From Thalassospira profundimaris (GTDB taxonomy: Bacteria > Pseudomonadota > Alphaproteobacteria > Rhodospirillales > Thalassospiraceae): 64,000 nucleotides of DNA. The position numbers were made by a program, and so were the translations under genes. The notes beneath the pieces are model-generated. The model ran no database searches, was not told the origin of the DNA, and saw only the letters and a program-made list of their open reading frames with translations. The DNA lies in contig NZ_JPWF01000002.1 in the NCBI RefSeq assembly GCF_003326675.1, positions 1 through 64,000 on the forward strand. Direction: 5' to 3'. The first letter of the stretch is position 1. Every line of letters begins with the position of its first letter. Positions 1 to 64,000 of this stretch are shown here, piece by piece.

Positions 1-46
1 CAGACCGTTATGAGCGGTCGGCTCTAACCAATTGAGCTACGGGCCC
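1..46 (-). tRNA. tRNA with CAU anticodon (Ile2 or Met), 5' part only
   Basis: Read on the minus strand, this is the 5' half of a tRNA: acceptor strand GGGCCCG, a D-arm with TAGCTCAATTGGTTAGAG, and an anticodon arm GACCG-CTCATAA-CGGTC with anticodon CAU. The 3' half lies outside the window. A CAU anticodon can belong to elongator or initiator Met, or to the lysidine-modified Ile2 tRNA. The missing 3' half prevents a firm choice; the absence of an initiator-type C1 mismatch argues against fMet. Confidence 0.85.
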
Positions 47-64
47 CCAAGACAAAAGTCCGGG

Positions 65-100
65 TAAAGAAAAGACCGCACCAGATCACCGGTGCGGTCC
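65..100 (-). terminator. Intrinsic terminator of rpoD
   Basis: A perfect 9-bp stem (GACCGCACC at 74-82 with GGTGCGGTC at 91-99) and an 8-nt loop lie just downstream of the rpoD stop. On the minus strand the stem is followed by TTTTCTTT. Confidence 0.8.
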
Positions 101-152
101 CGAAAACTAGCGATTTTCGGGCCAAGGTCAAGCCCGAACGTCGCCTGAATTC

Positions 153-2216
153 TTAATAATCGAGGAACGAACGCAATTTGCGCGAGCGCGACGGATGTTT
201 GAGCTTGCGCAACGCCTTGGCTTCGATCTGACGGATACGTTCACGGGTCACAGAGAACTGCTGACCAACCTCTTCGAGAGTGTGGTCGGTGTTCATGCCG
301 ATCCCGAAACGCATACGCAGAACACGTTCTTCACGCGGCGTGAGCGACGCCAGAACCCGTGTGGTGGTTTCACGCAGGTTGGCCTGGATCGCGGCATCAA
401 GCGGCTGAACGGCGTTCTTGTCTTCGATGAAATCACCAAGATGACTGTCTTCCTCGTCCCCGATCGGGGTTTCGAGCGAGATCGGCTCCTTGGCGATTTT
501 CAGAACCTTGCGAACCTTTTCAAGCGGCATCTGAAGCTTTTCTGCCAGCTCTTCCGGGGTCGGCTCACGACCGATTTCATGCAGCATCTGACGCGAGGTA
601 CGCACCAGCTTGTTGATGGTTTCGATCATGTGAACCGGAATACGGATCGTACGGGCCTGGTCGGCGATAGAACGCGTAATGGCCTGACGGATCCACCAGG
701 TCGCATAGGTCGAGAATTTGTAACCGCGGCGATATTCGAACTTGTCCACCGCCTTCATCAGACCAATGTTACCTTCCTGAATCAGGTCAAGGAACTGAAG
801 ACCACGGTTGGTATATTTCTTGGCGATCGAGATCACGAGACGCAGGTTGGCCTCGATCATCTCTTTCTTTGCACGGCCGGCTTCGCGTTCGCCCCGGTTC
901 ACAACACTGTAAACGCGGCGGAATTCGCTGATCGGAAGGCCGACTTCGGCGGAAACACCACCAACATCTTCACGCAGTTTGGCGATTTCTTCAGGATAGC
1001 GTTCGATAAAGGCCTTCCAGCCCTTGCCCGGCAAACCGGCAACGCGTTCCATCCAGTTCGGGTCAAGTTCATGGCCCTGATACTGTTTGACGAAATCGGG
1101 ACGCTTGATCTTGCAACGATCGGCAAAGCGCAGAAGCTTGCCTTCAAGACCCAAAAGACGGTTGTTAAGACCCGTCAGGTGATCCAGAAGCTCTTCAATG
1201 CGGAAGTTGTTCAGGTGAACATCTTCCATCAGCTCGACCATCTCGTTCTTGAGCTTGGCATAGCGCTTTTCGGTCGCCGCCGGAACGGTTTCACCCTTGT
1301 TAAGGGCTACCAGTCGCTGTTCCTGCGCCTTGTGCAGCTTTTCATAGGTCTTGGCGATGAGTTCGAATTTCTCGAGAACCTGCTCGGTCAGTTCTTCTTC
1401 CATCTTGGAAAGAGAAACGTTGACCTGCTCGTTCTCGTCTTCGTCTTCATCCTCGCCGTCGCCTTCCTCGTCGCCTTCGGAATCTTCGGACTCTTCATCA
1501 TCGTCCTCTTCTTCCTCGGCTTCCTCGCCGCCGATATTTTCAGGGGTTTCGGTCTCGGCGTCTTCATCATCCTCTTCATTGGCAGAATCGAAGTTTTCGA
1601 CATCTGCCTCGGCATCGACGTCCTCATCCTCGCCTTCTTCGGCGCCGATTTCGGCATCCGGGCCACCGCCATAGGTGGTTTCAAGGTCGATAACGTCACG
1701 TAGAAGAAGTTCACCAGCCTGAAGCTGATCATGCCAGTTCACAATCGCACGAATGGTCAGCGGGGATTCGCAAATCCCGCCAATCATCATGTCACGACCG
1801 GCCTCGATACGCTTGGCAATGGCGATTTCGCCTTCACGCGACAGCAGTTCAACACTGCCCATCTCGCGCAGATACATACGCACCGGATCATCGGTCCGGC
1901 CAACATCATCGGCAGAAATATTGCCACTCGGATCGCTGTCGGAATCCTCGTTGTCGTCGTCATTGTCATCTGCGTCGTCGCCATCGATGACATTGATGCC
2001 CATCTCGTTGAGATTGCTCATCACGTCTTCGATCTGCTCTGACGAGAAATGTTCCGACGGCAGTGCCGCGTTCAACTCATCGACCGAGATGTGGCCTTTC
2101 TCCTTGCCCTTGGCAATGAGCTTCTTGATGGCCGCTTTATATGTATCGAGAAGAGGTCCGTCTGCGTTTTCAGAAGAGGTTTTTTTCTCTTCAGCGTTCG
2201 AAGTCTTAGACGACAT
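153..2216 (-). CDS. rpoD: RNA polymerase primary sigma factor RpoD (sigma 70)
   Basis: Primary sigma factor that directs RNA polymerase to housekeeping promoters. The 687 residues show region 1.1, region 1.2 ([19 protein letters not shown] near residue 110), region 2 ([20 protein letters not shown] and [14 protein letters not shown], about 450-530), region 3, and region 4 with the C-terminal helix-turn-helix [17 protein letters not shown]. Two acidic tracts stand out. One, rich in D and N, lies at about 75-95. A much longer one of mostly E and D at about 195-265 sits in the non-conserved region between regions 1.2 and 2. This makes the protein longer than E. coli RpoD (613). It follows dnaG on the same strand after 112 bp, matching the dnaG-rpoD pairing of the macromolecular synthesis operon. 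Identification is certain. Confidence 0.98.
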
Positions 2217-2328
2217 CTATTCCCCGTTTCCCGCTGGGTACATTCGTACCGTTGTTGTCCCACGCACTGTCATCTCAGCGCAAATCACAAATAGCCCGAT
2301 CGCCGATTCTGATACAGGGCACCAAGAA

Positions 2329-4218
2329 TCAGTCGTCGAGCTTAAACACATTTTCCCGGCGACGGGCGAGATCCTCACGCCTGTGAGAAAACCTCTCCCA
2401 TTCTTCCTGACTGGTATCTGCTGCCAACTGTCGGACGGCGTATTTTGCCTCTTCGTCCTCCAGGGAGCTTACAGCCATGGAAAAAACCTGCTTCCAACCC
2501 GTTCTGGCCCGTTCGAGCGGCGTCTCGGGCTTGGCGAAAGCGGCGTGTGCAATCACATCCACACTAACCACCCGCAAAACTGTCTCTGACAGCCCGTCGC
2601 GCTCCAAATGGGTCCTGATTGAATCGGAATCAAGTCCAGGATCGTCATCAAGCAGCTTTAAGACGGCCCGACGAAGATTGTCAAGCGCGGAGTCTGCACA
2701 ACTATAGATTCCAAGCTGTTCACCGATCTCGTCATGCAAAGCCGGATGATTGATCAATGTCAGCAAAAGAATGGAGTCCTGCAAATCCCGCTTCTTCTGC
2801 ATTGGCGGTCGCGACATGCCCGGCACGGCTTTTCCGGCCGGACCCCAGAAATGGTCATTTTTTCCGCGTTTGCCACCCCGGGCGGGCTTTTTATTTTGAT
2901 ATCCGCCACCGGAGGCCCCGCGCGCAGCCCCGTTTCCGCCCCGGTCACCCTTGAACAATTTCCAGATACGGTCGGTAAACATCGACTTGTACTGGCCGCG
3001 CACGGCCTCGTCGGCAATCACCGAAATCCGCTGATTGATATCGGCTTCAAGTGCGGCACGACGTTCAGGCGTATCAATCTTGTGCGCGCCCACATCCATC
3101 CGCCAGACCAGCTCGGCCAGCGGCACGGCCTGTTCAATGATCTTTTTAAAGCTTTCAAATCCCCCCGGCCCGGCCATCAAACTGTCGGGGTCCTCGCCTT
3201 CCGGCAAAATGGAAAACAGCAATGACTTCCCCGGCCGCAGGATCGGAAGCGCACGTTCGGCCGCGCGCAAGGCCGCACGTTTCCCGGCCGCATCCCCATC
3301 CAGACACAGCACCGGCTCATTGGTCATTTTCCAAAGTTCGCCAATCTGTTCTTCCGTGACCGCCGTGCCAAGCGGGGCAACCGCCCCGCGGAATCCTGCC
3401 CGATGCAGGGCAATAACATCCATATAGCCTTCGGTAACAATAATCGGCGCATCATGGCGTGCTGCTTCGCGTGCCTGGGGCAAACCGTAAAGAAGCCGTC
3501 CCTTGTGAAACAGCGGCGTATCCGGGCTGTTCAGGTATTTCGGCTTGGCATCGCCCATCACGCGCCCGCCAAACGCCACCACCCGTCCGCGACGATCCAG
3601 GATCGGGAACATCACCCGTCCGCGGAACCGGTCGTAGGTCTGTCGACCGCTGTCTTCGGGCTCGATCAGAAGCCCGGCCTCGATCATCAGTTTTTCGTCA
3701 ATGTCTTCACGCTTGAGCGCGGCCTTGAGTGCCGCCCGGTTATCCGGCGCAAATCCAAGGCGGAAATCGGATATCGTTTTGTCATCCAGCCCGCGACGGT
3801 GGAAATACTCCAGACCTTCCCTGCCTTCGGGCATGCGCAACATGCGCTCAAAGAATGCACAGGCCGCCTCCATCACTTCATAAAGTGTTTTGGCTTTCTG
3901 TTCGCGTTCCTGGGCTTCGCGCGACGGCTTGGGCACATCCATGCCGACCTGGTTGGCCAGCACCTCGACCGCCTCGACAAAGGTAAGCCCGCGGGTATTC
4001 ATCAAAAAGCTGATGACATCGCCATGCGCACCGCAGCCAAAGCAGTGATAGAAACCCTTTTGCTCATTGACCGTAAAGGATGGGGATTTTTCGGAATGGA
4101 ACGGACACAGCCCGGAATATTCCCGGCCGCGTTTGATCAGCTTCACCGATGAACCGACAATGTCTGCCAGTCCGACCCGTGCCCGCAGGTCGTCCAGAAA
4201 CGACTGGGGAAAGCTCAT
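2329..4218 (-). CDS. dnaG: DNA primase DnaG
   Basis: Synthesises RNA primers for replication. The N-terminal CHC2 zinc-binding motif (CPFHSEKSPSF...CFGCGAHGD) is followed by the TOPRIM catalytic core (VTEGYMDVIALHRAG, then CLDGDAAGKRAA) and a C-terminal helicase-binding region. The ATG at 4218 (MSFPQSFLDDLRARV) is preferred because it matches the usual primase N-terminus. An upstream in-frame ATG would add 13 residues. A basic, glycine-rich linker (GGNGAARGASGGGYQNKKPA) separates the core from the C-terminal domain. It lies between yqeY and rpoD on the same strand. Confidence 0.97.
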   Translation of the reverse strand: MSFPQSFLDDLRARVGLADIVGSSVKLIKRGREYSGLCPFHSEKSPSFTVNEQKGFYHCFGCGAHGDVISFLMNTRGLTFVEAVEVLANQVGMDVPKPSREAQEREQKAKTLYEVMEAACAFFERMLRMPEGREGLEYFHRRGLDDKTISDFRLGFAPDNRAALKAALKREDIDEKLMIEAGLLIEPEDSGRQTYDRFRGRVMFPILDRRGRVVAFGGRVMGDAKPKYLNSPDTPLFHKGRLLYGLPQAREAARHDAPIIVTEGYMDVIALHRAGFRGAVAPLGTAVTEEQIGELWKMTNEPVLCLDGDAAGKRAALRAAERALPILRPGKSLLFSILPEGEDPDSLMAGPGGFESFKKIIEQAVPLAELVWRMDVGAHKIDTPERRAALEADINQRISVIADEAVRGQYKSMFTDRIWKLFKGDRGGNGAARGASGGGYQNKKPARGGKRGKNDHFWGPAGKAVPGMSRPPMQKKRDLQDSILLLTLINHPALHDEIGEQLGIYSCADSALDNLRRAVLKLLDDDPGLDSDSIRTHLERDGLSETVLRVVSVDVIAHAAFAKPETPLERARTGWKQVFSMAVSSLEDEEAKYAVRQLAADTSQEEWERFSHRREDLARRRENVFKLDD

Positions 4219-4328
4219 AATGTCCCGATCCCGTGATATGCTTGCGCAGATGCGCAACCCTGTTGATGGTCTCTGCCCCGTCCCTGCCTTTGTTATTTAA
4301 ACCGTTACGCAGAGCTTCGGGACGACGA

Positions 4329-4356
4329 AAGCCGGACGATTTTACACGTCCGGCTT
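4329..4356 (-). terminator. Hairpin downstream of yqeY
   Basis: GCCGGACG (4331-4338) pairs with CGTCCGGC (4347-4354), between yqeY and dnaG. The following minus-strand sequence is TTTCG, a weak U-run. It may only attenuate, leaving dnaG-rpoD partly co-transcribed with yqeY. Confidence 0.5.
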
Positions 4357-4380
4357 TCAATAAAATAGGTCTGACTGGAA

Positions 4381-4836
4381 TTAACCCAGAAGTTTTTTGG
4401 CAACGCCACCGGCTTTGCCAAAATCCATGGTGCCGTTGTATTTCTCGCGCAGGGCCGCCATGGTGCGTCCCATATCCTTAAGACAGGTCGCACCGATTTC
4501 GGTCACAGTGCCGCGAACGGCCTCTTCGATTTCGTCATCCGACAGCTGTACCGGCAGGAACTTTTCAATCACGCCAATTTCGGCGGCTTCCTGATCTGCA
4601 AGCTCCGGGCGGTTGCCCTTGGTGTACATTTCGATGCTTTCGCGGCGCTGTTTGACCATCGCCTGAAGCAGATTGATGATGTCATCATCGGAAATGCCAT
4701 CGGTGTTGCCTTCGCCACGTGCGGCGATATCGCGCTCCTTCAGTGCCGCCAGGATAAGGCGCACGGTGGTAACGGAGCAGGCATCCTTGGCAAGGACGGC
4801 CTTTTTCAAAGCGTCATTAAGCTGCGATCGCAGCAT
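4381..4836 (-). CDS. GatB/YqeY domain protein
   Basis: A 151-residue protein of the YqeY family, resembling the C-terminal tRNA-binding domain of GatB, the amidotransferase subunit that converts Glu-tRNA(Gln) to Gln-tRNA(Gln). Visible family features are the helical start MLRSQLNDALKKAVLAKD, the LKERDIAARGEGN stretch, QRRESIEMY in the middle and MGRTMAALREKYNGTMDFGK near the end. In many alphaproteobacteria it lies next to dnaG and divergent from carA, as here. The cellular role of stand-alone YqeY is not settled; a tRNA-linked function is a family-level inference. Confidence 0.9.
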   Translation of the reverse strand: MLRSQLNDALKKAVLAKDACSVTTVRLILAALKERDIAARGEGNTDGISDDDIINLLQAMVKQRRESIEMYTKGNRPELADQEAAEIGVIEKFLPVQLSDDEIEEAVRGTVTEIGATCLKDMGRTMAALREKYNGTMDFGKAGGVAKKLLG

Positions 4837-5203
4837 GGCTCATCTCTGATTCTGTGGAAGAAAGGAGCGAACATACCGCATAACAGCATCGGAAGCAAAG
4901 AAAACCTTCCCCGGCAAACCGTTGATTTTCCTAGGAAAATAAAAGTTTAGATGCGTTCTTGACATGGGTTCGCGACTCCCGTAGACATCCGCCAATTTGC
5001 CTACCGGGATTACGATTTGCTTCGCTTCCAGCACGGCCCGCTGTCACTTTCGGGTGTATAGTCCAACATGCTGGGATCGACTTTGCACGTCTGCATGTCC
5101 GGTATGCACTCAGATTGCAGTCGTTTTTGTCGGCTTGCCCGTAATTATTATATATAAAAAGACTCCGTGTCTCACCGTGGAAAGATCGAAAGGACATTTG
5201 CCA
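4837..5203. promoter_or_regulatory. Divergent yqeY/carA intergenic region with candidate carA promoters
   Basis: This 367-bp gap separates divergent genes and holds no convincing gene. On the plus strand there are two candidate sigma-70 promoters for carA: TTGACA (4959-4964) with a 17-bp spacer to TAGACA, and TTGTCG (5127-5132) with an 18-bp spacer to TATATA (5151-5156) inside an AT-rich patch. Neither is a full consensus. No PyrR or purine-type leader hairpin is evident. Confidence 0.4.
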
Positions 5204-6370
5204 ATGTCAGCGCCCACGCACACCCCGCCTCCTGGTGCTTCTGCCGTTCTGGTTCTCGCAGATGGTTCAGTTTTTTGGGGACGCGGCGTCGGTGCCCGAG
5301 GAGAGGTCGTCGGTGAAGTCTGCTTCAACACCTCTATCACGGGTTATCAGGAAATCATGACCGACCCCTCCTATGCGGGTCAGATGATTACCTTTACCTT
5401 CCCGCATATCGGTAACGTCGGCACCAACGACGAAGATATCGAAAATGCCAAACCGGTTGCCCTTGGCTGCATCCTGCGCCAGGACATTACCGAGCCCTCC
5501 AACTACCGCGCCCGGAAACATTTCAATGAATGGCTGGCCGAACATGGCCGGATCGGGATTGCCGGTGTTGATACCCGACGCCTGACCAAGCGCATCCGTA
5601 ACGAAGGCGCACCGAACGGTGTGATCTGCCACAACCCGGACGGCGTATTTGACATCCCTGCCCTGATCGCCAAGGCCAATGAATGGCCGGGCCTCGAAGG
5701 CATGGACCTTGCCAAGGATAACAGCTGCACGACCGGTTACGACTGGGACGAAGCCCTGTGGTCGCGTGAAGGCGGTTACGGCAAACTTGGCAATGTCAAA
5801 CACCATGTTGTTGCCATCGATTACGGTGTGAAACGCAACATCCTGCGCAACCTCGCAAGCCTTGATTGCAAGGTCTCGGTTGTTCCGGCCACCACCACCG
5901 CCGAAGAAGTTCTGGCGATGAACCCGGACGGAATCTTCCTGTCGAACGGTCCTGGTGACCCGGCAGCAACCGGCGAATACGCGGTTCCGACCATCCAGAA
6001 ACTGATCAACAGCGGCAAGCCGGTCTTTGGCATCTGCCTTGGTCATCAGATGATGGCACTGGCCCTTGGTGCAAAAACCAAGAAAATGGATGTTGGTCAT
6101 CGCGGTGCGAACCATCCGGTCAAGGACACCACCACCGGGGTCGTCGAGATCACCTCGCAGAACCACGGCTTTGTGGTCGACAAGGACAGCCTGCCTGACA
6201 ATGTCGAAGCGACGCACTTCTCTCTGTTTGACGGTTCGCTTGCTGGCCTTCGCGCCAAAGACAAACCGGCCTTTGCGGTTCAGTACCACCCGGAAGCATC
6301 GCCGGGGCCGCATGACAGCCACTACCTGTTCAAACGTTTCGTTGGTCTGATCGAAGAAGCCAAGTCCTGA
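5204..6370 (+). CDS. carA: Carbamoyl-phosphate synthase small subunit CarA
   Basis: Glutaminase subunit that supplies ammonia to CarB for carbamoyl phosphate, the precursor of pyrimidines and arginine. The 388-residue protein has the N-terminal CarA domain ([13 protein letters not shown], then [17 protein letters not shown]) and a class I glutamine amidotransferase domain with nucleophile Cys in [17 protein letters not shown] and His in [13 protein letters not shown]. The ATG at 5204 is chosen because AAAGGA precedes it at a suitable distance and MSAPTHTPP leads into the conserved start. The longer in-frame extension is not protein-like. It is followed by carB after 97 bp. Confidence 0.97.
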
Positions 6371-6467
6371 TCACCTGATCAGGACAAGGTTCCCACGATA
6401 CGCGATTAACGGACTTAAACGAGGCGGTGCAGCACGCGCGCCCGCCCTGCGAAAAGCGGAAAACGAC

Positions 6468-9710
<3,243 letters not shown>

Positions 9711-9740
9711 GGTTCTTTTAGAACCCGACTGAAAAGTTTA

Positions 9741-9776
9741 AACCGCCCGGCGGTAAAATGCCGGGCGGTTGATTTT
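9741..9776 (+). terminator. Intrinsic terminator of carAB
   Basis: An 11-bp perfect stem (AACCGCCCGGC at 9741-9751 with GCCGGGCGGTT at 9760-9770) and an 8-nt loop, followed by GATTTTG. The U-run is short and interrupted. Confidence 0.75.
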
Positions 9777-9814
9777 GTAGTATCGACCGCTAATAAGAAT
9801 AGGCTGTGAGCGCG

Positions 9815-10288
9815 ATGGAAAAAGTACCAATGACCCCGCAAGGGCATCAGCGCCTCGAAGAAGAACTGAAGCATCGCAAATCCGTCGAACGCCTTGAAAT
9901 CATCAAGGCAATCGCGGAAGCCCGCGAACATGGTGATCTTTCGGAAAACGCCGAATACCATGCCGCACGCGAACGCCAAAGTTTCTGCGAAGGTCGTATT
10001 GCCGAGCTCGAAGATGTCCTGAGCCGTTCCGAAGTTATCGACGTTCCGTCACTGGCGGGCAGCGTTGTTAAATTCGGCGCCAAGGTTGATCTTGTCGACG
10101 AAGATACCGACGAAGAAACCACCTATCAGGTTGTTGGCCCGATCGAGGCCGACATCAATGCTGGCCGCATTTCAACCACCTCGCCGATTGGCCGGGCGTT
10201 GATCGGCAAGTCTGTTGGTGATTCCGTCGAAGTCACCGTTCCGGGCGGCATCAAAAGCTACGAAATTTTAAAGGTCGACTTCTCGTAA
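9815..10288 (+). CDS. greA: Transcription elongation factor GreA
   Basis: Rescues backtracked RNA polymerase by stimulating its transcript-cleavage activity. The 157-residue protein starts [19 protein letters not shown], has the acidic coiled-coil tip ([17 protein letters not shown]) and a C-terminal FKBP-like domain ending [17 protein letters not shown]. The ATG at 9815 gives the standard N-terminus. A GTG nine bases upstream would add three residues and cannot be excluded. A terminator separates it from carB, so it probably has its own promoter. Confidence 0.96.
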
Positions 10289-10308
10289 TTCGGGAACGTT
10301 CCTGATCC

Positions 10309-10341
10309 GAAAACGGTCCGATTTTATCGGGCCGTTTTTTT
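10309..10341 (+). terminator. Intrinsic terminator of greA
   Basis: AACGGTCCG pairs with CGGGCCGTT around the loop ATTTTAT (one G-U pair), followed by a run of T residues to 10341. Confidence 0.85.
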
Positions 10342-10373
10342 GTGCCTGCACGCAAAGCACCACAAATGAAAAC

Positions 10374-10406
10374 AAAAAAAGCCGGGCAACAATCTGCCCG
10401 GCTTTT
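10374..10406 (-). terminator. Intrinsic terminator of the chemotaxis gene
   Basis: GCCGGGCA (10381-10388) pairs with TGCCCGGC (10395-10402). On the minus strand it is followed by seven T residues, directly after the methyl-accepting protein gene. Confidence 0.85.
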
Positions 10407-10433
10407 CGATATTGATGCACTTATGCTGAACCC

Positions 10434-11903
10434 TCAGCCCGCCTTTGCCAACCGTTCCAGAACGGCTTCGATATTGCGGTTAAGGTCGGTTGCCTCGGAC
10501 CCAAGATGATCCGCACTGCCCAGCAATTCGGTCGCTGTTGCCCCGGTCTCTTCAGAAATCTGGGACAATTGATGGATCAAATCGGACAGATCACGGGTCG
10601 CTTCAACGGTCACGCCAAGGCTGTGTGCAATTTCGCGGGTTGCACTTTGTTGCTGTTCCATGGTCGATGAAATGGTCGCGGCAACCTCAACCATATCCCC
10701 GATGGTTTCCGATACCCCTTTGACCGCCGAAACAGAATCCCCAGTTGCCGCCTGGATTTCCGAAATCTGCTGGGCGATCTCGTCCGTCGCACGTGCAGTC
10801 TGGTTCGCAAGGTTTTTGACCTCGTTGGCAACAACCGCAAACCCCTTACCGGCTTCGCCTGCACGGGCGGCTTCGATGGTTGCGTTCAGCGCCAGAAGGT
10901 TGGTCTGGGATGCAATATCCGTGATCAGATTGACGACTTCGCCAATCTTCTCGGCCGCATTCGACAACCATTCAATGCGTTCACTTGCCGTGGTCGAACG
11001 ATCGACGGCATTGTTGGTAATTTCGCGTGCACGTCCAATCTGGCGCGAGATTTCCTCGGCCGATGCATTGATCTCGTCAACGGCGGATGCTGCTGATTCA
11101 ACGTTCTGCGATGTTTCCTCGGATGCGTGAACGGCCCCTTTGGATGCATCACGACCAACACGGGCACGATCATTCATAAGCTGCGCACGTTTCTGAAGCT
11201 GGACCGATTCATCATCGACCGCGCCTGCGGATTTACCAATCAGGGTCGTAATCTGTTCGGCCAGCTCGCGCTTATACTGTTCGCGCTCGATCTGGCGCTG
11301 TTTGCGCAGATGCTCGTTCTGTTCCAGCAATTCTTCTGCCTTGGTCGCAGCCGTTACCGCTTCGTTACGTGCAGTTTCGGCATTGGCCAGGGTCGAATAC
11401 AGGCTTTTGCACGACCAGATCAGAACGCCGGCTTCGACAATCACCACCACCGCATGCAAAACCACCCGCCAGAACTGTCCACCTTCCGGGAATACCCAGT
11501 AAGGTACGGCAAAGTTCAGGATCAGGTGATGAAGGGCAATAACGCCGGTCACGACAACAATCGTCTTCCAGCACACCAGCGCGCCGAGCACGGCCAGGGC
11601 TGCAAAGAAGTACATATGAATGTCGATCTGCCAATGATGGCCGCGGAATGCATAGACCAGCACCCCGACCTGCAAGATCATCGCAGACGACACAATAAAG
11701 CGTGAAATCTGGGCCTGTTCACCAGCCATGCGATATACCGCAAAGGCAATCACTGCGAACACAGCACTGGCAACAAGCGGCGACAGGGCGTCATTGCTTG
11801 CGAAATAGCCTGCAATCCCGCTGAGCGGAATGTGCAGAGCCAAAATAACAAACAATGTCTTGAGCGCGCTGGCCCGAATTTCAAGTAACTTTTCCATAGA
11901 CAT
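10434..11903 (-). CDS. Methyl-accepting chemotaxis protein
   Basis: Membrane chemoreceptor that signals to CheA/CheW. The first 180 residues hold about six hydrophobic segments (for example [19 protein letters not shown] and [13 protein letters not shown]) and no large periplasmic domain, so it probably senses within the membrane. A coiled coil follows, then the methyl-accepting signalling domain with the hairpin-tip sequence [20 protein letters not shown] and [17 protein letters not shown]. The start is uncertain: the ATG at 11903 gives 489 residues, a second ATG lies two codons later, and a TTG at 11918 overlaps the stop of the upstream small membrane gene. The two genes are probably co-transcribed. 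Confidence 0.92.
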
Positions 11904-11914
11904 GCACCCAGACG

Positions 11915-12292
11915 TCAAAAGGCGTTTTTGGTTTCGCCAAGATCAAAACATGCTGAAGCAATCAGCGGAGACAGGGTAAAAAGAGCACCGAAATCATCGG
12001 ACTGCGGCACCATGCCATCATCGCGCACGACAACAGCCATATGCCCGAAACCGCCAAATCGGACCACGCGACCACCGGCCGCCCCTACCTGCACAAGAAT
12101 TTCATCCTCAGACAGGGAAAACGGGAAAACCATTCCCACACCGGTCATGTCATGCACAGGGCGATAAGACATCAGCACCAGCAACACGACGCCACACACG
12201 GCAAACGCGATTGTTGGCACAATACCGGCCCAGCCATTTTCGTCATCTGGCTGTATGGCGCTGGTTTTATGGAAATTTTTGAACGCTTCCAA
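11915..12292 (-). CDS. Small single-span membrane protein, function unknown
   Basis: A 125-residue product not recognised as a known family. One strong membrane segment ([20 protein letters not shown], about 23-43) is followed by a C-terminal domain of about 80 residues containing [20 protein letters not shown]. The start is a TTG, supported by AGGA 6-7 bases upstream; no in-frame ATG precedes the membrane segment. Its stop lies next to the start of the chemoreceptor gene, which suggests translational coupling. The topology implies a short cytoplasmic N-terminus and a periplasmic domain, perhaps an accessory of the receptor. That role is inferred from position only. Confidence 0.6.
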
Positions 12293-12673
12293 TTACTATC
12301 CTAAGATATGAAATTCACCCCATTGGTATAGGTTCTTGCTATGTATGACTAAAAGTCGGCATTTACAAGGTTTTTCATCCCTACGTTTAGTAGGGTTATC
12401 TGCTATTCCGCTGACTTTCTGCAAAAATCAGAAATGATATTTTTTGTTATATTTCAGTAAATTAGAAAAACTTTAATGCGCGTAACCTTGACTAAAACCG
12501 GTACTGTCGGCGAACGCATGGCACCCTTGTCGCATATGAATGGTGCCACCCGCCATTACCACCCAGACGAGAATCTTTTTCACCTGTGATCAGGGTTTCC
12601 GCCCTTTTGGGGCACAAAAAAACCGGTGACAGGATGACACCGGTTTTTGATACGTCTGAAACGGTCGAAGCGA
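12293..12673. other. Gene-free intergenic stretch
   Basis: I see no gene here. It holds an AT-rich segment (about 12300-12480), probably the promoter region for the small membrane protein/chemoreceptor pair, a 7-bp inverted repeat TGGCACC/GGTGCCA (12519-12548), and the lrp terminator near its right end. Confidence 0.5.
12612..12648 (-). terminator. Intrinsic terminator of the lrp-type gene
   Basis: AACCGGTG and CACCGGTT pair around ACAGGATGA (12621-12645). On the minus strand a run of T residues follows, opposite the A-run at 12616-12622. Confidence 0.8.
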
Positions 12674-13159
12674 TCAGTCTTCGGCATCGATATCGATTGG
12701 CACGCCCGGCATGTTTTTAGCGGTTCGAATCGACAGTGCCGATTTCACATGATTTACATTTTCCGCAACCGTCAGCTGGGTGGTCAGGAACTTCTGATAT
12801 TCGTCCCAGCTATGCGAGACGATTTTCAAAAGGAAATCCATCTCGCCGGCCACCATGTGGCATTCACGAACTTCGGGCCAGTTGGCTGCGCGGGCTTCGA
12901 ACGCGCGCAAATCATGTTCGGCCTGGCTGGCAAGACCGACCATCGCGAACACGGTCACATTGTAACCAAGTGCCTGCGCATCAACATCGGCGTGATAGCC
13001 CTGGATGAAACCGGTTTCTTCAAGCGCACGCACACGACGCAAACAGGGCGGGGCCGAGATACCTGCACGACGTGCAAGTTCCACATTGGTCATACGGCCA
13101 TCTTCCTGTAGATCGCGCAAAATTCTGCGGTCGATCTTGTCGAGTTTGACCCGTTGCAT
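12674..13159 (-). CDS. Lrp/AsnC family transcriptional regulator
   Basis: Leucine-responsive-type regulator of 161 residues. The N-terminal winged helix-turn-helix (LDKIDRRILRDLQEDGRMTN, then LARRAGISAPPCLRRVRALE) is followed by a RAM (AsnC-type) effector-binding and oligomerisation domain with VRECHMVAGEMDFLLKIV. The next gene, trxB, is divergent. An inverted TTGCA/TGCAA pair in the shared gap could be an autoregulatory site. The effector cannot be told from sequence. Confidence 0.93.
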   Translation of the reverse strand: MQRVKLDKIDRRILRDLQEDGRMTNVELARRAGISAPPCLRRVRALEETGFIQGYHADVDAQALGYNVTVFAMVGLASQAEHDLRAFEARAANWPEVRECHMVAGEMDFLLKIVSHSWDEYQKFLTTQLTVAENVNHVKSALSIRTAKNMPGVPIDIDAED

Positions 13160-13504
13160 TTAATCCTCGATTCTGTGCGCGAAAGTTACCCCGATTGAAA
13201 CAATATTACAGCGGGGCAAGTTGCAGGCAATAATATATTCCGACAAATAATGCAATCTTGCGCTTGGATGCCGTAACTGAAAATGCAGTAAAATCCGCTT
13301 TTTGGCCGGTTTTGACGCCTGCAATCCGCGACTTGCCCCGGTCTGTCAATGCGATAACAAAATTACCGTGTGGCTTCGTACAATTTCACCATTCAAAAAA
13401 CGCGATATTGCCCATTCAAACTTTGCGTCAAGCGGTTGCGTCTTGTCCGGTCTGCCCATATGTTCGACTGCACATTTTATCAATCTCGGACATATACAAA
13501 GAAC
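13160..13504. promoter_or_regulatory. Divergent lrp/trxB region with a candidate Lrp-type operator
   Basis: This 345-bp gap contains no gene. TTGCA (13221-13225) and TGCAA (13251-13255) form an inverted repeat around an AT-rich centre (AATAATATATT) close to the lrp start, the kind of long imperfect palindrome Lrp/AsnC proteins often bind. No strong promoter consensus is visible for trxB. Confidence 0.35.
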
Positions 13505-14455
13505 ATGGCCCAGGAACATCAAACCAAAGTCCTTATCATCGGCTCCGGCCCTGCCGGCTACACTGCGGCGATCTATGCTGCACGCGCCAACCTTGAACCC
13601 ATGATGGTTATGGGTCTTCAGCCGGGCGGTCAGTTGACGATCACCACCGATGTTGAAAACTTCCCGGGCTTTGCCGATGTCATTCAGGGTCCGTGGCTGA
13701 TGGACCAGATGAAGGCACAGGCCGAACATGTCGGCACCAAGATGGTGCATGACCTGATCACCGAGGTCGATTTCTCCAAACGCCCGTTCGTCTGCAAGGG
13801 CGACTCCGGCGATACCTATATTGCCGAAACCGTGATCATCTCGACCGGTGCGCAGGCGCGCTGGCTTGGTCTTCCGGGCGAAGAAAAATTCAATGGCCGT
13901 GGCGTTTCGGCATGTGCGACCTGTGACGGCTTCTTCTATCGCAACAAGCCAGTAACGGTTGTTGGTGGCGGCAATACCGCTGTTGAAGAAGCCCTGTATC
14001 TTGCCGGCATCTGCTCGAAAGTCACCCTGATCCATCGTCGTGATGAACTGCGCGCCGAGAAAATGTTGCAGGAACGCCTTCTCAAACACGAAAAGATCGA
14101 TGTGGTTTGGGACAGTGTTGTTGATGACATTCTGGGCGGCGATGGCCCGATGGATGGCGTCGAGGCCGTGCGTGTCCGCAACGTCAAAACCGACGAAGTC
14201 ACTGATATTCCGGCTGACGGCTTCTTTGTTGCCATCGGTCACGATCCGGCAACCGCCATCTTCAAAGGCCAGGTTGATATGGATGACGAAAACTATGTTC
14301 TGGTCAAACCGGGCAGCACCGTCACTAATATTCCGGGCGTGTTCGCTGCTGGCGACGTCACCGACAAGGTTTACCGTCAGGCCGTGACGGCCGCTGGCAT
14401 GGGCTGCATGGCCGCCCTTGAAGCTGAAAAGTTCATTGCCGAACACGAAGCCTGA
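13505..14455 (+). CDS. trxB: Thioredoxin reductase
   Basis: NADPH-dependent flavoprotein that reduces thioredoxin. The 316-residue protein has an N-terminal FAD-binding GxGxxG (IIGSGPAGYTAAIYAARAN), the redox-active CATC (ACATCDGFFYR), an NADPH-binding fold (VTVVGGGNTAVEEALYLAGI then LIHRRDELRAEK) and the C-terminal FAD motif GVFAAGDVTDKVYRQAVTA. The ATG at 13505 is chosen because MAQEHQTKVLIIGSGPAGYT starts the conserved domain. No clear Shine-Dalgarno is visible. Confidence 0.97.
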   Translation: MAQEHQTKVLIIGSGPAGYTAAIYAARANLEPMMVMGLQPGGQLTITTDVENFPGFADVIQGPWLMDQMKAQAEHVGTKMVHDLITEVDFSKRPFVCKGDSGDTYIAETVIISTGAQARWLGLPGEEKFNGRGVSACATCDGFFYRNKPVTVVGGGNTAVEEALYLAGICSKVTLIHRRDELRAEKMLQERLLKHEKIDVVWDSVVDDILGGDGPMDGVEAVRVRNVKTDEVTDIPADGFFVAIGHDPATAIFKGQVDMDDENYVLVKPGSTVTNIPGVFAAGDVTDKVYRQAVTAAGMGCMAALEAEKFIAEHEA

Positions 14456-14509
14456 TCAGAAAGATCAACCGGGGCCAAAACAGGCATAAACCGGTCCGAA
14501 ACATATTCA

Positions 14510-14537
14510 GGGGATGCATTTTTGCATCCCCTTTTTT
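14510..14537 (+). terminator. Intrinsic terminator of trxB
   Basis: GGGGATGCA (14510-14518) and TGCATCCCC (14523-14531) form a perfect 9-bp stem around a short T loop, followed by TTTTTT. Confidence 0.9.
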
Positions 14538-14650
14538 AATGCTTCCAGATCACCGTGATCATGCCAATTACCTGACATTTCACAAGAAACACGCATCTGC
14601 GAAATCAATATTTGGGAAAATGCCTGCTTGCAGAAAAAGCTACAGGCCTC

Positions 14651-14680
14651 ATATTGGTTATTTGGGACTCCACCCAATCA
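14651..14680. promoter_or_regulatory. Nested inverted repeats upstream of the LysR gene
   Basis: Within the 348-bp trxB-LysR gap, which has no gene, TTGGG (14662-14666) and CCCAA (14673-14677) form an inverted repeat with a 6-bp spacer, nested with ATTGG/CCAAT. It lies about 125 bp before the LysR start and may be its operator; this is low-certainty pattern evidence. Confidence 0.3.
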
Positions 14681-14803
14681 TGCGGCAGGGTCGTTTGTGT
14701 GAGGCGCTTAACAGTGTTGAAACCAAATTACCCCTAAAAGAAGAGAAGTATTATCAGGGGACTGGCGCAGAAACGTGCGGCAGTGACATCTAGGAGCGGG
14801 TCT

Positions 14804-15736
14804 ATGGACTGGGACAAGCTGCGTGTATTTCACGCTGTTGCGGAAGCCGGGAGCTTCACTCACGCAGGGGAAAACCTTAATCTGAGCCAATCGGCCGTAA
14901 GTCGGCAGATCAGTGCGCTTGAAGAAAGTGTCAAAGTTCCGCTGTTTCACCGCCATGCACGCGGTCTTATCCTGACCGAACAGGGTGAACTTCTGTATCG
15001 CACCGCCCATGATGTCTTTGCCAAACTTTCCATGGCCGAGGCCCGCATTCGGGAATCCAAGGAACGCCCAAGCGGCCCGCTGAAAGTCACCACCACGGTT
15101 GCCTTTGGTTCAACCTGGCTGACCCCGCGCATCAATGACTTCCTTGAACGTTATCCCGAAATCGAATTGTCGCTGGTTCTCAATGACGAGGAACTCGATC
15201 TTGCCATGCGCGAGGCCGATGTCGCCATTCGTATGCAGCCGCCCCGTCAGGCCGATCTCGTACAGCGTCAGTTGATGACACTGCGCTATCACGTCTTCGC
15301 ATCGCCGGAATATATCAAGCAGTACGGCATGCCCAAGACACCGGAAGACCTCAAAGATCACCGACTGATCATCTATGGGGCAGATGCCCGTCCGCCGGTA
15401 TCAAACGTCAACTGGATGATGGCCACCGCTCAGCAGTTCCGACCGGACATGCGCCCGATTTTGAAGCTGAACAATATTTACGGCATCTTCCGTGCGACCG
15501 AGTCCGGGCTTGGTATTTCGGCTCTGCCAGATTACCTGTTGCCAACCAACAGCAATCTGGTGCGCATCCTGCCGGAACTCGAAGGGCCAAGCTTCGATGC
15601 CTATTTCGTCTATCCGGAAGAACTGCGCCATTCAAAGCGCATCGCGGTATTCCGTGACTTCCTGATCGAAGAAATTGCCAAGGTAAAGTCAAAGGCTGCT
15701 GCGGCGGCGACTGGCGCCCCTGCGGCCGAAAAGTAA
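14804..15736 (+). CDS. LysR family transcriptional regulator
   Basis: A 310-residue regulator with an N-terminal helix-turn-helix (LRVFHAVAEAGSFTHAGENL, then NLSQSAVSRQISALEES) and a C-terminal substrate-binding domain of the periplasmic-binding fold (GPLKVTTTVAFGSTWLTPRI). The ATG at 14804 is supported by a strong AGGAG seven bases upstream. The C-terminus is alanine-rich (KSKAAAAATGAPAAEK). It lies alone between two terminators, downstream of trxB; its targets and inducer are unknown. Confidence 0.94.
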   Translation: MDWDKLRVFHAVAEAGSFTHAGENLNLSQSAVSRQISALEESVKVPLFHRHARGLILTEQGELLYRTAHDVFAKLSMAEARIRESKERPSGPLKVTTTVAFGSTWLTPRINDFLERYPEIELSLVLNDEELDLAMREADVAIRMQPPRQADLVQRQLMTLRYHVFASPEYIKQYGMPKTPEDLKDHRLIIYGADARPPVSNVNWMMATAQQFRPDMRPILKLNNIYGIFRATESGLGISALPDYLLPTNSNLVRILPELEGPSFDAYFVYPEELRHSKRIAVFRDFLIEEIAKVKSKAAAAATGAPAAEK

Positions 15737-15766
15737 TCCTGCCTCGAAAGAGATGTTTTGATTTTA

Positions 15767-15794
15767 ACGGCCCGGTTTCATCCGGGCCGTTTTG
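15767..15794 (+). terminator. Intrinsic terminator of the LysR gene
   Basis: ACGGCCCGG (15767-15775) and CCGGGCCGT (15782-15790) form a perfect stem with a 6-nt loop and a following TTTT. Confidence 0.85.
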
Positions 15795-16214
15795 CATTGC
15801 GACTCATGCATATACCATCTCCTCCCGGTCTTACGGGGGAGACGCATAACAAAGAATCGGCCCACCACCGCACATACTCCCCCGCCCGGATATCCCGGAC
15901 ACCGTTTAACACTGTGCAGCAAAGCAATCTCCTTCTCGATGCACCACACACTTTGTCGTGCATTAAAATGCGCCAGCGCAACCAAACGGCACCAAGAACC
16001 CGCCTCGCCGCCAGCCCAATCCAAAGTTTCATGCAAAAATGCTTACCCAATGGTCGGCCAAGACCATCCAATAGACGGAAAATGCGATGCGCCTGACGCA
16101 CGTCTCGTCATAATTCCTTAAAATTACTGACATTTTTCCGCCATGCATTAAGTGCATGGTTGGTCTGAGGTTATTCTATTTTAAATTAAAGATAAGCATC
16201 CGTATATTTGCATC
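15795..16214. other. Gene-free stretch before the tandem RNAs
   Basis: No gene is supported. The short open frames here have no homology-like features or ribosome sites. A GTCT...AGAC inverted repeat with a G-rich (minus strand C-rich) loop near 15828-15844 resembles the core hairpin of the RNAs described further on, but no terminator follows it. The last 60 bases are AT-rich and could hold the promoter of the RNA at 16215. Confidence 0.4.
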
Positions 16215-16393
16215 ATAAGTTGTGAGCAGACGCGAAAGCGAGATCGCTTCAACTTCCCTGATCTCCGCATGATCCGTCCGCCGGAACGAAATCCGGCACA
16301 GGAATCTTCCCCAAGATTCCCTACGTCTCCCAGACGTAAGCCTCCCTGTTGATCTTTGCCGGTAGCGCCCCCCTGCTACCGGCATTTTTTTTT
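16215..16393 (+). ncRNA. Structured RNA A with C-rich hairpin loops
   Basis: There is no open frame, but successive perfect hairpins are visible. They are AAGCG/CGCTT; GCCGGA/TCCGGC (16280-16297); GGAATCTT-CCCC-AAGATTCC (16301-16320); and ACGTCT-CCC-AGACGT (16323-16337). A single-stranded AAGCCTCCCTG follows, then a terminator stem GCCGGTAGC/GCTACCGGC (16358-16383) and a run of nine T. The CCCC, CCC and CCUCCC segments could pair with Shine-Dalgarno sequences, as in C-loop regulatory RNAs. It shares its last two stems and the linker with RNA B 370 bp downstream. The 5' end is estimated from structure. I do not recognise a named family. Confidence 0.6.
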
Positions 16394-16589
16394 GTGCTTG
16401 TGCACAATGAACAATCTTCAGATCTGCCCAATCCACAAGCAAGTGAAACGGCTCACATCTAAAAAATCATTCATTTTCAATGCATTAACAGATGATTAGC
16501 AGCAGCCCAACATTTATGCAGATTTTGCATGGCTGAAAGAGCAATTTGGCAGTGGTCTTTCCCGGCAAAAACGCTATCTTCCTCTTCGA

Positions 16590-16762
16590 ACCGCAGCGGT
16601 ACACACCGCACCGCGGTACAGAGTTTTCTCCCTGACCGAATTTCGGTCTTAGCCGGACGCCCTGTCCGGCTTACCCAGGGCCCTGCGAAGGGTCCTACGT
16701 CTCCCAGACGTGAAGCCTCCCTGATAAACTTGCCGGATACTCTATGTATCCGGCTTTTTTTT
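16590..16762 (+). ncRNA. Structured RNA B, paralogue of A and host of the integration site
   Basis: Hairpins in order: GCGGT/ACCGC; GACCGA/TCGGTC; GCCGGAC/GTCCGGC (16652-16670); GGGCCCT-GCGA-AGGGTCC; and ACGTCT-CCC-AGACGT (16697-16711). Then come GAAGCCTCCCTGATAAACTT and a terminator GCCGGATAC/GTATCCGGC (16732-16754) with eight T. From ACGTCT onward it closely matches RNA A. The 36 bases 16701-16736 recur exactly at 22226-22261, so everything 3' of the crossover, including this terminator, was probably brought in by the integrative element, which restores a full-length RNA. The 5' end is estimated. Confidence 0.6.
16701..16736 (+). repeat. attL: 36-bp direct repeat
   Basis: Starts CTCCCAGACGT and ends CTTGCCGG, within RNA B. 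It is identical to 22226-22261 over all 36 bases; the flanks diverge sharply on both sides, as expected of a site-specific crossover core. Confidence 0.85.
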
Positions 16763-16779
16763 GCCTTGTTTCCACCTCT

Positions 16780-16805
16780 GGGGACTATCTGGGGACTAAT
16801 TTGCA
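16780..16805 (+). repeat. Left arm-type repeat of the element
   Basis: Two tandem copies of GGGGACTA separated by TCT, then ATTTGCA. The same 26 bases recur at 22075-22100 with one difference. Repeats of this GGGGAC type near P4-family integrase att sites are probable arm-binding sites for the recombinase. Confidence 0.6.
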
Positions 16806-17000
16806 GAAACTCGGCATGGTTTCCGAGGCAATCACACAGGCCGCTTAACGCCACGCTGGCAATTGTCCCACGCCCTCACATACGATGTCGGAAAATTCTT
16901 CCTGCCCGGATTCTTGCGCCTTTTTTACGGCTAAGGAAAATTGGGCAATAAAACCTACCAGACACTCTAGGTTAGGCAACAAATAGCTTTTGCTCGTAAG

Positions 17001-17363
17001 CTATTTACTCAATTGATCAATTTTCTCGATGCTGATGTAAACCCGCGACCCTCTAATTTCGACGGTTCCACGACCTGAGATGGTGCACAGTTCAGAGTAG
17101 GACACTATGAAGCTAGGATTATCGCACTCTGCCTCAATTCGCTCCCGGTCATCTCTTCCAGCATCGACCGTAACTCCGAATGGATCGCGATTATTGTCAT
17201 AGAACGTAAACTCCCGCTCTCGGCTATCGTACTTGATCCGACCTGAAAACTGCACCGCTGTCCTATCCATCGTCAATAGATAATCAGTTAACGAAACTGG
17301 TTCCGCCAATGCAGGCGAGATATCAATCAGAAGGACAATCACTAGATAGATGAGCTTTTGCAT
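17001..17363 (-). CDS. Small exported protein, function unknown
   Basis: A 120-residue protein with a clear signal peptide (MQKLIYLVIVLLIDISPALA, cleavage after ALA). The mature part of about 100 residues is mostly beta-prone and polar (FSGRIKYDSREREFTFYDNN) and contains two cysteines (AECDN and SELCTIS) that could form a disulfide in the periplasm. No family is recognised. It is the last gene before the left end of the element, on the same strand as the rest of the element's genes, and 91 bp downstream of the lipoprotein gene, so it is probably cargo. Confidence 0.7.
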   Translation of the reverse strand: MQKLIYLVIVLLIDISPALAEPVSLTDYLLTMDRTAVQFSGRIKYDSREREFTFYDNNRDPFGVTVDAGRDDRERIEAECDNPSFIVSYSELCTISGRGTVEIRGSRVYISIEKIDQLSK

Positions 17364-17454
17364 GTCACCTCTCTGCTCGCCGGGAAATTTAGTATTCGAC
17401 TTATTTTAGCTGCTTACCAACGGCTATGGATTAACGCCCTCGCAACAGATAGTC

Positions 17455-18162
17455 TCATTTTGTTTTGGGTTTTATCTCGTAGGAAAAGTCGTCTCGGAAA
17501 TGCTTTAAAACCTTAAACTTGATGGTTCTATTGTCGTAATCCAGAACCTCAATGCGAGCGCCCTTGTAACCAATGATATTGGACTCCCCCATATCGTACT
17601 CGACATCATTGGTAAATGCGTCTCTGGCAAGCCCGTCATTGAATTCCCGATATGATATGTTGATCTTTTTTCCAACCGAACCACTGTAAATCAAGGTTTG
17701 TTGAACACTCTGATTATCTCTTGCAGATAGCTCCTCAACTCTCATCTGTCCGTCATAGCAAGATGCAGACTGATAGGAGACAGAGGTAACGCATACTTCG
17801 TTGTCTTTTTTGGTGTGCAAGGCAATTGGAGGGTCGATAAAGCCCGGAAGGTAAACAACACTCTGACCTTTGGTGTTGGTGGTAGAGAAATACGGATTAC
17901 CTTTGTAGTCACCTATCCGAATATAAGACCCCGGCGGAATATCGTATGCAACCCCGTCGATCAGGTGAGATAACGTAAGAAATTCCGTCGTTACTCGCCT
18001 GCCTTGGTTAAGCATGTAGTCCCCAACAGAAGCCTCTTGTACTTCGTTAATGGCTGGCTCGGAAAACAGTTCTGTCTTGCCGCTGTAATTGTAGTTAATG
18101 GAGGAACACGCCGACACAGCAGAAAGCAACACGAAGAGGCTTAACAGTTTCGCGATTTTCAT
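17455..18162 (-). CDS. Lipoprotein of unknown function (element cargo)
   Basis: A 235-residue protein with a lipoprotein signal: MKIAKLLSLFVLLSAVSACSS, with the lipobox cysteine at 19. The mature region is beta-rich and polar; VAYDIPPGSYIRIGDYKGNP and YSGSVGKKINISYREFND are visible, with two more cysteines (NEVCVTS and ASCYDG). It probably sits at the inner face of the outer membrane or on the periplasmic side. I do not recognise the family. An AT-rich 585-bp region upstream separates it from the regulatory genes, so it likely has its own promoter. Confidence 0.75.
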   Translation of the reverse strand: MKIAKLLSLFVLLSAVSACSSINYNYSGKTELFSEPAINEVQEASVGDYMLNQGRRVTTEFLTLSHLIDGVAYDIPPGSYIRIGDYKGNPYFSTTNTKGQSVVYLPGFIDPPIALHTKKDNEVCVTSVSYQSASCYDGQMRVEELSARDNQSVQQTLIYSGSVGKKINISYREFNDGLARDAFTNDVEYDMGESNIIGYKGARIEVLDYDNRTIKFKVLKHFRDDFSYEIKPKTK

Positions 18163-18747
18163 TTTGTTCCCCTTTTTATCGCTACCGGAAATTCATCTGA
18201 CAGAAGCGCACAGCAATATCTTTCAACATTGTTCAACAGCATATCGCGTAGAAGCTGCATGACAACAAACTAATACCCGAATTTCCATCTGGCTGGGCAA
18301 TGTTCGATTTCTGAGCCGCCAGAAAACCTATTTTCCTCTCGCGTAACGATGTCAGAAAAATCTTGAGGCCCGGATTGTTGCCCTTTTTTTTTACGGATAC
18401 GAAAAACTCGCCCGCAAACCGGATAGCCGCCCTTTTTTCGGTTTCACGAAATTATCCGCAAAGCCCTCTTGTTCGCATGTGACTATGGAAAAATCTTCCC
18501 CCGCCATTTCACCGCTTCTAAAAATTCCAACAATCGGACCAACGGTCTTCTCGCGATACCGTTTCTAAAAATTCGGTGCGTCCCCACATGGTAAACTATA
18601 TGTGTCGCAAAAGTTGATACCGTCAAAGCAGCGGTTTTTGTGGTTTCGGTATTAAAAATTAAGACCGTAAGGGCCTATTTGCCGGGGAAGATAATACAGC
18701 CGGTCTCAACAGGTGAGACCGACAGTATTAAGATCTGATACCGGGTT
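18163..18747. other. Gene-free region of the element with short repeats
   Basis: No gene is supported in these 585 bases. The segment 18345-18415 (CGATGTCAGAAAAATCTT, CCCGGATTGTTG, then a T-run and ACGG) imperfectly repeats 16875-16945 near the left end. CCG[C/T]TTCTAAAAATTC occurs twice (about 18510 and 18561). GGTCTCA/TGAGACC forms a 7-bp hairpin at 18702-18720. Such clustered repeats could be regulatory or iteron-like, but nothing here proves an origin. Confidence 0.4.
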
Positions 18748-19143
18748 TTAATTTTCCGGTCTCCATCTGGCATATTCTTTGGTTGGCAATTCATCCCCCA
18801 ATGGCTGATTGGTCAGAATCCATGTTGTCGCATGACGGGTTTTGCGCGTGAATGTGCCTTTGACTGCTACCTTGATCCAGCCAAGCCGTTGCAATTCCCA
18901 AATCGCCTTGTTTGCCGTGTTATCGGCACATCCCAGACGACTGCCAAGTTCCCGGACGGAAAAACTGATTTCGCCATTATTTCGACCATCATATCGGCGA
19001 CGAAACTCCATTAATGACGCTTTGCCCAGTAAGGACATTTCCCGATAGGCAGGGCAGTCCATTTCGAAATGCTCCAGCTTCACAAAACGGCTTTGCTGAT
19101 TGCGCCCATTTGGCAAAAGCTTGTTGCGTTTCCTGTTACCCAT
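18748..19143 (-). CDS. Winged-helix DNA-binding protein of mobile elements
   Basis: A 131-residue basic protein. The N-terminal MGNRKRNKLLPNGRN and the later SVRELGSRLGCADNTANKAI, which looks like a helix-turn-helix, resemble small replication- or regulation-associated proteins of alphaproteobacterial integrative elements; that family match is from memory of the pattern. The ATG at 19143 is chosen because AGGAGG lies eight bases upstream; longer in-frame starts reach 19206. It directly follows another small DNA-binding gene and is part of the int-to-left-end gene series. A role in element replication or control is inferred. Confidence 0.7.
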   Translation of the reverse strand: MGNRKRNKLLPNGRNQQSRFVKLEHFEMDCPAYREMSLLGKASLMEFRRRYDGRNNGEISFSVRELGSRLGCADNTANKAIWELQRLGWIKVAVKGTFTRKTRHATTWILTNQPLGDELPTKEYARWRPEN

Positions 19144-19206
19144 TCTGCCACCCTCCTGCATGACCGGAAAGGTGGCGGGGGCAATTACGCCCCCACCGCC
19201 AGACAT

Positions 19207-19488
19207 TCATTCTACGACCTCGATACGGGATTTTAGGACATAACGCGCATGTGTGCCGGGATAAGGGCCACCGTGCGGCTCATTCACCGTCTCGATATCA
19301 AGACCGTATTCGGTCCGAAGGGTAAATATATATGCTGACCAGCGGGGGCCAGGATTATCTATTGGCGTAACCCCGCGCTTTCCAGCCCTTAGCAATTCCG
19401 CAAGTGCCCACGCCACCCGGCCATTGGCAACACGCGCCCAGCCTGCACCGGGCAAGAGAAAACGCATTGTTTGCTTTGGATGTTTCAT
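19207..19488 (-). CDS. Small winged-helix-like protein of the element
   Basis: A 93-residue protein (MKHPKQTMRFLLPGAGWARV) with a central helix-turn-helix-like portion (ALAELLRAGKRGVTPID, followed by AYIFTLRTEYGLDIETVNEP), a pattern seen in small winged-helix proteins carried by integrative elements. A strong GGAGGG precedes the ATG at 19488. Its stop codon is next to an in-frame ATG of the following gene, so the two are probably one transcript. The function is unproven. Confidence 0.65.
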   Translation of the reverse strand: MKHPKQTMRFLLPGAGWARVANGRVAWALAELLRAGKRGVTPIDNPGPRWSAYIFTLRTEYGLDIETVNEPHGGPYPGTHARYVLKSRIEVVE

Positions 19489-19639
19489 TTCACACCCTCC
19501 AGCATTGCCCCGGCTATATCCGCCAGCGGAAACAGGAATTGTGCAAACGGGTAAGCTGCGTTACAGTAATCCCGTCTAATAATTGAAAGACCCTTAGCCC
19601 GGACATCGCCTCCCCGCGATGCCGGGCTTTTCCATACAA

Positions 19640-19825
19640 TCAGCATCCGTTGCCCTCCTGATTTTCAAGGAGGCCTGCAAGCGCAAGTGCTGATTTCCGG
19701 GTTACAAGAGTCCTACGGCCAATCTTAACCTTTTCCAATTGCCCGGATTGAAGCAATCCGTACACCGTAGTTCTGCCAATAGACAGAAGTCGGCAGCAAT
19801 CTGGAATTGAGTACAGCAATGTCAT
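19640..19825 (-). CDS. Excisionase/AlpA-like helix-turn-helix protein
   Basis: A 61-residue MerR-fold protein: SIPDCCRLLSIGRTTVYGLL is the helix-turn-helix, and KVKIGRRTLVTRKSALA is the wing typical of the DNA-binding domain of the excisionase/AlpA family. GAGGTG precedes the ATG. It lies two genes from the integrase, where recombination directionality factors usually sit. It probably controls excision or the element's promoter. Confidence 0.8.
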   Translation of the reverse strand: MTLLYSIPDCCRLLSIGRTTVYGLLQSGQLEKVKIGRRTLVTRKSALALAGLLENQEGNGC

Positions 19826-19922
19826 TTAGTCACCTCTTGTTTTGCTGCGCACAATTGCAACAACACAAGCATGTTGGCGGACTAAAATCGCCTAAACCAG
19901 TCAGGGAAATAGGGGAAATAGA

Positions 19923-20753
19923 TTATTCTTCCGGGGAAATAGATTCAGCAGGCATTTTCCCTGATTTAATTCTGGCATCCTTACGCAGTTTGCGGAGGTA
20001 ATCTCTCCCAATGGTGTCAGCTTTTGGGATGTTCGAAATTCCACTTTTTTCCAAAAGATCAAACACGGCAGCAGAAGCAGCATCTTCACTCATATCCGTG
20101 TCAATTTTCCCCGCCAGTGCGCAGATTGCAATTGCCTTGTACATTTCATCTTTTGGAATGTTGGGTTTTCGTCCCGGTTTTTTGCGCTCTTCTTTTTCTT
20201 CTGTAACCGTTGTGCATTGATAGATATCGTTCTCGGCACTGACACAATCTCTATGAACGCGGCTACTGATCGGAAACAGTGCAATAACAGCATCTGTTTT
20301 GAACTGGACATGCCCATACCAACCGCAAAAACCAAAATTTACTCTGCTGTATGGTTGCTGATAGTTCCACCCTTCGAACAACTCCCAAAATGTTTGGTCA
20401 ATATCAATCAAGTCTTTTTCTGAAGGCCCCCACTCACCGTCACATGCAATGTCGGCATCATCTAATCCACGTGCGCCCAGCCTTCCCATAACAAGCGCTT
20501 TTTTCAATTCTGCTTCTTCATCGTAGAACATTTTGAAAGATGCCAATTCAGGAATCGGACCCGCTTTTTCTTCCCGACAGGCAAGAACATCATCATAAAG
20601 AAACATGTCTTCCAACGCTGGCGTTTTTAGAGGCGGCAACCCAAAAGCAATCCAGCGCAAGGCCTCATATATATTCATTGTCGGCTTAATAAAATTCTCT
20701 GCACTGGTTTCGTCGTAAAGAAAATTACTACCAGCTTGCGTATCATTCGTCAT
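19923..20753 (-). CDS. Unknown protein next to the integrase
   Basis: A 276-residue protein I do not recognise. It is acidic in the first 170 residues, with several aromatic stretches (TFWELFEGWNYQQPYSRVNF, then FCGWYGHVQF). A basic patch EERKKPGRKPNIPKDE near residue 190 resembles an AT-hook-like or linker sequence, and a C-terminal helical part ends in DTIGRDYLRKLRKDAR. There is no signal peptide or membrane segment. The ATG at 20753 has GGGA seven bases upstream and follows the integrase stop by 12 bp, so it is probably translated from the int transcript. A DNA-binding role is a guess from the basic patch. Confidence 0.7.
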   Translation of the reverse strand: MTNDTQAGSNFLYDETSAENFIKPTMNIYEALRWIAFGLPPLKTPALEDMFLYDDVLACREEKAGPIPELASFKMFYDEEAELKKALVMGRLGARGLDDADIACDGEWGPSEKDLIDIDQTFWELFEGWNYQQPYSRVNFGFCGWYGHVQFKTDAVIALFPISSRVHRDCVSAENDIYQCTTVTEEKEERKKPGRKPNIPKDEMYKAIAICALAGKIDTDMSEDAASAAVFDLLEKSGISNIPKADTIGRDYLRKLRKDARIKSGKMPAESISPEE

Positions 20754-20765
20754 TTGATGTCCCAA

Positions 20766-22049
20766 TCAAACACTTGCCCCAGAACGTAACGGCACAACAT
20801 TGTCCGATCCGCCCTCAAGCATCATCGACAGCCGATCCGCCCACCGCTGCAAGGCATCGCGTTTTTCCGGCCAGTATTCATGGGTGTTATAGGTGCCTTC
20901 CAGTGACGGGGTGGCATGGTTCAACACCCGTTCGGCCACCTCTCTTGATACTCCCAGAATGGCAAAATTTGTCCGCACCGTCCGGCGGATGTCGTGAAAC
21001 ACCCAGCCGGTCACACCGCTTTCGCGGTCTATGATTTCCTTAAGCCGCCGGGTTCCGGCATAGGGCTTTTGCCCGTTGGAAGTAAAGACCGGGGCGGTGG
21101 GGGCATCGGACAGGCGCGGCAAGTCTGCCAGAAGGTTTTCAAACAGGCCGGAAACCGGCACGATATGGTCACGCTTGGATTTATTGCGTTCGCCGGGGAT
21201 AACCCATGCCATACCGCCCGCCGCTTGCGCCCCGTCACGGCATCCTGCAAGTGCGGCGTGGCGGATTTCGTCCCATGTCATGCACCGGACTTCATCGCGG
21301 CGCTGCCCGGTCAGAATAAGCGTTTTCAGATAAGGCCCGGACGGATAGGGCAATTTGTCCGCCGCCTTCCAGATTGCAATCAGTTCGGCGTCCGAAAGGG
21401 TGCGGTTGCGCGGCTTTTCAATCTTGCGCCGTTTCACCGCCGCCGCCGGGTTGGCATCAAGATATTCCCGTTCAATCGCCCAGTTGAACGCGGCAATCAG
21501 ATTGCTACGTACCCGGTTCACTTGCGCGGTAAAGCCCTTGTCATTCTGCAAATGGTCCAGAAGGGCGACAATATCGGCACGGCGCAAATCCGAAAGCGGC
21601 AATCGCCCGATTACCGGGTAAACATGATTTTCAAACATGCGTTCGGTTTCCAGCCATTTGCGCTGGTTTTGCTTGCAATAGGCATCGACATAGCGGCGCA
21701 AGAGGGACTCGACCGTCTGGGGGCGCTTGGCGGCTTGCTCGGCCTCTGCCCGCTGGCGGGCCTCCTTATCGGGCAGGTCGGTGCCTTCTTTGGCGTTTGC
21801 GGTGATTTCCGCCGCCTTTTTCCGGGCACTGGCAAGGGTCATGCCGATTTTGGGGTCTGCCTGCACATAACGGCCCAATGTGACGCGCTTTTGCTTTCCG
21901 GCAATGGAATAACGCACCGCCCACGAACAGGCCCCGTCATTCGACATTCGGAATACCAGCCCCGCCCCGGAATCGTCGGTGACTTCCAGACGCCCGTTAG
22001 GCGGTGGTTTCAGGGTCGCAAGGAAACGGTCGGTAAGGCGCTTTCGCAT
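20766..22049 (-). CDS. int: P4-type tyrosine recombinase (integrase)
   Basis: Site-specific recombinase that inserts and excises the element. The 427 residues begin with a DUF4102-like N-terminal domain (LTDRFLATLKPPPNGRLEVT, RYSIAGKQKRVTLGRY), then a core-binding helical domain (about 110-205), then the catalytic domain. Catalytic residues visible are Arg250 (LTGQRRDEV), His352-x-x-Arg355 (FHDIRRT), His378 (LNHA) and nucleophile Tyr387 (GTYNTH). All are intact, so the enzyme should be active. It reads away from attR at 22226-22261, with the arm-type repeat 22075-22100 just before its start. Confidence 0.95.
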   Translation of the reverse strand: MRKRLTDRFLATLKPPPNGRLEVTDDSGAGLVFRMSNDGACSWAVRYSIAGKQKRVTLGRYVQADPKIGMTLASARKKAAEITANAKEGTDLPDKEARQRAEAEQAAKRPQTVESLLRRYVDAYCKQNQRKWLETERMFENHVYPVIGRLPLSDLRRADIVALLDHLQNDKGFTAQVNRVRSNLIAAFNWAIEREYLDANPAAAVKRRKIEKPRNRTLSDAELIAIWKAADKLPYPSGPYLKTLILTGQRRDEVRCMTWDEIRHAALAGCRDGAQAAGGMAWVIPGERNKSKRDHIVPVSGLFENLLADLPRLSDAPTAPVFTSNGQKPYAGTRRLKEIIDRESGVTGWVFHDIRRTVRTNFAILGVSREVAERVLNHATPSLEGTYNTHEYWPEKRDALQRWADRLSMMLEGGSDNVVPLRSGASV

Positions 22050-22074
22050 GGCCGGTCTCTCCTGCCCCGTTTCC

Positions 22075-22100
22075 GGGGACTAGCTGGGGACTAATTTGCA
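22075..22100 (+). repeat. Right arm-type repeat of the element
   Basis: Same 26 bases as 16780-16805 apart from one T/G difference: two GGGGACTA units followed by ATTTGCA. It lies immediately upstream of the integrase gene and has the same orientation as the left copy. Confidence 0.6.
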
Positions 22101-22225
22101 TCCGTTTCGCGGCAATTGCATACAATTTCCGGCGAACAACAACGAACACTAAGGCCATGATATATTTATTTAAAACCGAACAAAAGCGAATTTTGACGTG
22201 AAGCCTCGAACGCTATGTTTCATCA

Positions 22226-22261
22226 CTCCCAGACGTGAAGCCTCCCTGATAAACTTGCCGG
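22226..22261 (+). repeat. attR: 36-bp direct repeat
   Basis: Perfect copy of 16701-16736. The bases 5' of it (CATCA) do not supply the ACGT arm that pairs with AGACGT in RNAs A and B, so this copy lacks the 5' half of the core hairpin. Confidence 0.85.
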
Positions 22262-22287
22262 GCACATTTGTTGCCCGGCTTTTTTTT
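22226..22287 (+). pseudogene. Displaced 3' end of the split small RNA gene (fragment C)
   Basis: Contains AGACGTGAAGCCTCCCTG, the linker and an intact terminator GCCGGGCA/TGCCCGGC (22257-22279) with eight T residues. The upstream stems of RNAs A and B are absent. The simplest reading is that it was the original chromosomal 3' end of RNA B before integration. It is unclear whether it is still transcribed. Confidence 0.6.
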
Positions 22288-22464
22288 CGCTTTTCCCATC
22301 TCTGATCGCACTCTGACCGTACACAGATGCAGACCATCGGGCAGACATGTATACTTGTTCGATGCTGGCATAGTTGACGATGCATGATCCTGCGTCCCCC
22401 GCCTTTGGCGTTTTCCGTTGGTCAAGCAGGTTCAATCCGCACCATAACCGGGAAACTGCAGATC

Positions 22465-23877
22465 ATGAGAAGCACCCTCGGCGCATTCCTGTTTGGCAAC
22501 AAAGCACAAAACCATCTGCCCGAACGGGTGCAAGCTGCAATCGACCAACAACAACATGACAGCGAAAAACTGATTGGCTGGATACAGCTCTTGCTCGTCA
22601 CGATTTTTGCCAGTCTCTATGCCATTTCCCCCAGTACATCCCTAAGCGACGCGATAAAACCCGTGCCATGGGCCCTGGGACTTTATTACCTGTTCACGCT
22701 CAAACGTCTTGCGCTGGCCTATCGCAATGCACTGACCGATTGGTTCCTGACATTGTCAGTGATCGCCGATATCGGTCTGCTGCTTGTCTTGATCTGGAGT
22801 TTCCATATCCAGTACATGCAACCGGCAAGCTTCTATCTCAAAGCCCCGACCATGATGTATGTCTTCATCTTCATTGCGTTACGCAGTTTGCGCTTTGATC
22901 CTCGCTATATCCTCATTGCCGGGGCCACAGCCGCGCTGGGATGGCTGGTTCTTGCGTCTTACGCCATCTGGAGCGAAGGCGGGAAAAGCATGATCACCCG
23001 CGATTACGTGACATATCTGACCTCCAACGCGATTCTGATCGGGGCCGAGATCGACAAGATCATTGCAATCGTTCTGGTAACACTGGTCCTTGCCATTGCA
23101 GTCATGCGGGCCAAACGATCCTTTATTCGGGCCGTCACCGACGAAATTGCGGCACGCGATCTGTCACGCTTTGTTTCGCCGGAAATTGCCAACCGCATCA
23201 CCCATGCCGAACAACAGATTAAACCCGGCGACGGTGATGCGGTGATCGCCACGGTAATGTTCACCGACATCGAAGGGTTCTCGTCAATTGCCGAAACGCT
23301 GACGCCCAAAGAACTGGCCACCATGCTTAACGAGTATTTTACGGAAACCAACGCGGTGATCTCGCGGTTTGGCGGCGTCATTACCCAATACCAAGGCGAT
23401 GGTATGCTGATAACCTTTAATGCTGTGACACCTGATACCGATCATGCACTGAGTGCGGTGCGCACCGCACTGGCCATTCAGGATGTCTCGGAGAACCGCA
23501 TTTACGGGTTCGGAGGAAAACTTAAAACCCGTTGCGGGATCAATACTGGTGAAATCATGACCGGCGCAGTCGGCTCGGAGAATCGCCTGACATTGACGGT
23601 GCATGGCGACAACGTCAATATTGCCGCCCGACTGGAAACCATGAACAAGCAATTTAACAGCTATATTCTGGCATCAGAGGCGACCGTAAAGGCGTGCGGC
23701 CATCATTACGATATCCCCGACTGGATATCACGAGGCGAAGTCACGGTACGCGGGCGACAATCTGCGACACCGGTTTTCGGCATAACCAGAAACCGGAACG
23801 GTTCCGACCACCCCGACAAAAGCATCGACCAGGACCTTGCGGCGGGAACGACAATCGCCCGCAATTTCAACGAATAG
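22465..23877 (+). CDS. Membrane-anchored class III adenylate/guanylate cyclase
   Basis: Makes a cyclic nucleotide, probably cAMP, from the NTP. The N-terminal half of the 470-residue protein has about five or six membrane segments (IQLLLVTIFASLYA, LYYLFTLKRLALAY, TLSVIADIGLLLVLIWSF, YVFIFIALRSLRF and later ones). A linker (LSRFVSPEIANRI) leads to the catalytic domain, with metal-binding Asp in VMFTDIEGFSSIAE and in QYQGDGMLITF, and CGINTGEIMTGAVGSENRLT, HGDNVNIAARLE near the active site. The ATG at 22465 is favoured; one at 22384 is possible. Substrate cannot be fixed by eye. It is an isolated gene between the integrative element and two small RNAs. Confidence 0.9.
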   Translation: MRSTLGAFLFGNKAQNHLPERVQAAIDQQQHDSEKLIGWIQLLLVTIFASLYAISPSTSLSDAIKPVPWALGLYYLFTLKRLALAYRNALTDWFLTLSVIADIGLLLVLIWSFHIQYMQPASFYLKAPTMMYVFIFIALRSLRFDPRYILIAGATAALGWLVLASYAIWSEGGKSMITRDYVTYLTSNAILIGAEIDKIIAIVLVTLVLAIAVMRAKRSFIRAVTDEIAARDLSRFVSPEIANRITHAEQQIKPGDGDAVIATVMFTDIEGFSSIAETLTPKELATMLNEYFTETNAVISRFGGVITQYQGDGMLITFNAVTPDTDHALSAVRTALAIQDVSENRIYGFGGKLKTRCGINTGEIMTGAVGSENRLTLTVHGDNVNIAARLETMNKQFNSYILASEATVKACGHHYDIPDWISRGEVTVRGRQSATPVFGITRNRNGSDHPDKSIDQDLAAGTTIARNFNE

Positions 23878-23917
23878 ACATTCCGCGCCAATCGGCAGGA
23901 ATACCATGACCGGCGGA

Positions 23918-24085
23918 CAAAAAAAGACCCGGGGAGCTATAAGCTCGCCCGGGATCTTGGGGACAGATGGTCTTGGGGAGACCGATCGGAAGCGCTGCCT
24001 TGCCCGTGGGGTTTGAACGTAACGGGGGAGAAAACGTTCAATCGGGCCCCGATGCGTCGTGAGGGAGTACACTGCATCGATGTTT
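23918..24085 (-). ncRNA. Structured RNA D with three C-rich hairpin loops
   Basis: Read on the minus strand, in order: CGATGC/GCATCG around a loop containing CTCCC (24050-24079); TTGAACGT/ACGTTCAA around a loop with TCTCCCCC (24013-24041); GGTCT-CCCCA-AGACC (23969-23983); and a GC-rich terminator CCCGGG...CCCGGG with GAGC/GCTC at its tip (23928-23953), followed by TC and seven T. The GGTCT hairpin and two flanking bases are identical (17 nt) to RNA E. There is no open frame. The architecture matches RNAs A and B on the other strand. The 5' end is estimated; no named family is recognised. Confidence 0.65.
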
Positions 24086-24194
24086 TCGCTTCCGACAATT
24101 AGGAATATGCCATGTAAATAGGGCTTAAAAAGCTGTCGTTAATGACCATTTGCGGGCGAATTGGGGCAAATACGGCACCCCGACAATGCTGCAC

Positions 24195-24345
24195 GCAAAA
24201 AAAAGGGGCGGGTTAAACCCGCCCCAACATATTCGGGGTCATTATGGTCTTGGGGAGACCTGTCAGTCGCGGCATTCCAGGTGGGGGAACAAACCTGAAA
24301 ACAATCGGCTCAGTCTTGTGAGGGGGGACAGATTGGACTGGCCAT
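24195..24345 (-). ncRNA. Structured RNA E, paralogue of D
   Basis: On the minus strand: CAATC/GATTG around a loop containing CCCCCC (24302-24335); CAGGT/ACCTG around a loop with CCCCC (24278-24297); GGTCT-CCCCA-AGACC (24246-24260); then a perfect terminator stem GGGGCGGG/CCCGCCCC (24205-24225) with eight T residues. Every upstream loop exposes a C-run able to pair with purine-rich ribosome sites. The shared 17-nt core with D indicates duplication or strong selection on this hairpin. Confidence 0.65.
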
Positions 24346-24721
24346 TTCCTCGACTGACAAGAATGAAATTTGCCGAAGAACAAGGCGGGAAAACAGGCCT
24401 GATTGGGCCATTTCGGGGCGAATTATGTTCAAATCAGGGCACATTCACCCCAACCCCTTGATACTATTGATAGCAACCATGATCTATTGATGGGATGCAT
24501 TGCCAACAGCGACAGCACAAACTGTTTCGCGCCTGTCGCTGGTCCCGTGAATTGGCTTTGGGCTTACGTACCCCGCGCGCATCCTGTCGCAGAATAACGC
24601 CCCGGACAAAACCGGGCCTTCGAAACGTCCAGACCGGCGGCAAACGCCGCAACAGCGTGGAACCGAAGGCAGATTTACTCGGCTCCATGGGATAACGGTC
24701 TTCTTGTGCAAGGAGATGCCA

Positions 24722-26782
24722 ATGCCCGGCACTGCCCGTTCAACATCCTCGTCCGCCCCCCATCCGCCGCGTGTGGCCGCCCTGATTGGTCCCTATTCCA
24801 GCGGCAAGACATCCCTGCTTGAAAGCCTGCTTCTTGCCACCGGGCGCATCCATCGCAAAGGATCCATCCGCGATCACAATACCGTCGGGGATAACAATCC
24901 CCAATCGCGCGCCCGCGAAATGAGCACCGAACTCACATCGGTTCAAACAACCTATCTCGGCGAAGAATGGCATTTCATTGATTGCCCCGGCTCTGTCGAC
25001 TTTGCCCAGGACGCCCGCGAAGCCGCAATGATCTGCGATGTCGCGATTGTGGTGGTGGATTGTGATCCGACGCGGGTCATGACCGTTGCGCCAATCCTTA
25101 AATTTCTCGATCGCAACCGCATCCCTCATCTGATTTTCATCAACAAGACCGATCATGCCGGTATCAGTCTGCGGAACAATATTGATGCCCTGCAATCGAT
25201 CTCGGAACGGCCCTTGATCCTGCGCGAAATTCCCATCCGCGACGGCGACGGGCATGATGCTGCGATTACCGGCTTTGTCGATATTGTCTCGGAACGCGCC
25301 TATCAATATCTGGAAGGTCAGCCGTCCAAACTGATTACGATGCCATCAAGCCTGTCCAACCGCGAAGGCGAAGCCCGCGAGGGACTGCTTGAAACCCTTG
25401 CCGATTTTGACGATGCCCTTCTTGAACAAATCCTCGAAGATCAGGCACCGGCGGCCGACACGATATATGACAATCTCGAACAGGATTTGGCCAAGGACCT
25501 GATCGTTCCCGTTTTCTTTGGCTCGGCCGAACAGGATCACGGGATTGTCCGTTTGCTCAAAGCCCTGCGGCACGAAGCCCCGACATCGGACGTTTGCGCC
25601 CATCGCTTGGGCATTGAACCCGATGGCAGCCAATCTGTGCTGCAAATTTTTAAAACCGTCCATCTGTCACATGCTGGACGGTTTTGTTTTGCCCGTGTTT
25701 TGTCCGGACAGATCAAAAATGGCGATGCCTTTGGCCCTGACAAGGTTTCGAGCCTCTGCACCCTCATTGCCGACAAACATGAAAAACTCGATCTTGGTGT
25801 CACCGGCGCGGTTGTCGGTCTGCCACGGGTGGAAAAATTGCGCACCGGCACCCTGATCGGCACCGATGGCCAGATTGACAGTTTGTGGCCCGATCCCCTG
25901 CCCCCGCTTTATCAAACCGGGCTTGAAGTCACCAAACCCGGCGATGACGTCAAACTCAGCGAAGCACTTCGTCACCTTTGCGAACAGGACCGTTCCCTGA
26001 CCTTCGGGCATCATGAAAGCACCGGCCAACTTGTCCTGTCCGGACAGGGCGACATTCATCTGCAATGTGCGCTGGCCCATCTTCATGATCACTATCATCT
26101 GGAAATTGCCACGACCCCGGTTCTGACCGGATATCAGGAAACCATTCGCAAACCATCCGCCGCACGCGGACGCTATAAAAAGCAAACCGGCGGTCACGGA
26201 CAGTTCGGAGATGCCGCCATCGAACTGCGCCCGCAGGGACGCGGGGACGGGTTTGAGTTTTCCGAACATATCGTTGGCGGCGCTATTCCGCGTCAATATA
26301 TCTCGGCTGTTGAAAAAGGTGTGCGCGACGGATTGCGATCCGGCCCGCTTGGCTTTCCGGTGATTGATGTGGCGGTCAAACTGGTTGACGGGTCCTATCA
26401 CACGGTCGACAGTTCCGATCAGGCCTTCCAGATGGCCGGACGCATCGCGATTGGCGATGCACTTAAGGACGCTGGGCCGGTTTTGCTTGAACCGGTTGAT
26501 CAATGCACCGTTTCCATCCCCTCGGACTTCACATCCAAGGCCCAGCGTCTGGTCAGCACACGACGCGGACAAATTCTTGGTTTCAACGCCAAGGATGGCT
26601 GGCAGGGCTGGGATGAAATCGATGTCCAGATACCGACATCGGAAACCGCCGACATGGTCACAGAATTAAGATCACTGACGCAGGGAACAGGTTTCTTCAC
26701 AAGACGTTATTCACACATGCAGGAACTTGCAGGAAAACAGGCCGACAGTGTGGTGGCCCAACACCAGAAATCGGGAAAGTAG
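24722..26782 (+). CDS. Elongation factor G-like GTPase (EF-G paralogue)
   Basis: A translational GTPase of 686 residues with EF-G domain order: G domain, beta-barrel domain II, and domains III-V (HGQFGDAAIELRPQGRGDGF, then GVRDGLRSGPLGFPVIDV). G-domain motifs deviate from EF-G: P-loop GPYSSGKTS instead of AHxDAGKTT, DCPGSVDF instead of DTPGHVDF (the catalytic His position is Ser), and NKTD for NKMD. This fits the stand-alone EF-G-like family rather than canonical FusA; it has no rpsL/rpsG/tuf neighbours. The ATG at 24722 has AAGGAG six bases upstream. Its cellular role is unknown, perhaps non-canonical ribosome handling. Confidence 0.9.
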   Translation: MPGTARSTSSSAPHPPRVAALIGPYSSGKTSLLESLLLATGRIHRKGSIRDHNTVGDNNPQSRAREMSTELTSVQTTYLGEEWHFIDCPGSVDFAQDAREAAMICDVAIVVVDCDPTRVMTVAPILKFLDRNRIPHLIFINKTDHAGISLRNNIDALQSISERPLILREIPIRDGDGHDAAITGFVDIVSERAYQYLEGQPSKLITMPSSLSNREGEAREGLLETLADFDDALLEQILEDQAPAADTIYDNLEQDLAKDLIVPVFFGSAEQDHGIVRLLKALRHEAPTSDVCAHRLGIEPDGSQSVLQIFKTVHLSHAGRFCFARVLSGQIKNGDAFGPDKVSSLCTLIADKHEKLDLGVTGAVVGLPRVEKLRTGTLIGTDGQIDSLWPDPLPPLYQTGLEVTKPGDDVKLSEALRHLCEQDRSLTFGHHESTGQLVLSGQGDIHLQCALAHLHDHYHLEIATTPVLTGYQETIRKPSAARGRYKKQTGGHGQFGDAAIELRPQGRGDGFEFSEHIVGGAIPRQYISAVEKGVRDGLRSGPLGFPVIDVAVKLVDGSYHTVDSSDQAFQMAGRIAIGDALKDAGPVLLEPVDQCTVSIPSDFTSKAQRLVSTRRGQILGFNAKDGWQGWDEIDVQIPTSETADMVTELRSLTQGTGFFTRRYSHMQELAGKQADSVVAQHQKSGK

Positions 26783-26822
26783 CCCCTCCCGAATGGTAAA
26801 ATCTATAACCACACTTTTTGTA

Positions 26823-26857
26823 ATAGAATTGATCTATTGCAAATCATTAAACTATTG
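26823..26857 (+). promoter_or_regulatory. Possible OxyR half-site or repeat upstream of dps
   Basis: ATAG (26823-26826), seven bases, CTAT (26834-26837) matches one half of the OxyR tetrad ATAG-N7-CTAT. CTATTG also recurs 18 bp downstream (26852-26857). It lies about 100-130 bp before the dps start, and oxyR is present in this window. The second half of the OxyR motif is poor. Confidence 0.35.
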
Positions 26858-26955
26858 ATTGGCGTAAATTTTCCGCATGTTTCATAGTCTTTCTAAAGAG
26901 AAAGACACAGTAAACCTTCGGGGCGTTCCCCATCCCCGATAAAAGGAGATAGCAC

Positions 26956-27426
26956 ATGCAGATTGATATCGGAATTAACGAGACGAACCGCACTGCAATC
27001 GCCGACGGCCTGGGCCGCGTTCTGGCTGATTCTTATGCGCTGTACCTCAAAACCCATAACTTCCACTGGAACGTCACCGGTCCGATGTTCCAGACCCTGC
27101 ACACCATGTTCGAAGAACAATATACCGAGCTTTCCACCGCGATTGACGAAATCGCCGAACGTATCCGTTCGCTTGGTGCTTTCGCCCCGGCCAGCTTCTC
27201 GGCCTATGCGGAACTGTCTTCGATCGAAGAAGAAAAAGGTGTGCCTGCTGCCAAGGACATGATCCGTCAGTTGGTGACCGGCCATGAAACCGTGATCAAA
27301 ACCGCGCGTTCGCTTTATCCGATTTGCGACAGCTCTGACGATGATGCGACCGCCGATCTTCTGACCACCCGCATTCAGGTTCACGAAAAAACCGCATGGA
27401 TGCTGCGTTCGCTTCTTGAAGGCTGA
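26956..27426 (+). CDS. dps: Dps family DNA-binding ferritin-like protein
   Basis: Dodecameric iron-storage and DNA-protection protein that oxidises Fe(II) with peroxide. The 156-residue, four-helix product shows the Dps signature with ferroxidase-ligand residues: [20 protein letters not shown] followed by [25 protein letters not shown] lies upstream of the ATG. There is no lysine-rich N-terminal tail, so DNA binding may be weak. It is monocistronic, closed by a strong terminator. A candidate OxyR half-site upstream suggests peroxide control. Confidence 0.95.
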
Positions 27427-27458
27427 TCACAACGATTTACGCGTCCCGACCAAACAAA

Positions 27459-27492
27459 AACGGCCCGGAATTCACGTCCGGGCCGTTTTTTT
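27459..27492. terminator. Bidirectional terminator between dps and the amidase gene
   Basis: AACGGCCCGGA (27459-27469) and TCCGGGCCGTT (27477-27487) form an 11-bp perfect stem with T-runs on both strands. It serves convergent dps and amidase transcripts. Confidence 0.9.
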
Positions 27493-27507
27493 GTCTGTAT
27501 CGGGTGC

Positions 27508-28776
27508 TTAGCCAAACAACGGATCAAGTTGCCGCGCGGCATTCAAAACCACATGATCCTGCCCGTGCGGGGCGGCAATCATCAGGGCGGCGGGAACGGT
27601 TTCGCCGTCCACCGCAACCGGCATTGAAATCGCGCAAGCATCAACAAGGTTCAAATAACCGGTATTGCGCAACATCAGTGCATTCAGATTGTCAAAGTCG
27701 GCTTCGACCTCGGCAATCTTCGGCGCCATCATCGGCAAGGTCGGTGCGATCATCACATCCACATCGGCCATGGCGGCGTTGAACATTGAAACCACATCAA
27801 CGCGCTTGGCATATGCGGCAATCATGTCATCCTTCGAAAGCGTTTCGGCAAATTTCAAACGGGCAAAAACGCGCGGGTCGCCAACCGTTTCAAGTTTGTC
27901 AAAATCACCCGAATAGATCGCATGTGCTTCAAACGCCACCAGCTTCTTGTTCAGGATGGCGTTCTCGGCAATGAAGCCAAGCTCGACCTCGACCAATTCA
28001 TGGCCGGCGGCTTCAAGCTTGTCACAAATCGCTGTGAATTCGGCTTTGACCCGATCATCAAGACCATCCACAAACCCGCTGGTCGGCACACCAATGCGCA
28101 ACGATGCCGGGGCTGTGGTCGGGACGGTTTCACCGGTCATGACCTCATAAACCGTGATGGCGGTCTGAAGATCACGGGCAAGCGGCCCCGGCGTATCAAA
28201 GCTTTTTGCCAGCGGATGAATGCCCTTGCCCGAAACACAAAGACGGCTTGGCTTGAAACCATAAAGGCCGTTGATCGCCGACGGAATTCGGATCGATCCA
28301 CCTGTATCCGTGCCAAGGGCGATATCGGCCAGACCATGGGCAACGGTCAAACCGCCACCCGATGTTGATCCACCGGGAATACCATCGGCATCAAACACAT
28401 TGCCGGGCGTTCCGTAATGCGGGTTAAGGCCCACACCGGAATAGGCAAACTCGCTAAGCGTTGTCCGCCCGAACGGGATCGCACCGGCTTCCTTGACCAG
28501 ACGCACGACATCACAATCGGTTTCGGCCGGTGCGCGATCCAAAAGAAGTTTCGAGGCCGCCGTGGTGGCAATACCCGCCTCGTCATACAGGTCCTTGATC
28601 GAAACCAGCATCCCGGCAAGCGGAAGGTCCGGATTGGCAGTTGCCAGTTCTTCGGCCTTTTCCGCAGCCGCCAAAATCCGCTCCGGGTCAAACTCGGTAA
28701 AGATTTTGCCCTTCAAATCGCCAAGTTCATTTACCTTGTCGATTGCTGCTTGTGCCTTGTCGATCATCGCACCCAT
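27508..28776 (-). CDS. Amidase (amidase signature family)
   Basis: Hydrolyses a carboxamide or related C-N bond through the Ser-cisSer-Lys triad. In the 422 residues the lysine is in LVSIKDLYDEAGI, and the serines are in GGSTSGGGLTVAHG and GTDTGGSIRIPSA. It is somewhat shorter than many GatA-like enzymes (about 450-490) and lacks gatB/gatC neighbours, so it is not the tRNA amidotransferase. It is the last gene of the DUF1445/TRAP/DUF2848 cluster, 49 bp after the DUF2848 gene, and presumably acts on a compound imported by that transporter. The exact substrate is unknown. Confidence 0.9.
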   Translation of the reverse strand: MGAMIDKAQAAIDKVNELGDLKGKIFTEFDPERILAAAEKAEELATANPDLPLAGMLVSIKDLYDEAGIATTAASKLLLDRAPAETDCDVVRLVKEAGAIPFGRTTLSEFAYSGVGLNPHYGTPGNVFDADGIPGGSTSGGGLTVAHGLADIALGTDTGGSIRIPSAINGLYGFKPSRLCVSGKGIHPLAKSFDTPGPLARDLQTAITVYEVMTGETVPTTAPASLRIGVPTSGFVDGLDDRVKAEFTAICDKLEAAGHELVEVELGFIAENAILNKKLVAFEAHAIYSGDFDKLETVGDPRVFARLKFAETLSKDDMIAAYAKRVDVVSMFNAAMADVDVMIAPTLPMMAPKIAEVEADFDNLNALMLRNTGYLNLVDACAISMPVAVDGETVPAALMIAAPHGQDHVVLNAARQLDPLFG

Positions 28777-28825
28777 TTGGCGGCCTCATCCTTCTTTTGT
28801 CGTTTTGTTTCAGACGGAAACTGGC

Positions 28826-29509
28826 TTAGGCAATTTCCGGCAATTCATTGATTGTATAGGAATGTTCGATCGTGCGGCCAAGCACGGGATCATGCAATGC
28901 CATTTTAAAACGTTTTGCCGGACGCACGCCGCCCTTGGCGCCAAGGGTCCCGCACAGCATCACCGATGCCTTGCCTGCCGGGGTCGATGACATCAGACCC
29001 GAACCGTCAATCAGATCGGTCAACGGACGGATCGAGGAAATCGTGCCTTCCTGATACAGAACCCAGTCATCGCCATCCTGCTCGGAAATCCACGACCGCA
29101 TTTCGATCTGTTCGATGTGATCGGCGACTTCGTCAAAACGCCAGATATCTTGTGCGACAGGCTTTTCACAAATCTGCTTGGACAGGGCAACCGAATGCGC
29201 TTCAAGTTCGCGGTCGGTGTGATCCGATGCCAGACCGATATACAGCACACCGTCACTTGCGATCAGGAACGGTTCGATCTCGCCCGATGTACCTTTGCCA
29301 ACAACTTCAATCACGTCCTGCTGGGTCACCATGCCCGATGCGGTACGGTAATAAAGCGGCACACTTGAAGGCGGCTTTACGCCGATTGCGGCCAGTTCGT
29401 CAATGTGATGCTGGATGGCATGGGCATCGCGCCCGGTCCAGCCGGCAACGGTGCAATGGGTGATATCAAAGGCGATTTCTTTGCCCGCAAGGGTGAAATT
29501 CATCTGCAT
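28826..29509 (-). CDS. DUF2848 protein (fumarylacetoacetase-like)
   Basis: A 227-residue soluble protein of the DUF2848 family, recognised by MQMNFTLAGKEIAFDITHCT, AGWTGRDAHAIQHHIDELA and the C-terminal DPVLGRTIEHSYTINELPEI, which is also reminiscent of fumarylacetoacetate hydrolase folds. The activity is not established. Such genes often lie with TRAP transporters and amidases or DUF1445 genes, as here, so a hydrolytic or isomerising step on an imported organic acid is an inference. Confidence 0.8.
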   Translation of the reverse strand: MQMNFTLAGKEIAFDITHCTVAGWTGRDAHAIQHHIDELAAIGVKPPSSVPLYYRTASGMVTQQDVIEVVGKGTSGEIEPFLIASDGVLYIGLASDHTDRELEAHSVALSKQICEKPVAQDIWRFDEVADHIEQIEMRSWISEQDGDDWVLYQEGTISSIRPLTDLIDGSGLMSSTPAGKASVMLCGTLGAKGGVRPAKRFKMALHDPVLGRTIEHSYTINELPEIA

Positions 29510-29579
29510 TTTTGTAATCCGGGTTCATTTGTTTTCGATCATCCGTCGGGCTGGGGAAGCCGGGACCGGACGCGGGGCA

Positions 29580-29612
29580 GGAATACGAACCGGGTTGTCC
29601 GGCTCGTATTCC
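29580..29612. other. Strong hairpin between dctM and the DUF2848 gene
   Basis: GGAATACGA (29580-29588) pairs with TCGTATTCC (29604-29612), with an inner CCGG pairing. There is no T-run on either strand, so it is more likely an mRNA-processing or stability element dividing the transporter from the enzyme genes than a terminator. Confidence 0.5.
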
Positions 29613-29646
29613 GCCTCGGTTATTTAAGGAATTCAGACCTGCCTGA

Positions 29647-30927
29647 TCAGAGATATTCGGGCAGGAACAGTGCAAGGTCGGGCAGGAAGATCAGGCCGAC
29701 GATCATGGCCACCATCACCAGAACAAACGGAATGGTACCCAGCATCACCTCGGACAAACGTCCGTTCTTGCGCGCACCCTGCACGACATAAAGGTTCAAT
29801 CCGACCGGCGGGGTAATCAGGGCCATCTCGATCAGAACGATCAGAAGGATACCGAACCAGACCTTGTCAAAGCCCATACCAACCATGATCGGGACAATGA
29901 TCGGAATGGTCGCCACCATCAGCGACAGGGTCTCGATAAAGAAGCCCAGCACGATATAAAGCGCGATCACCACCAAGAGGGTCCCCATCGGGCTCAGATT
30001 AAGACCGACCAGAAGTTCCTTAAGCTCGCGGCCCATACCGGCCGCAGTCAGGGTGAAGTTCAGGAAATAGGCGCCGATAATCACCAGCATGATCATCGCG
30101 GTAATCCGCACCGTGCCCAAAAGGCACAGCTTGATCATCTCGTTGGAAACACCCTTGTTGAAACCGGCAATCAAAAGCGCGATGGCAACACCAACTGCGG
30201 CGGATTCCGTTGGGGTCGCCCAACCGGCATAGATCGATCCGATCACCACGAAGAACAGCACCAGAATGGGCAGCAAATGCTTCAGGCTGACGAAACGTTC
30301 CGACCAGGTAAAGGACCGGCTCTGCCCGCCAAGCGACGGTTTGACTTTGCAAAGCGCCGCAGTCACCAGCATGAAGGCCACCGCCATCACAAGGCCCGGC
30401 ACCAGACCGGCCAGGAACAGACGCGGGATCGATGTTTCAGTCAGGAACCCGTAAACGATCAGGTTTATCGATGGCGGGATCATGATGCCCAGTGTGCCAC
30501 CTGCGGCAATCGCACCGGAAAACAGTTTGGGATCATAACCAAGCTTTTCGGCCTGGGGCATCGCAACCGTTGCAACAGTTGCCGCCGTGGCGACCGAGGA
30601 ACCCGACGTTGCCGAGAACATGGTTGCCGTGCCGATATTGGCATGGATCAGGCCACCGGGCAGCCAGGAGAACCACTTATCAAGCGCTTCATAGGTTTTC
30701 GCAGCAATCCCGCCGCGCACCAGAATTTCACCCAGCAGCACAAAGAACGGAATGGCGATCAGAGTTGATGAATTTGACGAAGACCAGACAACCTGACCCA
30801 GCCCGCGCAACAGCGGAAACGGGGTAAAGAACTGATCAACACCAATCCCCAAAAGGAACAGGACAATCCCGACCGGGATCGACAGGGCCAAAAGACCCAG
30901 CAAGGATGCGGTAACAGCGAAAATCAT
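29647..30927 (-). CDS. dctM: TRAP transporter large permease (DctM family)
   Basis: Membrane subunit that couples sodium import to organic-acid uptake. The 426-residue protein has about 12 hydrophobic segments and the DctM hallmarks FVLLGEILVRGGIA, ATMFSATSGSSVATAATVAT and GGTLGIMIPPSINLIVYG. Its start overlaps the end of the dctQ gene by four bases, indicating translational coupling. With dctQ and dctP it forms a complete tripartite TRAP system. Confidence 0.96.
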   Translation of the reverse strand: MIFAVTASLLGLLALSIPVGIVLFLLGIGVDQFFTPFPLLRGLGQVVWSSSNSSTLIAIPFFVLLGEILVRGGIAAKTYEALDKWFSWLPGGLIHANIGTATMFSATSGSSVATAATVATVAMPQAEKLGYDPKLFSGAIAAGGTLGIMIPPSINLIVYGFLTETSIPRLFLAGLVPGLVMAVAFMLVTAALCKVKPSLGGQSRSFTWSERFVSLKHLLPILVLFFVVIGSIYAGWATPTESAAVGVAIALLIAGFNKGVSNEMIKLCLLGTVRITAMIMLVIIGAYFLNFTLTAAGMGRELKELLVGLNLSPMGTLLVVIALYIVLGFFIETLSLMVATIPIIVPIMVGMGFDKVWFGILLIVLIEMALITPPVGLNLYVVQGARKNGRLSEVMLGTIPFVLVMVAMIVGLIFLPDLALFLPEYL

Positions 30928-31490
30928 GCTTCCAACTCCAGTTCAGAGCGGGCACCAACAAGCGTATCCGCCTGTTCAAGATCGCGTCGCATCAAAAGAC
31001 TCAGGGTAAGGATCACCAGCGCACAGGAACAGACCGCGAACCACAGCCATCCGGAAAACCAGATGATCTGCGGAATCCAAAGCGGTGTTTCAAGCGGCGT
31101 ATTGGCTGTTGATCCACGTTCGATGGTCTTGGCCAGAACCGGCCAGCATTGAATGGCGACAACCGATGCCACACCGGCAAGTGCAACAATCGACAGCAAA
31201 TCAAGGAATGCCTTGCCGCGCTGCTTCAATTTCAGACGAATAAGGTCGATCCTGACATGGGCAAGCTCGGTCAGGGCAAAGGACAGCCCCCAGCTTGCAA
31301 CACCTGCCATGACATAACCTGAAATTTCTTCTGACCCGCCAAGCGAGATGCCAACTTCACGCAGCAAAATCTCGGCGATGATCAGGGCCACGCTGCCCAT
31401 CAGAACAAGTCCGACGAGCAGCGCGATCATGCGGTTGGTGCGGCGGATGGCCGCAATCAGTTTTTGGGTCACGATTTCGGTCTCCGCCAT
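30924..31490 (-). CDS. dctQ: TRAP transporter small permease (DctQ family)
   Basis: A 188-residue small membrane subunit with four hydrophobic segments (MIALLVGLVLMGSVALIIAE, AGVASWGLSFALTEL, LLSIVALAGVASVVAIQCW and IIWFSGWLWFAVCSCALVIL) and the family-typical HVRIDLIRLKL. It pairs with DctM. It starts 10 bp after the dctP stop and overlaps dctM. Confidence 0.93.
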   Translation of the reverse strand: MAETEIVTQKLIAAIRRTNRMIALLVGLVLMGSVALIIAEILLREVGISLGGSEEISGYVMAGVASWGLSFALTELAHVRIDLIRLKLKQRGKAFLDLLSIVALAGVASVVAIQCWPVLAKTIERGSTANTPLETPLWIPQIIWFSGWLWFAVCSCALVILTLSLLMRRDLEQADTLVGARSELELEA

Positions 31491-31500
31491 ACACTTTTGA

Positions 31501-32553
31501 TTAGTTCAGCGGTACGGTAACACCGACGGTCGCGCCAACGCTATCATTCCAGCGTTTGACCCAATCGTTACCTGCGCGCTCTGCCCATTCCGGCAGAACC
31601 GTGGTGGTCAGGATTTCCTTGGCTTTGGCAACGTCCGCTTCGGAAACTTCAACCAGTTTCATTTTGGCGGATTCACCTGCCGGGCAGGTGCCATTGCCGG
31701 TCAGGCAGGCAACATCGGTTTTAAGTGCGTCTGCGGCAGACGCCCAAGCCGGTGCTTCGAACTTGGTTTTGACTTCATCCATGATGAAGGACTGCTGATC
31801 GGCACTCAGGCTGTTCCACTTGTCCATGTTCATCGCGGTCACAACCGGATCCCAGCCACCAAGCGGAATGGTCATCAGGTGATCGGAAACTTCCCACCAG
31901 CCTGCGCTGTAACCCGAACCGGCACCGGTAACGGCACAATCGATCACGCCACGCTCAAGACCACCCGGAACTTCCGAGAAGGCAACGTTCACGCCGGTCG
32001 CACCCAGTGCTTCGAGGAACTTGGTGGTCATACGGCCCGAACCACGGACTTTCTTGCCTTTAAGATCGGCAAGGGTGTTGACTTCACCCGCACAGAAAAC
32101 AACCTGCGGCGGGTACGGTGCAACGGCCAGAACTTTGGCGTTGAAACGTTCTGCAAAGATGTCATCAACCATCGGACGGGCTGCTTCGACCATTGCTTTT
32201 GCTTCGGCTGCGGTGTTTGCGACCAGCGGCACGTCAAGGCCTTCAAGCTCCGGTGCATCGCCAACTGCATAATCACCAACGGTCATCGCAATGTCGAAAA
32301 CGCCGTCGCTGAGAATACGGAAAACGTCACCGCCACCGATGCCCATCTGGTCATGGGTGGTCATCTCGACATTGAATGCGCCTTTGGAATCTGCCGGGAA
32401 CGTTTCGGTCCAGAACGGATTTTCGTACTGCTTATAAAGCGGCAGGCTGCTCCAGCTGCCAACGACCGAAAGGTCTTCGGCGAATGCCGGGGTTGCGGCA
32501 AAGCCCGCACCAAGGGCAGAAACTGCCAAAAGCGAAGAAACCATCTTTTTCAT
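31501..32553 (-). CDS. dctP: TRAP transporter periplasmic substrate-binding protein (DctP family)
   Basis: Captures the substrate in the periplasm. The 350-residue protein has a signal peptide ending ATPAFA and a TRAP solute-binding fold with SEVPGGLERGVIDCAVTGAG. The conserved-arginine region LKGKKVRGSGRMTTKFLEA binds carboxylates in this family. GAGGAG precedes the ATG. The ligand is unknown; neighbours (amidase, DUF1445, DUF2848) suggest an amide or organic acid. Confidence 0.95.
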   Translation of the reverse strand: MKKMVSSLLAVSALGAGFAATPAFAEDLSVVGSWSSLPLYKQYENPFWTETFPADSKGAFNVEMTTHDQMGIGGGDVFRILSDGVFDIAMTVGDYAVGDAPELEGLDVPLVANTAAEAKAMVEAARPMVDDIFAERFNAKVLAVAPYPPQVVFCAGEVNTLADLKGKKVRGSGRMTTKFLEALGATGVNVAFSEVPGGLERGVIDCAVTGAGSGYSAGWWEVSDHLMTIPLGGWDPVVTAMNMDKWNSLSADQQSFIMDEVKTKFEAPAWASAADALKTDVACLTGNGTCPAGESAKMKLVEVSEADVAKAKEILTTTVLPEWAERAGNDWVKRWNDSVGATVGVTVPLN

Positions 32554-32577
32554 AAGAAAACTCCTCTGATGTAACGT

Positions 32578-33441
32578 TTATGATTGGTTTGTTTCAGGTT
32601 TGGTCTGAAGGGAAAATTCCGCGGCTTCGGCAAGGACATCGGTCACAAGCATCAAGCCGGGTTCGTGCGTAATGGCAAATTCAGGTAAGGCATTGCGAAT
32701 TGCCATCTGCGGCGTGACTCCACACGCCCAGAAAACCGGAATGTCCCCTTCATGAATGACGGGTTCATCTCCAAAGTCCGGTTTCATGATATCGGCGATA
32801 CCGATTTGCGACGGATCACCGATATGAACCGGTGCCCCGTGGGCCAAACGATATCGATCAGAATAAAGGATCGCCCGGATCGCATCGCTGGGCGTAAAGG
32901 CGCGCATCGAAACCACCAACGGACCATGGAAACGGCCGGCAGGCGACGTTTCGATATTGGTCACATACATCGGCACGTTGCGGTTCGCATCCATATGACG
33001 CACAGGCACACCGCCACGGGTAATTGCCGCTTCAAAGGAAAACGAACAGCCCAGAACGAACGTTACCAGATCATCACGCCAGACATCGGTCAGGTCACTG
33101 GTGCTGGTAAAATCGGTGCTGCCACGGAAAATGCGATAGCCCGGAATATCGGTGCGGATATCAAGATCCGCGCCCAGTGCCGGGATGTGGGGTGATCCCG
33201 GTTCGGACATCCCGATCAACGGGCATGATTTTGGGTTCTTTGCACAGAATTGCAGAAACTCATCTGCATAGTCAGCCGGCAGGATCGCCAGGTTGCCCTG
33301 AAGGTAACCCGAAGAATAGCCGGTAGTTGTCCCTGTATGTTCGCCGCTTCGGATCGCCTTGCGCAACGCCAGTGGCGTTATCGACGATATAGCTTCCTTT
33401 GCGGTGTCAACGGAACGGGTGGCGCTTTGTGACGCGTTCAT
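32578..33441 (-). CDS. DUF1445 putative hydro-lyase
   Basis: A 287-residue protein of the UPF0317/DUF1445 family, related to mammalian D-glutamate cyclase. Visible features are SGYLQGNLAILPADYADEFL, the FVLGCSFSFEAAI stretch, HMDANRNVPMYVTNI with the conserved N-x-x-VPMY pattern, and VFWACGVTPQM near the C-terminus. The annotation hydro-lyase is family-level and largely untested. It is the first gene of the cluster, 24 bp before dctP, directly downstream of the LysR gene on the same strand. Confidence 0.88.
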   Translation of the reverse strand: MNASQSATRSVDTAKEAISSITPLALRKAIRSGEHTGTTTGYSSGYLQGNLAILPADYADEFLQFCAKNPKSCPLIGMSEPGSPHIPALGADLDIRTDIPGYRIFRGSTDFTSTSDLTDVWRDDLVTFVLGCSFSFEAAITRGGVPVRHMDANRNVPMYVTNIETSPAGRFHGPLVVSMRAFTPSDAIRAILYSDRYRLAHGAPVHIGDPSQIGIADIMKPDFGDEPVIHEGDIPVFWACGVTPQMAIRNALPEFAITHEPGLMLVTDVLAEAAEFSLQTKPETNQS

Positions 33442-33520
33442 TTTTCAGTCCCATTCTCTGCCTCTTTACAAAGATTGTGAAACGGGACCGATCTTGTCAA
33501 GAAATCATTTTATCTGTTTT

Positions 33521-33541
33521 TTGATCGTATTTAACGATCAA
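33521..33541. promoter_or_regulatory. Candidate LysR operator before the DUF1445/TRAP operon
   Basis: Perfect inverted repeat TTGATCG-N7-CGATCAA, overlapping the last codons of the LysR gene and 80 bp before the DUF1445 start. The same half-site recurs in the LysR gene's own promoter region at 34484-34499. Confidence 0.55.
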
Positions 33542-34424
33542 TCTGATCAAACAATTTTGCAGCCTCCTGCACGGCCGCACCGATTTCACGGTTTCGTTCC
33601 GGGTAATAGGTGATGACAAAATGAAGCGCGGTAAGGGATGCTTCATCCCGCACAGGAATCTGCTTAATGTGTTCATCCCAAACGGAATTTTTGACCATCA
33701 AGGTCGGCAAAACCCCAATCCCGAAGCCGCCCGCGACCAGATGTTTCACGGTTGAAAGCGATGCGGATCCATGCAGTGCCGGTTGCGAAATATCGGGCGC
33801 GGCAAAGATGCTTTCGACCTCGCGAAACGGTGGCGTACCTTTTGGAAATGTCACGATTGCATGGCTTGCCAACTCACTTAACGACAGGGGTTTGTCCCCC
33901 AATTCCATCGTTTCGGCGCAATACCATCCCAGTTCGACCGGCTTTAACGGGGCTGCCACCGCACCTTGGGGCACGGATTCGCGCAGCATGATCGCAACAT
34001 CCATCTCGTCATTTTCAAGTGCCTTGCCCAACTGCCCGGATGTATCCACCGACAACTCATAACGCACCTTCGGAAAGTCATCCTTCAACTTGTTAAGCAT
34101 ATCGGTCAAAAGCGTATGCACGATGGTTTCGGCAACGCCGATCCGCACAGTTCCGCTCAGTTCACCGGGATGGGTCAGTTCCTGCCAGATACGATCACGT
34201 GCCCGCGACAGACGCTGGGCTTCCTCGACAAATCGCAAACCGGCCGCCGTCAAGCGGACCTGCCGGTTGCTGCGATCAAACAGCATGATACCCAGTTTCT
34301 TCTCAAGCCCCGATACACGGGCCGATATCGCCGATTGTGACAGGTTATATTTCTGTGCAGCGGCGCGAAAACCGCCCGCCTTGACGATATCTTGCAGAAT
34401 TTCGATATCCTTGAATTCAAACAC
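33531..34424 (-). CDS. LysR family regulator of the TRAP/amidase cluster
   Basis: A 297-residue regulator with an N-terminal helix-turn-helix (ILQDIVKAGGFRAAAQKYNL then SQSAISARVSGLEKKLGI) and a C-terminal effector domain (GTVRIGVAETIVHTLLTDML). No ATG fits; GTG at 34424 is chosen because AGGGTGG lies five bases upstream. A TTG six codons earlier is an alternative. It is probably the activator of the downstream DUF1445-TRAP operon and autoregulated through matching palindromes. Confidence 0.9.
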   Translation of the reverse strand: MFEFKDIEILQDIVKAGGFRAAAQKYNLSQSAISARVSGLEKKLGIMLFDRSNRQVRLTAAGLRFVEEAQRLSRARDRIWQELTHPGELSGTVRIGVAETIVHTLLTDMLNKLKDDFPKVRYELSVDTSGQLGKALENDEMDVAIMLRESVPQGAVAAPLKPVELGWYCAETMELGDKPLSLSELASHAIVTFPKGTPPFREVESIFAAPDISQPALHGSASLSTVKHLVAGGFGIGVLPTLMVKNSVWDEHIKQIPVRDEASLTALHFVITYYPERNREIGAAVQEAAKLFDQIDR

Positions 34425-34483
34425 GCAATCCACCCTGATCAATGTTGTTTGCGATCATTCTACCCGCCATCCGATCACTTCGC

Positions 34484-34499
34484 ACGATCAATTGATCGT
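34484..34499. promoter_or_regulatory. Palindromic operator upstream of the LysR gene
   Basis: ACGATCAATTGATCGT is a 16-bp perfect palindrome between the LysR gene and divergent msrP. Several extra GATCA half-sites lie within 60 bp (for example 34452, 34505). The half-site is the same as at 33521-33541. Confidence 0.5.
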
Positions 34500-34648
34500 T
34501 CGCTTGATCAGATCACCCACTTTTGACGTAGAACCTCGGGCCTAAGCAGGTGAATTCGATGGCATTTCACCAACTGATCACCGAGGCGTGACTTGCCCAA
34601 AGCGGCTTTTGCACGGACAGTGGATCAACTGCGCAATTGGAGGACGAC

Positions 34649-35617
34649 ATGCTGATACGCCGAAAGAAGGGTTGGGAAATCCCGGAACGCGACGCAACAC
34701 CGCAATCGGTTTACCAAAACCGTCGACAGTTTCTGAAAGGCATCGCTGCCGGTTCCATCGGTGCGACAGCCGCATCCTTGCCGCTTGGCAGCGCGTTTGC
34801 ACAGGGTGCGGCATCAACCGCCTCCCTTTATCCGGTTGCCCGCAATCCCGCCTATACGGTTGATCGCGAACTGACCGAAAAGGCCAAGGCGCTGACCTAT
34901 AACAACTTCTATGAATTCGGGTCCCACAAATCGATTTCCGAGGCCGCCCAGGCCATGAACACCCGTCCATGGACGGTCAAGATTGACGGTCTGGTCGAAA
35001 ATCCGATCGAAATTGATTTCGAAGACCTCGTGCGCAAGATGCCGCTCGAAGAACGTGTCTATCGTTTCCGCTGTGTCGAAGCATGGGCAATGACCGTTCC
35101 CTGGTCCGGTTTCCCGATGAAGGCGCTGGTTGATTTCGCCAAACCGCTGTCGGGTGCCAAATATGTCGAAATGGAAACTGCCAGCCAAAAGGACACCATG
35201 CCAGGCCTGCGTCAGTTCTGGTATCCTTGGCCCTATGTCGAAGGCCTGTCTATGGCCGAGGCCACCAATGAACTGACCATGATCGCCACTGGCATCTACG
35301 GTGAAGAACTGCCCAAACAGAATGGCGCGCCACTGCGTTTGGTCACGCCATGGAAATACGGATTTAAAAACATCAAATCCATCGTCCGCTTTACCTTCAC
35401 GGATCAGCGCCCCAAAAGCTTTTGGGAAGACATCAACAGCGACGAATACGGCTTCTGGGCCAATGTGAACCCCGGTGTTCCCCATCCACGCTGGAGCCAG
35501 GCTTACGAGCGACTGCTCAATAACGGCGAAAGTGTCCCGACACAGATTTACAACGGTTATGGCGAATACGTGGCCGATATCTACAAGGGCATGGAAAACG
35601 AGAAACTGTTTATGTGA
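34649..35617 (+). CDS. msrP: Methionine sulfoxide reductase catalytic subunit MsrP (YedY)
   Basis: Periplasmic molybdopterin enzyme that repairs oxidised methionine in envelope proteins. The 322-residue precursor has a Tat signal (NRRQFLKGIAAGSIGATAAS, cleavage near SAFAQ), the molybdenum-ligand cysteine in YRFRCVEAWAMTVPW, and the C-terminal NPGVPHPRWSQAYERLL. The ATG at 34649 has GGAGG five bases upstream. Its usual haem membrane partner MsrQ (YedZ) is not next to it: the following gene is on the other strand. Confidence 0.95.
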   Translation: MLIRRKKGWEIPERDATPQSVYQNRRQFLKGIAAGSIGATAASLPLGSAFAQGAASTASLYPVARNPAYTVDRELTEKAKALTYNNFYEFGSHKSISEAAQAMNTRPWTVKIDGLVENPIEIDFEDLVRKMPLEERVYRFRCVEAWAMTVPWSGFPMKALVDFAKPLSGAKYVEMETASQKDTMPGLRQFWYPWPYVEGLSMAEATNELTMIATGIYGEELPKQNGAPLRLVTPWKYGFKNIKSIVRFTFTDQRPKSFWEDINSDEYGFWANVNPGVPHPRWSQAYERLLNNGESVPTQIYNGYGEYVADIYKGMENEKLFM

Positions 35618-35651
35618 TCCCTCCCTGTCCGTTCCGGATCACAAAATCGAA

Positions 35652-35690
35652 AACGCTGACAATTCTGCATGGTTGTCAGCGTTTTCTTTT
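35652..35690. terminator. Bidirectional terminator after msrP
   Basis: AACGCTGACAA (35652-35662) pairs with TTGTCAGCGTT (35673-35683). T-rich stretches follow on both strands, between convergent genes. Confidence 0.85.
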
Positions 35691-35701
35691 ACGTCTTCGC
35701 A

Positions 35702-36487
35702 CTACTGTGCTGGCGTTGCATAGCGGCTATAAATTCGACCAAACGTGCCATCCTGCCGCATTTCGACAAGAACCCGTTCCAGTTCTGTAAAACTGCCATC
35801 GGTGAAATAGTCTGACCGGCGGGAAATCGCGATAAAGGATGGCTGCCCCTGCAAAACCAGTTCCGCCTTGCGGATATGATACGGCCCTTCCCGCTTGATT
35901 TGTTCGACGGCCTGAAGTTCGGGCACGATCAGCGCATTGATGTGCTGCATATCAAGCATTCGAAACAGCGTACTGTAATCCGCGGCCTCGACCAGACGGA
36001 TTCCTTTGGCTTCGTCAAATTGGCGGTTGTAATTTGCCCCGCGCAGGACACCAACCGACCTTTCATCAAGATCCTTGATGTCGCGTATTTCTGCGCCAAT
36101 CTCGTTGATATAGACGGCCTTGGGCTCGTCGGGTAAGGCCGCGCCGAAATAATACATATATTTCTGGCGTTCATCGGTACGGTTCGGGCCCAACATCAAA
36201 TCCGCCTCACCGCGTTCAAGCAAATATAAGGCACGTTTGAACGGCACGACCTCAAACGAAAGATCAAGCCCGATGCGCTTTGCCGCGTCGCGGATAACGT
36301 CAATGTAAATTCCGGAATAGGACGCGCTGTTGGTGTAGACCGATATGACCCGATAGGGCGGCGCATTATTGACCGCAACAATCAGGGTGCGCGCCACCGA
36401 TGGTTGAACAGCCACCAAAAGGCTGATCAAACCAAAGGCACAGAACATCATCGCGAAGACCAAGCGCTGCACCAAGATATTCTCCAT
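35702..36487 (-). CDS. Periplasmic substrate-binding protein (SBP_bac_3 type)
   Basis: A 261-residue protein with a signal segment (FAMMFCAFGLISLLVAVQPS then VAR) and a family-3 solute-binding fold: NAPPYRVISV, YSGIYIDVIRDAAKRIGLDL, VVPFKRALYLLERGEADLML and the hinge-region SVGVLRGANYN. No ABC permease or ATPase is adjacent, so it may be an orphan binding protein or a sensor partner. The ligand is not predictable; family-3 proteins usually bind amino acids. Confidence 0.85.
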   Translation of the reverse strand: MENILVQRLVFAMMFCAFGLISLLVAVQPSVARTLIVAVNNAPPYRVISVYTNSASYSGIYIDVIRDAAKRIGLDLSFEVVPFKRALYLLERGEADLMLGPNRTDERQKYMYYFGAALPDEPKAVYINEIGAEIRDIKDLDERSVGVLRGANYNRQFDEAKGIRLVEAADYSTLFRMLDMQHINALIVPELQAVEQIKREGPYHIRKAELVLQGQPSFIAISRRSDYFTDGSFTELERVLVEMRQDGTFGRIYSRYATPAQ

Positions 36488-36628
36488 CTGGCACGACCCA
36501 ACAGTTTGAACCGGCGCTAAACTGCCCCTTCATTTGCAGATTGGGTTTCGTTGCACCGATTGCCACGGCTTATATTGATATGAATGAATATTCATCAACC
36601 ATCAATCGAGCAACTGTGCCATGCAAGG

Positions 36629-38764
36629 TTATGGGCCCTTGCGACGTCGACCTTTATATTTGGGTCCATTGGCTGATTTTGATCCCGGTCCGCTGGTGCC
36701 GATCTTGCGCGCCATCGGGCCTGCTTCGGCCAGTCCAAGTTCCTGATCCTCAAGACGCTTGATCTCGTCACGCAGACGAGCTGCTTCTTCGAATTCAAGA
36801 TTGCCTGCCGCTTCGCGCATCCGTTTTTCAAGATCTTCGATATGCGCACGCAGGTTATGGCCGATCAATGTATCGCCCGAAACGCCGGTATCGACCGTGA
36901 CGTAATCCTGTTCCGCCACACTTTCGAGAACATCGTTGATCTTGCTTCGCACCGTTTCAGGCGTGATGCCATGTTCCTCGTTATAGGCCATCTGCTTTTC
37001 ACGGCGGCGGTTGGTTTCGCCAATCGCATATTCCAGGCTGTCCGTCATCTTGTCGGCATACAGCAACACCCGACCGTCAACGTTACGCGCCGCACGGCCA
37101 ATGGTCTGAACCAGTGACGTCTTGGAACGCAGGAACCCTTCCTTGTCCGCATCCAGAATAGCAACCAGCGCACATTCCGGGATATCCAACCCCTCGCGCA
37201 AAAGGTTGATGCCGACCAGAACGTCAAACACGCCCAGTCGCAAATCACGGATGATCTCGATACGTTCAAGCGTATCAATATCGGAATGCAGATACCGCAC
37301 ACGAACGCCATGTTCGTGCAAATATTCGGTCAAATCTTCGGCCATGCGTTTGGTCAGGGTCGTGACCAGAACACGCTGCCCCTTGGCCGCACATGCCTTG
37401 GCTTCGCCCAAAAGATCATCGACCTGGGTTTCAACCGGACGGATGATGCAAACCGGATCAATAAGCCCGGTCGGACGGATCACCTGTTCGGCAAAAACGC
37501 CCCCGGTGCGTTCCATTTCCCAATTGCCCGGTGTTGCCGAAACAAACACGCTTTGCGGGCGCATGGCTTCCCATTCCTCGAACTTCAAAGGACGGTTATC
37601 AACGCAGCTTGGCAGGCGGAACCCATGCTCGGACAGGGTAAATTTGCGATTATAGTCGCCTCTGAACATGCCGCCAATCTGCGGCACAGCCACGTGGCTT
37701 TCATCGACAAACAGCAACGCGTTTTCCGGAAGATACTCAAACAGGGTCGGCGGCGGATCGCCCGGATTACGGCCCGACAGCCAGCGGGAATAGTTTTCAA
37801 TCCCTTTGCAATGGCCAACCGTTTCCATCATCTCAAGATCAAAGGTCGTGCGCTGTTCAATCCGCTCGGCTGCCAGCAACTTGCCCTCTTCGCGGAACTG
37901 GGCCAGACGGTCTTTCAGTTCCTGCTTGATGCCGGCCATCGCCTGCACAAGGGTCGGGCGCGGTGTCACATGGTGCGAGTTCGCATAAACCGTGACCGAA
38001 TCCATGGTTGCAAATTTATGCCCGGTCAGCGGGTCAAACTCTGCCAGTTCCTCGATCTCGTCACCGAACATTGAAACGCGCCATGCACGGTCTTCGGCGT
38101 GGGCCGGAAAGATTTCAAGAACATCACCACGCACCCGGAAGGTGCCACGCGAAAAGGCCGCGTCATTGCGGGTATATTGCAACTCGACCAATCGCTTCAT
38201 GATGTCGTTGCGATCAAACTCGTCGCCAACCGCAATGCGCTGGGTCATCTCAAGATATGTTTCGACCGCGCCGATACCGTAAATGCACGATACCGATGCC
38301 ACGATGATACAATCATTGCGCTCAAGGATGGCGCGGGTTGCGGCGTGACGCATCCGGTCGATCTGTTCGTTGATCGAACTGTCTTTCTCGATATAGGTAT
38401 CGGTACGCGGGATATAGGCTTCGGGCTGGTAATAGTCGTAATAGGAAACGAAATACTCGACCGCGTTTTCCGGGAAGAAGCCCTTCATCTCGGCATAAAG
38501 CTGTGCCGCCAAAGTCTTGTTTGGCGCAAGGACAAGTGCCGGGCGCTGGGTATTGGCGATGATGTTGGCCATGGTAAAGGTCTTGCCCGACCCGGTCACA
38601 CCCAACAGAACCTGATCGCGTTCATGGCCGTCAATGCCCGCCATCAGTTCGGCGATGGCCGATGGCTGATCGCCGGCGGGCTGATAATCCGTCACCAGCT
38701 TGAATTCCCGCGAACCTTCAACGGGCGGGCGACGTTTGGTCAGAAATTCCGGTAGCGCATCCAT
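36629..38764 (-). CDS. uvrB: Excinuclease ABC subunit UvrB
   Basis: Damage-verifying helicase-like subunit of nucleotide excision repair. The 711 residues show Walker A ([16 protein letters not shown]), the beta-hairpin region ([20 protein letters not shown]), the DEAD-like box (LLFVDESH), helicase motif VI ([19 protein letters not shown]) and the C-terminal UVR motif that binds UvrC ([20 protein letters not shown]). A short basic tail ends the protein. No alphaproteobacterial LexA box was seen upstream. Confidence 0.98.
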
Positions 38765-40287
<1,523 letters not shown>

Positions 40288-40326
40288 GGTTTCTGTTCCC
40301 GATTTTCGGGATCAGGAATAATCATT

Positions 40327-40359
40327 CAGGGTCCGGCACTTGCCGGGCCCTGTTTTTTT
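40327..40359 (+). terminator. Intrinsic terminator of the aminotransferase gene
   Basis: CAGGGTCCGGCA (40327-40338) and TGCCGGGCCCTG (40341-40352) form a 12-bp stem with one G-T pair and a minimal loop, followed by seven T. Confidence 0.9.
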
Positions 40360-40414
40360 GTCCATTATCGAATTCAACAATTACGCACTGAATTACCGAT
40401 AAATCGGACAAGAC

Positions 40415-41221
40415 ATGAAAAATGAAACCTTCTATGCCACCGTCGACGGGATAAGCCTGTCCTGTCAGCGGATCATACCCGATGACGTCCGCAAAGACGC
40501 CCCGACCATCATCTTCCTGCATGAAGCATTGGGCACGATCCGCATGTGGCGGGATTTCCCCGCCAAGCTTGCCGCCGCAACCCGCCATCCGGTGATTGTC
40601 TATGAACGGCGCGGGCATGGTCGATCCGACCCGCATGCCGATGGTGATATCCCGCGTGCGATTGATTTCCACAACACCGAAAGCGACATCTATCTGCATG
40701 GCCTGATCACCGAACTGGGTTTGATCAAACCAATCCTGTTTGGCCACAGTGACGGGGCGACCATTGCGCTTAAATATGCGGCCCGCTTCCCGGACAATGT
40801 CACCGCAGTTATTTCCGAGGCCGCCCACGTCTATGTCGAAGACGTCACGATTGCCGGGATCAACGATGCGGCGGGCATCTATGCCAATACCGACTGGAAA
40901 TCAAAGCTAGAACGCCATCACTTCTTCCAGACCGATGCGGTGTTCCGCGCCTGGGTCGATACCTGGCGTCAACCGGCATTTCGCGACTGGAACATGGTGG
41001 ATGAACTGGCCAACATCACCTGCCCGCTTCTGGTCATTCAGGGCGATGACGACCAGTTCGGCAGTGACGATCAGGTCGACACCATCTGCGCCAATGTCGG
41101 CGGCCCAGCTACCAAAATGCTGATCAAGGATTGCGGCCACATCCCGCATTTCGATCAACCCGATCAGGTGATCGACGCCAGCCTGAAACATCTCGGCCTT
41201 GCCGAACTTGCTGATGCCTGA
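40415..41221 (+). CDS. Alpha/beta hydrolase
   Basis: A 268-residue cytoplasmic alpha/beta-hydrolase-fold enzyme. The nucleophile elbow is GHSDGA (serine), the acid is probably the aspartate in IQGDDDQFG, and the histidine is in DCGHIPHFDQP. LHEALGTIRMWRDFP marks the oxyanion-hole region. Such enzymes hydrolyse esters, lactones or C-C bonds; the substrate is unknown. It is a single gene between two terminators. Confidence 0.9.
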   Translation: MKNETFYATVDGISLSCQRIIPDDVRKDAPTIIFLHEALGTIRMWRDFPAKLAAATRHPVIVYERRGHGRSDPHADGDIPRAIDFHNTESDIYLHGLITELGLIKPILFGHSDGATIALKYAARFPDNVTAVISEAAHVYVEDVTIAGINDAAGIYANTDWKSKLERHHFFQTDAVFRAWVDTWRQPAFRDWNMVDELANITCPLLVIQGDDDQFGSDDQVDTICANVGGPATKMLIKDCGHIPHFDQPDQVIDASLKHLGLAELADA

Positions 41222-41230
41222 CCCATGCAA

Positions 41231-41268
41231 AAGCCCCGGTCACATTCCGTCACCGGGGCTTGAATTTT
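41231..41268. terminator. Terminator between the hydrolase and the Tct-associated binding protein
   Basis: AAGCCCCGGT (41231-41240) pairs with ACCGGGGCTT (41252-41261), followed by GAATTTT on the plus strand and TTTT on the minus strand. It serves both convergent genes. Confidence 0.8.
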
Positions 41269-41287
41269 CCATGATGCCCAGGGCAGT

Positions 41288-42361
41288 CTATCTCTGACCA
41301 CCGCTCCATAAAATCGAGGATTCCCAATCCTCTAGGAAGCTATTCTTTTTAAGCTCGTCCTGAAAACCCAAAAGTCCGATGCCCAGCTTCACCCGAAAAA
41401 CCGGAATGTTTTCCAGATGCGGTGTCAGAACCGTTTCCACATTCTGGTTGATCGGAATCAGGGATGAATTGTCTGCCAGAACCTGTTGCCCATCGCGCGA
41501 AAGCAGGAAGTCGATAAAAAGCTGGGCCTGGTATTTGGCCTGCGACGTTTTGGGCACAAAGGCCGTGCGGCTCATTGTGATTGTGTAATCCCGCAGGAAG
41601 TAAACACCGATATCCGGGTTCTTTTCGGCGGCGGCAATCGCATAGGACCCGATCACGTTATAGCCCAGAACCAGTTCCCCGGTTGCAATCCGATCAAGGA
41701 TTTCCGAAGAACAGCAATAAAGCTTTGCCCCGGCACGACCAAAACTTTCGGTCAAACGCGATGTCTGGTTATTCTGAATTGCATCCTGGGTGGCAAAGAA
41801 ATAGCCAATCCCCGATTGCCGGATGTTGTATGTCCCGATTTTTCCGCTGAACAATTCCGGATTGTCACGCACCAGATTGGAAAGGTCGGTATGGGAAACC
41901 GGGTTCTTTAATCCGGCAAACGCCTTCTTATTGTAAACAAGTGCCGCGGGCTCAAAGGAAAATCCATAAAGCTCGTTTCGCCATTGCGCCCAGCCGGGGA
42001 TCGCGTCGGCATTTTCCGGTTCAAACCGATATGCCAGTCCTTCATTGACCAGCTTGACCTGCAAATCCATGGCCGGACTGATGATCACATCGGCTTCCAT
42101 CTTCGGGTTATCAATGTTGTACATGACAACCTGATAAAGCTCGCTGGTATTGAACTCGCTATAGACAACGTCAATGTCCGGATAGCGCGCCTCGAACACC
42201 TTGATAAAGGGCTCAACCGCCGACGTATCGGTCGCTGACCAGACATGCACCTGCACGCGTGCAGATGCTTGGGTGCCCCAAACTGACGCCCCCATCGCAA
42301 CAAATATCGCAATCAAAACCCGCATGCAGGCCGACAAAATATTGCCCCGTGGCATTGTCAT
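41288..42361 (-). CDS. Extracellular solute-binding protein coupled to the TctE-type kinase
   Basis: A 357-residue ABC-type solute-binding protein resembling the iron/Fbp class in layout, with a signal peptide (ILSACMRVLIAIFVAMGASV, ending near ASA). Visible segments are DIDVVYSEFNTSELYQVVM, GFSFEPAALVYNKKAF and SSLIPINQNVETVL. No permease is adjacent. Its ATG overlaps the stop of the kinase gene (ATGA), so it is made together with the two-component system. It may sense the ligand in the periplasm and present it to the kinase, as in three-component TctE-like systems; that is inference. Confidence 0.88.
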   Translation of the reverse strand: MTMPRGNILSACMRVLIAIFVAMGASVWGTQASARVQVHVWSATDTSAVEPFIKVFEARYPDIDVVYSEFNTSELYQVVMYNIDNPKMEADVIISPAMDLQVKLVNEGLAYRFEPENADAIPGWAQWRNELYGFSFEPAALVYNKKAFAGLKNPVSHTDLSNLVRDNPELFSGKIGTYNIRQSGIGYFFATQDAIQNNQTSRLTESFGRAGAKLYCCSSEILDRIATGELVLGYNVIGSYAIAAAEKNPDIGVYFLRDYTITMSRTAFVPKTSQAKYQAQLFIDFLLSRDGQQVLADNSSLIPINQNVETVLTPHLENIPVFRVKLGIGLLGFQDELKKNSFLEDWESSILWSGGQR

Positions 42362-43743
42362 TCTTCTGCCCCTCCGACCACAGGAAACACCATCTCTACC
42401 CGCAAGCCACCATTTGGTGACTGCGCAAGATTAAGGTCCGCACCATGCCGGTCCGCCACCGCCTTGACGATGGCAAGACCAAGGCCCGTACCGGTGCTCA
42501 GACTTGAAAACCGCTGCAGCACCGACGCATGTTTCGCACCCTCGATCCCCGGCCCGTTATCATCAACTATCAGATGGCAATGTGAACCCGATGAACGCAC
42601 GACAATATCGATCTTGTGCGGGGCAGCCCCATGTTTGATCGCGTTGTCAATCAGGTTACGCAACGCTTCCCGGATCCCGATTTCATCAAGCATCACATAT
42701 GTGTGCGTATCCGGTTCCCCGTCGCTTTCGATGGAAAAGTCCGTATCGTATTTCAGATAATCCCGAATGATGTCGCCAAACACCGCACGGATGACATCAA
42801 TTAGAACCTTGCGTTCAAGCGGCGTATTATCGGCGCGATGAATGATCATGGCATGCGAAAGCAACTGATTGGTCAGACGAATTGTTCTTTCCGCCTGTTC
42901 TTCGGCCTGGGCGATGCGGACCTGTCTTTGTTCCGCATCTGGCTGACGGCTGGCACTTTCAAGCAATCCATGTAACGCGCCAAGGGATGTTCGGGTTTGA
43001 TGCGCGACATCGGCGATAAAGGCCTGCGCGTTATCAAGACTTTTCTTATGTCGTAAAATAAGCCCGTTGATCGAACGGGTCAGGCTGGCAACTTCACGTG
43101 GCGGCGTGATCAGGATCTGTGAAAAATCGGTCGGTTCGCGGTGGCGCAATTGTCGTTCAATCCCGATCAGCGGCGAAAGCGCCCGGTTAATCCCGAACCA
43201 GACAAACCCAAGCCCGATCACCGTGACAAACAACAAAAGCGCAATCGCATTGATCATCATTTCCCGGGCAAAGGCATCCCGGGCAATGCGTGTCTGTCCG
43301 ATCTGAACAACCACCCAGTCACCATAACCGGCCCCGGCCAGAAACCGCCCCTGAAGCAGGAAGCGCACATCTTCGCCGCTATAACGGGTATCAAAGAAAA
43401 CCGGCTGGTCCGTCGGGCGGTATTGATCCGGAACCGGCAAGCTTTCAGACCCGGTAAGGGTCGTGCCATCAGCTGCAAAAATGCGGTAAAATACCCGGTC
43501 ACTTTCCGCAAGCCCGATCATCTCAAGTGCGGAATAGGGGATTTCAACCCCGGGACCATTGGGGGTTACCAATGTGCGTTCCAGAATGGCAAACGCCGCC
43601 CCGCTTAGAAGGCGGTCATAGGAATGATTGGCCGCATCCCTGGCATAGCTCCAGATACCGATGGCAATACTGACAAGGATGATCGCAAACCCGGCCGCCA
43701 TGCTGACCAAAAGCCGCTGGCGAAGGGAATGTTGAACCGCCAC
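42358..43743 (-). CDS. tctE: TctE-type sensor histidine kinase
   Basis: A 461-residue inner-membrane kinase with two spans (about 12-33 and 162-184) around a 130-residue periplasmic TctE-type sensor domain, then a HAMP-like linker, a dimerisation/phosphoacceptor helix and an ATPase domain (DNAIKHGAAP, VDDNGPGIEGA, STGTGLGLAIVKAVADRHGA). The H-box is VAHQTRTSLGALHGLL, with the acceptor His about 248; the usual RTPL proline is replaced by Ser. GTG at 43743, one base after the tctD stop, is preferred with GGAAG upstream; a TTG 11 codons earlier is possible. It likely controls the divergent tctCBA. Confidence 0.9.
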   Translation of the reverse strand: MAVQHSLRQRLLVSMAAGFAIILVSIAIGIWSYARDAANHSYDRLLSGAAFAILERTLVTPNGPGVEIPYSALEMIGLAESDRVFYRIFAADGTTLTGSESLPVPDQYRPTDQPVFFDTRYSGEDVRFLLQGRFLAGAGYGDWVVVQIGQTRIARDAFAREMMINAIALLLFVTVIGLGFVWFGINRALSPLIGIERQLRHREPTDFSQILITPPREVASLTRSINGLILRHKKSLDNAQAFIADVAHQTRTSLGALHGLLESASRQPDAEQRQVRIAQAEEQAERTIRLTNQLLSHAMIIHRADNTPLERKVLIDVIRAVFGDIIRDYLKYDTDFSIESDGEPDTHTYVMLDEIGIREALRNLIDNAIKHGAAPHKIDIVVRSSGSHCHLIVDDNGPGIEGAKHASVLQRFSSLSTGTGLGLAIVKAVADRHGADLNLAQSPNGGLRVEMVFPVVGGAEE

Positions 43744-43744
43744 C

Positions 43745-44416
43745 TTATTCTTCCGCAATATGGGCAATATAGCCAAGTCCCCGAATGGTCTTGAGGATGA
43801 TCGGCCCGCCGCTCAGTTTCTTGCGCAACCGGGTGACCATCTGCTCGACCGCGTTCATGCTTGGTGCTTCGTCAAACGAATACACCTTATCGGCCAGATC
43901 TTCCTTGGTCAGAACACGTTGCAGATTGCCGATAAAGATTTCAAGCAACTGTACTTCTCTGTTGCGCAATTCAACATCGCGCCCGTCAATCGTCGCAATT
44001 TTTGCCGCCCGGTCAAATACAAGATTTCCCGCACGAAATTCATTTGATGCCGCCCCGGTCCGTCGACGGATCAAAACGCGGCACCGTGCGGCCAGTTCCC
44101 GAAGATCAACCGGTTTGACGATATAATCATCCGCCCCGCCATCAAGCCCGATCAAACGATCATCAATTTCCGATCTTGCGGTCAGGATCAGAACCGGTGT
44201 GGTATCGCCGCGCGCACGCATGGATCGCAAAATCTCGAACCCGCTGCGCCCCGGAAGATTGATATCCATAAGAACAAGATCGAACTGCTTGTGGCGCAAC
44301 AGATCATTCGCAAGCTCGCCGTCGCGCTCGCAATCTATGGCATGGCCGTCCGCGGTCAAACGATCGGTGATCGTCTCCGCGAGTGTTTCATTATCTTCGA
44401 TCAAAAGAATTCGCAT
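43745..44416 (-). CDS. tctD: TctD-type response regulator (OmpR family)
   Basis: A 223-residue regulator with a receiver domain (MRILLIEDNETLAETITDRL, phospho-acceptor Asp51 in LVLMDINLPG, conserved Lys in IVKPVDL) and a C-terminal winged-helix domain (ELRNREVQLLEIFI, VEQMVTRLRKKL, IKTIRGLGY-type end). It is the first gene of a three-gene minus-strand operon with the kinase and binding protein and is divergent from tctC across 184 bp, the standard arrangement for TctD control of tricarboxylate uptake. Confidence 0.93.
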   Translation of the reverse strand: MRILLIEDNETLAETITDRLTADGHAIDCERDGELANDLLRHKQFDLVLMDINLPGRSGFEILRSMRARGDTTPVLILTARSEIDDRLIGLDGGADDYIVKPVDLRELAARCRVLIRRRTGAASNEFRAGNLVFDRAAKIATIDGRDVELRNREVQLLEIFIGNLQRVLTKEDLADKVYSFDEAPSMNAVEQMVTRLRKKLSGGPIILKTIRGLGYIAHIAEE

Positions 44417-44600
44417 GGCCGGATTTTAGGCTCGGTTTCGGCTTCTTACAATTTGTTACATTTGATGTCAGCTTCAGGTCAGGAAGCGGTCAGCCTCCCG
44501 TCAGAACACCGTCATGGCAAGGTCAGTCTCGTGGCGTATAGCAATCTTGCGGATCGACGATTGATACGCGGAAACAATAATCCAACGGGAGGATACCATT

Positions 44601-45566
44601 ATGAAAAAGCTGTTCGCAGCATCTGTTGTCATGGCCAGCTGCTTCTTTGGAAGCGCACATGCCGCAGATATCAAAAAACCTGAATGCATTGCACCGGCAA
44701 AACCGGGTGGCGGTTTTGACCTGACCTGCCGCGTCGCACAGGGTGGAATCGGTGACAAACTTGGCAACCCGATGCAGGTAAGCTTCATGCCTGGCGGCAT
44801 CGGCGCCGTTGCCATCACGCTGTTCAACACCACCCGTACCGATGACCCCAATGCCATCGTCGCCTTTTCTTCCGGCTCGCTTCTGAACATCGCGACGGGC
44901 AAATATGGCGAATGGACCGAAAACGACGTTCGTTTTCTGGCAACCGTCGGTGCTGATTTCGGTGCCGTTATTGTCCGTGCCGACAGCGAATTCAAAACCC
45001 TTGATGACCTGATGAACAAGGTCAAAGCCGATGAAAGCAGCCTTGCAATCGGTGCAGGCGGTTCGGTTGGTTCGCAGGACTGGATGAAAGCAGCCCTTCT
45101 GCTGAAGGCCGTCGACCGTGACCCGCGCAAAATGATCTATGTTGCCTATGATGGTGGCGGCGACGCTCTGACCGGTCTTCTGGGTGGCAGCATCGATGTC
45201 TATACCGGCGACATCGGTGAAATGACCGCACATCTTGAAACCGGTCAGCTCCGTGTTCTGGCTGTGATGTCCCCGGACCGTCTGCCGGCACCGTTTGCCG
45301 ACATCCCGACCACCAAGGAACTTGGTTATGACGCGGAATGGACCATCATACGCGGCTTCTACATGGGCAAAAACGTTTCTGACGATGCCTATGACAAATG
45401 GGTAGCAGCCTTCAAGGAAGCCTATGGCAGCGAAGAATTCGCCAAAATCCAGCATGACAAAGGCCTTCTGCCGCTCAACATCGCAGGCAAGGACCTTGAT
45501 GACAATGTCAAGGAACGCATCCAGAAGCTTCGCGCCATCGCCAAAGAAGCTGGCCTGATCCAGTAA
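44601..45566 (+). CDS. tctC: Tripartite tricarboxylate transporter binding protein TctC
   Basis: Periplasmic binding subunit of the TctABC transporter. The 321-residue precursor has a signal peptide ending SAHAA and the family fold: CIAPAKPGGGFDLTCRVAQG (the ligand loop), MQVSFMPGGIGAVAI, LAIGAGGSVGSQDWM. GGGAGG precedes the ATG. It begins the tctCBA operon. Citrate-type or other carboxylate ligands are typical; the actual ligand is unknown. Confidence 0.95.
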   Translation: MKKLFAASVVMASCFFGSAHAADIKKPECIAPAKPGGGFDLTCRVAQGGIGDKLGNPMQVSFMPGGIGAVAITLFNTTRTDDPNAIVAFSSGSLLNIATGKYGEWTENDVRFLATVGADFGAVIVRADSEFKTLDDLMNKVKADESSLAIGAGGSVGSQDWMKAALLLKAVDRDPRKMIYVAYDGGGDALTGLLGGSIDVYTGDIGEMTAHLETGQLRVLAVMSPDRLPAPFADIPTTKELGYDAEWTIIRGFYMGKNVSDDAYDKWVAAFKEAYGSEEFAKIQHDKGLLPLNIAGKDLDDNVKERIQKLRAIAKEAGLIQ

Positions 45567-45644
45567 TCGCCAAACATGGGCGGTCCCCCTTTCTCCCTGT
45601 GGGGGATCGCCTGTTTTCTTGCGCTCGCTAGGCCGGAGATCCCA

Positions 45645-46085
45645 ATGGCTGATCGCCTATTTGCCCTGTGTGCCCTGATTGCAGGCGGCATCTACACCTA
45701 TGTTGCCTTTGCCGTCATCAAGGCGCCTTTTCAATATGACCCGCTCGGACCGGAAACATGGCCACAGGTATTGGCCATCGTCTTCCTGTTGTGCAGCCTT
45801 TACATCCTTGTTCGCCCTGATCCCATCCGACTGGCACTCGCACGCAGTGTCTGGCTTCGTTTGCTGATCCTTGTCTTTATGCTGCTGGGCTACGCAGAAC
45901 TTTATGAACCGCTTGGCTTTGTGGTTTCAACCGCCCTGTTCTGCAGTCTCTTTTCCGTCATGCTGGGCGCAAACCGCCTGCACGCCATCGCCTTTGGATG
46001 TGCGACCGGCATCATCGGATACGGCATTTGTGACTTTTTGCTGGGCCTGAACCTGCCAGAAGGTCTGCTGGCACCGCTTTTGTGA
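45645..46085 (+). CDS. tctB: Tripartite tricarboxylate transporter small subunit TctB
   Basis: A 146-residue protein with four hydrophobic segments (FALCALIAGGIYTYVAFAVI, VLAIVFLLCSLYILV, LRLLILVFMLLGYAEL, and a C-terminal pair). The ATG at 45645 with CGGAG seven bases upstream is chosen; an upstream in-frame ATG would add 23 residues that read poorly. It is the small membrane partner of TctA. Confidence 0.92.
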   Translation: MADRLFALCALIAGGIYTYVAFAVIKAPFQYDPLGPETWPQVLAIVFLLCSLYILVRPDPIRLALARSVWLRLLILVFMLLGYAELYEPLGFVVSTALFCSLFSVMLGANRLHAIAFGCATGIIGYGICDFLLGLNLPEGLLAPLL

Positions 46086-46095
46086 GTTTATCCCC

Positions 46096-47595
46096 ATGAA
46101 TGAAGTTCTAACTGGCCTGAGTGGCGGTTTCGGTGTCGCCTTGATGCCGCTGAACCTGTTGCTCGTCCTGATCGGCTGTTTTGCCGGAACCCTGATTGGT
46201 GCGCTGCCCGGTATTGGTCCGATCAATGGCGTCGCCATTCTGCTGCCCATCGCCTACAGCATGGGTCTGCCGCCTGAATCTGCCCTGATCCTGCTGGCTG
46301 GCATCTATTATGGTGCCGAATATGGCGGGCGTATCTCATCCATTCTTTTGAATGTGCCGGGCGATGCCGGGGCGGTGATGACCACCCTTGATGGCAACCC
46401 GATGGCCAAGCGCGGCGAAGCTGGCCGGGCCTTGTCGATTTCGGCTGTTGCCTCCTTTGTCGGTGGCACCATTGCCGTCATTCTGATGTCGCTCTTTGGT
46501 CCGTTCCTTGCCAAATTCGCCCTGACCTTCACCCCCGCCGACTATGTCGCCCTGATGGTCTTTGCCTTTGCAAGCCTGTCATCGCTTGTCGGTAAAAATC
46601 AGGTCAAAACACTGATGGGGGCTGCTATCGGCTTGATGCTGGCCACGGTCGGGATCGACGCCAATACCGGCGTTCCGCGCTATACCGGCGGCATTCCCGA
46701 TATTCTTGCCGGGTTTGATTTCCTTGTCGTGGTGATTGGCTTCTTTGGTATGGCGGAACTGATCCACCTTGTCGAACAGCAGGTCTCGGGCAAGCTTAAA
46801 TTGTTGCCAATCGGCAAAAGCTTCGTCACCTGGAAAGACCTGATGCAGATCCGCTGGACCATGCTGCGGTCTTCGATCATCGGCTTTATCATCGGTGTCT
46901 TGCCCGGTGTTGGTGCCTCGGTTGCATCGGCTGTCACCTATGGCACCGAAATGCGGATGGCTGGCGAAGACCGTAAAAAGTTCGGGACCGGTGATCCGCG
47001 TGGTTTGGCCGCACCGGAAGCCGGCAACAATGCCGCGGCTGGCGGGGCCATGGTTCCGATGCTGACGCTTGGCATTCCGGGATCGGGAACGACGGCCATT
47101 CTGCTTGGTGCGCTGATGCTGTTTAACGTCACGCCCGGTCCGATGATGTTTGAACAGCGTCCGGAAATCGCCTGGGGCCTGATCGCCTCGATGTATATCG
47201 GCAACCTCGCCCTGCTGGTGATCAACCTGCCGCTGGTTGGCCTGTTTGCCAGAATGCTGACAATCCCGCAGAAATATCTAAGCCCGCTGATCGCGGTTCT
47301 TGCCTTCATCGGCGTTTATTCTGTGGTCGGCAATCCGTTTGATCTGTTGCTGATTATCGGGTTTGGCATTTTCGGCTGGATTTTGCGCAAACTCGAATTC
47401 TCGCTGGCACCGATCATTCTGGGTTTTGTGCTGGGTCATCTGTTCGAAGATAACCTGCGCCGTGCTCTTTCCATCTCGCGCGGGGACTGGTCTATCCTGA
47501 TCTCGTCTTGGGAAAGTATCGGGCTTTATGTGATGGCGGTACTGATTGTCATCCTGCCCGTACTGGTCAGTTACCGGAACAAACGCAAAGCCTGA
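46096..47595 (+). CDS. tctA: Tripartite tricarboxylate transporter large permease TctA
   Basis: Main membrane channel of the TctABC system. The 499 residues hold about 12 segments and family motifs GALPGIGPINGVAILLPIAY, YYGAEYGGRISSILLNVPGD, VLPGVGASVASAVTYGTEMR and TLGIPGSGTTAILLGALML. It begins 10 bp after tctB and is followed by a strong terminator. Confidence 0.96.
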   Translation: MNEVLTGLSGGFGVALMPLNLLLVLIGCFAGTLIGALPGIGPINGVAILLPIAYSMGLPPESALILLAGIYYGAEYGGRISSILLNVPGDAGAVMTTLDGNPMAKRGEAGRALSISAVASFVGGTIAVILMSLFGPFLAKFALTFTPADYVALMVFAFASLSSLVGKNQVKTLMGAAIGLMLATVGIDANTGVPRYTGGIPDILAGFDFLVVVIGFFGMAELIHLVEQQVSGKLKLLPIGKSFVTWKDLMQIRWTMLRSSIIGFIIGVLPGVGASVASAVTYGTEMRMAGEDRKKFGTGDPRGLAAPEAGNNAAAGGAMVPMLTLGIPGSGTTAILLGALMLFNVTPGPMMFEQRPEIAWGLIASMYIGNLALLVINLPLVGLFARMLTIPQKYLSPLIAVLAFIGVYSVVGNPFDLLLIIGFGIFGWILRKLEFSLAPIILGFVLGHLFEDNLRRALSISRGDWSILISSWESIGLYVMAVLIVILPVLVSYRNKRKA

Positions 47596-47617
47596 TCAGC
47601 ACAACCATCCAAAACAA

Positions 47618-47650
47618 AAGAGGGTGTCAATTTTGACACCCTCTTTTTTT
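47618..47650. terminator. Bidirectional terminator between tctA and ahpD
   Basis: AAGAGGGTGTCAA (47618-47630) and TTGACACCCTCTT (47633-47645) form a 13-bp stem with T-rich tails on both strands. Confidence 0.9.
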
Positions 47651-47674
47651 AGGTCTTGCTGAACGCGCCCGGCG

Positions 47675-48211
47675 TTACTCGGCCAGCGCGTCTTCTGCGT
47701 CGATGACAACAGCAACCGCATGGATCACAGAAGCAATACGGATCGCGTTCTGGATCGTTTCCTTTTTGACACCGGCACCTTTAAGGACCTTGTCATGGGA
47801 ATCGATGCACATGCCACAGCCATTGATCGCCGAAACTGCAATCGAGAACAGCTCGAAATCGGCTTTATCAATGCCCGGCTTGCCGATGATGTTCATGCGC
47901 AGGCGGGCCGGCATCGAACCGTATTCGGCATCCGAAACCAGATGGACGAAACGGTAATAGATGTTGTTCATGCCCATGATTGCCGCCGCACCCTTGGCGG
48001 CTTCAATTGCTTCCTCGGACAGCTTTTCTTTTGCTTCTGCGGCAACAGCCTTGATCAGTTTGGCGTTGCGCGATGCAAAGGCACACGCAAGGGCGGTGCC
48101 GTAAACCTGCTGGTCGGTCATGCCCGGATTGTTTGCCATGCTCGACAGGTTCAGTTTCAAATCCTTGGCATAGGCCGGCATTGCGTCCTTGATTTCGATA
48201 ATCGACGTCAT
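47675..48211 (-). CDS. ahpD: AhpD-like alkylhydroperoxidase
   Basis: Thiol peroxidase/adaptor of the carboxymuconolactone decarboxylase fold. The 178-residue product has the CxxC active site NGCGMCIDSHDKVLKGAG (Cys132 and Cys135) with the conserved His139. The ATG at 48211 with AGGGG upstream is chosen over a longer in-frame start. It follows ahpC on the same strand after 161 bp. In organisms with this pair, AhpD reduces AhpC, so they probably act together. Confidence 0.93.
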   Translation of the reverse strand: MTSIIEIKDAMPAYAKDLKLNLSSMANNPGMTDQQVYGTALACAFASRNAKLIKAVAAEAKEKLSEEAIEAAKGAAAIMGMNNIYYRFVHLVSDAEYGSMPARLRMNIIGKPGIDKADFELFSIAVSAINGCGMCIDSHDKVLKGAGVKKETIQNAIRIASVIHAVAVVIDAEDALAE

Positions 48212-48372
48212 TTGGGTATCCCCTGAAACAAAATGCAAAAACAAAAACAGATCAGCCAGTGCCTGCACCGGTCGGGCAAAGCTTGAAACATGGAATGAAA
48301 ATGTTTTGGCTGAAACGGGATCGGGCAGATGCCCGACCCCAATATCGTCTGGACTAAATCACCAAGGGCGAC

Positions 48373-48900
48373 TTAGAGGGTTGCATCACCCTGGTTCCAG
48401 TTGCACGGGCAAAGTTCGTCGGTCTGCAGCGCGTCAAGAATACGCAGTGCTTCCTGCGGGTTACGACCAACGTTAAGGTCGTTAACCTGGACGTGACGGA
48501 TGATGTTGTCCGGATCGACGATGAAGGTCGCACGCAGGGCAACACCGGCATCTTTCGCCAGAACACCAAGAGCAGCCGACAGTTCTTTTTTCTCGTCAGC
48601 CAGCCATACGAACGGGCTGTCGCCCAGATCTTCGTGGTGGGTACGCCATGCAGCGTGGACGAAATCGGTGTCGGTCGAGCAACCCAGAAGAACCGCGTCA
48701 CGGTCTTCGAATTCACCGTTCAGTTCGCCGTAACCAACGATTTCGGTCGGGCAGACAAAGGTGAAGTCTTTCGGCCAGAAGAACAGGATCTTCCATTTGC
48801 CTTCATAGGACTTGTCAGTAACCGGTGCGAAGCTGTCCGGGGTTTTACCCGAAACACCAGTGAGATTGAATTCAGGAAGAATATCACCAACGGTAAGCAT
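48373..48900 (-). CDS. ahpC: Alkyl hydroperoxide reductase AhpC-type peroxiredoxin
   Basis: Reduces organic peroxides and hydrogen peroxide. The 175-residue 2-Cys-type protein has the peroxidatic Cys50 in FWPKDFTFVCPTEIVGYG and a C-terminal CPC (Cys164/Cys166) in DELCPCNWNQGD as resolving thiols. The size and CPC ending match the AhpC partners of AhpD rather than AhpC/AhpF pairs. It is divergent from oxyR with an OxyR-type site between them. Confidence 0.94.
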   Translation of the reverse strand: MLTVGDILPEFNLTGVSGKTPDSFAPVTDKSYEGKWKILFFWPKDFTFVCPTEIVGYGELNGEFEDRDAVLLGCSTDTDFVHAAWRTHHEDLGDSPFVWLADEKKELSAALGVLAKDAGVALRATFIVDPDNIIRHVQVNDLNVGRNPQEALRILDALQTDELCPCNWNQGDATL

Positions 48901-49032
48901 TAGTTTGGTTACTCCATAACCCAGTTAAAATTCCCGATTAACGGCCCCCGACAGGCCGCGTCATCTTGTGTGCAAGTGCAAAAAATGCACTCCCTGCTGG
49001 CGATTTGTAGTGAAATGGACTAACTAAGACAA

Positions 49033-49069
49033 ATAGATAAATCCTCAGTTGTTGATAGGAAAAATTTAT
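49033..49069. promoter_or_regulatory. OxyR binding motif between ahpC and oxyR
   Basis: ATAG (49033-49036), N7, CTCA, N7, ATAG (49055-49058), N7, TTAT (49066-49069) fits the four-part ATAG-N7-CTAT-N7-ATAG-N7-CTAT pattern with both ATAG quarters exact. It ends inside the oxyR start codon, which suggests autorepression of oxyR and activation of ahpC from the same site. Confidence 0.6.
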
Positions 49070-49991
49070 GGCTGCCCAACCAAGTATCAAGCAGCTCAAG
49101 TATCTGGTTGCTCTTGCGGAATGCGGCCATTTTGGCCGTGCGGCCGAGGCTTGCTTTATCACGCAGCCCAGCCTGTCGGCGGCGATCAACGAACTTGAAA
49201 ACCTTCTTGGTGCGCAGCTTGTTGAACGCAACAAGCGTCAGGTCCTGATCACGCCGCTGGGTGAAGAAGTCGTTTCGCGGGCGCGAAGCATCTTGCAGGA
49301 AGTCGACGAACTGACCACCATGGCACAGGCCGCAACCGAACCGCTGTCAGGCCCGATCCATATCGGCGTTATCCCGACCATCGGCCCGTATCTGTTGCCC
49401 GATGTCATGACCGGCATCAAATCCGGCTTCCCGAAATTGCAGCCCTTCCTGCGCGAAGATCAGACCGGCAACCTGATCAAGCTGCTTTCGGCGGGTAAAC
49501 TTGACCTTGCCCTGATTGCCCTGCCGATCGAAGAAGCATGGCTCGAAGAATTTGATCTGTTCGAAGACCAGTTCGTCTTTGCCTGCAGCCCGGACAATCC
49601 GCTGACCCACAAGCGCCGCCTTGAAATCACCGATATCAAAGATGAAAAGCTGTTGCTGCTGGAAGACGGCCATTGCCTGCGCGATCAGGCGCTTGAAGTC
49701 TGCCAGAAAGCCGGTTGGAGCAAGTCCGCCGATTTTCAGGCCAACAGCCTTTCGACACTGGTTCAGATGGTTGCTGCTGGCGTTGGATCGACATTGCTTC
49801 CTGAAATGTCGCTTGAGGTCGAGGCACGCCGTCCCGATCTTTTGAAAATCATGCCGTTTGAAAACCCGGTGCCGATCCGCCGGATTGGTATGGTCTGGCG
49901 CAGAAGTTCGGCCCGCAAACGCGAATATCGCCAATTGGCAACCTATCTGCGGGATCGGCTGACACCGCGTCATCAGGCAGATGTCGCCTGA
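49068..49991 (+). CDS. oxyR: Hydrogen peroxide-sensing regulator OxyR
   Basis: LysR-type activator switched on by disulfide formation. The 307 residues include a helix-turn-helix (LAECGHFGRAAEACFITQPS) and the redox centre GHCLRDQALEVC: Cys203 and Cys212, the same spacing as Cys199/Cys208 of E. coli OxyR. Its start overlaps a candidate OxyR site. It controls, by inference, the divergent ahpC-ahpD pair and perhaps dps at 26956. Confidence 0.95.
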   Translation: MAAQPSIKQLKYLVALAECGHFGRAAEACFITQPSLSAAINELENLLGAQLVERNKRQVLITPLGEEVVSRARSILQEVDELTTMAQAATEPLSGPIHIGVIPTIGPYLLPDVMTGIKSGFPKLQPFLREDQTGNLIKLLSAGKLDLALIALPIEEAWLEEFDLFEDQFVFACSPDNPLTHKRRLEITDIKDEKLLLLEDGHCLRDQALEVCQKAGWSKSADFQANSLSTLVQMVAAGVGSTLLPEMSLEVEARRPDLLKIMPFENPVPIRRIGMVWRRSSARKREYRQLATYLRDRLTPRHQADVA

Positions 49992-50048
49992 TTTCGGGAA
50001 ACAGATACCCTTCGCCTCTTCGTAAAACAGGGAACAGGCTTATCGTCG

Positions 50049-51020
50049 ATGTTGCCGATCAAGGATAATAATCCGACCACCATCACGCCCTGGGTCACCT
50101 ATGGGATCATTGCCGTCAATGTTCTGGTTTTCCTCGTAACGGTTTCGCTCGATCCGCGTTCGGCGCAGCTGGTCAATCTGCAATATGGCGCGATCCCGGC
50201 CATCGTTTTTGGCCATGCCAGCTTGCCGCCGGAACTTTCCCCCTTCCCCGCGGGTTTTGACTTCCTGTCGATTTTCTCGGCCATGTTCATGCATGGCGGC
50301 TGGATGCATCTTGGCGGCAACATGCTGTATCTGTGGATTTTCGGCAACAATGTCGAAGACGCGATGGGGCATTTCCGCTTTTTGGTCTTCTATCTGATCT
50401 GCGGGGTTGCTGCCGCCCTTGGGCATGGCATCCTTGATACCCAGTCCGAAATTCCGATGATCGGCGCATCCGGTGCGCTTGCCGGGGTGCTTGGTGCCTA
50501 TTTCCTGCTCTATCCCAAGGCACGCGTGCTGGTCTGGTTCTTCTGGGTGTTTATTTTCTATGTCCCGGCGGTCTTTGTGCTCGGTTTCTGGTTTGTAACC
50601 CAGATCATCAATTTTGGCAGCGGGGCTGATGACGGCATCGCATGGGTCGCCCATATCGCCGGCTTTGTTGCCGGGATGGCGCTGATCCCGCTGTTCAAAC
50701 ATCGCAATGTACCGCTTTGGCATGATGGATCCGCCGCACCGGCATTCGGCATGTATCGCCCGGGTCGCAAGGCACGCGATGGCAATGCCGGATCAAACAT
50801 TCCGCCTTGGGCCGCAGCCTACGAGGCCGAACGTGCCGCCAAGCATGCCCATATGCGTGATGATCAGCGCGGCCCCTGGGGCAAGGAAGGCGAAAATGCC
50901 GACAAATCCCCGTGGGGACGCTATCAGCCTGCCCCGTCGGAAAAACCGGCGGCCAAGCCGTCTGTTGGCGTTCCCAAAGTTGTCCGCTTGCATCCGGACA
51001 ACAACAAAGACAATAATTGA
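50049..51020 (+). CDS. Rhomboid family intramembrane serine protease
   Basis: A 323-residue membrane protease that cleaves transmembrane substrates. It has six or more membrane segments. The catalytic serine is in IGASGALAGVLGAYFL and the histidine in WVAHIAGFVAGMAL; MFMHGGWMHLGGNMLYLW is the conserved early helix. A long polar C-terminal tail (about 230-323), rich in Pro, Ala and Lys with NIPPWAAAYEAERAAKHAH, faces the cytoplasm. Substrates are unknown. Confidence 0.92.
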   Translation: MLPIKDNNPTTITPWVTYGIIAVNVLVFLVTVSLDPRSAQLVNLQYGAIPAIVFGHASLPPELSPFPAGFDFLSIFSAMFMHGGWMHLGGNMLYLWIFGNNVEDAMGHFRFLVFYLICGVAAALGHGILDTQSEIPMIGASGALAGVLGAYFLLYPKARVLVWFFWVFIFYVPAVFVLGFWFVTQIINFGSGADDGIAWVAHIAGFVAGMALIPLFKHRNVPLWHDGSAAPAFGMYRPGRKARDGNAGSNIPPWAAAYEAERAAKHAHMRDDQRGPWGKEGENADKSPWGRYQPAPSEKPAAKPSVGVPKVVRLHPDNNKDNN

Positions 51021-51049
51021 TCGCGTAACACCATCCCCGGAGAATTCCA

Positions 51050-52090
51050 ATGCGCGCCGCCTTCTTCACCGAATATCAGGGTCCGATTGACGTCCAGAAA
51101 CTTGACGATCCCACCCCGACCAATGGCGGTGTCGTGATCAAAGTTGGTGCCACGGGCCTGTGCCGCAGTGACTGGCACGGCTGGATGGGTCATGATTCCG
51201 ATGTCCAGCTTCCCCACGTGCCCGGCCATGAATTTGCCGGAACCGTGGTTGCGGTCGGCAAGGATATCAAACGCTGGAAAGAAGGCGATCGCGTTACCGT
51301 TCCGTTTGTATCGGGTTGCGGCCACTGCCCCGAATGCCACAGCGGCAACCATCAGGTCTGCGATCATCAGTTCCAGCCGGGCTTTACCCATTGGGGCAGT
51401 TTTGCCGAATATGTCGCCATTGACTATGCCGACACCAATCTGGTGCGCCTGCCTGATGAAATGGATTATGCGACGGCCGCCAGCCTTGGCTGCCGCTTTG
51501 CCACCAGTTTCCGCGGCGTGATTGACCAGGGCAAGGTAACTGCTGGTCAGATGGTTGCGGTCCACGGCGCGGGCGGTGTCGGTCTGTCGGCAATCATGAT
51601 TGCCGCGGCCGCCGGGGCCTATGTGGTTGCGGTCGATATCGACGACACCAAACTGGAATTTGCCAAGGAACTTGGTGCCAATACCGTTCTCAATGCCAAG
51701 ACAATTGACGACATTCCTGCCGCGATCAAGGACATGACGCGTGGCGGCGTTCATGTTTCTGTCGATGCCCTTGGCAGTGCGGTGACCTGCTTTAACTCTG
51801 TCTCATCCCTGCGCAAACGCGGCAAACATATCCAGATCGGCCTGATGACCGGTGACCACGCCCATGCCAAGGTTCCGATGGATCGGGTGGTTGCCCATGA
51901 ACTTGAAATTCTTGGCAGCCACGGCATGCAGGCATTCCGCTATGACGCGATGATCGACATGATCATGACCGGCAAACTCGCCCCGCAAAAACTGATCGGG
52001 GATCGAGTCACACTCGCCGAAGGCGCAACCGCCCTGATGAACATGAATCACTTCGCCGGAACCGGCGTTACGGTGATTGACCGGTTCTAG
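51050..52090 (+). CDS. Zinc-dependent alcohol dehydrogenase family protein
   Basis: A 346-residue medium-chain dehydrogenase. The catalytic zinc ligands include Cys in [14 protein letters not shown] and the [12 protein letters not shown] motif; the structural zinc cluster is [15 protein letters not shown]. The nucleotide-binding fold is [20 protein letters not shown]. The likely cofactor is NAD(P). The physiological alcohol is unknown. It lies 29 bp after the rhomboid gene, so the two may be co-transcribed, though they share no obvious function. Confidence 0.93.
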
Positions 52091-52333
52091 TCCCGTCTCG
52101 GCCCTTTCCCCGGAACCGCCTGCAACACAGCCGCTTTTTATAATCGTTATAATATTAATTAAATAATACTTATTATACTTAGGATTGCCCAACGACCCCA
52201 AATACCCTTACACTCTGTCCGGGTACTCCCCACCTCAATGAGGGAGCCTTGAAAAGAATGCCAGCATACGCACCCAAACTGATGCGATTGTAAGGCTTCT
52301 GACCTCAGAAATGAGACAGAGAGAGACGCGACC

Positions 52334-52507
52334 ATGACGGAAGAAATCACTCTAGAAGGTGATGCCCGGCGCAAGACGGAACTTCGCAGTTTCCTGTTCT
52401 TGGCCATTGTTCTGGCACCGGCCCTTGCGGTCGCGATTGTCGGCGGGCTCGGTTTTTCAATCTGGATTTATCAAATGTTTGCGGGCCCGCCCGGACCACC
52501 GGTCTGA
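52334..52507 (+). CDS. napE: Periplasmic nitrate reductase subunit NapE
   Basis: A 57-residue protein (MTEEITLEGDARRKTELRSF and onward) with one membrane span (FLAIVLAPALAVAIVGGLGF) followed by SIWIYQMFAGPPGPP, the usual NapE layout: N-terminal ELRSF before the span and GPPGPP at the end. It is the first gene of the nap operon, 18 bp before napF. NapE's biochemical role is not established; it is a small inner-membrane protein conserved in nap operons. No FNR or NarP box was recognised upstream, only an AT-rich stretch at 52136-52180. Confidence 0.9.
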   Translation: MTEEITLEGDARRKTELRSFLFLAIVLAPALAVAIVGGLGFSIWIYQMFAGPPGPPV

Positions 52508-52525
52508 TCGGCGGAGGGCGGGCTT

Positions 52526-53050
52526 ATGCCTGATACCCTCAAAGATCCGGGCCGCAGGGCATTTCTGGACCGGTTCCGTTCGGGAACGGATGTGCAATCA
52601 CGCCCGGAGTTATCGGCAATCCGTCCCCCCTGGGCTGTTCAATTCGATGCCAACTGTACCGGTTGTGCGGACTGTGTGCCTGCATGTCCGGAAGGCATCA
52701 TTGCCCTTGATGGTGCGAACCTGCCTGCCATTGATTTCAACAAGGGTGAATGCAGTTTTTGCGAGGCATGCGCCGATGCCTGCTCTGAAAACGTGTTTGA
52801 CCGCTCAGTCGAACCGGCATGGCATCTTGATATCACGGTCGCCAAAAACTGCTTTGCCGAACAGGGCATCTATTGCCGGTCCTGTGGCGACATCTGCCCG
52901 GAACGGGCCATTCGCATTCCGCCACAACTGGGCGGACGGGCAAGGGTCATCATTGATAGCGATACCTGCACAAGATGCGGGGCCTGTCAGGGGGCCTGCC
53001 CGGCCGATGCCATATTGATCACACCGCACAAGGAATATGCCCATGAATGA
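52526..53050 (+). CDS. napF: Ferredoxin-type protein NapF
   Basis: Cytoplasmic iron-sulfur protein associated with maturation or electron supply of periplasmic nitrate reductase. The 174 residues carry ferredoxin-type cysteine motifs CTGCADCVPACPE, CSFCEACADACSE, CRSCGDICPE and CTRCGACQGACPA, enough for at least three, and probably four, [4Fe-4S] clusters. The 3' end overlaps the start of napD by eight bases. Confidence 0.94.
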   Translation: MPDTLKDPGRRAFLDRFRSGTDVQSRPELSAIRPPWAVQFDANCTGCADCVPACPEGIIALDGANLPAIDFNKGECSFCEACADACSENVFDRSVEPAWHLDITVAKNCFAEQGIYCRSCGDICPERAIRIPPQLGGRARVIIDSDTCTRCGACQGACPADAILITPHKEYAHE

Positions 53051-53294
53051 AGATATCGGGGTGATCTCCAGCATGATCGTGCAAACCCGTCCCGAACAGA
53101 TGGACGATCTTAAATCCCGGCTTGCAAGCGTTGCGGGTGCGGAAGTCACCTCCGAAGACGCAAGCGGCAAGCTGGTTGTCGTGCTTGAAGCCGATACTGA
53201 CCGGCAACTGGCCGACACCATGCAAAAGATCGGTGAAATCCCCGGCGTCCTTGGCGTCAATCTGGTGTTTCACCACAGCGAAAAAGCCAACTGA
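53043..53294 (+). CDS. napD: Chaperone NapD
   Basis: An 83-residue Tat-proofreading chaperone that binds the NapA signal peptide. It shows the NapD pattern [20 protein letters not shown], the mid [17 protein letters not shown] and a C-terminal [15 protein letters not shown]. The ATG at 53043 with AAGGA upstream is favoured over one two codons earlier. It is translationally coupled to napF by overlap. Confidence 0.93.
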
Positions 53295-53338
53295 AAATTT
53301 TAAAAAGCACTCCGCTTTCTGGATCAAGGAACGAAACC

Positions 53339-55843
53339 ATGTTCAAGGCAAAGATATCCCGCCGAGATGCCCTTAAAGCCAAGGCCGCCGCCGTTGCGGC
53401 CGCTGCGGCCGGCATCAGTTTGCCGGCATCCGCCCAAAATCTGGTCACTGAGTCCGAACATACCCAGCTTAAATGGTCCAAGGCCCCGTGCCGGTTCTGC
53501 GGCACCGGCTGTTCGGTGATGGTCGCGACCAAGGACAACCATGTGGTTGCCACCCATGGCGATGTTCTGTCCCCGGTCAATCGCGGTCTGAACTGCGTTA
53601 AGGGTTATTTCCTGTCCAAGATCATGTATGGCACGGACCGTCTGACCCAACCGCTGTTGCGCAAAAAGAACGGCGTGTTTGACAAAAATGGCGATTTCGA
53701 ACCGGTTTCCTGGGACGAGGCCTTTGACGTCATGGCCGAAAAATGGAAAGCCGCCCTTAAGGCCAAAGGTCCGACCTCGGTTGGCATGTTCGGGTCCGGC
53801 CAATGGACCGTGTGGGAAGGTTATGCTGCTTCCAAACTGATGAAGGCCGGTTTCCGGTCCAACAATATTGATCCCAATGCCCGCCATTGCATGGCCTCTG
53901 CCGTGGTCGGCTTCATGCGGACCTTTGGCATGGACGAACCAATGGGCTGCTATGACGATATGGAAGCAGCCGATGCCTTCGTGCTCTGGGGTTCGAACAT
54001 GGCCGAGATGCATCCGATCCTTTGGACAAGAGTGACCGACCGCCGTCTGTCTGCCCCGCATGTCAAGGTTGCCGTGCTGTCGACCTACGAGCATCGCTGC
54101 TTTGATCTGGCCGATATCCCGATGGTGTTTGAACCGCAAACCGATCTGGCGATCCTGAACTATATCGCCCATCACATCATCTCAACCAACCGGGTCAATA
54201 CCGACTTCGTCAACAAGCACACAATTTTCCGTCGTGGCAATACCGATATCGGCTATGGCCTGCGCCCGGAAGATCCGCGGGAACAATCGGCCAAACACGC
54301 CGCCGATGCCGGTGGTTCGACCGACATGACATTCGACGAATATGCCGAATTTGTCGCGGAATACACCCTTGATAAAACCCATGAACTGACCGGGGTTCCC
54401 AAGGAACGCCTCGAAGCATTGGCCGAACTTTATGCCGATCCCGATACCAAGGTCACTTCGTTCTGGACCATGGGCTTTAACCAGCATACCCGCGGGGTTT
54501 GGGCCAACAACCTTGTTTACAACATCCATCTTCTGACCGGCAAAATCGCCGAGCCGGGCAACTCGCCCTTCTCGCTGACCGGACAACCGTCTGCCTGCGG
54601 CACCGCCCGCGAAGTCGGCACCTTTGCCCATCGCCTGCCCGCTGATCTTGTGGTGACCAACCCTGAACACCGCAAACATGCCGAAGAAATCTGGAAACTG
54701 CCTGACGGCACCATTCCCGATAAGGTCGGCTATCACGCGGTGCTTCAGAACCGCATGCTGCGCGATGGCAAGCTCAATGCCTATTGGGTTCAGTGCAACA
54801 ACAACATGCAGGCTGCCGCCAACATGACCGAGGAAGGTTGGCCCGGCTATCGCAACCCGGAAAACTTCATCACGGTCTCGGACGCCTATCCCACTGTCAC
54901 CTGCGAGGCCGCCGATCTTGTCCTGCCAACCGCCATGTGGGTGGAAAAGGAAGGCTGTTACGGCAATGCCGAACGCCGCACCCATATGTGGCATCAGCTT
55001 GTCGATGCGCCGGGCGATGCCAAATCCGACCTGTGGCAATTGATGGAATTTTCCAAACGCTTCACCATGGAAGATGTCTGGCCCGAAGACCTTCTGGCCA
55101 AGGCACCGGAAATGCGTGGCAAGAGCCTGTTTGACGTGCTCTATCGCAACGGCAATGTCGACAAGTTCCCGCTGGAACAGACATCGCCTGATTACAACAA
55201 CCAGGAATCCAAAGAATACGGCTTCTATGTTCAAAAGGGCCTGTTCGAAGAATACGCCACCTTTGGTCGCGGACACGGGCACGACCTTGCACCCTTTGAT
55301 ACCTATCACGAAGTTCGCGGTCTGCGCTGGCCGGTGGTCGATGGCAAGGAAACCCTGTGGCGATACCGCGAAGGATATGACCCCTATGTCACGCCCGGCG
55401 CCGGGGTCGAATTCTATGGCCACAAGGATGGCAAGGCCCGCATCTTTGCCCTGCCCTATGAACCGGCCGCCGAAAGCCCGGATGAAGAATATCCATACTG
55501 GCTGTGCACCGGCCGTGTGATCGAACACTGGCATTCCGGCTCCATGACCCAGCGCGTGCCCGAACTTTATCGCGCCTTCCCTGATGCCGTGTGCTTCATG
55601 CATCCCGATGATGCGGCCGAACAGGGTCTGCGCCGCGGGGATGAAATCAAAATCACGTCACGCCGTGGCGATATGCGCACCCGTGTTGAAACCCGCGGGC
55701 GGAACAAGCCCCCCCGTGGACTGGTCTTTGTTCCGTGGTTTGATGCCAGCGAACTGATCAACAAGGTCACGCTCGATGCCACCGATCCGATGTCCAAGCA
55801 GACCGACTTCAAGAAATGTGCCATCCGCATTGAAAAAGTGTGA
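53339..55843 (+). CDS. napA: Periplasmic nitrate reductase catalytic subunit NapA
   Basis: Molybdenum enzyme that reduces nitrate to nitrite in the periplasm. The 834-residue precursor has a Tat signal ([20 protein letters not shown]), the N-terminal [4Fe-4S] motif starting [20 protein letters not shown], the molybdenum-ligand cysteine in [15 protein letters not shown], and a molybdopterin-dinucleotide domain at the C-terminus ([20 protein letters not shown]). AAGGA precedes the ATG. Length matches the NapA family (about 830). Confidence 0.98.
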
Positions 55844-55854
55844 GGGAGGAAACC

Positions 55855-56319
55855 ATGAAAATATCCGCAAAATGGCTGCTTTCCCTTGCGATCATTGGCA
55901 TTGCAGGCATGGCTATGGCCGCCGAACCGATCACCACATTACGCAGTGCCGCCCCTGATCAGGTTTCCCCGGCCCCGCAAATGTCGAACTTTGAAGACAA
56001 CAGCGAAAAACGCCCGCGCAACTACCCGGAACAGCCGCCGACCATCCCCCATGATATCGAAGGCTACCAGATTGATCGCAACGCCAATAAATGCCTGTCC
56101 TGTCATGCCCGCTCGCGCACGGGTGACAGTGGCGCACCAATGGTGTCGATCACCCATTTCATGGATCGGGATAATCAGTTCCTGGCCGCGGTAAGCCCGC
56201 GTCGCTATTTCTGCACGCAATGCCATGTGCCGCAAAAAGAAGTCAAACCTCTGGTCGACAACAACTTTGTCGATATCGACCAACTCCTGCCCAATAACAG
56301 CACCCGCATCGCGGAATAA
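55855..56319 (+). CDS. napB: Periplasmic nitrate reductase electron-transfer subunit NapB
   Basis: A 154-residue dihaem cytochrome c with a signal peptide ending AMA, and two CxxCH haem sites: [17 protein letters not shown] and [12 protein letters not shown]. It passes electrons from NapC to NapA. The ATG at 55855 with GGGAGGA is chosen over an upstream in-frame ATG that adds five residues. Confidence 0.96.
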
Positions 56320-56330
56320 GGAGGGGGCCG

Positions 56331-56921
56331 ATGAAGAACTTTATCAAAAGGCACTGGACGGTACTGACAACGCCCAGCGTGCATTACAGTCTGGCCTTCC
56401 TGACGGTTGGCGGCTTTATCGCCGGGGTCATTTTCTGGGGCGGTTTCAACACCGCCCTTGAAGCCACCAACACCGAACAATTCTGTATCGGTTGTCACGA
56501 AATGAACGACAACGTTTATCAGGAACTGAAAACCACGATCCACTACACCAACCGGTCGGGCGTTCGCGCAACCTGTCCGGATTGCCATGTGCCGCATGAA
56601 TGGACGGACAAGATCGCCCGTAAAATGCAGGCCTCGAAGGAAGTCTGGGGTAAACTCTTTGGCACCATCAGCACCCGTGACAAGTTCCTGGAGAAACGTC
56701 TTGAACTGGCCCAGCACGAATGGGCAAGGCTTTCGGCCAACAATTCGCTCGAATGCCGGAACTGCCATTCCGCGGAATCGATGGATACCACCCGACAAAG
56801 CCCCCGCGCGTCCGAGGCTCATCAGAAATTTTTATTTACCGGTGAAAAGACTTGTATCGACTGTCACAAAGGGATCGCGCATCATCTTCCTGATATGTCG
56901 GGTGTTCCCGAATGGCAATAA
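56331..56921 (+). CDS. napC: Membrane-anchored tetrahaem cytochrome NapC
   Basis: Quinol dehydrogenase of the NapC/NirT family that feeds NapB. The 196-residue protein has a single N-terminal membrane anchor ([20 protein letters not shown]) and four haem sites, [29 protein letters not shown] and [10 protein letters not shown]. The absence of napG and napH indicates that this organism relies on NapC for quinol oxidation. It closes the NapEFDABC operon proper. Confidence 0.96.
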
Positions 56922-56942
56922 AGTGAAGATGGACCAGACAGC

Positions 56943-57476
56943 GTGACAGACACCCAAGAAAACGGGCCCCTTTTGGCCGGTATCCCTTTCCGGCCAAAAG
57001 ACCCGATTGACGACGTGCTGGGCGAAATTGCCCATGGTTTTGACGCCAACCGCATTGCCGGTTACGTGCAAAAACGCCGCAAGGATCGGGATTGTGGCAC
57101 GCTTGTCTATGTCCGCAATCTGCGCAGCGGCGATGAAATGCCGATCACCAAAAACCGTGGTGCGATGGCAAAGGGCTGCAAGCTTGATGGCGATGCCCTG
57201 TCATCGCTTTCCGAGCAGCTTGAACGCGATGTCGAAACCGATTGCGATCTGTTGATTGTCGCGCGCTTTGGCCGAAGCGAGGCCGATGGCCGTGGCCTGC
57301 GTGATGTGATTTCACGCGCCATGGTGCTTGAAATCCCGGTTCTGGTTGGCGTGCGCGATGAATATGCCGATGCCTGGGATGAATTTCATGGCGGCATGGC
57401 TCAAACCCTGTCGCTTGATGAAACCGCAATCCGCGATTGGCTTTCACATCACATGAATGTCGCCGAAAACGCCTAG
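56943..57476 (+). CDS. DUF2478 protein downstream of napC
   Basis: A 177-residue soluble protein of the DUF2478 family, recognised by CDLLIVARFGRSEADGRGLR, MVLEIPVLVGVRDEYADAW and KNRGAMAKGCKLDGDAL. Family members often accompany molybdenum enzymes and have a Rossmann- or NTPase-like fold, but their function is undefined. A GTG start 22 bp after napC is used; no ATG is suitable. Position suggests a molybdenum-enzyme-related role; that is inference. Confidence 0.8.
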   Translation: MTDTQENGPLLAGIPFRPKDPIDDVLGEIAHGFDANRIAGYVQKRRKDRDCGTLVYVRNLRSGDEMPITKNRGAMAKGCKLDGDALSSLSEQLERDVETDCDLLIVARFGRSEADGRGLRDVISRAMVLEIPVLVGVRDEYADAWDEFHGGMAQTLSLDETAIRDWLSHHMNVAENA

Positions 57477-57479
57477 GCC

Positions 57480-58217
57480 CTAATCACAGCATCCAAGCTG
57501 TGCCGGTGCCCGGTCTTTGACCAGCACCTTGGCGGCGAACCGTTCGAACCATGCCCCGAACGCCGCATCATATTTGGCCCGTCCGGCGCGCTGCTGATCC
57601 GGGTCCTGCCCGTTCGGTCGGTCAGTCTTGGCCGCCGAATTCGCAAGCCAGCGTTCATGGGTTTCATCATCGACTTCCGGGTGGAACTGAATGCCCCAGA
57701 TACGTTCATCAATGTGATAGGCCTGATGGGGAAATACCGATCCGGTCGCAACAAGCTCTGCACCGGCCGGAAGCCCGAACCCTTCGCTGTGCCAGTGATA
57801 GACCATCATTTCATCGGGAAACAGGTCCTGCCCCGCCTCGGTCGCCTGCACCGGGTAATAGCCGATCTCGGTCAGGCCTTCGGGATGGGGTTCGATTTCC
57901 GCCCCCAGATGACGCGCCATCATCTGCGCCCCAAGACAGATACCAAGATACAGCGCGTTACTTGCAACCACCTTGGGCAGGAATTCCATGATCGCCTGCA
58001 CATTGCCAAGGTCATCGTCATTGGCGCTCATCGGGCCGCCAAACACCACGACAAGGTGATAGGCAGACAGATCATCGGGCAATGCATCGCCTTCGCCCGG
58101 ACGGCGAATATCGAACTCATAACCGTACTTGCGCAATACCGTTCCCAACCGTCCCGGCTGTCCGGTGGCCGAATTGAAAATCAGAAGAATGCGGTTGGCA
58201 GGGCTTAGTTCGTTCAT
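57480..58217 (-). CDS. Class I glutamine amidotransferase-like protein
   Basis: A 245-residue stand-alone protein with the class I amidotransferase triad: Cys in YLGICLGAQMMARHLGAE, His in WGIQFHPEVDDETHERW and the adjacent Glu. It resembles GMP synthase-type domains without a synthetase partner; HPEGLTEIGYYPVQAT and VYHWHSEGF suggest the gamma-glutamyl or GMP synthase-like hydrolase group. It converges on the DUF2478 gene with a gap of only three bases. Confidence 0.88.
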   Translation of the reverse strand: MNELSPANRILLIFNSATGQPGRLGTVLRKYGYEFDIRRPGEGDALPDDLSAYHLVVVFGGPMSANDDDLGNVQAIMEFLPKVVASNALYLGICLGAQMMARHLGAEIEPHPEGLTEIGYYPVQATEAGQDLFPDEMMVYHWHSEGFGLPAGAELVATGSVFPHQAYHIDERIWGIQFHPEVDDETHERWLANSAAKTDRPNGQDPDQQRAGRAKYDAAFGAWFERFAAKVLVKDRAPAQLGCCD

Positions 58218-58302
58218 CGGGACCTCATTGCTGCGTTAGCGAAGGGTAGACCGCCCTTCGTCGTTTTGACAAGTCCCGCATCGTCAAAAACCCTGTGCTA
58301 AA

Positions 58303-58335
58303 ATCAAAAAGCCGCCGCACATTGTGCGACGGCTT
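58303..58335 (-). terminator. Intrinsic terminator of ychF
   Basis: GCCGCCGCAC (58311-58320) pairs with GTGCGACGGC (58324-58333) with one mismatch. On the minus strand it is followed by TTTTTGATTTT. Confidence 0.8.
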
Positions 58336-58362
58336 CAAAGATCAAAACAGCCAAGCGATGGC

Positions 58363-59466
58363 TTAAACGTTGAATTTGAAGTGGAAGATATCGCCATCCT
58401 TGACGATATAGGTCTTGCCTTCCTGACGCAGCTTGCCGTTATCACGCGCACCAACTTCACCGTTAAATGCGATGAAATCGTCATAGGCAATGGTTTCGGC
58501 CTTGATAAAGCCGCGCTCGAAATCGGTGTGAATTACGCCCGCTGCATTCGGGGCAGTTGCACCTTCATGCACGGTCCATGCGCGTGCCTCTTTCGGACCA
58601 ACCGTAAAGAAGGTCAAAAGGTTCAAAAGCTTGTAGCCTTCGCGAATAACGCGGGCCAGACCGGTTTCTTCAAGACCAAGACCTTCAAGGAACTCTTTCT
58701 TGTCTTCGGCACTTTCAAGAAGCGCCACTTCGGATTCAATGGCTGCTGAAATCACGACCGAACGCGCACCCTGTGCAGCGGCCATTTCGGCAACCTTGGC
58801 CGACAGTTCGTTGCCATCAGCGGCACTGTCTTCATCCACGTTGCAGGCATACAGAACCGGCTTGCTGGTCAAAAGCTGCAACATACGGAATGCCTTGGCT
58901 TCGTCTTCGTTGTTTACTTCAACGACACGGGCCGGTTTGCCTTCGCGCAGAACTTCAAGGGTCCGTTCCACCAGCTCAAGCGTCAGCTTGGCATCCTTGT
59001 CGTTGCCCTTGGCACGTTTCTGAAGACCGGTGATCCGCTTTTCAAGGCTGTCCATATCGGCCAGCATCAATTCGGTTTCGATGGTTTCCGCATCACGGAC
59101 CGGGTTCACAGAACCTTCGACATGGGTGATATCGCCATCTTCAAAGCAGCGCAGAACATGCACGATGGCATCGGTTTCGCGAATATTGGCAAGGAACTGG
59201 TTGCCAAGGCCCTCGCCCTTCGACGCGCCCCGAACCAGACCGGCAATATCGACAAATTCAAGCTGGGTCGGGATGATGTTGGCCGATTTTGCAATCGCCG
59301 CAACTTTATCAAGACGATCATCAGGAACGCTGACACGACCGGTATTCGGTTCGATGGTGCAGAACGGGAAGTTTGCTGCTTCCGCAGCGGCCGTCTGGGT
59401 CAGGGCGTTAAAAAGGGTCGATTTGCCAACGTTGGGCAGACCAACAATACCGCATTTGAATCCCAT
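58363..59466 (-). CDS. ychF: Ribosome-binding ATPase YchF
   Basis: Universally conserved Obg-related P-loop ATPase that binds ribosomes. The 367 residues show [20 protein letters not shown] (G1), the [20 protein letters not shown] switch, the YACNVDED base-recognition region typical of ATP-specific YchF, and a C-terminal TGS domain ([20 protein letters not shown]). It lies after pth in the same direction. Confidence 0.97.
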
Positions 59467-59531
59467 CTTCGGGCTCCGTCACTTGAATTTCTGTTCATCG
59501 GAATCGATCCGGGCAGCCCCCGACCGAAAGA

Positions 59532-60317
59532 CTATTTCTTTTTGCCAAATGCCTTGGCAAGTGCCTCGGCCATGGCCGAGGCTGCATTGCTGACCGGTGT
59601 GTCTGCGCGTTCCACGCGGACTTTTGCCGCACCGGACAAATCTTCCATTCCTTCGCCAGCCTGCTTTTGCAGACCTGCGTCGTCATTGCCATCTTTTTGA
59701 TCCGGTTTGGCCGCCGGTTTATCCTTTTTCGGTGCCTTTGGCTTGGGCGGGCTTACGATGGCCGAGACCTTGCTCATAAAGCCGCCATCATCGCCTTTGA
59801 CCAGTCGCGCGAATTCCGCAGCAACCCCGTCCAAAAGCGCCATCAGCCAGCCTTCGCTCTCGGCCTTGGAGAAATCCCCAAGAACATGGTCATGCACACG
59901 GGATTTATCCCCCGGATGACCAATGCCAAGACGCACGCGGCGATATTCCTTGCCACAATGGGCGTCAATTGATCGTAATCCGTTATGCCCGCCATGCCCG
60001 CCACCGCGTTTCACGCGCAATTTGCCCGGCGGCAAATCCAGCTCGTCATGCAGAACAATAACGTCTTCGACCGGAATCTTGTAAAAGCGCAGCACTTCGC
60101 AAACGCTTTGCCCCGACAGGTTCATGAAGGTTTCCGGTTTGAGAACCAGAACTTTGTGACCGTTCACGTCGCCTTCGGAAATCTGACCCTGAAACTTTTT
60201 GCGCCAGGGCCCAAAAGAATAGCGGCGGACGATTTCGTCCGCCGCCATGAAGCCAATGTTGTGGCGATTGGCGGCATATCCCGATCCCGGGTTTCCCAGT
60301 CCAACCACCAAAAACAT
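59532..60317 (-). CDS. pth: Peptidyl-tRNA hydrolase with a C-terminal extension
   Basis: Recycles peptidyl-tRNA released from stalled ribosomes. The core (residues 1-190) has [20 protein letters not shown] (catalytic His in RHNIG), [20 protein letters not shown] and [13 protein letters not shown]. Beyond it lies an extra 65-70 residue low-complexity tail rich in K, P, A and D ([20 protein letters not shown]), so the protein is 261 residues against about 190 usually. It starts 15 bp after rplY and is followed by ychF. Confidence 0.96.
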
Positions 60318-60332
60318 TACAAGACCTCGATC

Positions 60333-60947
60333 TTATTCTTCGCCTGCTTCTTCGTCCGAAGCGGCATTTTCTTCCGACTTCAGAGCGGACGGAGCAGCAA
60401 CGGTCGCAACGGTGAAGTCACGGTCGGTGATTGCGAGTTCGACACCTTTCGGCAGTTTGATTGCCGAAATGTGGATCGAGTCACCAACTGCAACGCCAGA
60501 AAGGTCGAAGACCAGCTCTTCCGGAATTGCGTTCGGAGCGCAGATAACTTCAACATCATGACGGACAACGTTAAGAACGCCGCCTTTTTTCAGGCCCGGC
60601 GATTTCTCTTCGTTTTCGAAGCGAACCGGAACTTCCACATGGATGGTCTGGCCTTTTGCAAAGCGCAGAAGATCGATGTGCATGATTTCGTCGGTAACTT
60701 TGTCGAACTGAACGTCGCGCGGCAGAACGTCATATTTCTCGCTTCCGACTTCAACAGTCAGAACATGAGAATAGAAGCCCGGCTTATGCAGAAGTTTCCA
60801 AAGCGGACGCGGGTCGATCTGGAACAGAACAGCTTCCTGTTTTGCACCATAGATGACACCAGGGACCATACCGGCACGACGCACGGCACGGGCGGCCCCC
60901 TTTCCGGCCCGTTCACGGATTTCCGCAGTGATAACAGTGTTTGCCAT
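60333..60947 (-). CDS. rplY: 50S ribosomal protein L25/general stress protein Ctc
   Basis: Binds 5S rRNA in the large subunit. At 204 residues it is the long Ctc form: an N-terminal L25 domain (TAEIRERAGKGAARAVRRAG, MVPGVIYGAKQEAVLFQ) plus a C-terminal TL5/Ctc beta-domain. It ends in an acidic tail (LKSEENAASDEEAGEE). It is the first gene of rplY-pth-ychF. Confidence 0.97.
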   Translation of the reverse strand: MANTVITAEIRERAGKGAARAVRRAGMVPGVIYGAKQEAVLFQIDPRPLWKLLHKPGFYSHVLTVEVGSEKYDVLPRDVQFDKVTDEIMHIDLLRFAKGQTIHVEVPVRFENEEKSPGLKKGGVLNVVRHDVEVICAPNAIPEELVFDLSGVAVGDSIHISAIKLPKGVELAITDRDFTVATVAAPSALKSEENAASDEEAGEE

Positions 60948-61011
60948 CGGAAAATCTCCTTGAACTAAGAAAGTATTGTCTTCGCAGGTTGGTGTAAATC
61001 ACCGCTGAAAG

Positions 61012-61053
61012 CCCACGAAAACAAGCGCGGTGGCCTCCAGGGGTGCCACCGCG
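61012..61053 (-). terminator. Probable terminator of prs
   Basis: CGCGGTGGC (61026-61034) pairs perfectly with GCCACCGCG (61045-61053). On the minus strand the tail is CTTGTTTTCG, a modest U-run. It separates prs from rplY. Confidence 0.6.
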
Positions 61054-61070
61054 GCGAGGGCCTTATACCC

Positions 61071-62003
61071 TCAATCGAAAAGAACGGAAACAGATTTTTC
61101 TTCCGAGATACGGCGAATGGCTTCTGCCATCAGCGGCGCAATCGGAAGCTGACGAATTTTGGTGCAATCACGAACCGCATCCGATGCACGGATGGAATCG
61201 GTGGTGACGACTTCGGTCATCGGCGAATTGGCGATACGTTCAACCGCCGGGCCCGACAGGACACCGTGGGAAACATAGGCCGCAACCGACGATGCACCGC
61301 GTTCTTTCAGTGCACCGGCTGCGTTGCAAAGCGTACCTGCCGAGTCAACGATATCGTCAACCAGGATGCAGGCTGCGTCTTTGACGTCGCCGATAACATG
61401 CATGACTTCGGAAACACCGGCCTGCGGACGACGTTTGTCGATGATCGCAAGTTCGGCATCCAGACGTTTCGCAACGGAACGCGCACGGGCAACACCGCCG
61501 ACATCCGGGCTGACGATGACCAGTTTCTGGCCTTCGAACTTGTTGCGGATATCGCTGGTCAGAACCGGCGACGCAAACAGGTTATCAAGCGGAATGTCGA
61601 AGAAGCCCTGAATCTGACCGGCGTGGAGGTCCATGGTCAGAACGCGGTCAGCACCGGCAACCGTAATCAGGTTGGCAACCAGCTTTGCCGAAATCGGGGT
61701 ACGGGGACCGGATTTACGGTCCTGACGGGCATAACCGAAATACGGAATGACAGCCGTGATGCGACGTGCAGACCCACGACGCAGCGCGTCGAGTATCACC
61801 AGAAGTTCCATCAGGTTGTCGTTTGCGGGGAAAGAGGTGCTCTGAATGACAAAAACGTCCTCACCGCGGACGTTTTCCTGAATTTCACACCAGATTTCCT
61901 CATCGGAGAAACGCTTAACATCTGCACGGGTAAGCGGCAGATTCAGATGGTCAGCAATAGCCTCAGCCAACGGGCGGTTACTGTTACCAGCGAGGATCTT
62001 CAT
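61071..62003 (-). CDS. prs: Ribose-phosphate pyrophosphokinase
   Basis: Makes PRPP from ribose 5-phosphate and ATP for nucleotide, histidine and tryptophan synthesis. The 310-residue protein has the start [20 protein letters not shown], the ATP-binding [20 protein letters not shown], the flexible-loop region and the PRPP-binding signature [20 protein letters not shown]. The ATG at 62003 with GAGG eight bases upstream gives the standard start; a longer in-frame start adds 23 unlikely residues. Confidence 0.97.
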
Positions 62004-62309
62004 AGCGGGGCCTCGGTTAATGGGTGCCGGGAAAGCGAAAAAACAAAATCCTTTTTGCGACTCCACCAACACAGGTCAGCCGGGTGTGGTCCCGTTTGCC
62101 CCTGTCGCCCAAAAGCCCGGAAACCGGGGAAACCCCGCCCGAAACGACGACATGTTCACGACACTCAAAGACCATATATAGGCAAACCTGCACCTTGGCA
62201 GTGCGCGGCGGCTTTATAACCAGCCGTTAACAGTCTGTAAATGGGGGCAATGACGAATAACGACAAGGCTGTCATGCATCAGACGGCCATCCCTTGGCTT
62301 TCAAGCGTT
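62004..62309. other. Gene-free region upstream of prs
   Basis: 306 bases between the lipoprotein gene stop and prs, both minus strand. I see no gene or clear terminator; it presumably holds the prs promoter. Confidence 0.4.
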
Positions 62310-63323
62310 CTAGCGCGCTGAAAGCGTCTTTTTATCTGCCCGGAATTGCAGCTTTTTACGGGTGGCAATTTGCCCCAAAACCCCTTCAAGGGTTTCAACC
62401 GCCGCCTGGGCGGCAAGGGATGCCACCCCGCCCCAATATTTATCAAGACTGCCATGGGGCACGACATTGTTTTGCTTCATCTGTCCAAGTTCCGTGCCAT
62501 CGGCTTCCATGATCACCCATTCAATGGCGACTTTATCAACCGGCGGCTTTTGACCGTTCTCGATGGGGGCGACATCAATCGTTGCGGACAGGATCACACT
62601 GTTTTCATCAATCTCCTTGTTATCAACAAGGATGCCCTTTGATACCAACAATGCCCCGGCCGAACGTGCCAGTGCGGTATTGCCATCCCCCGGTGCCCCG
62701 GCAAAATCAATCAGGGCAATCTTCATAAAGGGTGCCGCCTTGAACGATGACCGGTCCCCCGTAATCATGAAGGCAATCTGATCGGCCGATTGCGCAACAA
62801 GCCCGTCATAGGTCAGGTGCATCGGGTCTTCCTTGATCCCGTCAAGTTCGCGCACCTTGTCGACAAACTCCTTGGGCAGGGCCATGTTGTTTTCTTCCGG
62901 CCCGGTCGGATTGTCGGCAAACCATTGCTGCGCGGATAACTCGCCAACCGAACGGGTGGTATCAATTGCCAATCCGTCCGGGCGCATCAGAACCCAGGTC
63001 ACGTCAAGTTTCGCACCATTTTCAATCAGGCTGGCTTCGATATTGGGACGCAGGATGTAACTGCCACCAATATTACTGTCGCTATAGGCCGGGATATCCC
63101 GGTTACGAAGGGCACGCGCCATCGCACGGGCCAGATGTGCCGATGCACCTTCGGGCAGATCATCGCCCGTCTCGACCCTGACGGTTCCGGTATCGCGCAA
63201 TTCCAAAAGTGACGGATCGCCTTCACGTCCGGCCCCTTCAAACGGGCGCGGCAAATCACCACAGGCCGCCAGCGGCACAGCCGTCACAACAAACAGAACA
63301 AGGGAACGGAGGATCGATTTCAT
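62310..63323 (-). CDS. Lipoprotein of unknown function
   Basis: A 337-residue exported protein with a lipoprotein signal (MKSILRSLVLFVVTAVPLAAC, lipobox cysteine at 21). The mature chain alternates beta-prone segments and has no named domain that I recognise (GGSYILRPNIEASLIENGA, LDVTWVLMRPDGLAIDTTRS, IEWVIMEADGTELGQMKQN). The two segments that read as 'TWVLMRPDG' and 'EWVIMEADG' suggest an internally duplicated fold. It lies between pgeF and prs on the same strand. Confidence 0.85.
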   Translation of the reverse strand: MKSILRSLVLFVVTAVPLAACGDLPRPFEGAGREGDPSLLELRDTGTVRVETGDDLPEGASAHLARAMARALRNRDIPAYSDSNIGGSYILRPNIEASLIENGAKLDVTWVLMRPDGLAIDTTRSVGELSAQQWFADNPTGPEENNMALPKEFVDKVRELDGIKEDPMHLTYDGLVAQSADQIAFMITGDRSSFKAAPFMKIALIDFAGAPGDGNTALARSAGALLVSKGILVDNKEIDENSVILSATIDVAPIENGQKPPVDKVAIEWVIMEADGTELGQMKQNNVVPHGSLDKYWGGVASLAAQAAVETLEGVLGQIATRKKLQFRADKKTLSAR

Positions 63324-63339
63324 ATCGTCACTTATATAT

Positions 63340-63408
63340 TCACATCAAAACGCAACCGATCATGGTCGCGATGATAATAAAGAAAAACAGCATAATCATA
63401 TGCGGCAT
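63340..63408 (-). CDS. Candidate 22-residue membrane peptide
   Basis: A small frame between pgeF and the lipoprotein gene, MPHMIMLFFFIIIATMIGCV and two more residues, all of it a potential membrane span. GGGGGA lies six bases before the ATG. It is too short to test by composition; conservation in relatives would decide it. Confidence 0.4.
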   Translation of the reverse strand: MPHMIMLFFFIIIATMIGCVLM

Positions 63409-63434
63409 GACGTATCCCCCCGGGCCTTATCGCC

Positions 63435-64000
63435 CTACGCCCCGGTCAACATGATTGCGGAAAGTTGCCGACCGTAATCGGGTTCCTTGCGAAGCGTCGT
63501 GCGGCGATAACTGTAAAACAGTTCTTCCTCGGCCAGCGTATCACGCGCGACCAATTCGACCGATGCGATCCCGGTCGCAATCGTCCGGCGACGGACATAT
63601 TCCGGCAAATCAAACATGAAATGCCCGGCCCGAACCGATGTATCAAACAAATCGTCACTGCCTTCCGGCCCGCCCAGAATGGTATCGCGAAACGCACCAT
63701 CTACTTCATAGGATTTGCGTGCGATGCACGGGCCGACCGCGGCGGTAATATTTTCACGCTTCGCGCCAAGCTTTTCCATCGCATCAACCGTGCTGGCCGA
63801 AATACCGCCATATGATCCGCGCCATCCCGAATGGCATGCGCCGATCACTCCGGCAACCGGATCATGAAACAGGACCGGCGTACAGTCGGCGGTCAAAATA
63901 CCCAGCATGATGCCCGGACGGTCGGTGACCATCGCATCGGCCTTGGGCGCTTCATCACGTGAAAGCGGCTTATCAAGAACGGCAACATCGGTGCCATGCA
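63435..64000 (-). CDS. pgeF: Peptidoglycan editing factor PgeF (polyphenol oxidase family), 5' end outside the window
   Basis: The C-terminal 188 residues of a PgeF/YfiH (DUF152) protein, a copper- or zinc-binding enzyme thought to remove wrongly incorporated residues from cell-wall precursors. Metal-site residues are visible in HGTDVAVL (at the very edge), ILTADCTPVLFHDPV and ACHSGWRGSYGGI; GPCIARKSYEVD follows. The frame continues without a stop to position 64000, so the start lies beyond the window. An ATG at 63932 is internal: the upstream codons read as conserved protein. Confidence 0.93.
   Translation of the reverse strand, partial: HGTDVAVLDKPLSRDEAPKADAMVTDRPGIMLGILTADCTPVLFHDPVAGVIGACHSGWRGSYGGISASTVDAMEKLGAKRENITAAVGPCIARKSYEVDGAFRDTILGGPEGSDDLFDTSVRAGHFMFDLPEYVRRRTIATGIASVELVARDTLAEEELFYSYRRTTLRKEPDYGRQLSAIMLTGA

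Follow-up and report, generated by a model that had tools for sequence, protein, structure and literature searches.

We analyzed a window of 64,000 nucleotides, i.e., positions 1-64,000 on the forward strand of contig NZ_JPWF01000002.1 of Thalassospira profundimaris (assembly GCF_003326675.1). Four well-supported small-RNA (sRNA) genes with C-rich loops are located in it: A (16215..16393) and B (16587..16762), on the plus strand and with approximate 5' ends, and D (23919..24096) and E (24197..24359), on the minus strand. An adenylate/guanylate cyclase gene (22384..23877, plus strand; Pfam Guanylate_cyc, E-value 3e-21) lies between the two pairs, and an integrative island (16737..22225) is found in the 3' end of B. 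The description of A+B and D+E as tandem pairs of structured C-loop sRNAs, given in an earlier sequence-only reading of this DNA, is upheld.

Structure of the four RNAs

The predicted folds were compared to those of dinucleotide shuffles. None of 200 shuffles folded as well as A (z -5.91), B (16590-16762; z -7.83) or D within its first-proposed ends (z -4.76), and for E, which is structured less strongly, 4 of 200 did (z -2.45). The D and E genes as first delimited were too short, because their 5' arms fall beyond those limits, and the ends were corrected to about 23919-24096 and 24197-24359. Refolded with the corrected ends, E reaches -59.9 kcal/mol, compared to -45.9 before, and no shuffle out of 150 is equally good.

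sRNA A is built of 5' hairpins, a CCCC-loop hairpin, a core hairpin (16323-16337), a CCUCCCUG linker (16341-16348) and a terminator with a CCCCCC loop and U9; its predicted fold includes a short closing stem. In B, four hairpins of the predicted fold are accompanied by a core hairpin (16697-16711), a CCUCCCUG linker (16716-16723) and a terminator that is supplied by the island. The two have a 3' module in common, in which a ACGUCUCCCAGACGU hairpin is followed by the CCUCCCUG linker and then by the terminator. D has a closing stem P1 (24087-24096 with 23985-23994), P2 with a CUCCCU loop, P3 with a CCCCC loop, a core hairpin (23969-23983), GUCCCC and a terminator. The corresponding parts of E are P1 (24351-24359 with 24261-24269), a CCCCCC loop, a CCCCC loop, a core hairpin (24246-24260), GACCCC and a terminator. 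The long-range stem P1 is absent from the sequence-only reading. Of the details given there, the following were reproduced: 17 nt are identical between D and E, exactly (23967-23983 and 24244-24260), C-runs can be read in the loops and linkers of all four RNAs, and all four are closed by GC-rich terminators with 7-9 U.

Compared to shuffles, unpaired CCC runs are in clear excess in D (matched by 1 of 150 shuffles) and in modest excess in B and A (8 and 14 of 150, respectively), with no excess in E (42 of 150). The strong support for the RNAs is comparative, not compositional.

Two families and their conservation

The four RNAs had been proposed to form a single family diverged within the locus. 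They do have the same layout (a GUCU-C-loop-AGAC hairpin, a C-rich linker and a terminator), and A/B and D/E share a neighbourhood in those Thalassospira genomes that were searched. However, the covariance model of either pair misses the other pair. The A/B model (R1) gives 78.4 bits for A and 90.8 bits for B, whereas D receives 12.1 bits (E-value 0.04), as much as an unrelated terminator at 10373 does, and E is unlisted; the D/E model (R2), with 71.1 bits for D and 82.8 bits for E, detects A/B neither in the window nor in 32 loci of the genus (E-value 1e-5). These sequence comparisons disfavour a single family, and its divergence within the locus appears quite improbable; A/B and D/E are two families rather than one. 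A linkage of such sRNAs to the cyclase gene beyond the genus was considered and rejected: in 57 cyclase loci from outside the genus, R1 produced three weak matches (19.6-23.9 bits) and R2 produced zero at E-value 0.01.

The A-B region was matched in 29 of 29 Thalassospira genomes searched; the region upstream of B is conserved (30 aligned rows), and the 5' part of A has diverged in several relatives. The A/B 3' module is present in 27 of 31 genomes of other families of the order, and its covariance model has matches in 153 of 289 alphaproteobacterial genomes. One match of the core was found in plasmid records (Tistrella) and none in phage records. An alignment of 57 of the 69 distinct A/B cores has two-sided changes at all 8 pairs of the terminator stem; the core hairpin is near-invariant and shows little covariation (4 two-sided cells in all), and the number of further pair types is not above control, being reached by 141 of 500 shuffles.

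Compensatory changes among relatives, which the sequence-only reading had named as a check, are found in D. We aligned 39 of the 40 distinct D-type copies, with L095:2779-2946 omitted and one L097 copy trimmed. Both sides have changed at 9 of 10 pairs of P1; the two-sided changes number 127 cells, compared to 42.5 in shuffles, and involve 16 of 25 pairs, compared to 10.2, and 6 of 500 shuffles reach as many further pair types as D does. The core hairpin shows zero covariation, as the whole hairpin, including the stem, is invariant. Across these 39 rows the P1 stem columns are on average 75% identical, whereas the CUCCCU loop of P2 and the core GGUCUCCCCAAGACC are 100% identical; this is a clean comparative case in which stems drift while C-loops stay fixed. 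For the E type, all 28 distinct copies were aligned, with two ends adjusted, and the two innermost pairs of P1 fail in 7 and 6 of the 28 rows. It should be noted that P2 of these copies was misregistered in the automatic alignment, and the pairs were tallied by script, without a shuffle control. A joint alignment included 44 of the 58 distinct D/E cores.

The D/E family was seen in Thalassospira only. Two copies are present in 22 of 29 genomes and tandem arrays of 5-7 in five, within the stretches fetched; the local expansion suggested earlier holds for D/E, an sRNA family caught during a rise in copy number from 2 to 7. Upstream of the copies lies a common element (74 of 76 aligned); each copy has an upstream element and terminator of its own, and the mean number of unpaired CCC runs per copy is 5.2 (74 copies). 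The array of one genome (G027) is split by a 40-kb gap, at which an edge protein matches ParB_N and the next one matches nothing in Pfam; the two edge loci contain no protein resembling the integrase of the window. A weak D/E-like match elsewhere in the genome of the window (G000:C33:13542; 31.8 bits) resembles a gene 3' end with a terminator and also scores 28.6 bits for SorX.

An integrase island in the 3' end of B

The segment 22226..22287 (plus strand), previously regarded as a split copy of the RNA, is not an RNA gene; it contains the right attachment repeat and the original terminator of B, and is the integration scar of an integrase island. The left attachment repeat (16701..16736, plus strand) lies within B, and its 36 nt are identical to 22226-22261, at a spacing of 5525 nt. 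Decay of an RNA copy was considered as the origin of the segment and rejected, since the first 36 nt of the segment reproduce the 3' end of B without a mismatch, and 3 of the 6 core-hairpin pairs are lost. A tyrosine integrase gene (20766..22049, minus strand; Arm-DNA-bind_3, Phage_int_M and Phage_integrase with Pfam E-values of 7e-14, 3e-10 and 1e-6) adjoins one of the two direct repeats. Another pair of repeats, 93% identical to each other, includes two CTGGGGACTA at 16777..16805 and one exact CTGGGGACTA at 22072..22100 (both plus strand); they are likely the left and right integrase arm sites, respectively. A 5.5-kb island entered the 3' end of B, and its first bases are the present terminator of B. 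The B gene survives because the island replaces the host terminator.

The left end of the island was searched for in 60 loci, which included 32 from 28 relatives within the genus, and was matched in two only (99.5% and 87.8%); in the two relatives that have the island, the integrase is 96.0% and 97.9% identical. The 3' end of B is undivided in the 9 island-free loci printed, and in 6 of these 9 the terminator at 22226-22287 also follows B. The distance from A/B to D/E is 1.6 kb in one genome (G012), compared to 7.1 kb in the window. The right junction of the island is not alignable, because the 193 nt beyond the repeat (22288-22480) match no relative. Among the 7 island proteins, PADLOC gave one weak match only (mad1, E-value 0.005). 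In two lineages the A/B module has been a site of integration.

Proposed function and comparison with known sRNAs

The joint explanation that we favour, with moderate confidence, is that A/B are members of a widespread alphaproteobacterial sRNA subfamily, whereas D/E are a separate family, genus-limited as seen and multiplying in some Thalassospira species. Both would act in trans, probably assisted by Hfq, with the unpaired C-rich stretches pairing with G-rich ribosome-binding regions of mRNAs; as a result of this pairing, translation would fall. The 3' half of A/B (hairpin, single-stranded CCUCCCUG and terminator) appears to be built like SorX and alphaR8/MmgR/SisA, and in D/E the covarying multi-branched scaffold would keep about five C-loops open. 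By analogy, the loops of all four RNAs probably block ribosome-binding sites on other messages, and the pairing with G-rich ribosome sites anticipated in the sequence-only reading is likely on the same ground. What the sequences show is the gene structure, the conservation, the covariation and loop-over-stem conservation of D, the copy number and the integration scar; from these we infer the expression of A, B, D and E, the participation of Hfq, the targets and the sign of regulation. Small-RNA sequencing data for Thalassospira are already public (PRJNA505357, PMC6413936); exact matching of 44 of the 86 sequences in table 2 of that source to the loci placed none within the four RNAs. In one locus (L074), one of these sequences maps to the opposite strand ~420 nt 5' of A, and another is far from the RNAs in three loci (L142-L144).

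CsrB titrates CsrA, and the C-loops could be the mirror of this system, i.e., sites where the RNAs bind, and so titrate, a C-rich-RNA-binding protein. The many unpaired CCC runs per D/E molecule and the tandem expansion are consistent with titration, and the invariance of the entire D core hairpin points in the same direction, as pairing alone needs no invariant stem. However, the related alphaR8 sRNA SisA works by base pairing, repressing mRNAs via UUUCCUCCCU with Hfq in Caulobacter (PMC12559287), and titration appears rather unlikely. In the same bacterium, a G/A-rich stem loop of CrfA binds the core of SisA-D, and CrfA and SisA antagonise each other (PMC12559287); D/E (or A/B) might similarly oppose mainly another G-rich sRNA rather than mRNAs, a role for which the multivalency of D/E would suit a sponge and which we consider unlikely. 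All the RNAs are intergenic, beside lysR, the cyclase gene and an EF-G-like gene, as cis-acting leaders or read-through terminators of adjacent genes would be. Conversely, D/E are transcribed in the direction of the cyclase gene, facing its 3' end, with the EF-G-like gene behind them; every copy has its own upstream element and terminator, and arrays of 5-7 units are a poor fit to leaders, making a cis-acting role very improbable. A bolder proposal, to which we give a small but real chance, is that D/E form a closed multi-branched multivalent scaffold, with at least five C-loops open and up to seven tandem siblings, that would bind many G-rich ribosome sites or titrate a C-loop-binding protein, and that the A/B core would be a recurrent integrase landing site with a phage-carried mimic.

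Turning to known families, the Rfam cut-offs of sRNA models of this kind are exceeded nowhere in the window, and by 1, 0 and 3 loci in three sets of 20. The earlier statement that the RNAs could not be matched to a named family is correct in that no Rfam family reaches its gathering score in the window, but the A/B 3' module is near SorX and alphaR8. The alphaR8 family (MmgR of Sinorhizobium, SisA-D of Caulobacter; RF00519, suhB) and A/B both have a hairpin, single-stranded CCUCCCU and a terminator, and are alike in occurring as siblings and in their alphaproteobacterial distribution. alphaR8 is defined in PMC12559287 by the single-stranded 10-mer UUUCCUCCCU between the hairpin and the terminator; A/B keep CCUCCCU (7 of 10), whereas AAG replaces UUU (3 of 10 differ). 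The suhB cut-off of 41 bits is missed by A (23.1), B (32.7) and E (16.2), and D is unlisted. A suhB match over the cut-off (C46, 50.8 bits) is found elsewhere in the same genome, ~1.8 kb from a gene for FGase (N-formylglutamate amidohydrolase), the usual alphaR8 neighbour, which is absent among the 10 window proteins scanned (13370-26782).

SorX (RF02784) and SorY (RF02651) of Rhodobacter resemble A/B in the CCUCCCUGUU-type linker from hairpin to terminator. A relative with the exact A/B core (L110) scores 52.0 bits for SorX, over the cut-off of 46.6 bits that A (32.6) and B (19.6) miss; SorX is over the cut-off in 0 of 41 genomes, including that of the window. RNase E releases SorX from the ompR-1 3' UTR (PMC8625941), whereas A and B are each preceded by a conserved region of their own. 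A lies downstream of a LysR regulator gene rather than an ompR-type gene, and a terminator-like stem follows the regulator gene at ~15767-15793. Among other C-loop RNAs, the UCCC loops of LhrC bind ribosome sites, and the loop motif of CcsR is CCUCCUCCC, which does not occur in the sequences of A, B, D or E. This motif is also that of SmelA075/SmelA099 of Rhizobiales, which have several hairpins, anti-Shine-Dalgarno C-loops and variable stems (PMC3927594). The siblings CcsR1-4 of Rhodobacter are processed from the ccaF1 3' UTR (PMC8625941), whereas each D/E copy comes with its own upstream element and terminator. LhrC1-5 of Listeria, a member of a different phylum, are multicopy siblings (PMC4132741, PMC5880928), as are D/E, a likeness by description only. 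The A/B 3' module appears close to SorX and alphaR8 and is spread across alphaproteobacteria, as a class-wide C-loop sRNA module that is mostly missed by Rfam 15.

Locus organization and the integrase island

In the window, a lysR gene (14783-15736) lies upstream of the small RNAs (sRNAs) A (16215-16393) and B (16587-16762) on the plus strand, followed by an integrase island, a class III cyclase gene (22384-23877), D (23919-24096) and E (24197-24359) on the minus strand, and an EF-G-like gene. Folding supported A, B and D as proposed in the sequence-only reading, and E after correction of its ends; the 5' ends proposed for D and E were too short, given that the aligned copies show an outlying pairing arm.

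A fifth piece (22226-22287), previously taken for the 3' fragment of a split RNA copy, is instead a repeat of the 3' end of B: a 36-nt identical direct repeat occurs within B (16701-16736) and at this piece (22226-22261), with the island between the two. A tyrosine integrase gene is located 177 nt from the right repeat, and further repeats, which contain TGGGGACTA, occur at both island ends. The left end of the island is present in 2 of 28 relatives (G004 and G011), whose island integrases are 96.0% and 97.9% identical to that of the window. In the nine island-free loci printed, B is directly continuous with its terminator (GGGCACATTTGTTGCCC in six of them). The GGGCACATTTGTTGCCC terminator of the window is found after the right repeat, and B presently ends in GGATAC...GTATCC, as in G004. 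Because B is undivided in island-free loci and its terminator is now beyond the right repeat, the insertion must have split and rebuilt the 3' end of B. The right flank (22288-22480) had no match in any relative searched; therefore, the evidence for the empty site consists of the terminators, the absent left end and the distance between A/B and D/E (1.6 kb in the relative G012 versus 7.1 kb in the window). The island also contains a 45-nt repeat (16882-16926 and 18346-18390, 82% identical).

Distribution and covariation of D/E

A BLAST search recovered the D/E region from each of the 29 Thalassospira genomes searched and gave no match in the 31 genomes searched from other families. Using R2, a covariance model of the D/E core, we detected 79 copies, scoring 62-83 bits, across the window and 32 loci from 28 relatives. 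Among 199 genomes drawn from the order, R2 matches of at least 62 bits were all within the 23 genomes of the genus, and the next-best match (31.8 bits) was in the window's own genome; at an E-value of 0.01, 81 of the 199 genomes count, those outside the genus having only weak, terminator-level matches of at most 25.5 bits. Copy numbers by R2, which refer to the fetched stretches and not to whole genomes, were two in 22 of the 29 genomes, five in G011, G026 and G027, six in G020, seven in G023, three in G022 and four in G008, the last two assemblies being split across contigs. In G027, about 40 kb separate two copies (contig C1, ~3332500-3373400; stretches L280 and L281), a ParB_N protein is encoded near one edge, and one D copy has lost its U-run; this looks like a large insertion within the array.

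In most copies, the ~8-11 bases directly 5' of the core hairpin form a stem with the RNA's 5' end; in a few copies the script found only 4-7 such bases. Among 39 D-type sequences, two-sided changes were observed in 9 of 10 pairs of this long-range closing stem (P1) and in 5 of 7 pairs of the next stem, P2 (2 of 3 in its inner part), and 95.8% of cells paired, compared to 28.5-41.1% when the partners were slid. Identity per column was ~75% in the stems and 100% in both the CUCCCU loop and the GGUCUCCCCAAGACC core; since the core is invariant, covariation does not prove that it pairs. For E-type P1 (28 rows), each of the outer five pairs formed in every row, pair six in 27 rows, and the two innermost pairs in 21 and 22 rows. 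An element with the approximate consensus gTTTTc..GCC followed by GgCAtaTTc (capitals, >90%; small letters, >60%) was aligned upstream of 74 of 76 copies.

The A/B core across the class and as an integration site

The A-B region was matched in all 29 genomes of the genus. Outside the family, 27 of 31 genomes gave a match, confined to the 3' module (26 at the 3' core of B, one at that of A). At an E-value of 0.001, R1, the covariance model of this module, had matches in 153 of 289 genomes sampled from the whole class. The hairpin and GCCTCCCTG core were kept in all 28 other-genus loci fetched with the best R1 matches, and in 2 of 18 weaker loci read. Two-sided changes (57 sequences) occurred in all eight pairs of the terminator stem, and in three of six pairs of the core hairpin (four cells in total).

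In G163, which belongs to a different family of the class, two A/B cores (79.3 and 80.3 bits; stretch L283, 711-787 and 11260-11333) flank a 10.5-kb element, and an integrase 37.9% identical to that of the window adjoins one of these cores. Together with the window island, this indicates that the A/B core site was used in at least two lineages. A match to the int-alpA RNA family was found near the G163 element (L231 61-128, 50.9 bits).

An A/B-type core with a terminator also occurs on three IMG/VR viral contigs, in each case at some distance from the ends (L288 2917-3000, L289 9876-9947 and L292 1364-1454; 42.7, 64.6 and 52.5 bits); hence, phages may encode copies of the A/B-type sRNA. In two others (L290 and L291), the core is ~100 nt from the contig end, as expected of an attachment site.

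In two Thalassospira genomes, the 3' end of the A gene is of the B type (GTGAAG...ATAAACTTGCCGGGCAC; L071 3093-3166 and L076 4323-4396), which suggests gene conversion or integrase-mediated exchange of 3' ends. Another alphaproteobacterium, G226, has three tandem A/B-model matches within 600 nt (L246 645-1246; SorX scores of 32.8-36.6 bits, under cut-off). A T. australica small-RNA sequence (2252 reads) reported in PMC6413936 matches L074 298-317, on the strand opposite to A and ~420 nt upstream of it.

Relationship to known small RNAs

Rfam gave no match over the window at gathering score. Below cut-off, B matched suhB/mmgR (32.7 bits, cut-off 41) and A matched SorX (32.6 bits, cut-off 46.6), both over the full model length; E had weak matches only, the best being SorY (24.2 bits, cut-off 111), and no match was listed for D. 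SorX did not exceed its cut-off in any of 41 genomes. It did so in L110, a relative within the order whose core is identical to that of A/B (52.0), and some weaker R1 loci are SorX by Rfam (L248, 77.4; L249, 70.9; L256, 47.0). R1 scored the suhB copy of the window's own genome at 16 bits (E-value 0.0015). From these cross-scores, which are not a tree, A/B appear to form a separate branch within a wider SorX/alphaR8-like group.

Identity of A/B with alphaR8 itself was rejected: a separate suhB match over cut-off was found in all 25 genomes of the genus searched, and the copy in the window's own genome (C46:236917-236991, 50.8 bits) is ~1.8 kb from an FGase gene, a linkage likewise reported for alphaR8 (PMC12559287).

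By analogy with SisA, SmelA075/099 and SorX, both A/B and D/E would act as anti-Shine-Dalgarno regulators. Rival explanations are that these RNAs titrate a protein or act as sponges for a G-rich sRNA. It should be noted that neither family was found in the accessible literature on Thalassospira, Azospirillum (PMC7685610), the SorX/SorY, CcsR, MmgR, alphaR8 and LhrC sRNAs, or integration sites in sRNA genes; this literature includes few subscription articles and none of the alphaR8 surveys to which PMC12559287 refers, so the A/B core may already have been described.

According to the respective articles, Caulobacter SisA uses a CCUCCCU motif, together with Hfq, to repress mRNAs and is itself sponged by CrfA (PMC12559287), rhizobial SmelA075/099 have fixed C-loops and variable stems (PMC3927594), and Rhodobacter SorX targets a spermidine transporter mRNA (PMC8625941; also PMC7074977). 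A/B have the hairpin-CCUCCCU-terminator build of SisA, with AAG in place of the UUU of its 10-nt motif. We rate A/B as a new branch of an already known sRNA type, and D/E as a new variant of the multi-loop anti-Shine-Dalgarno sRNA, itself a known type.
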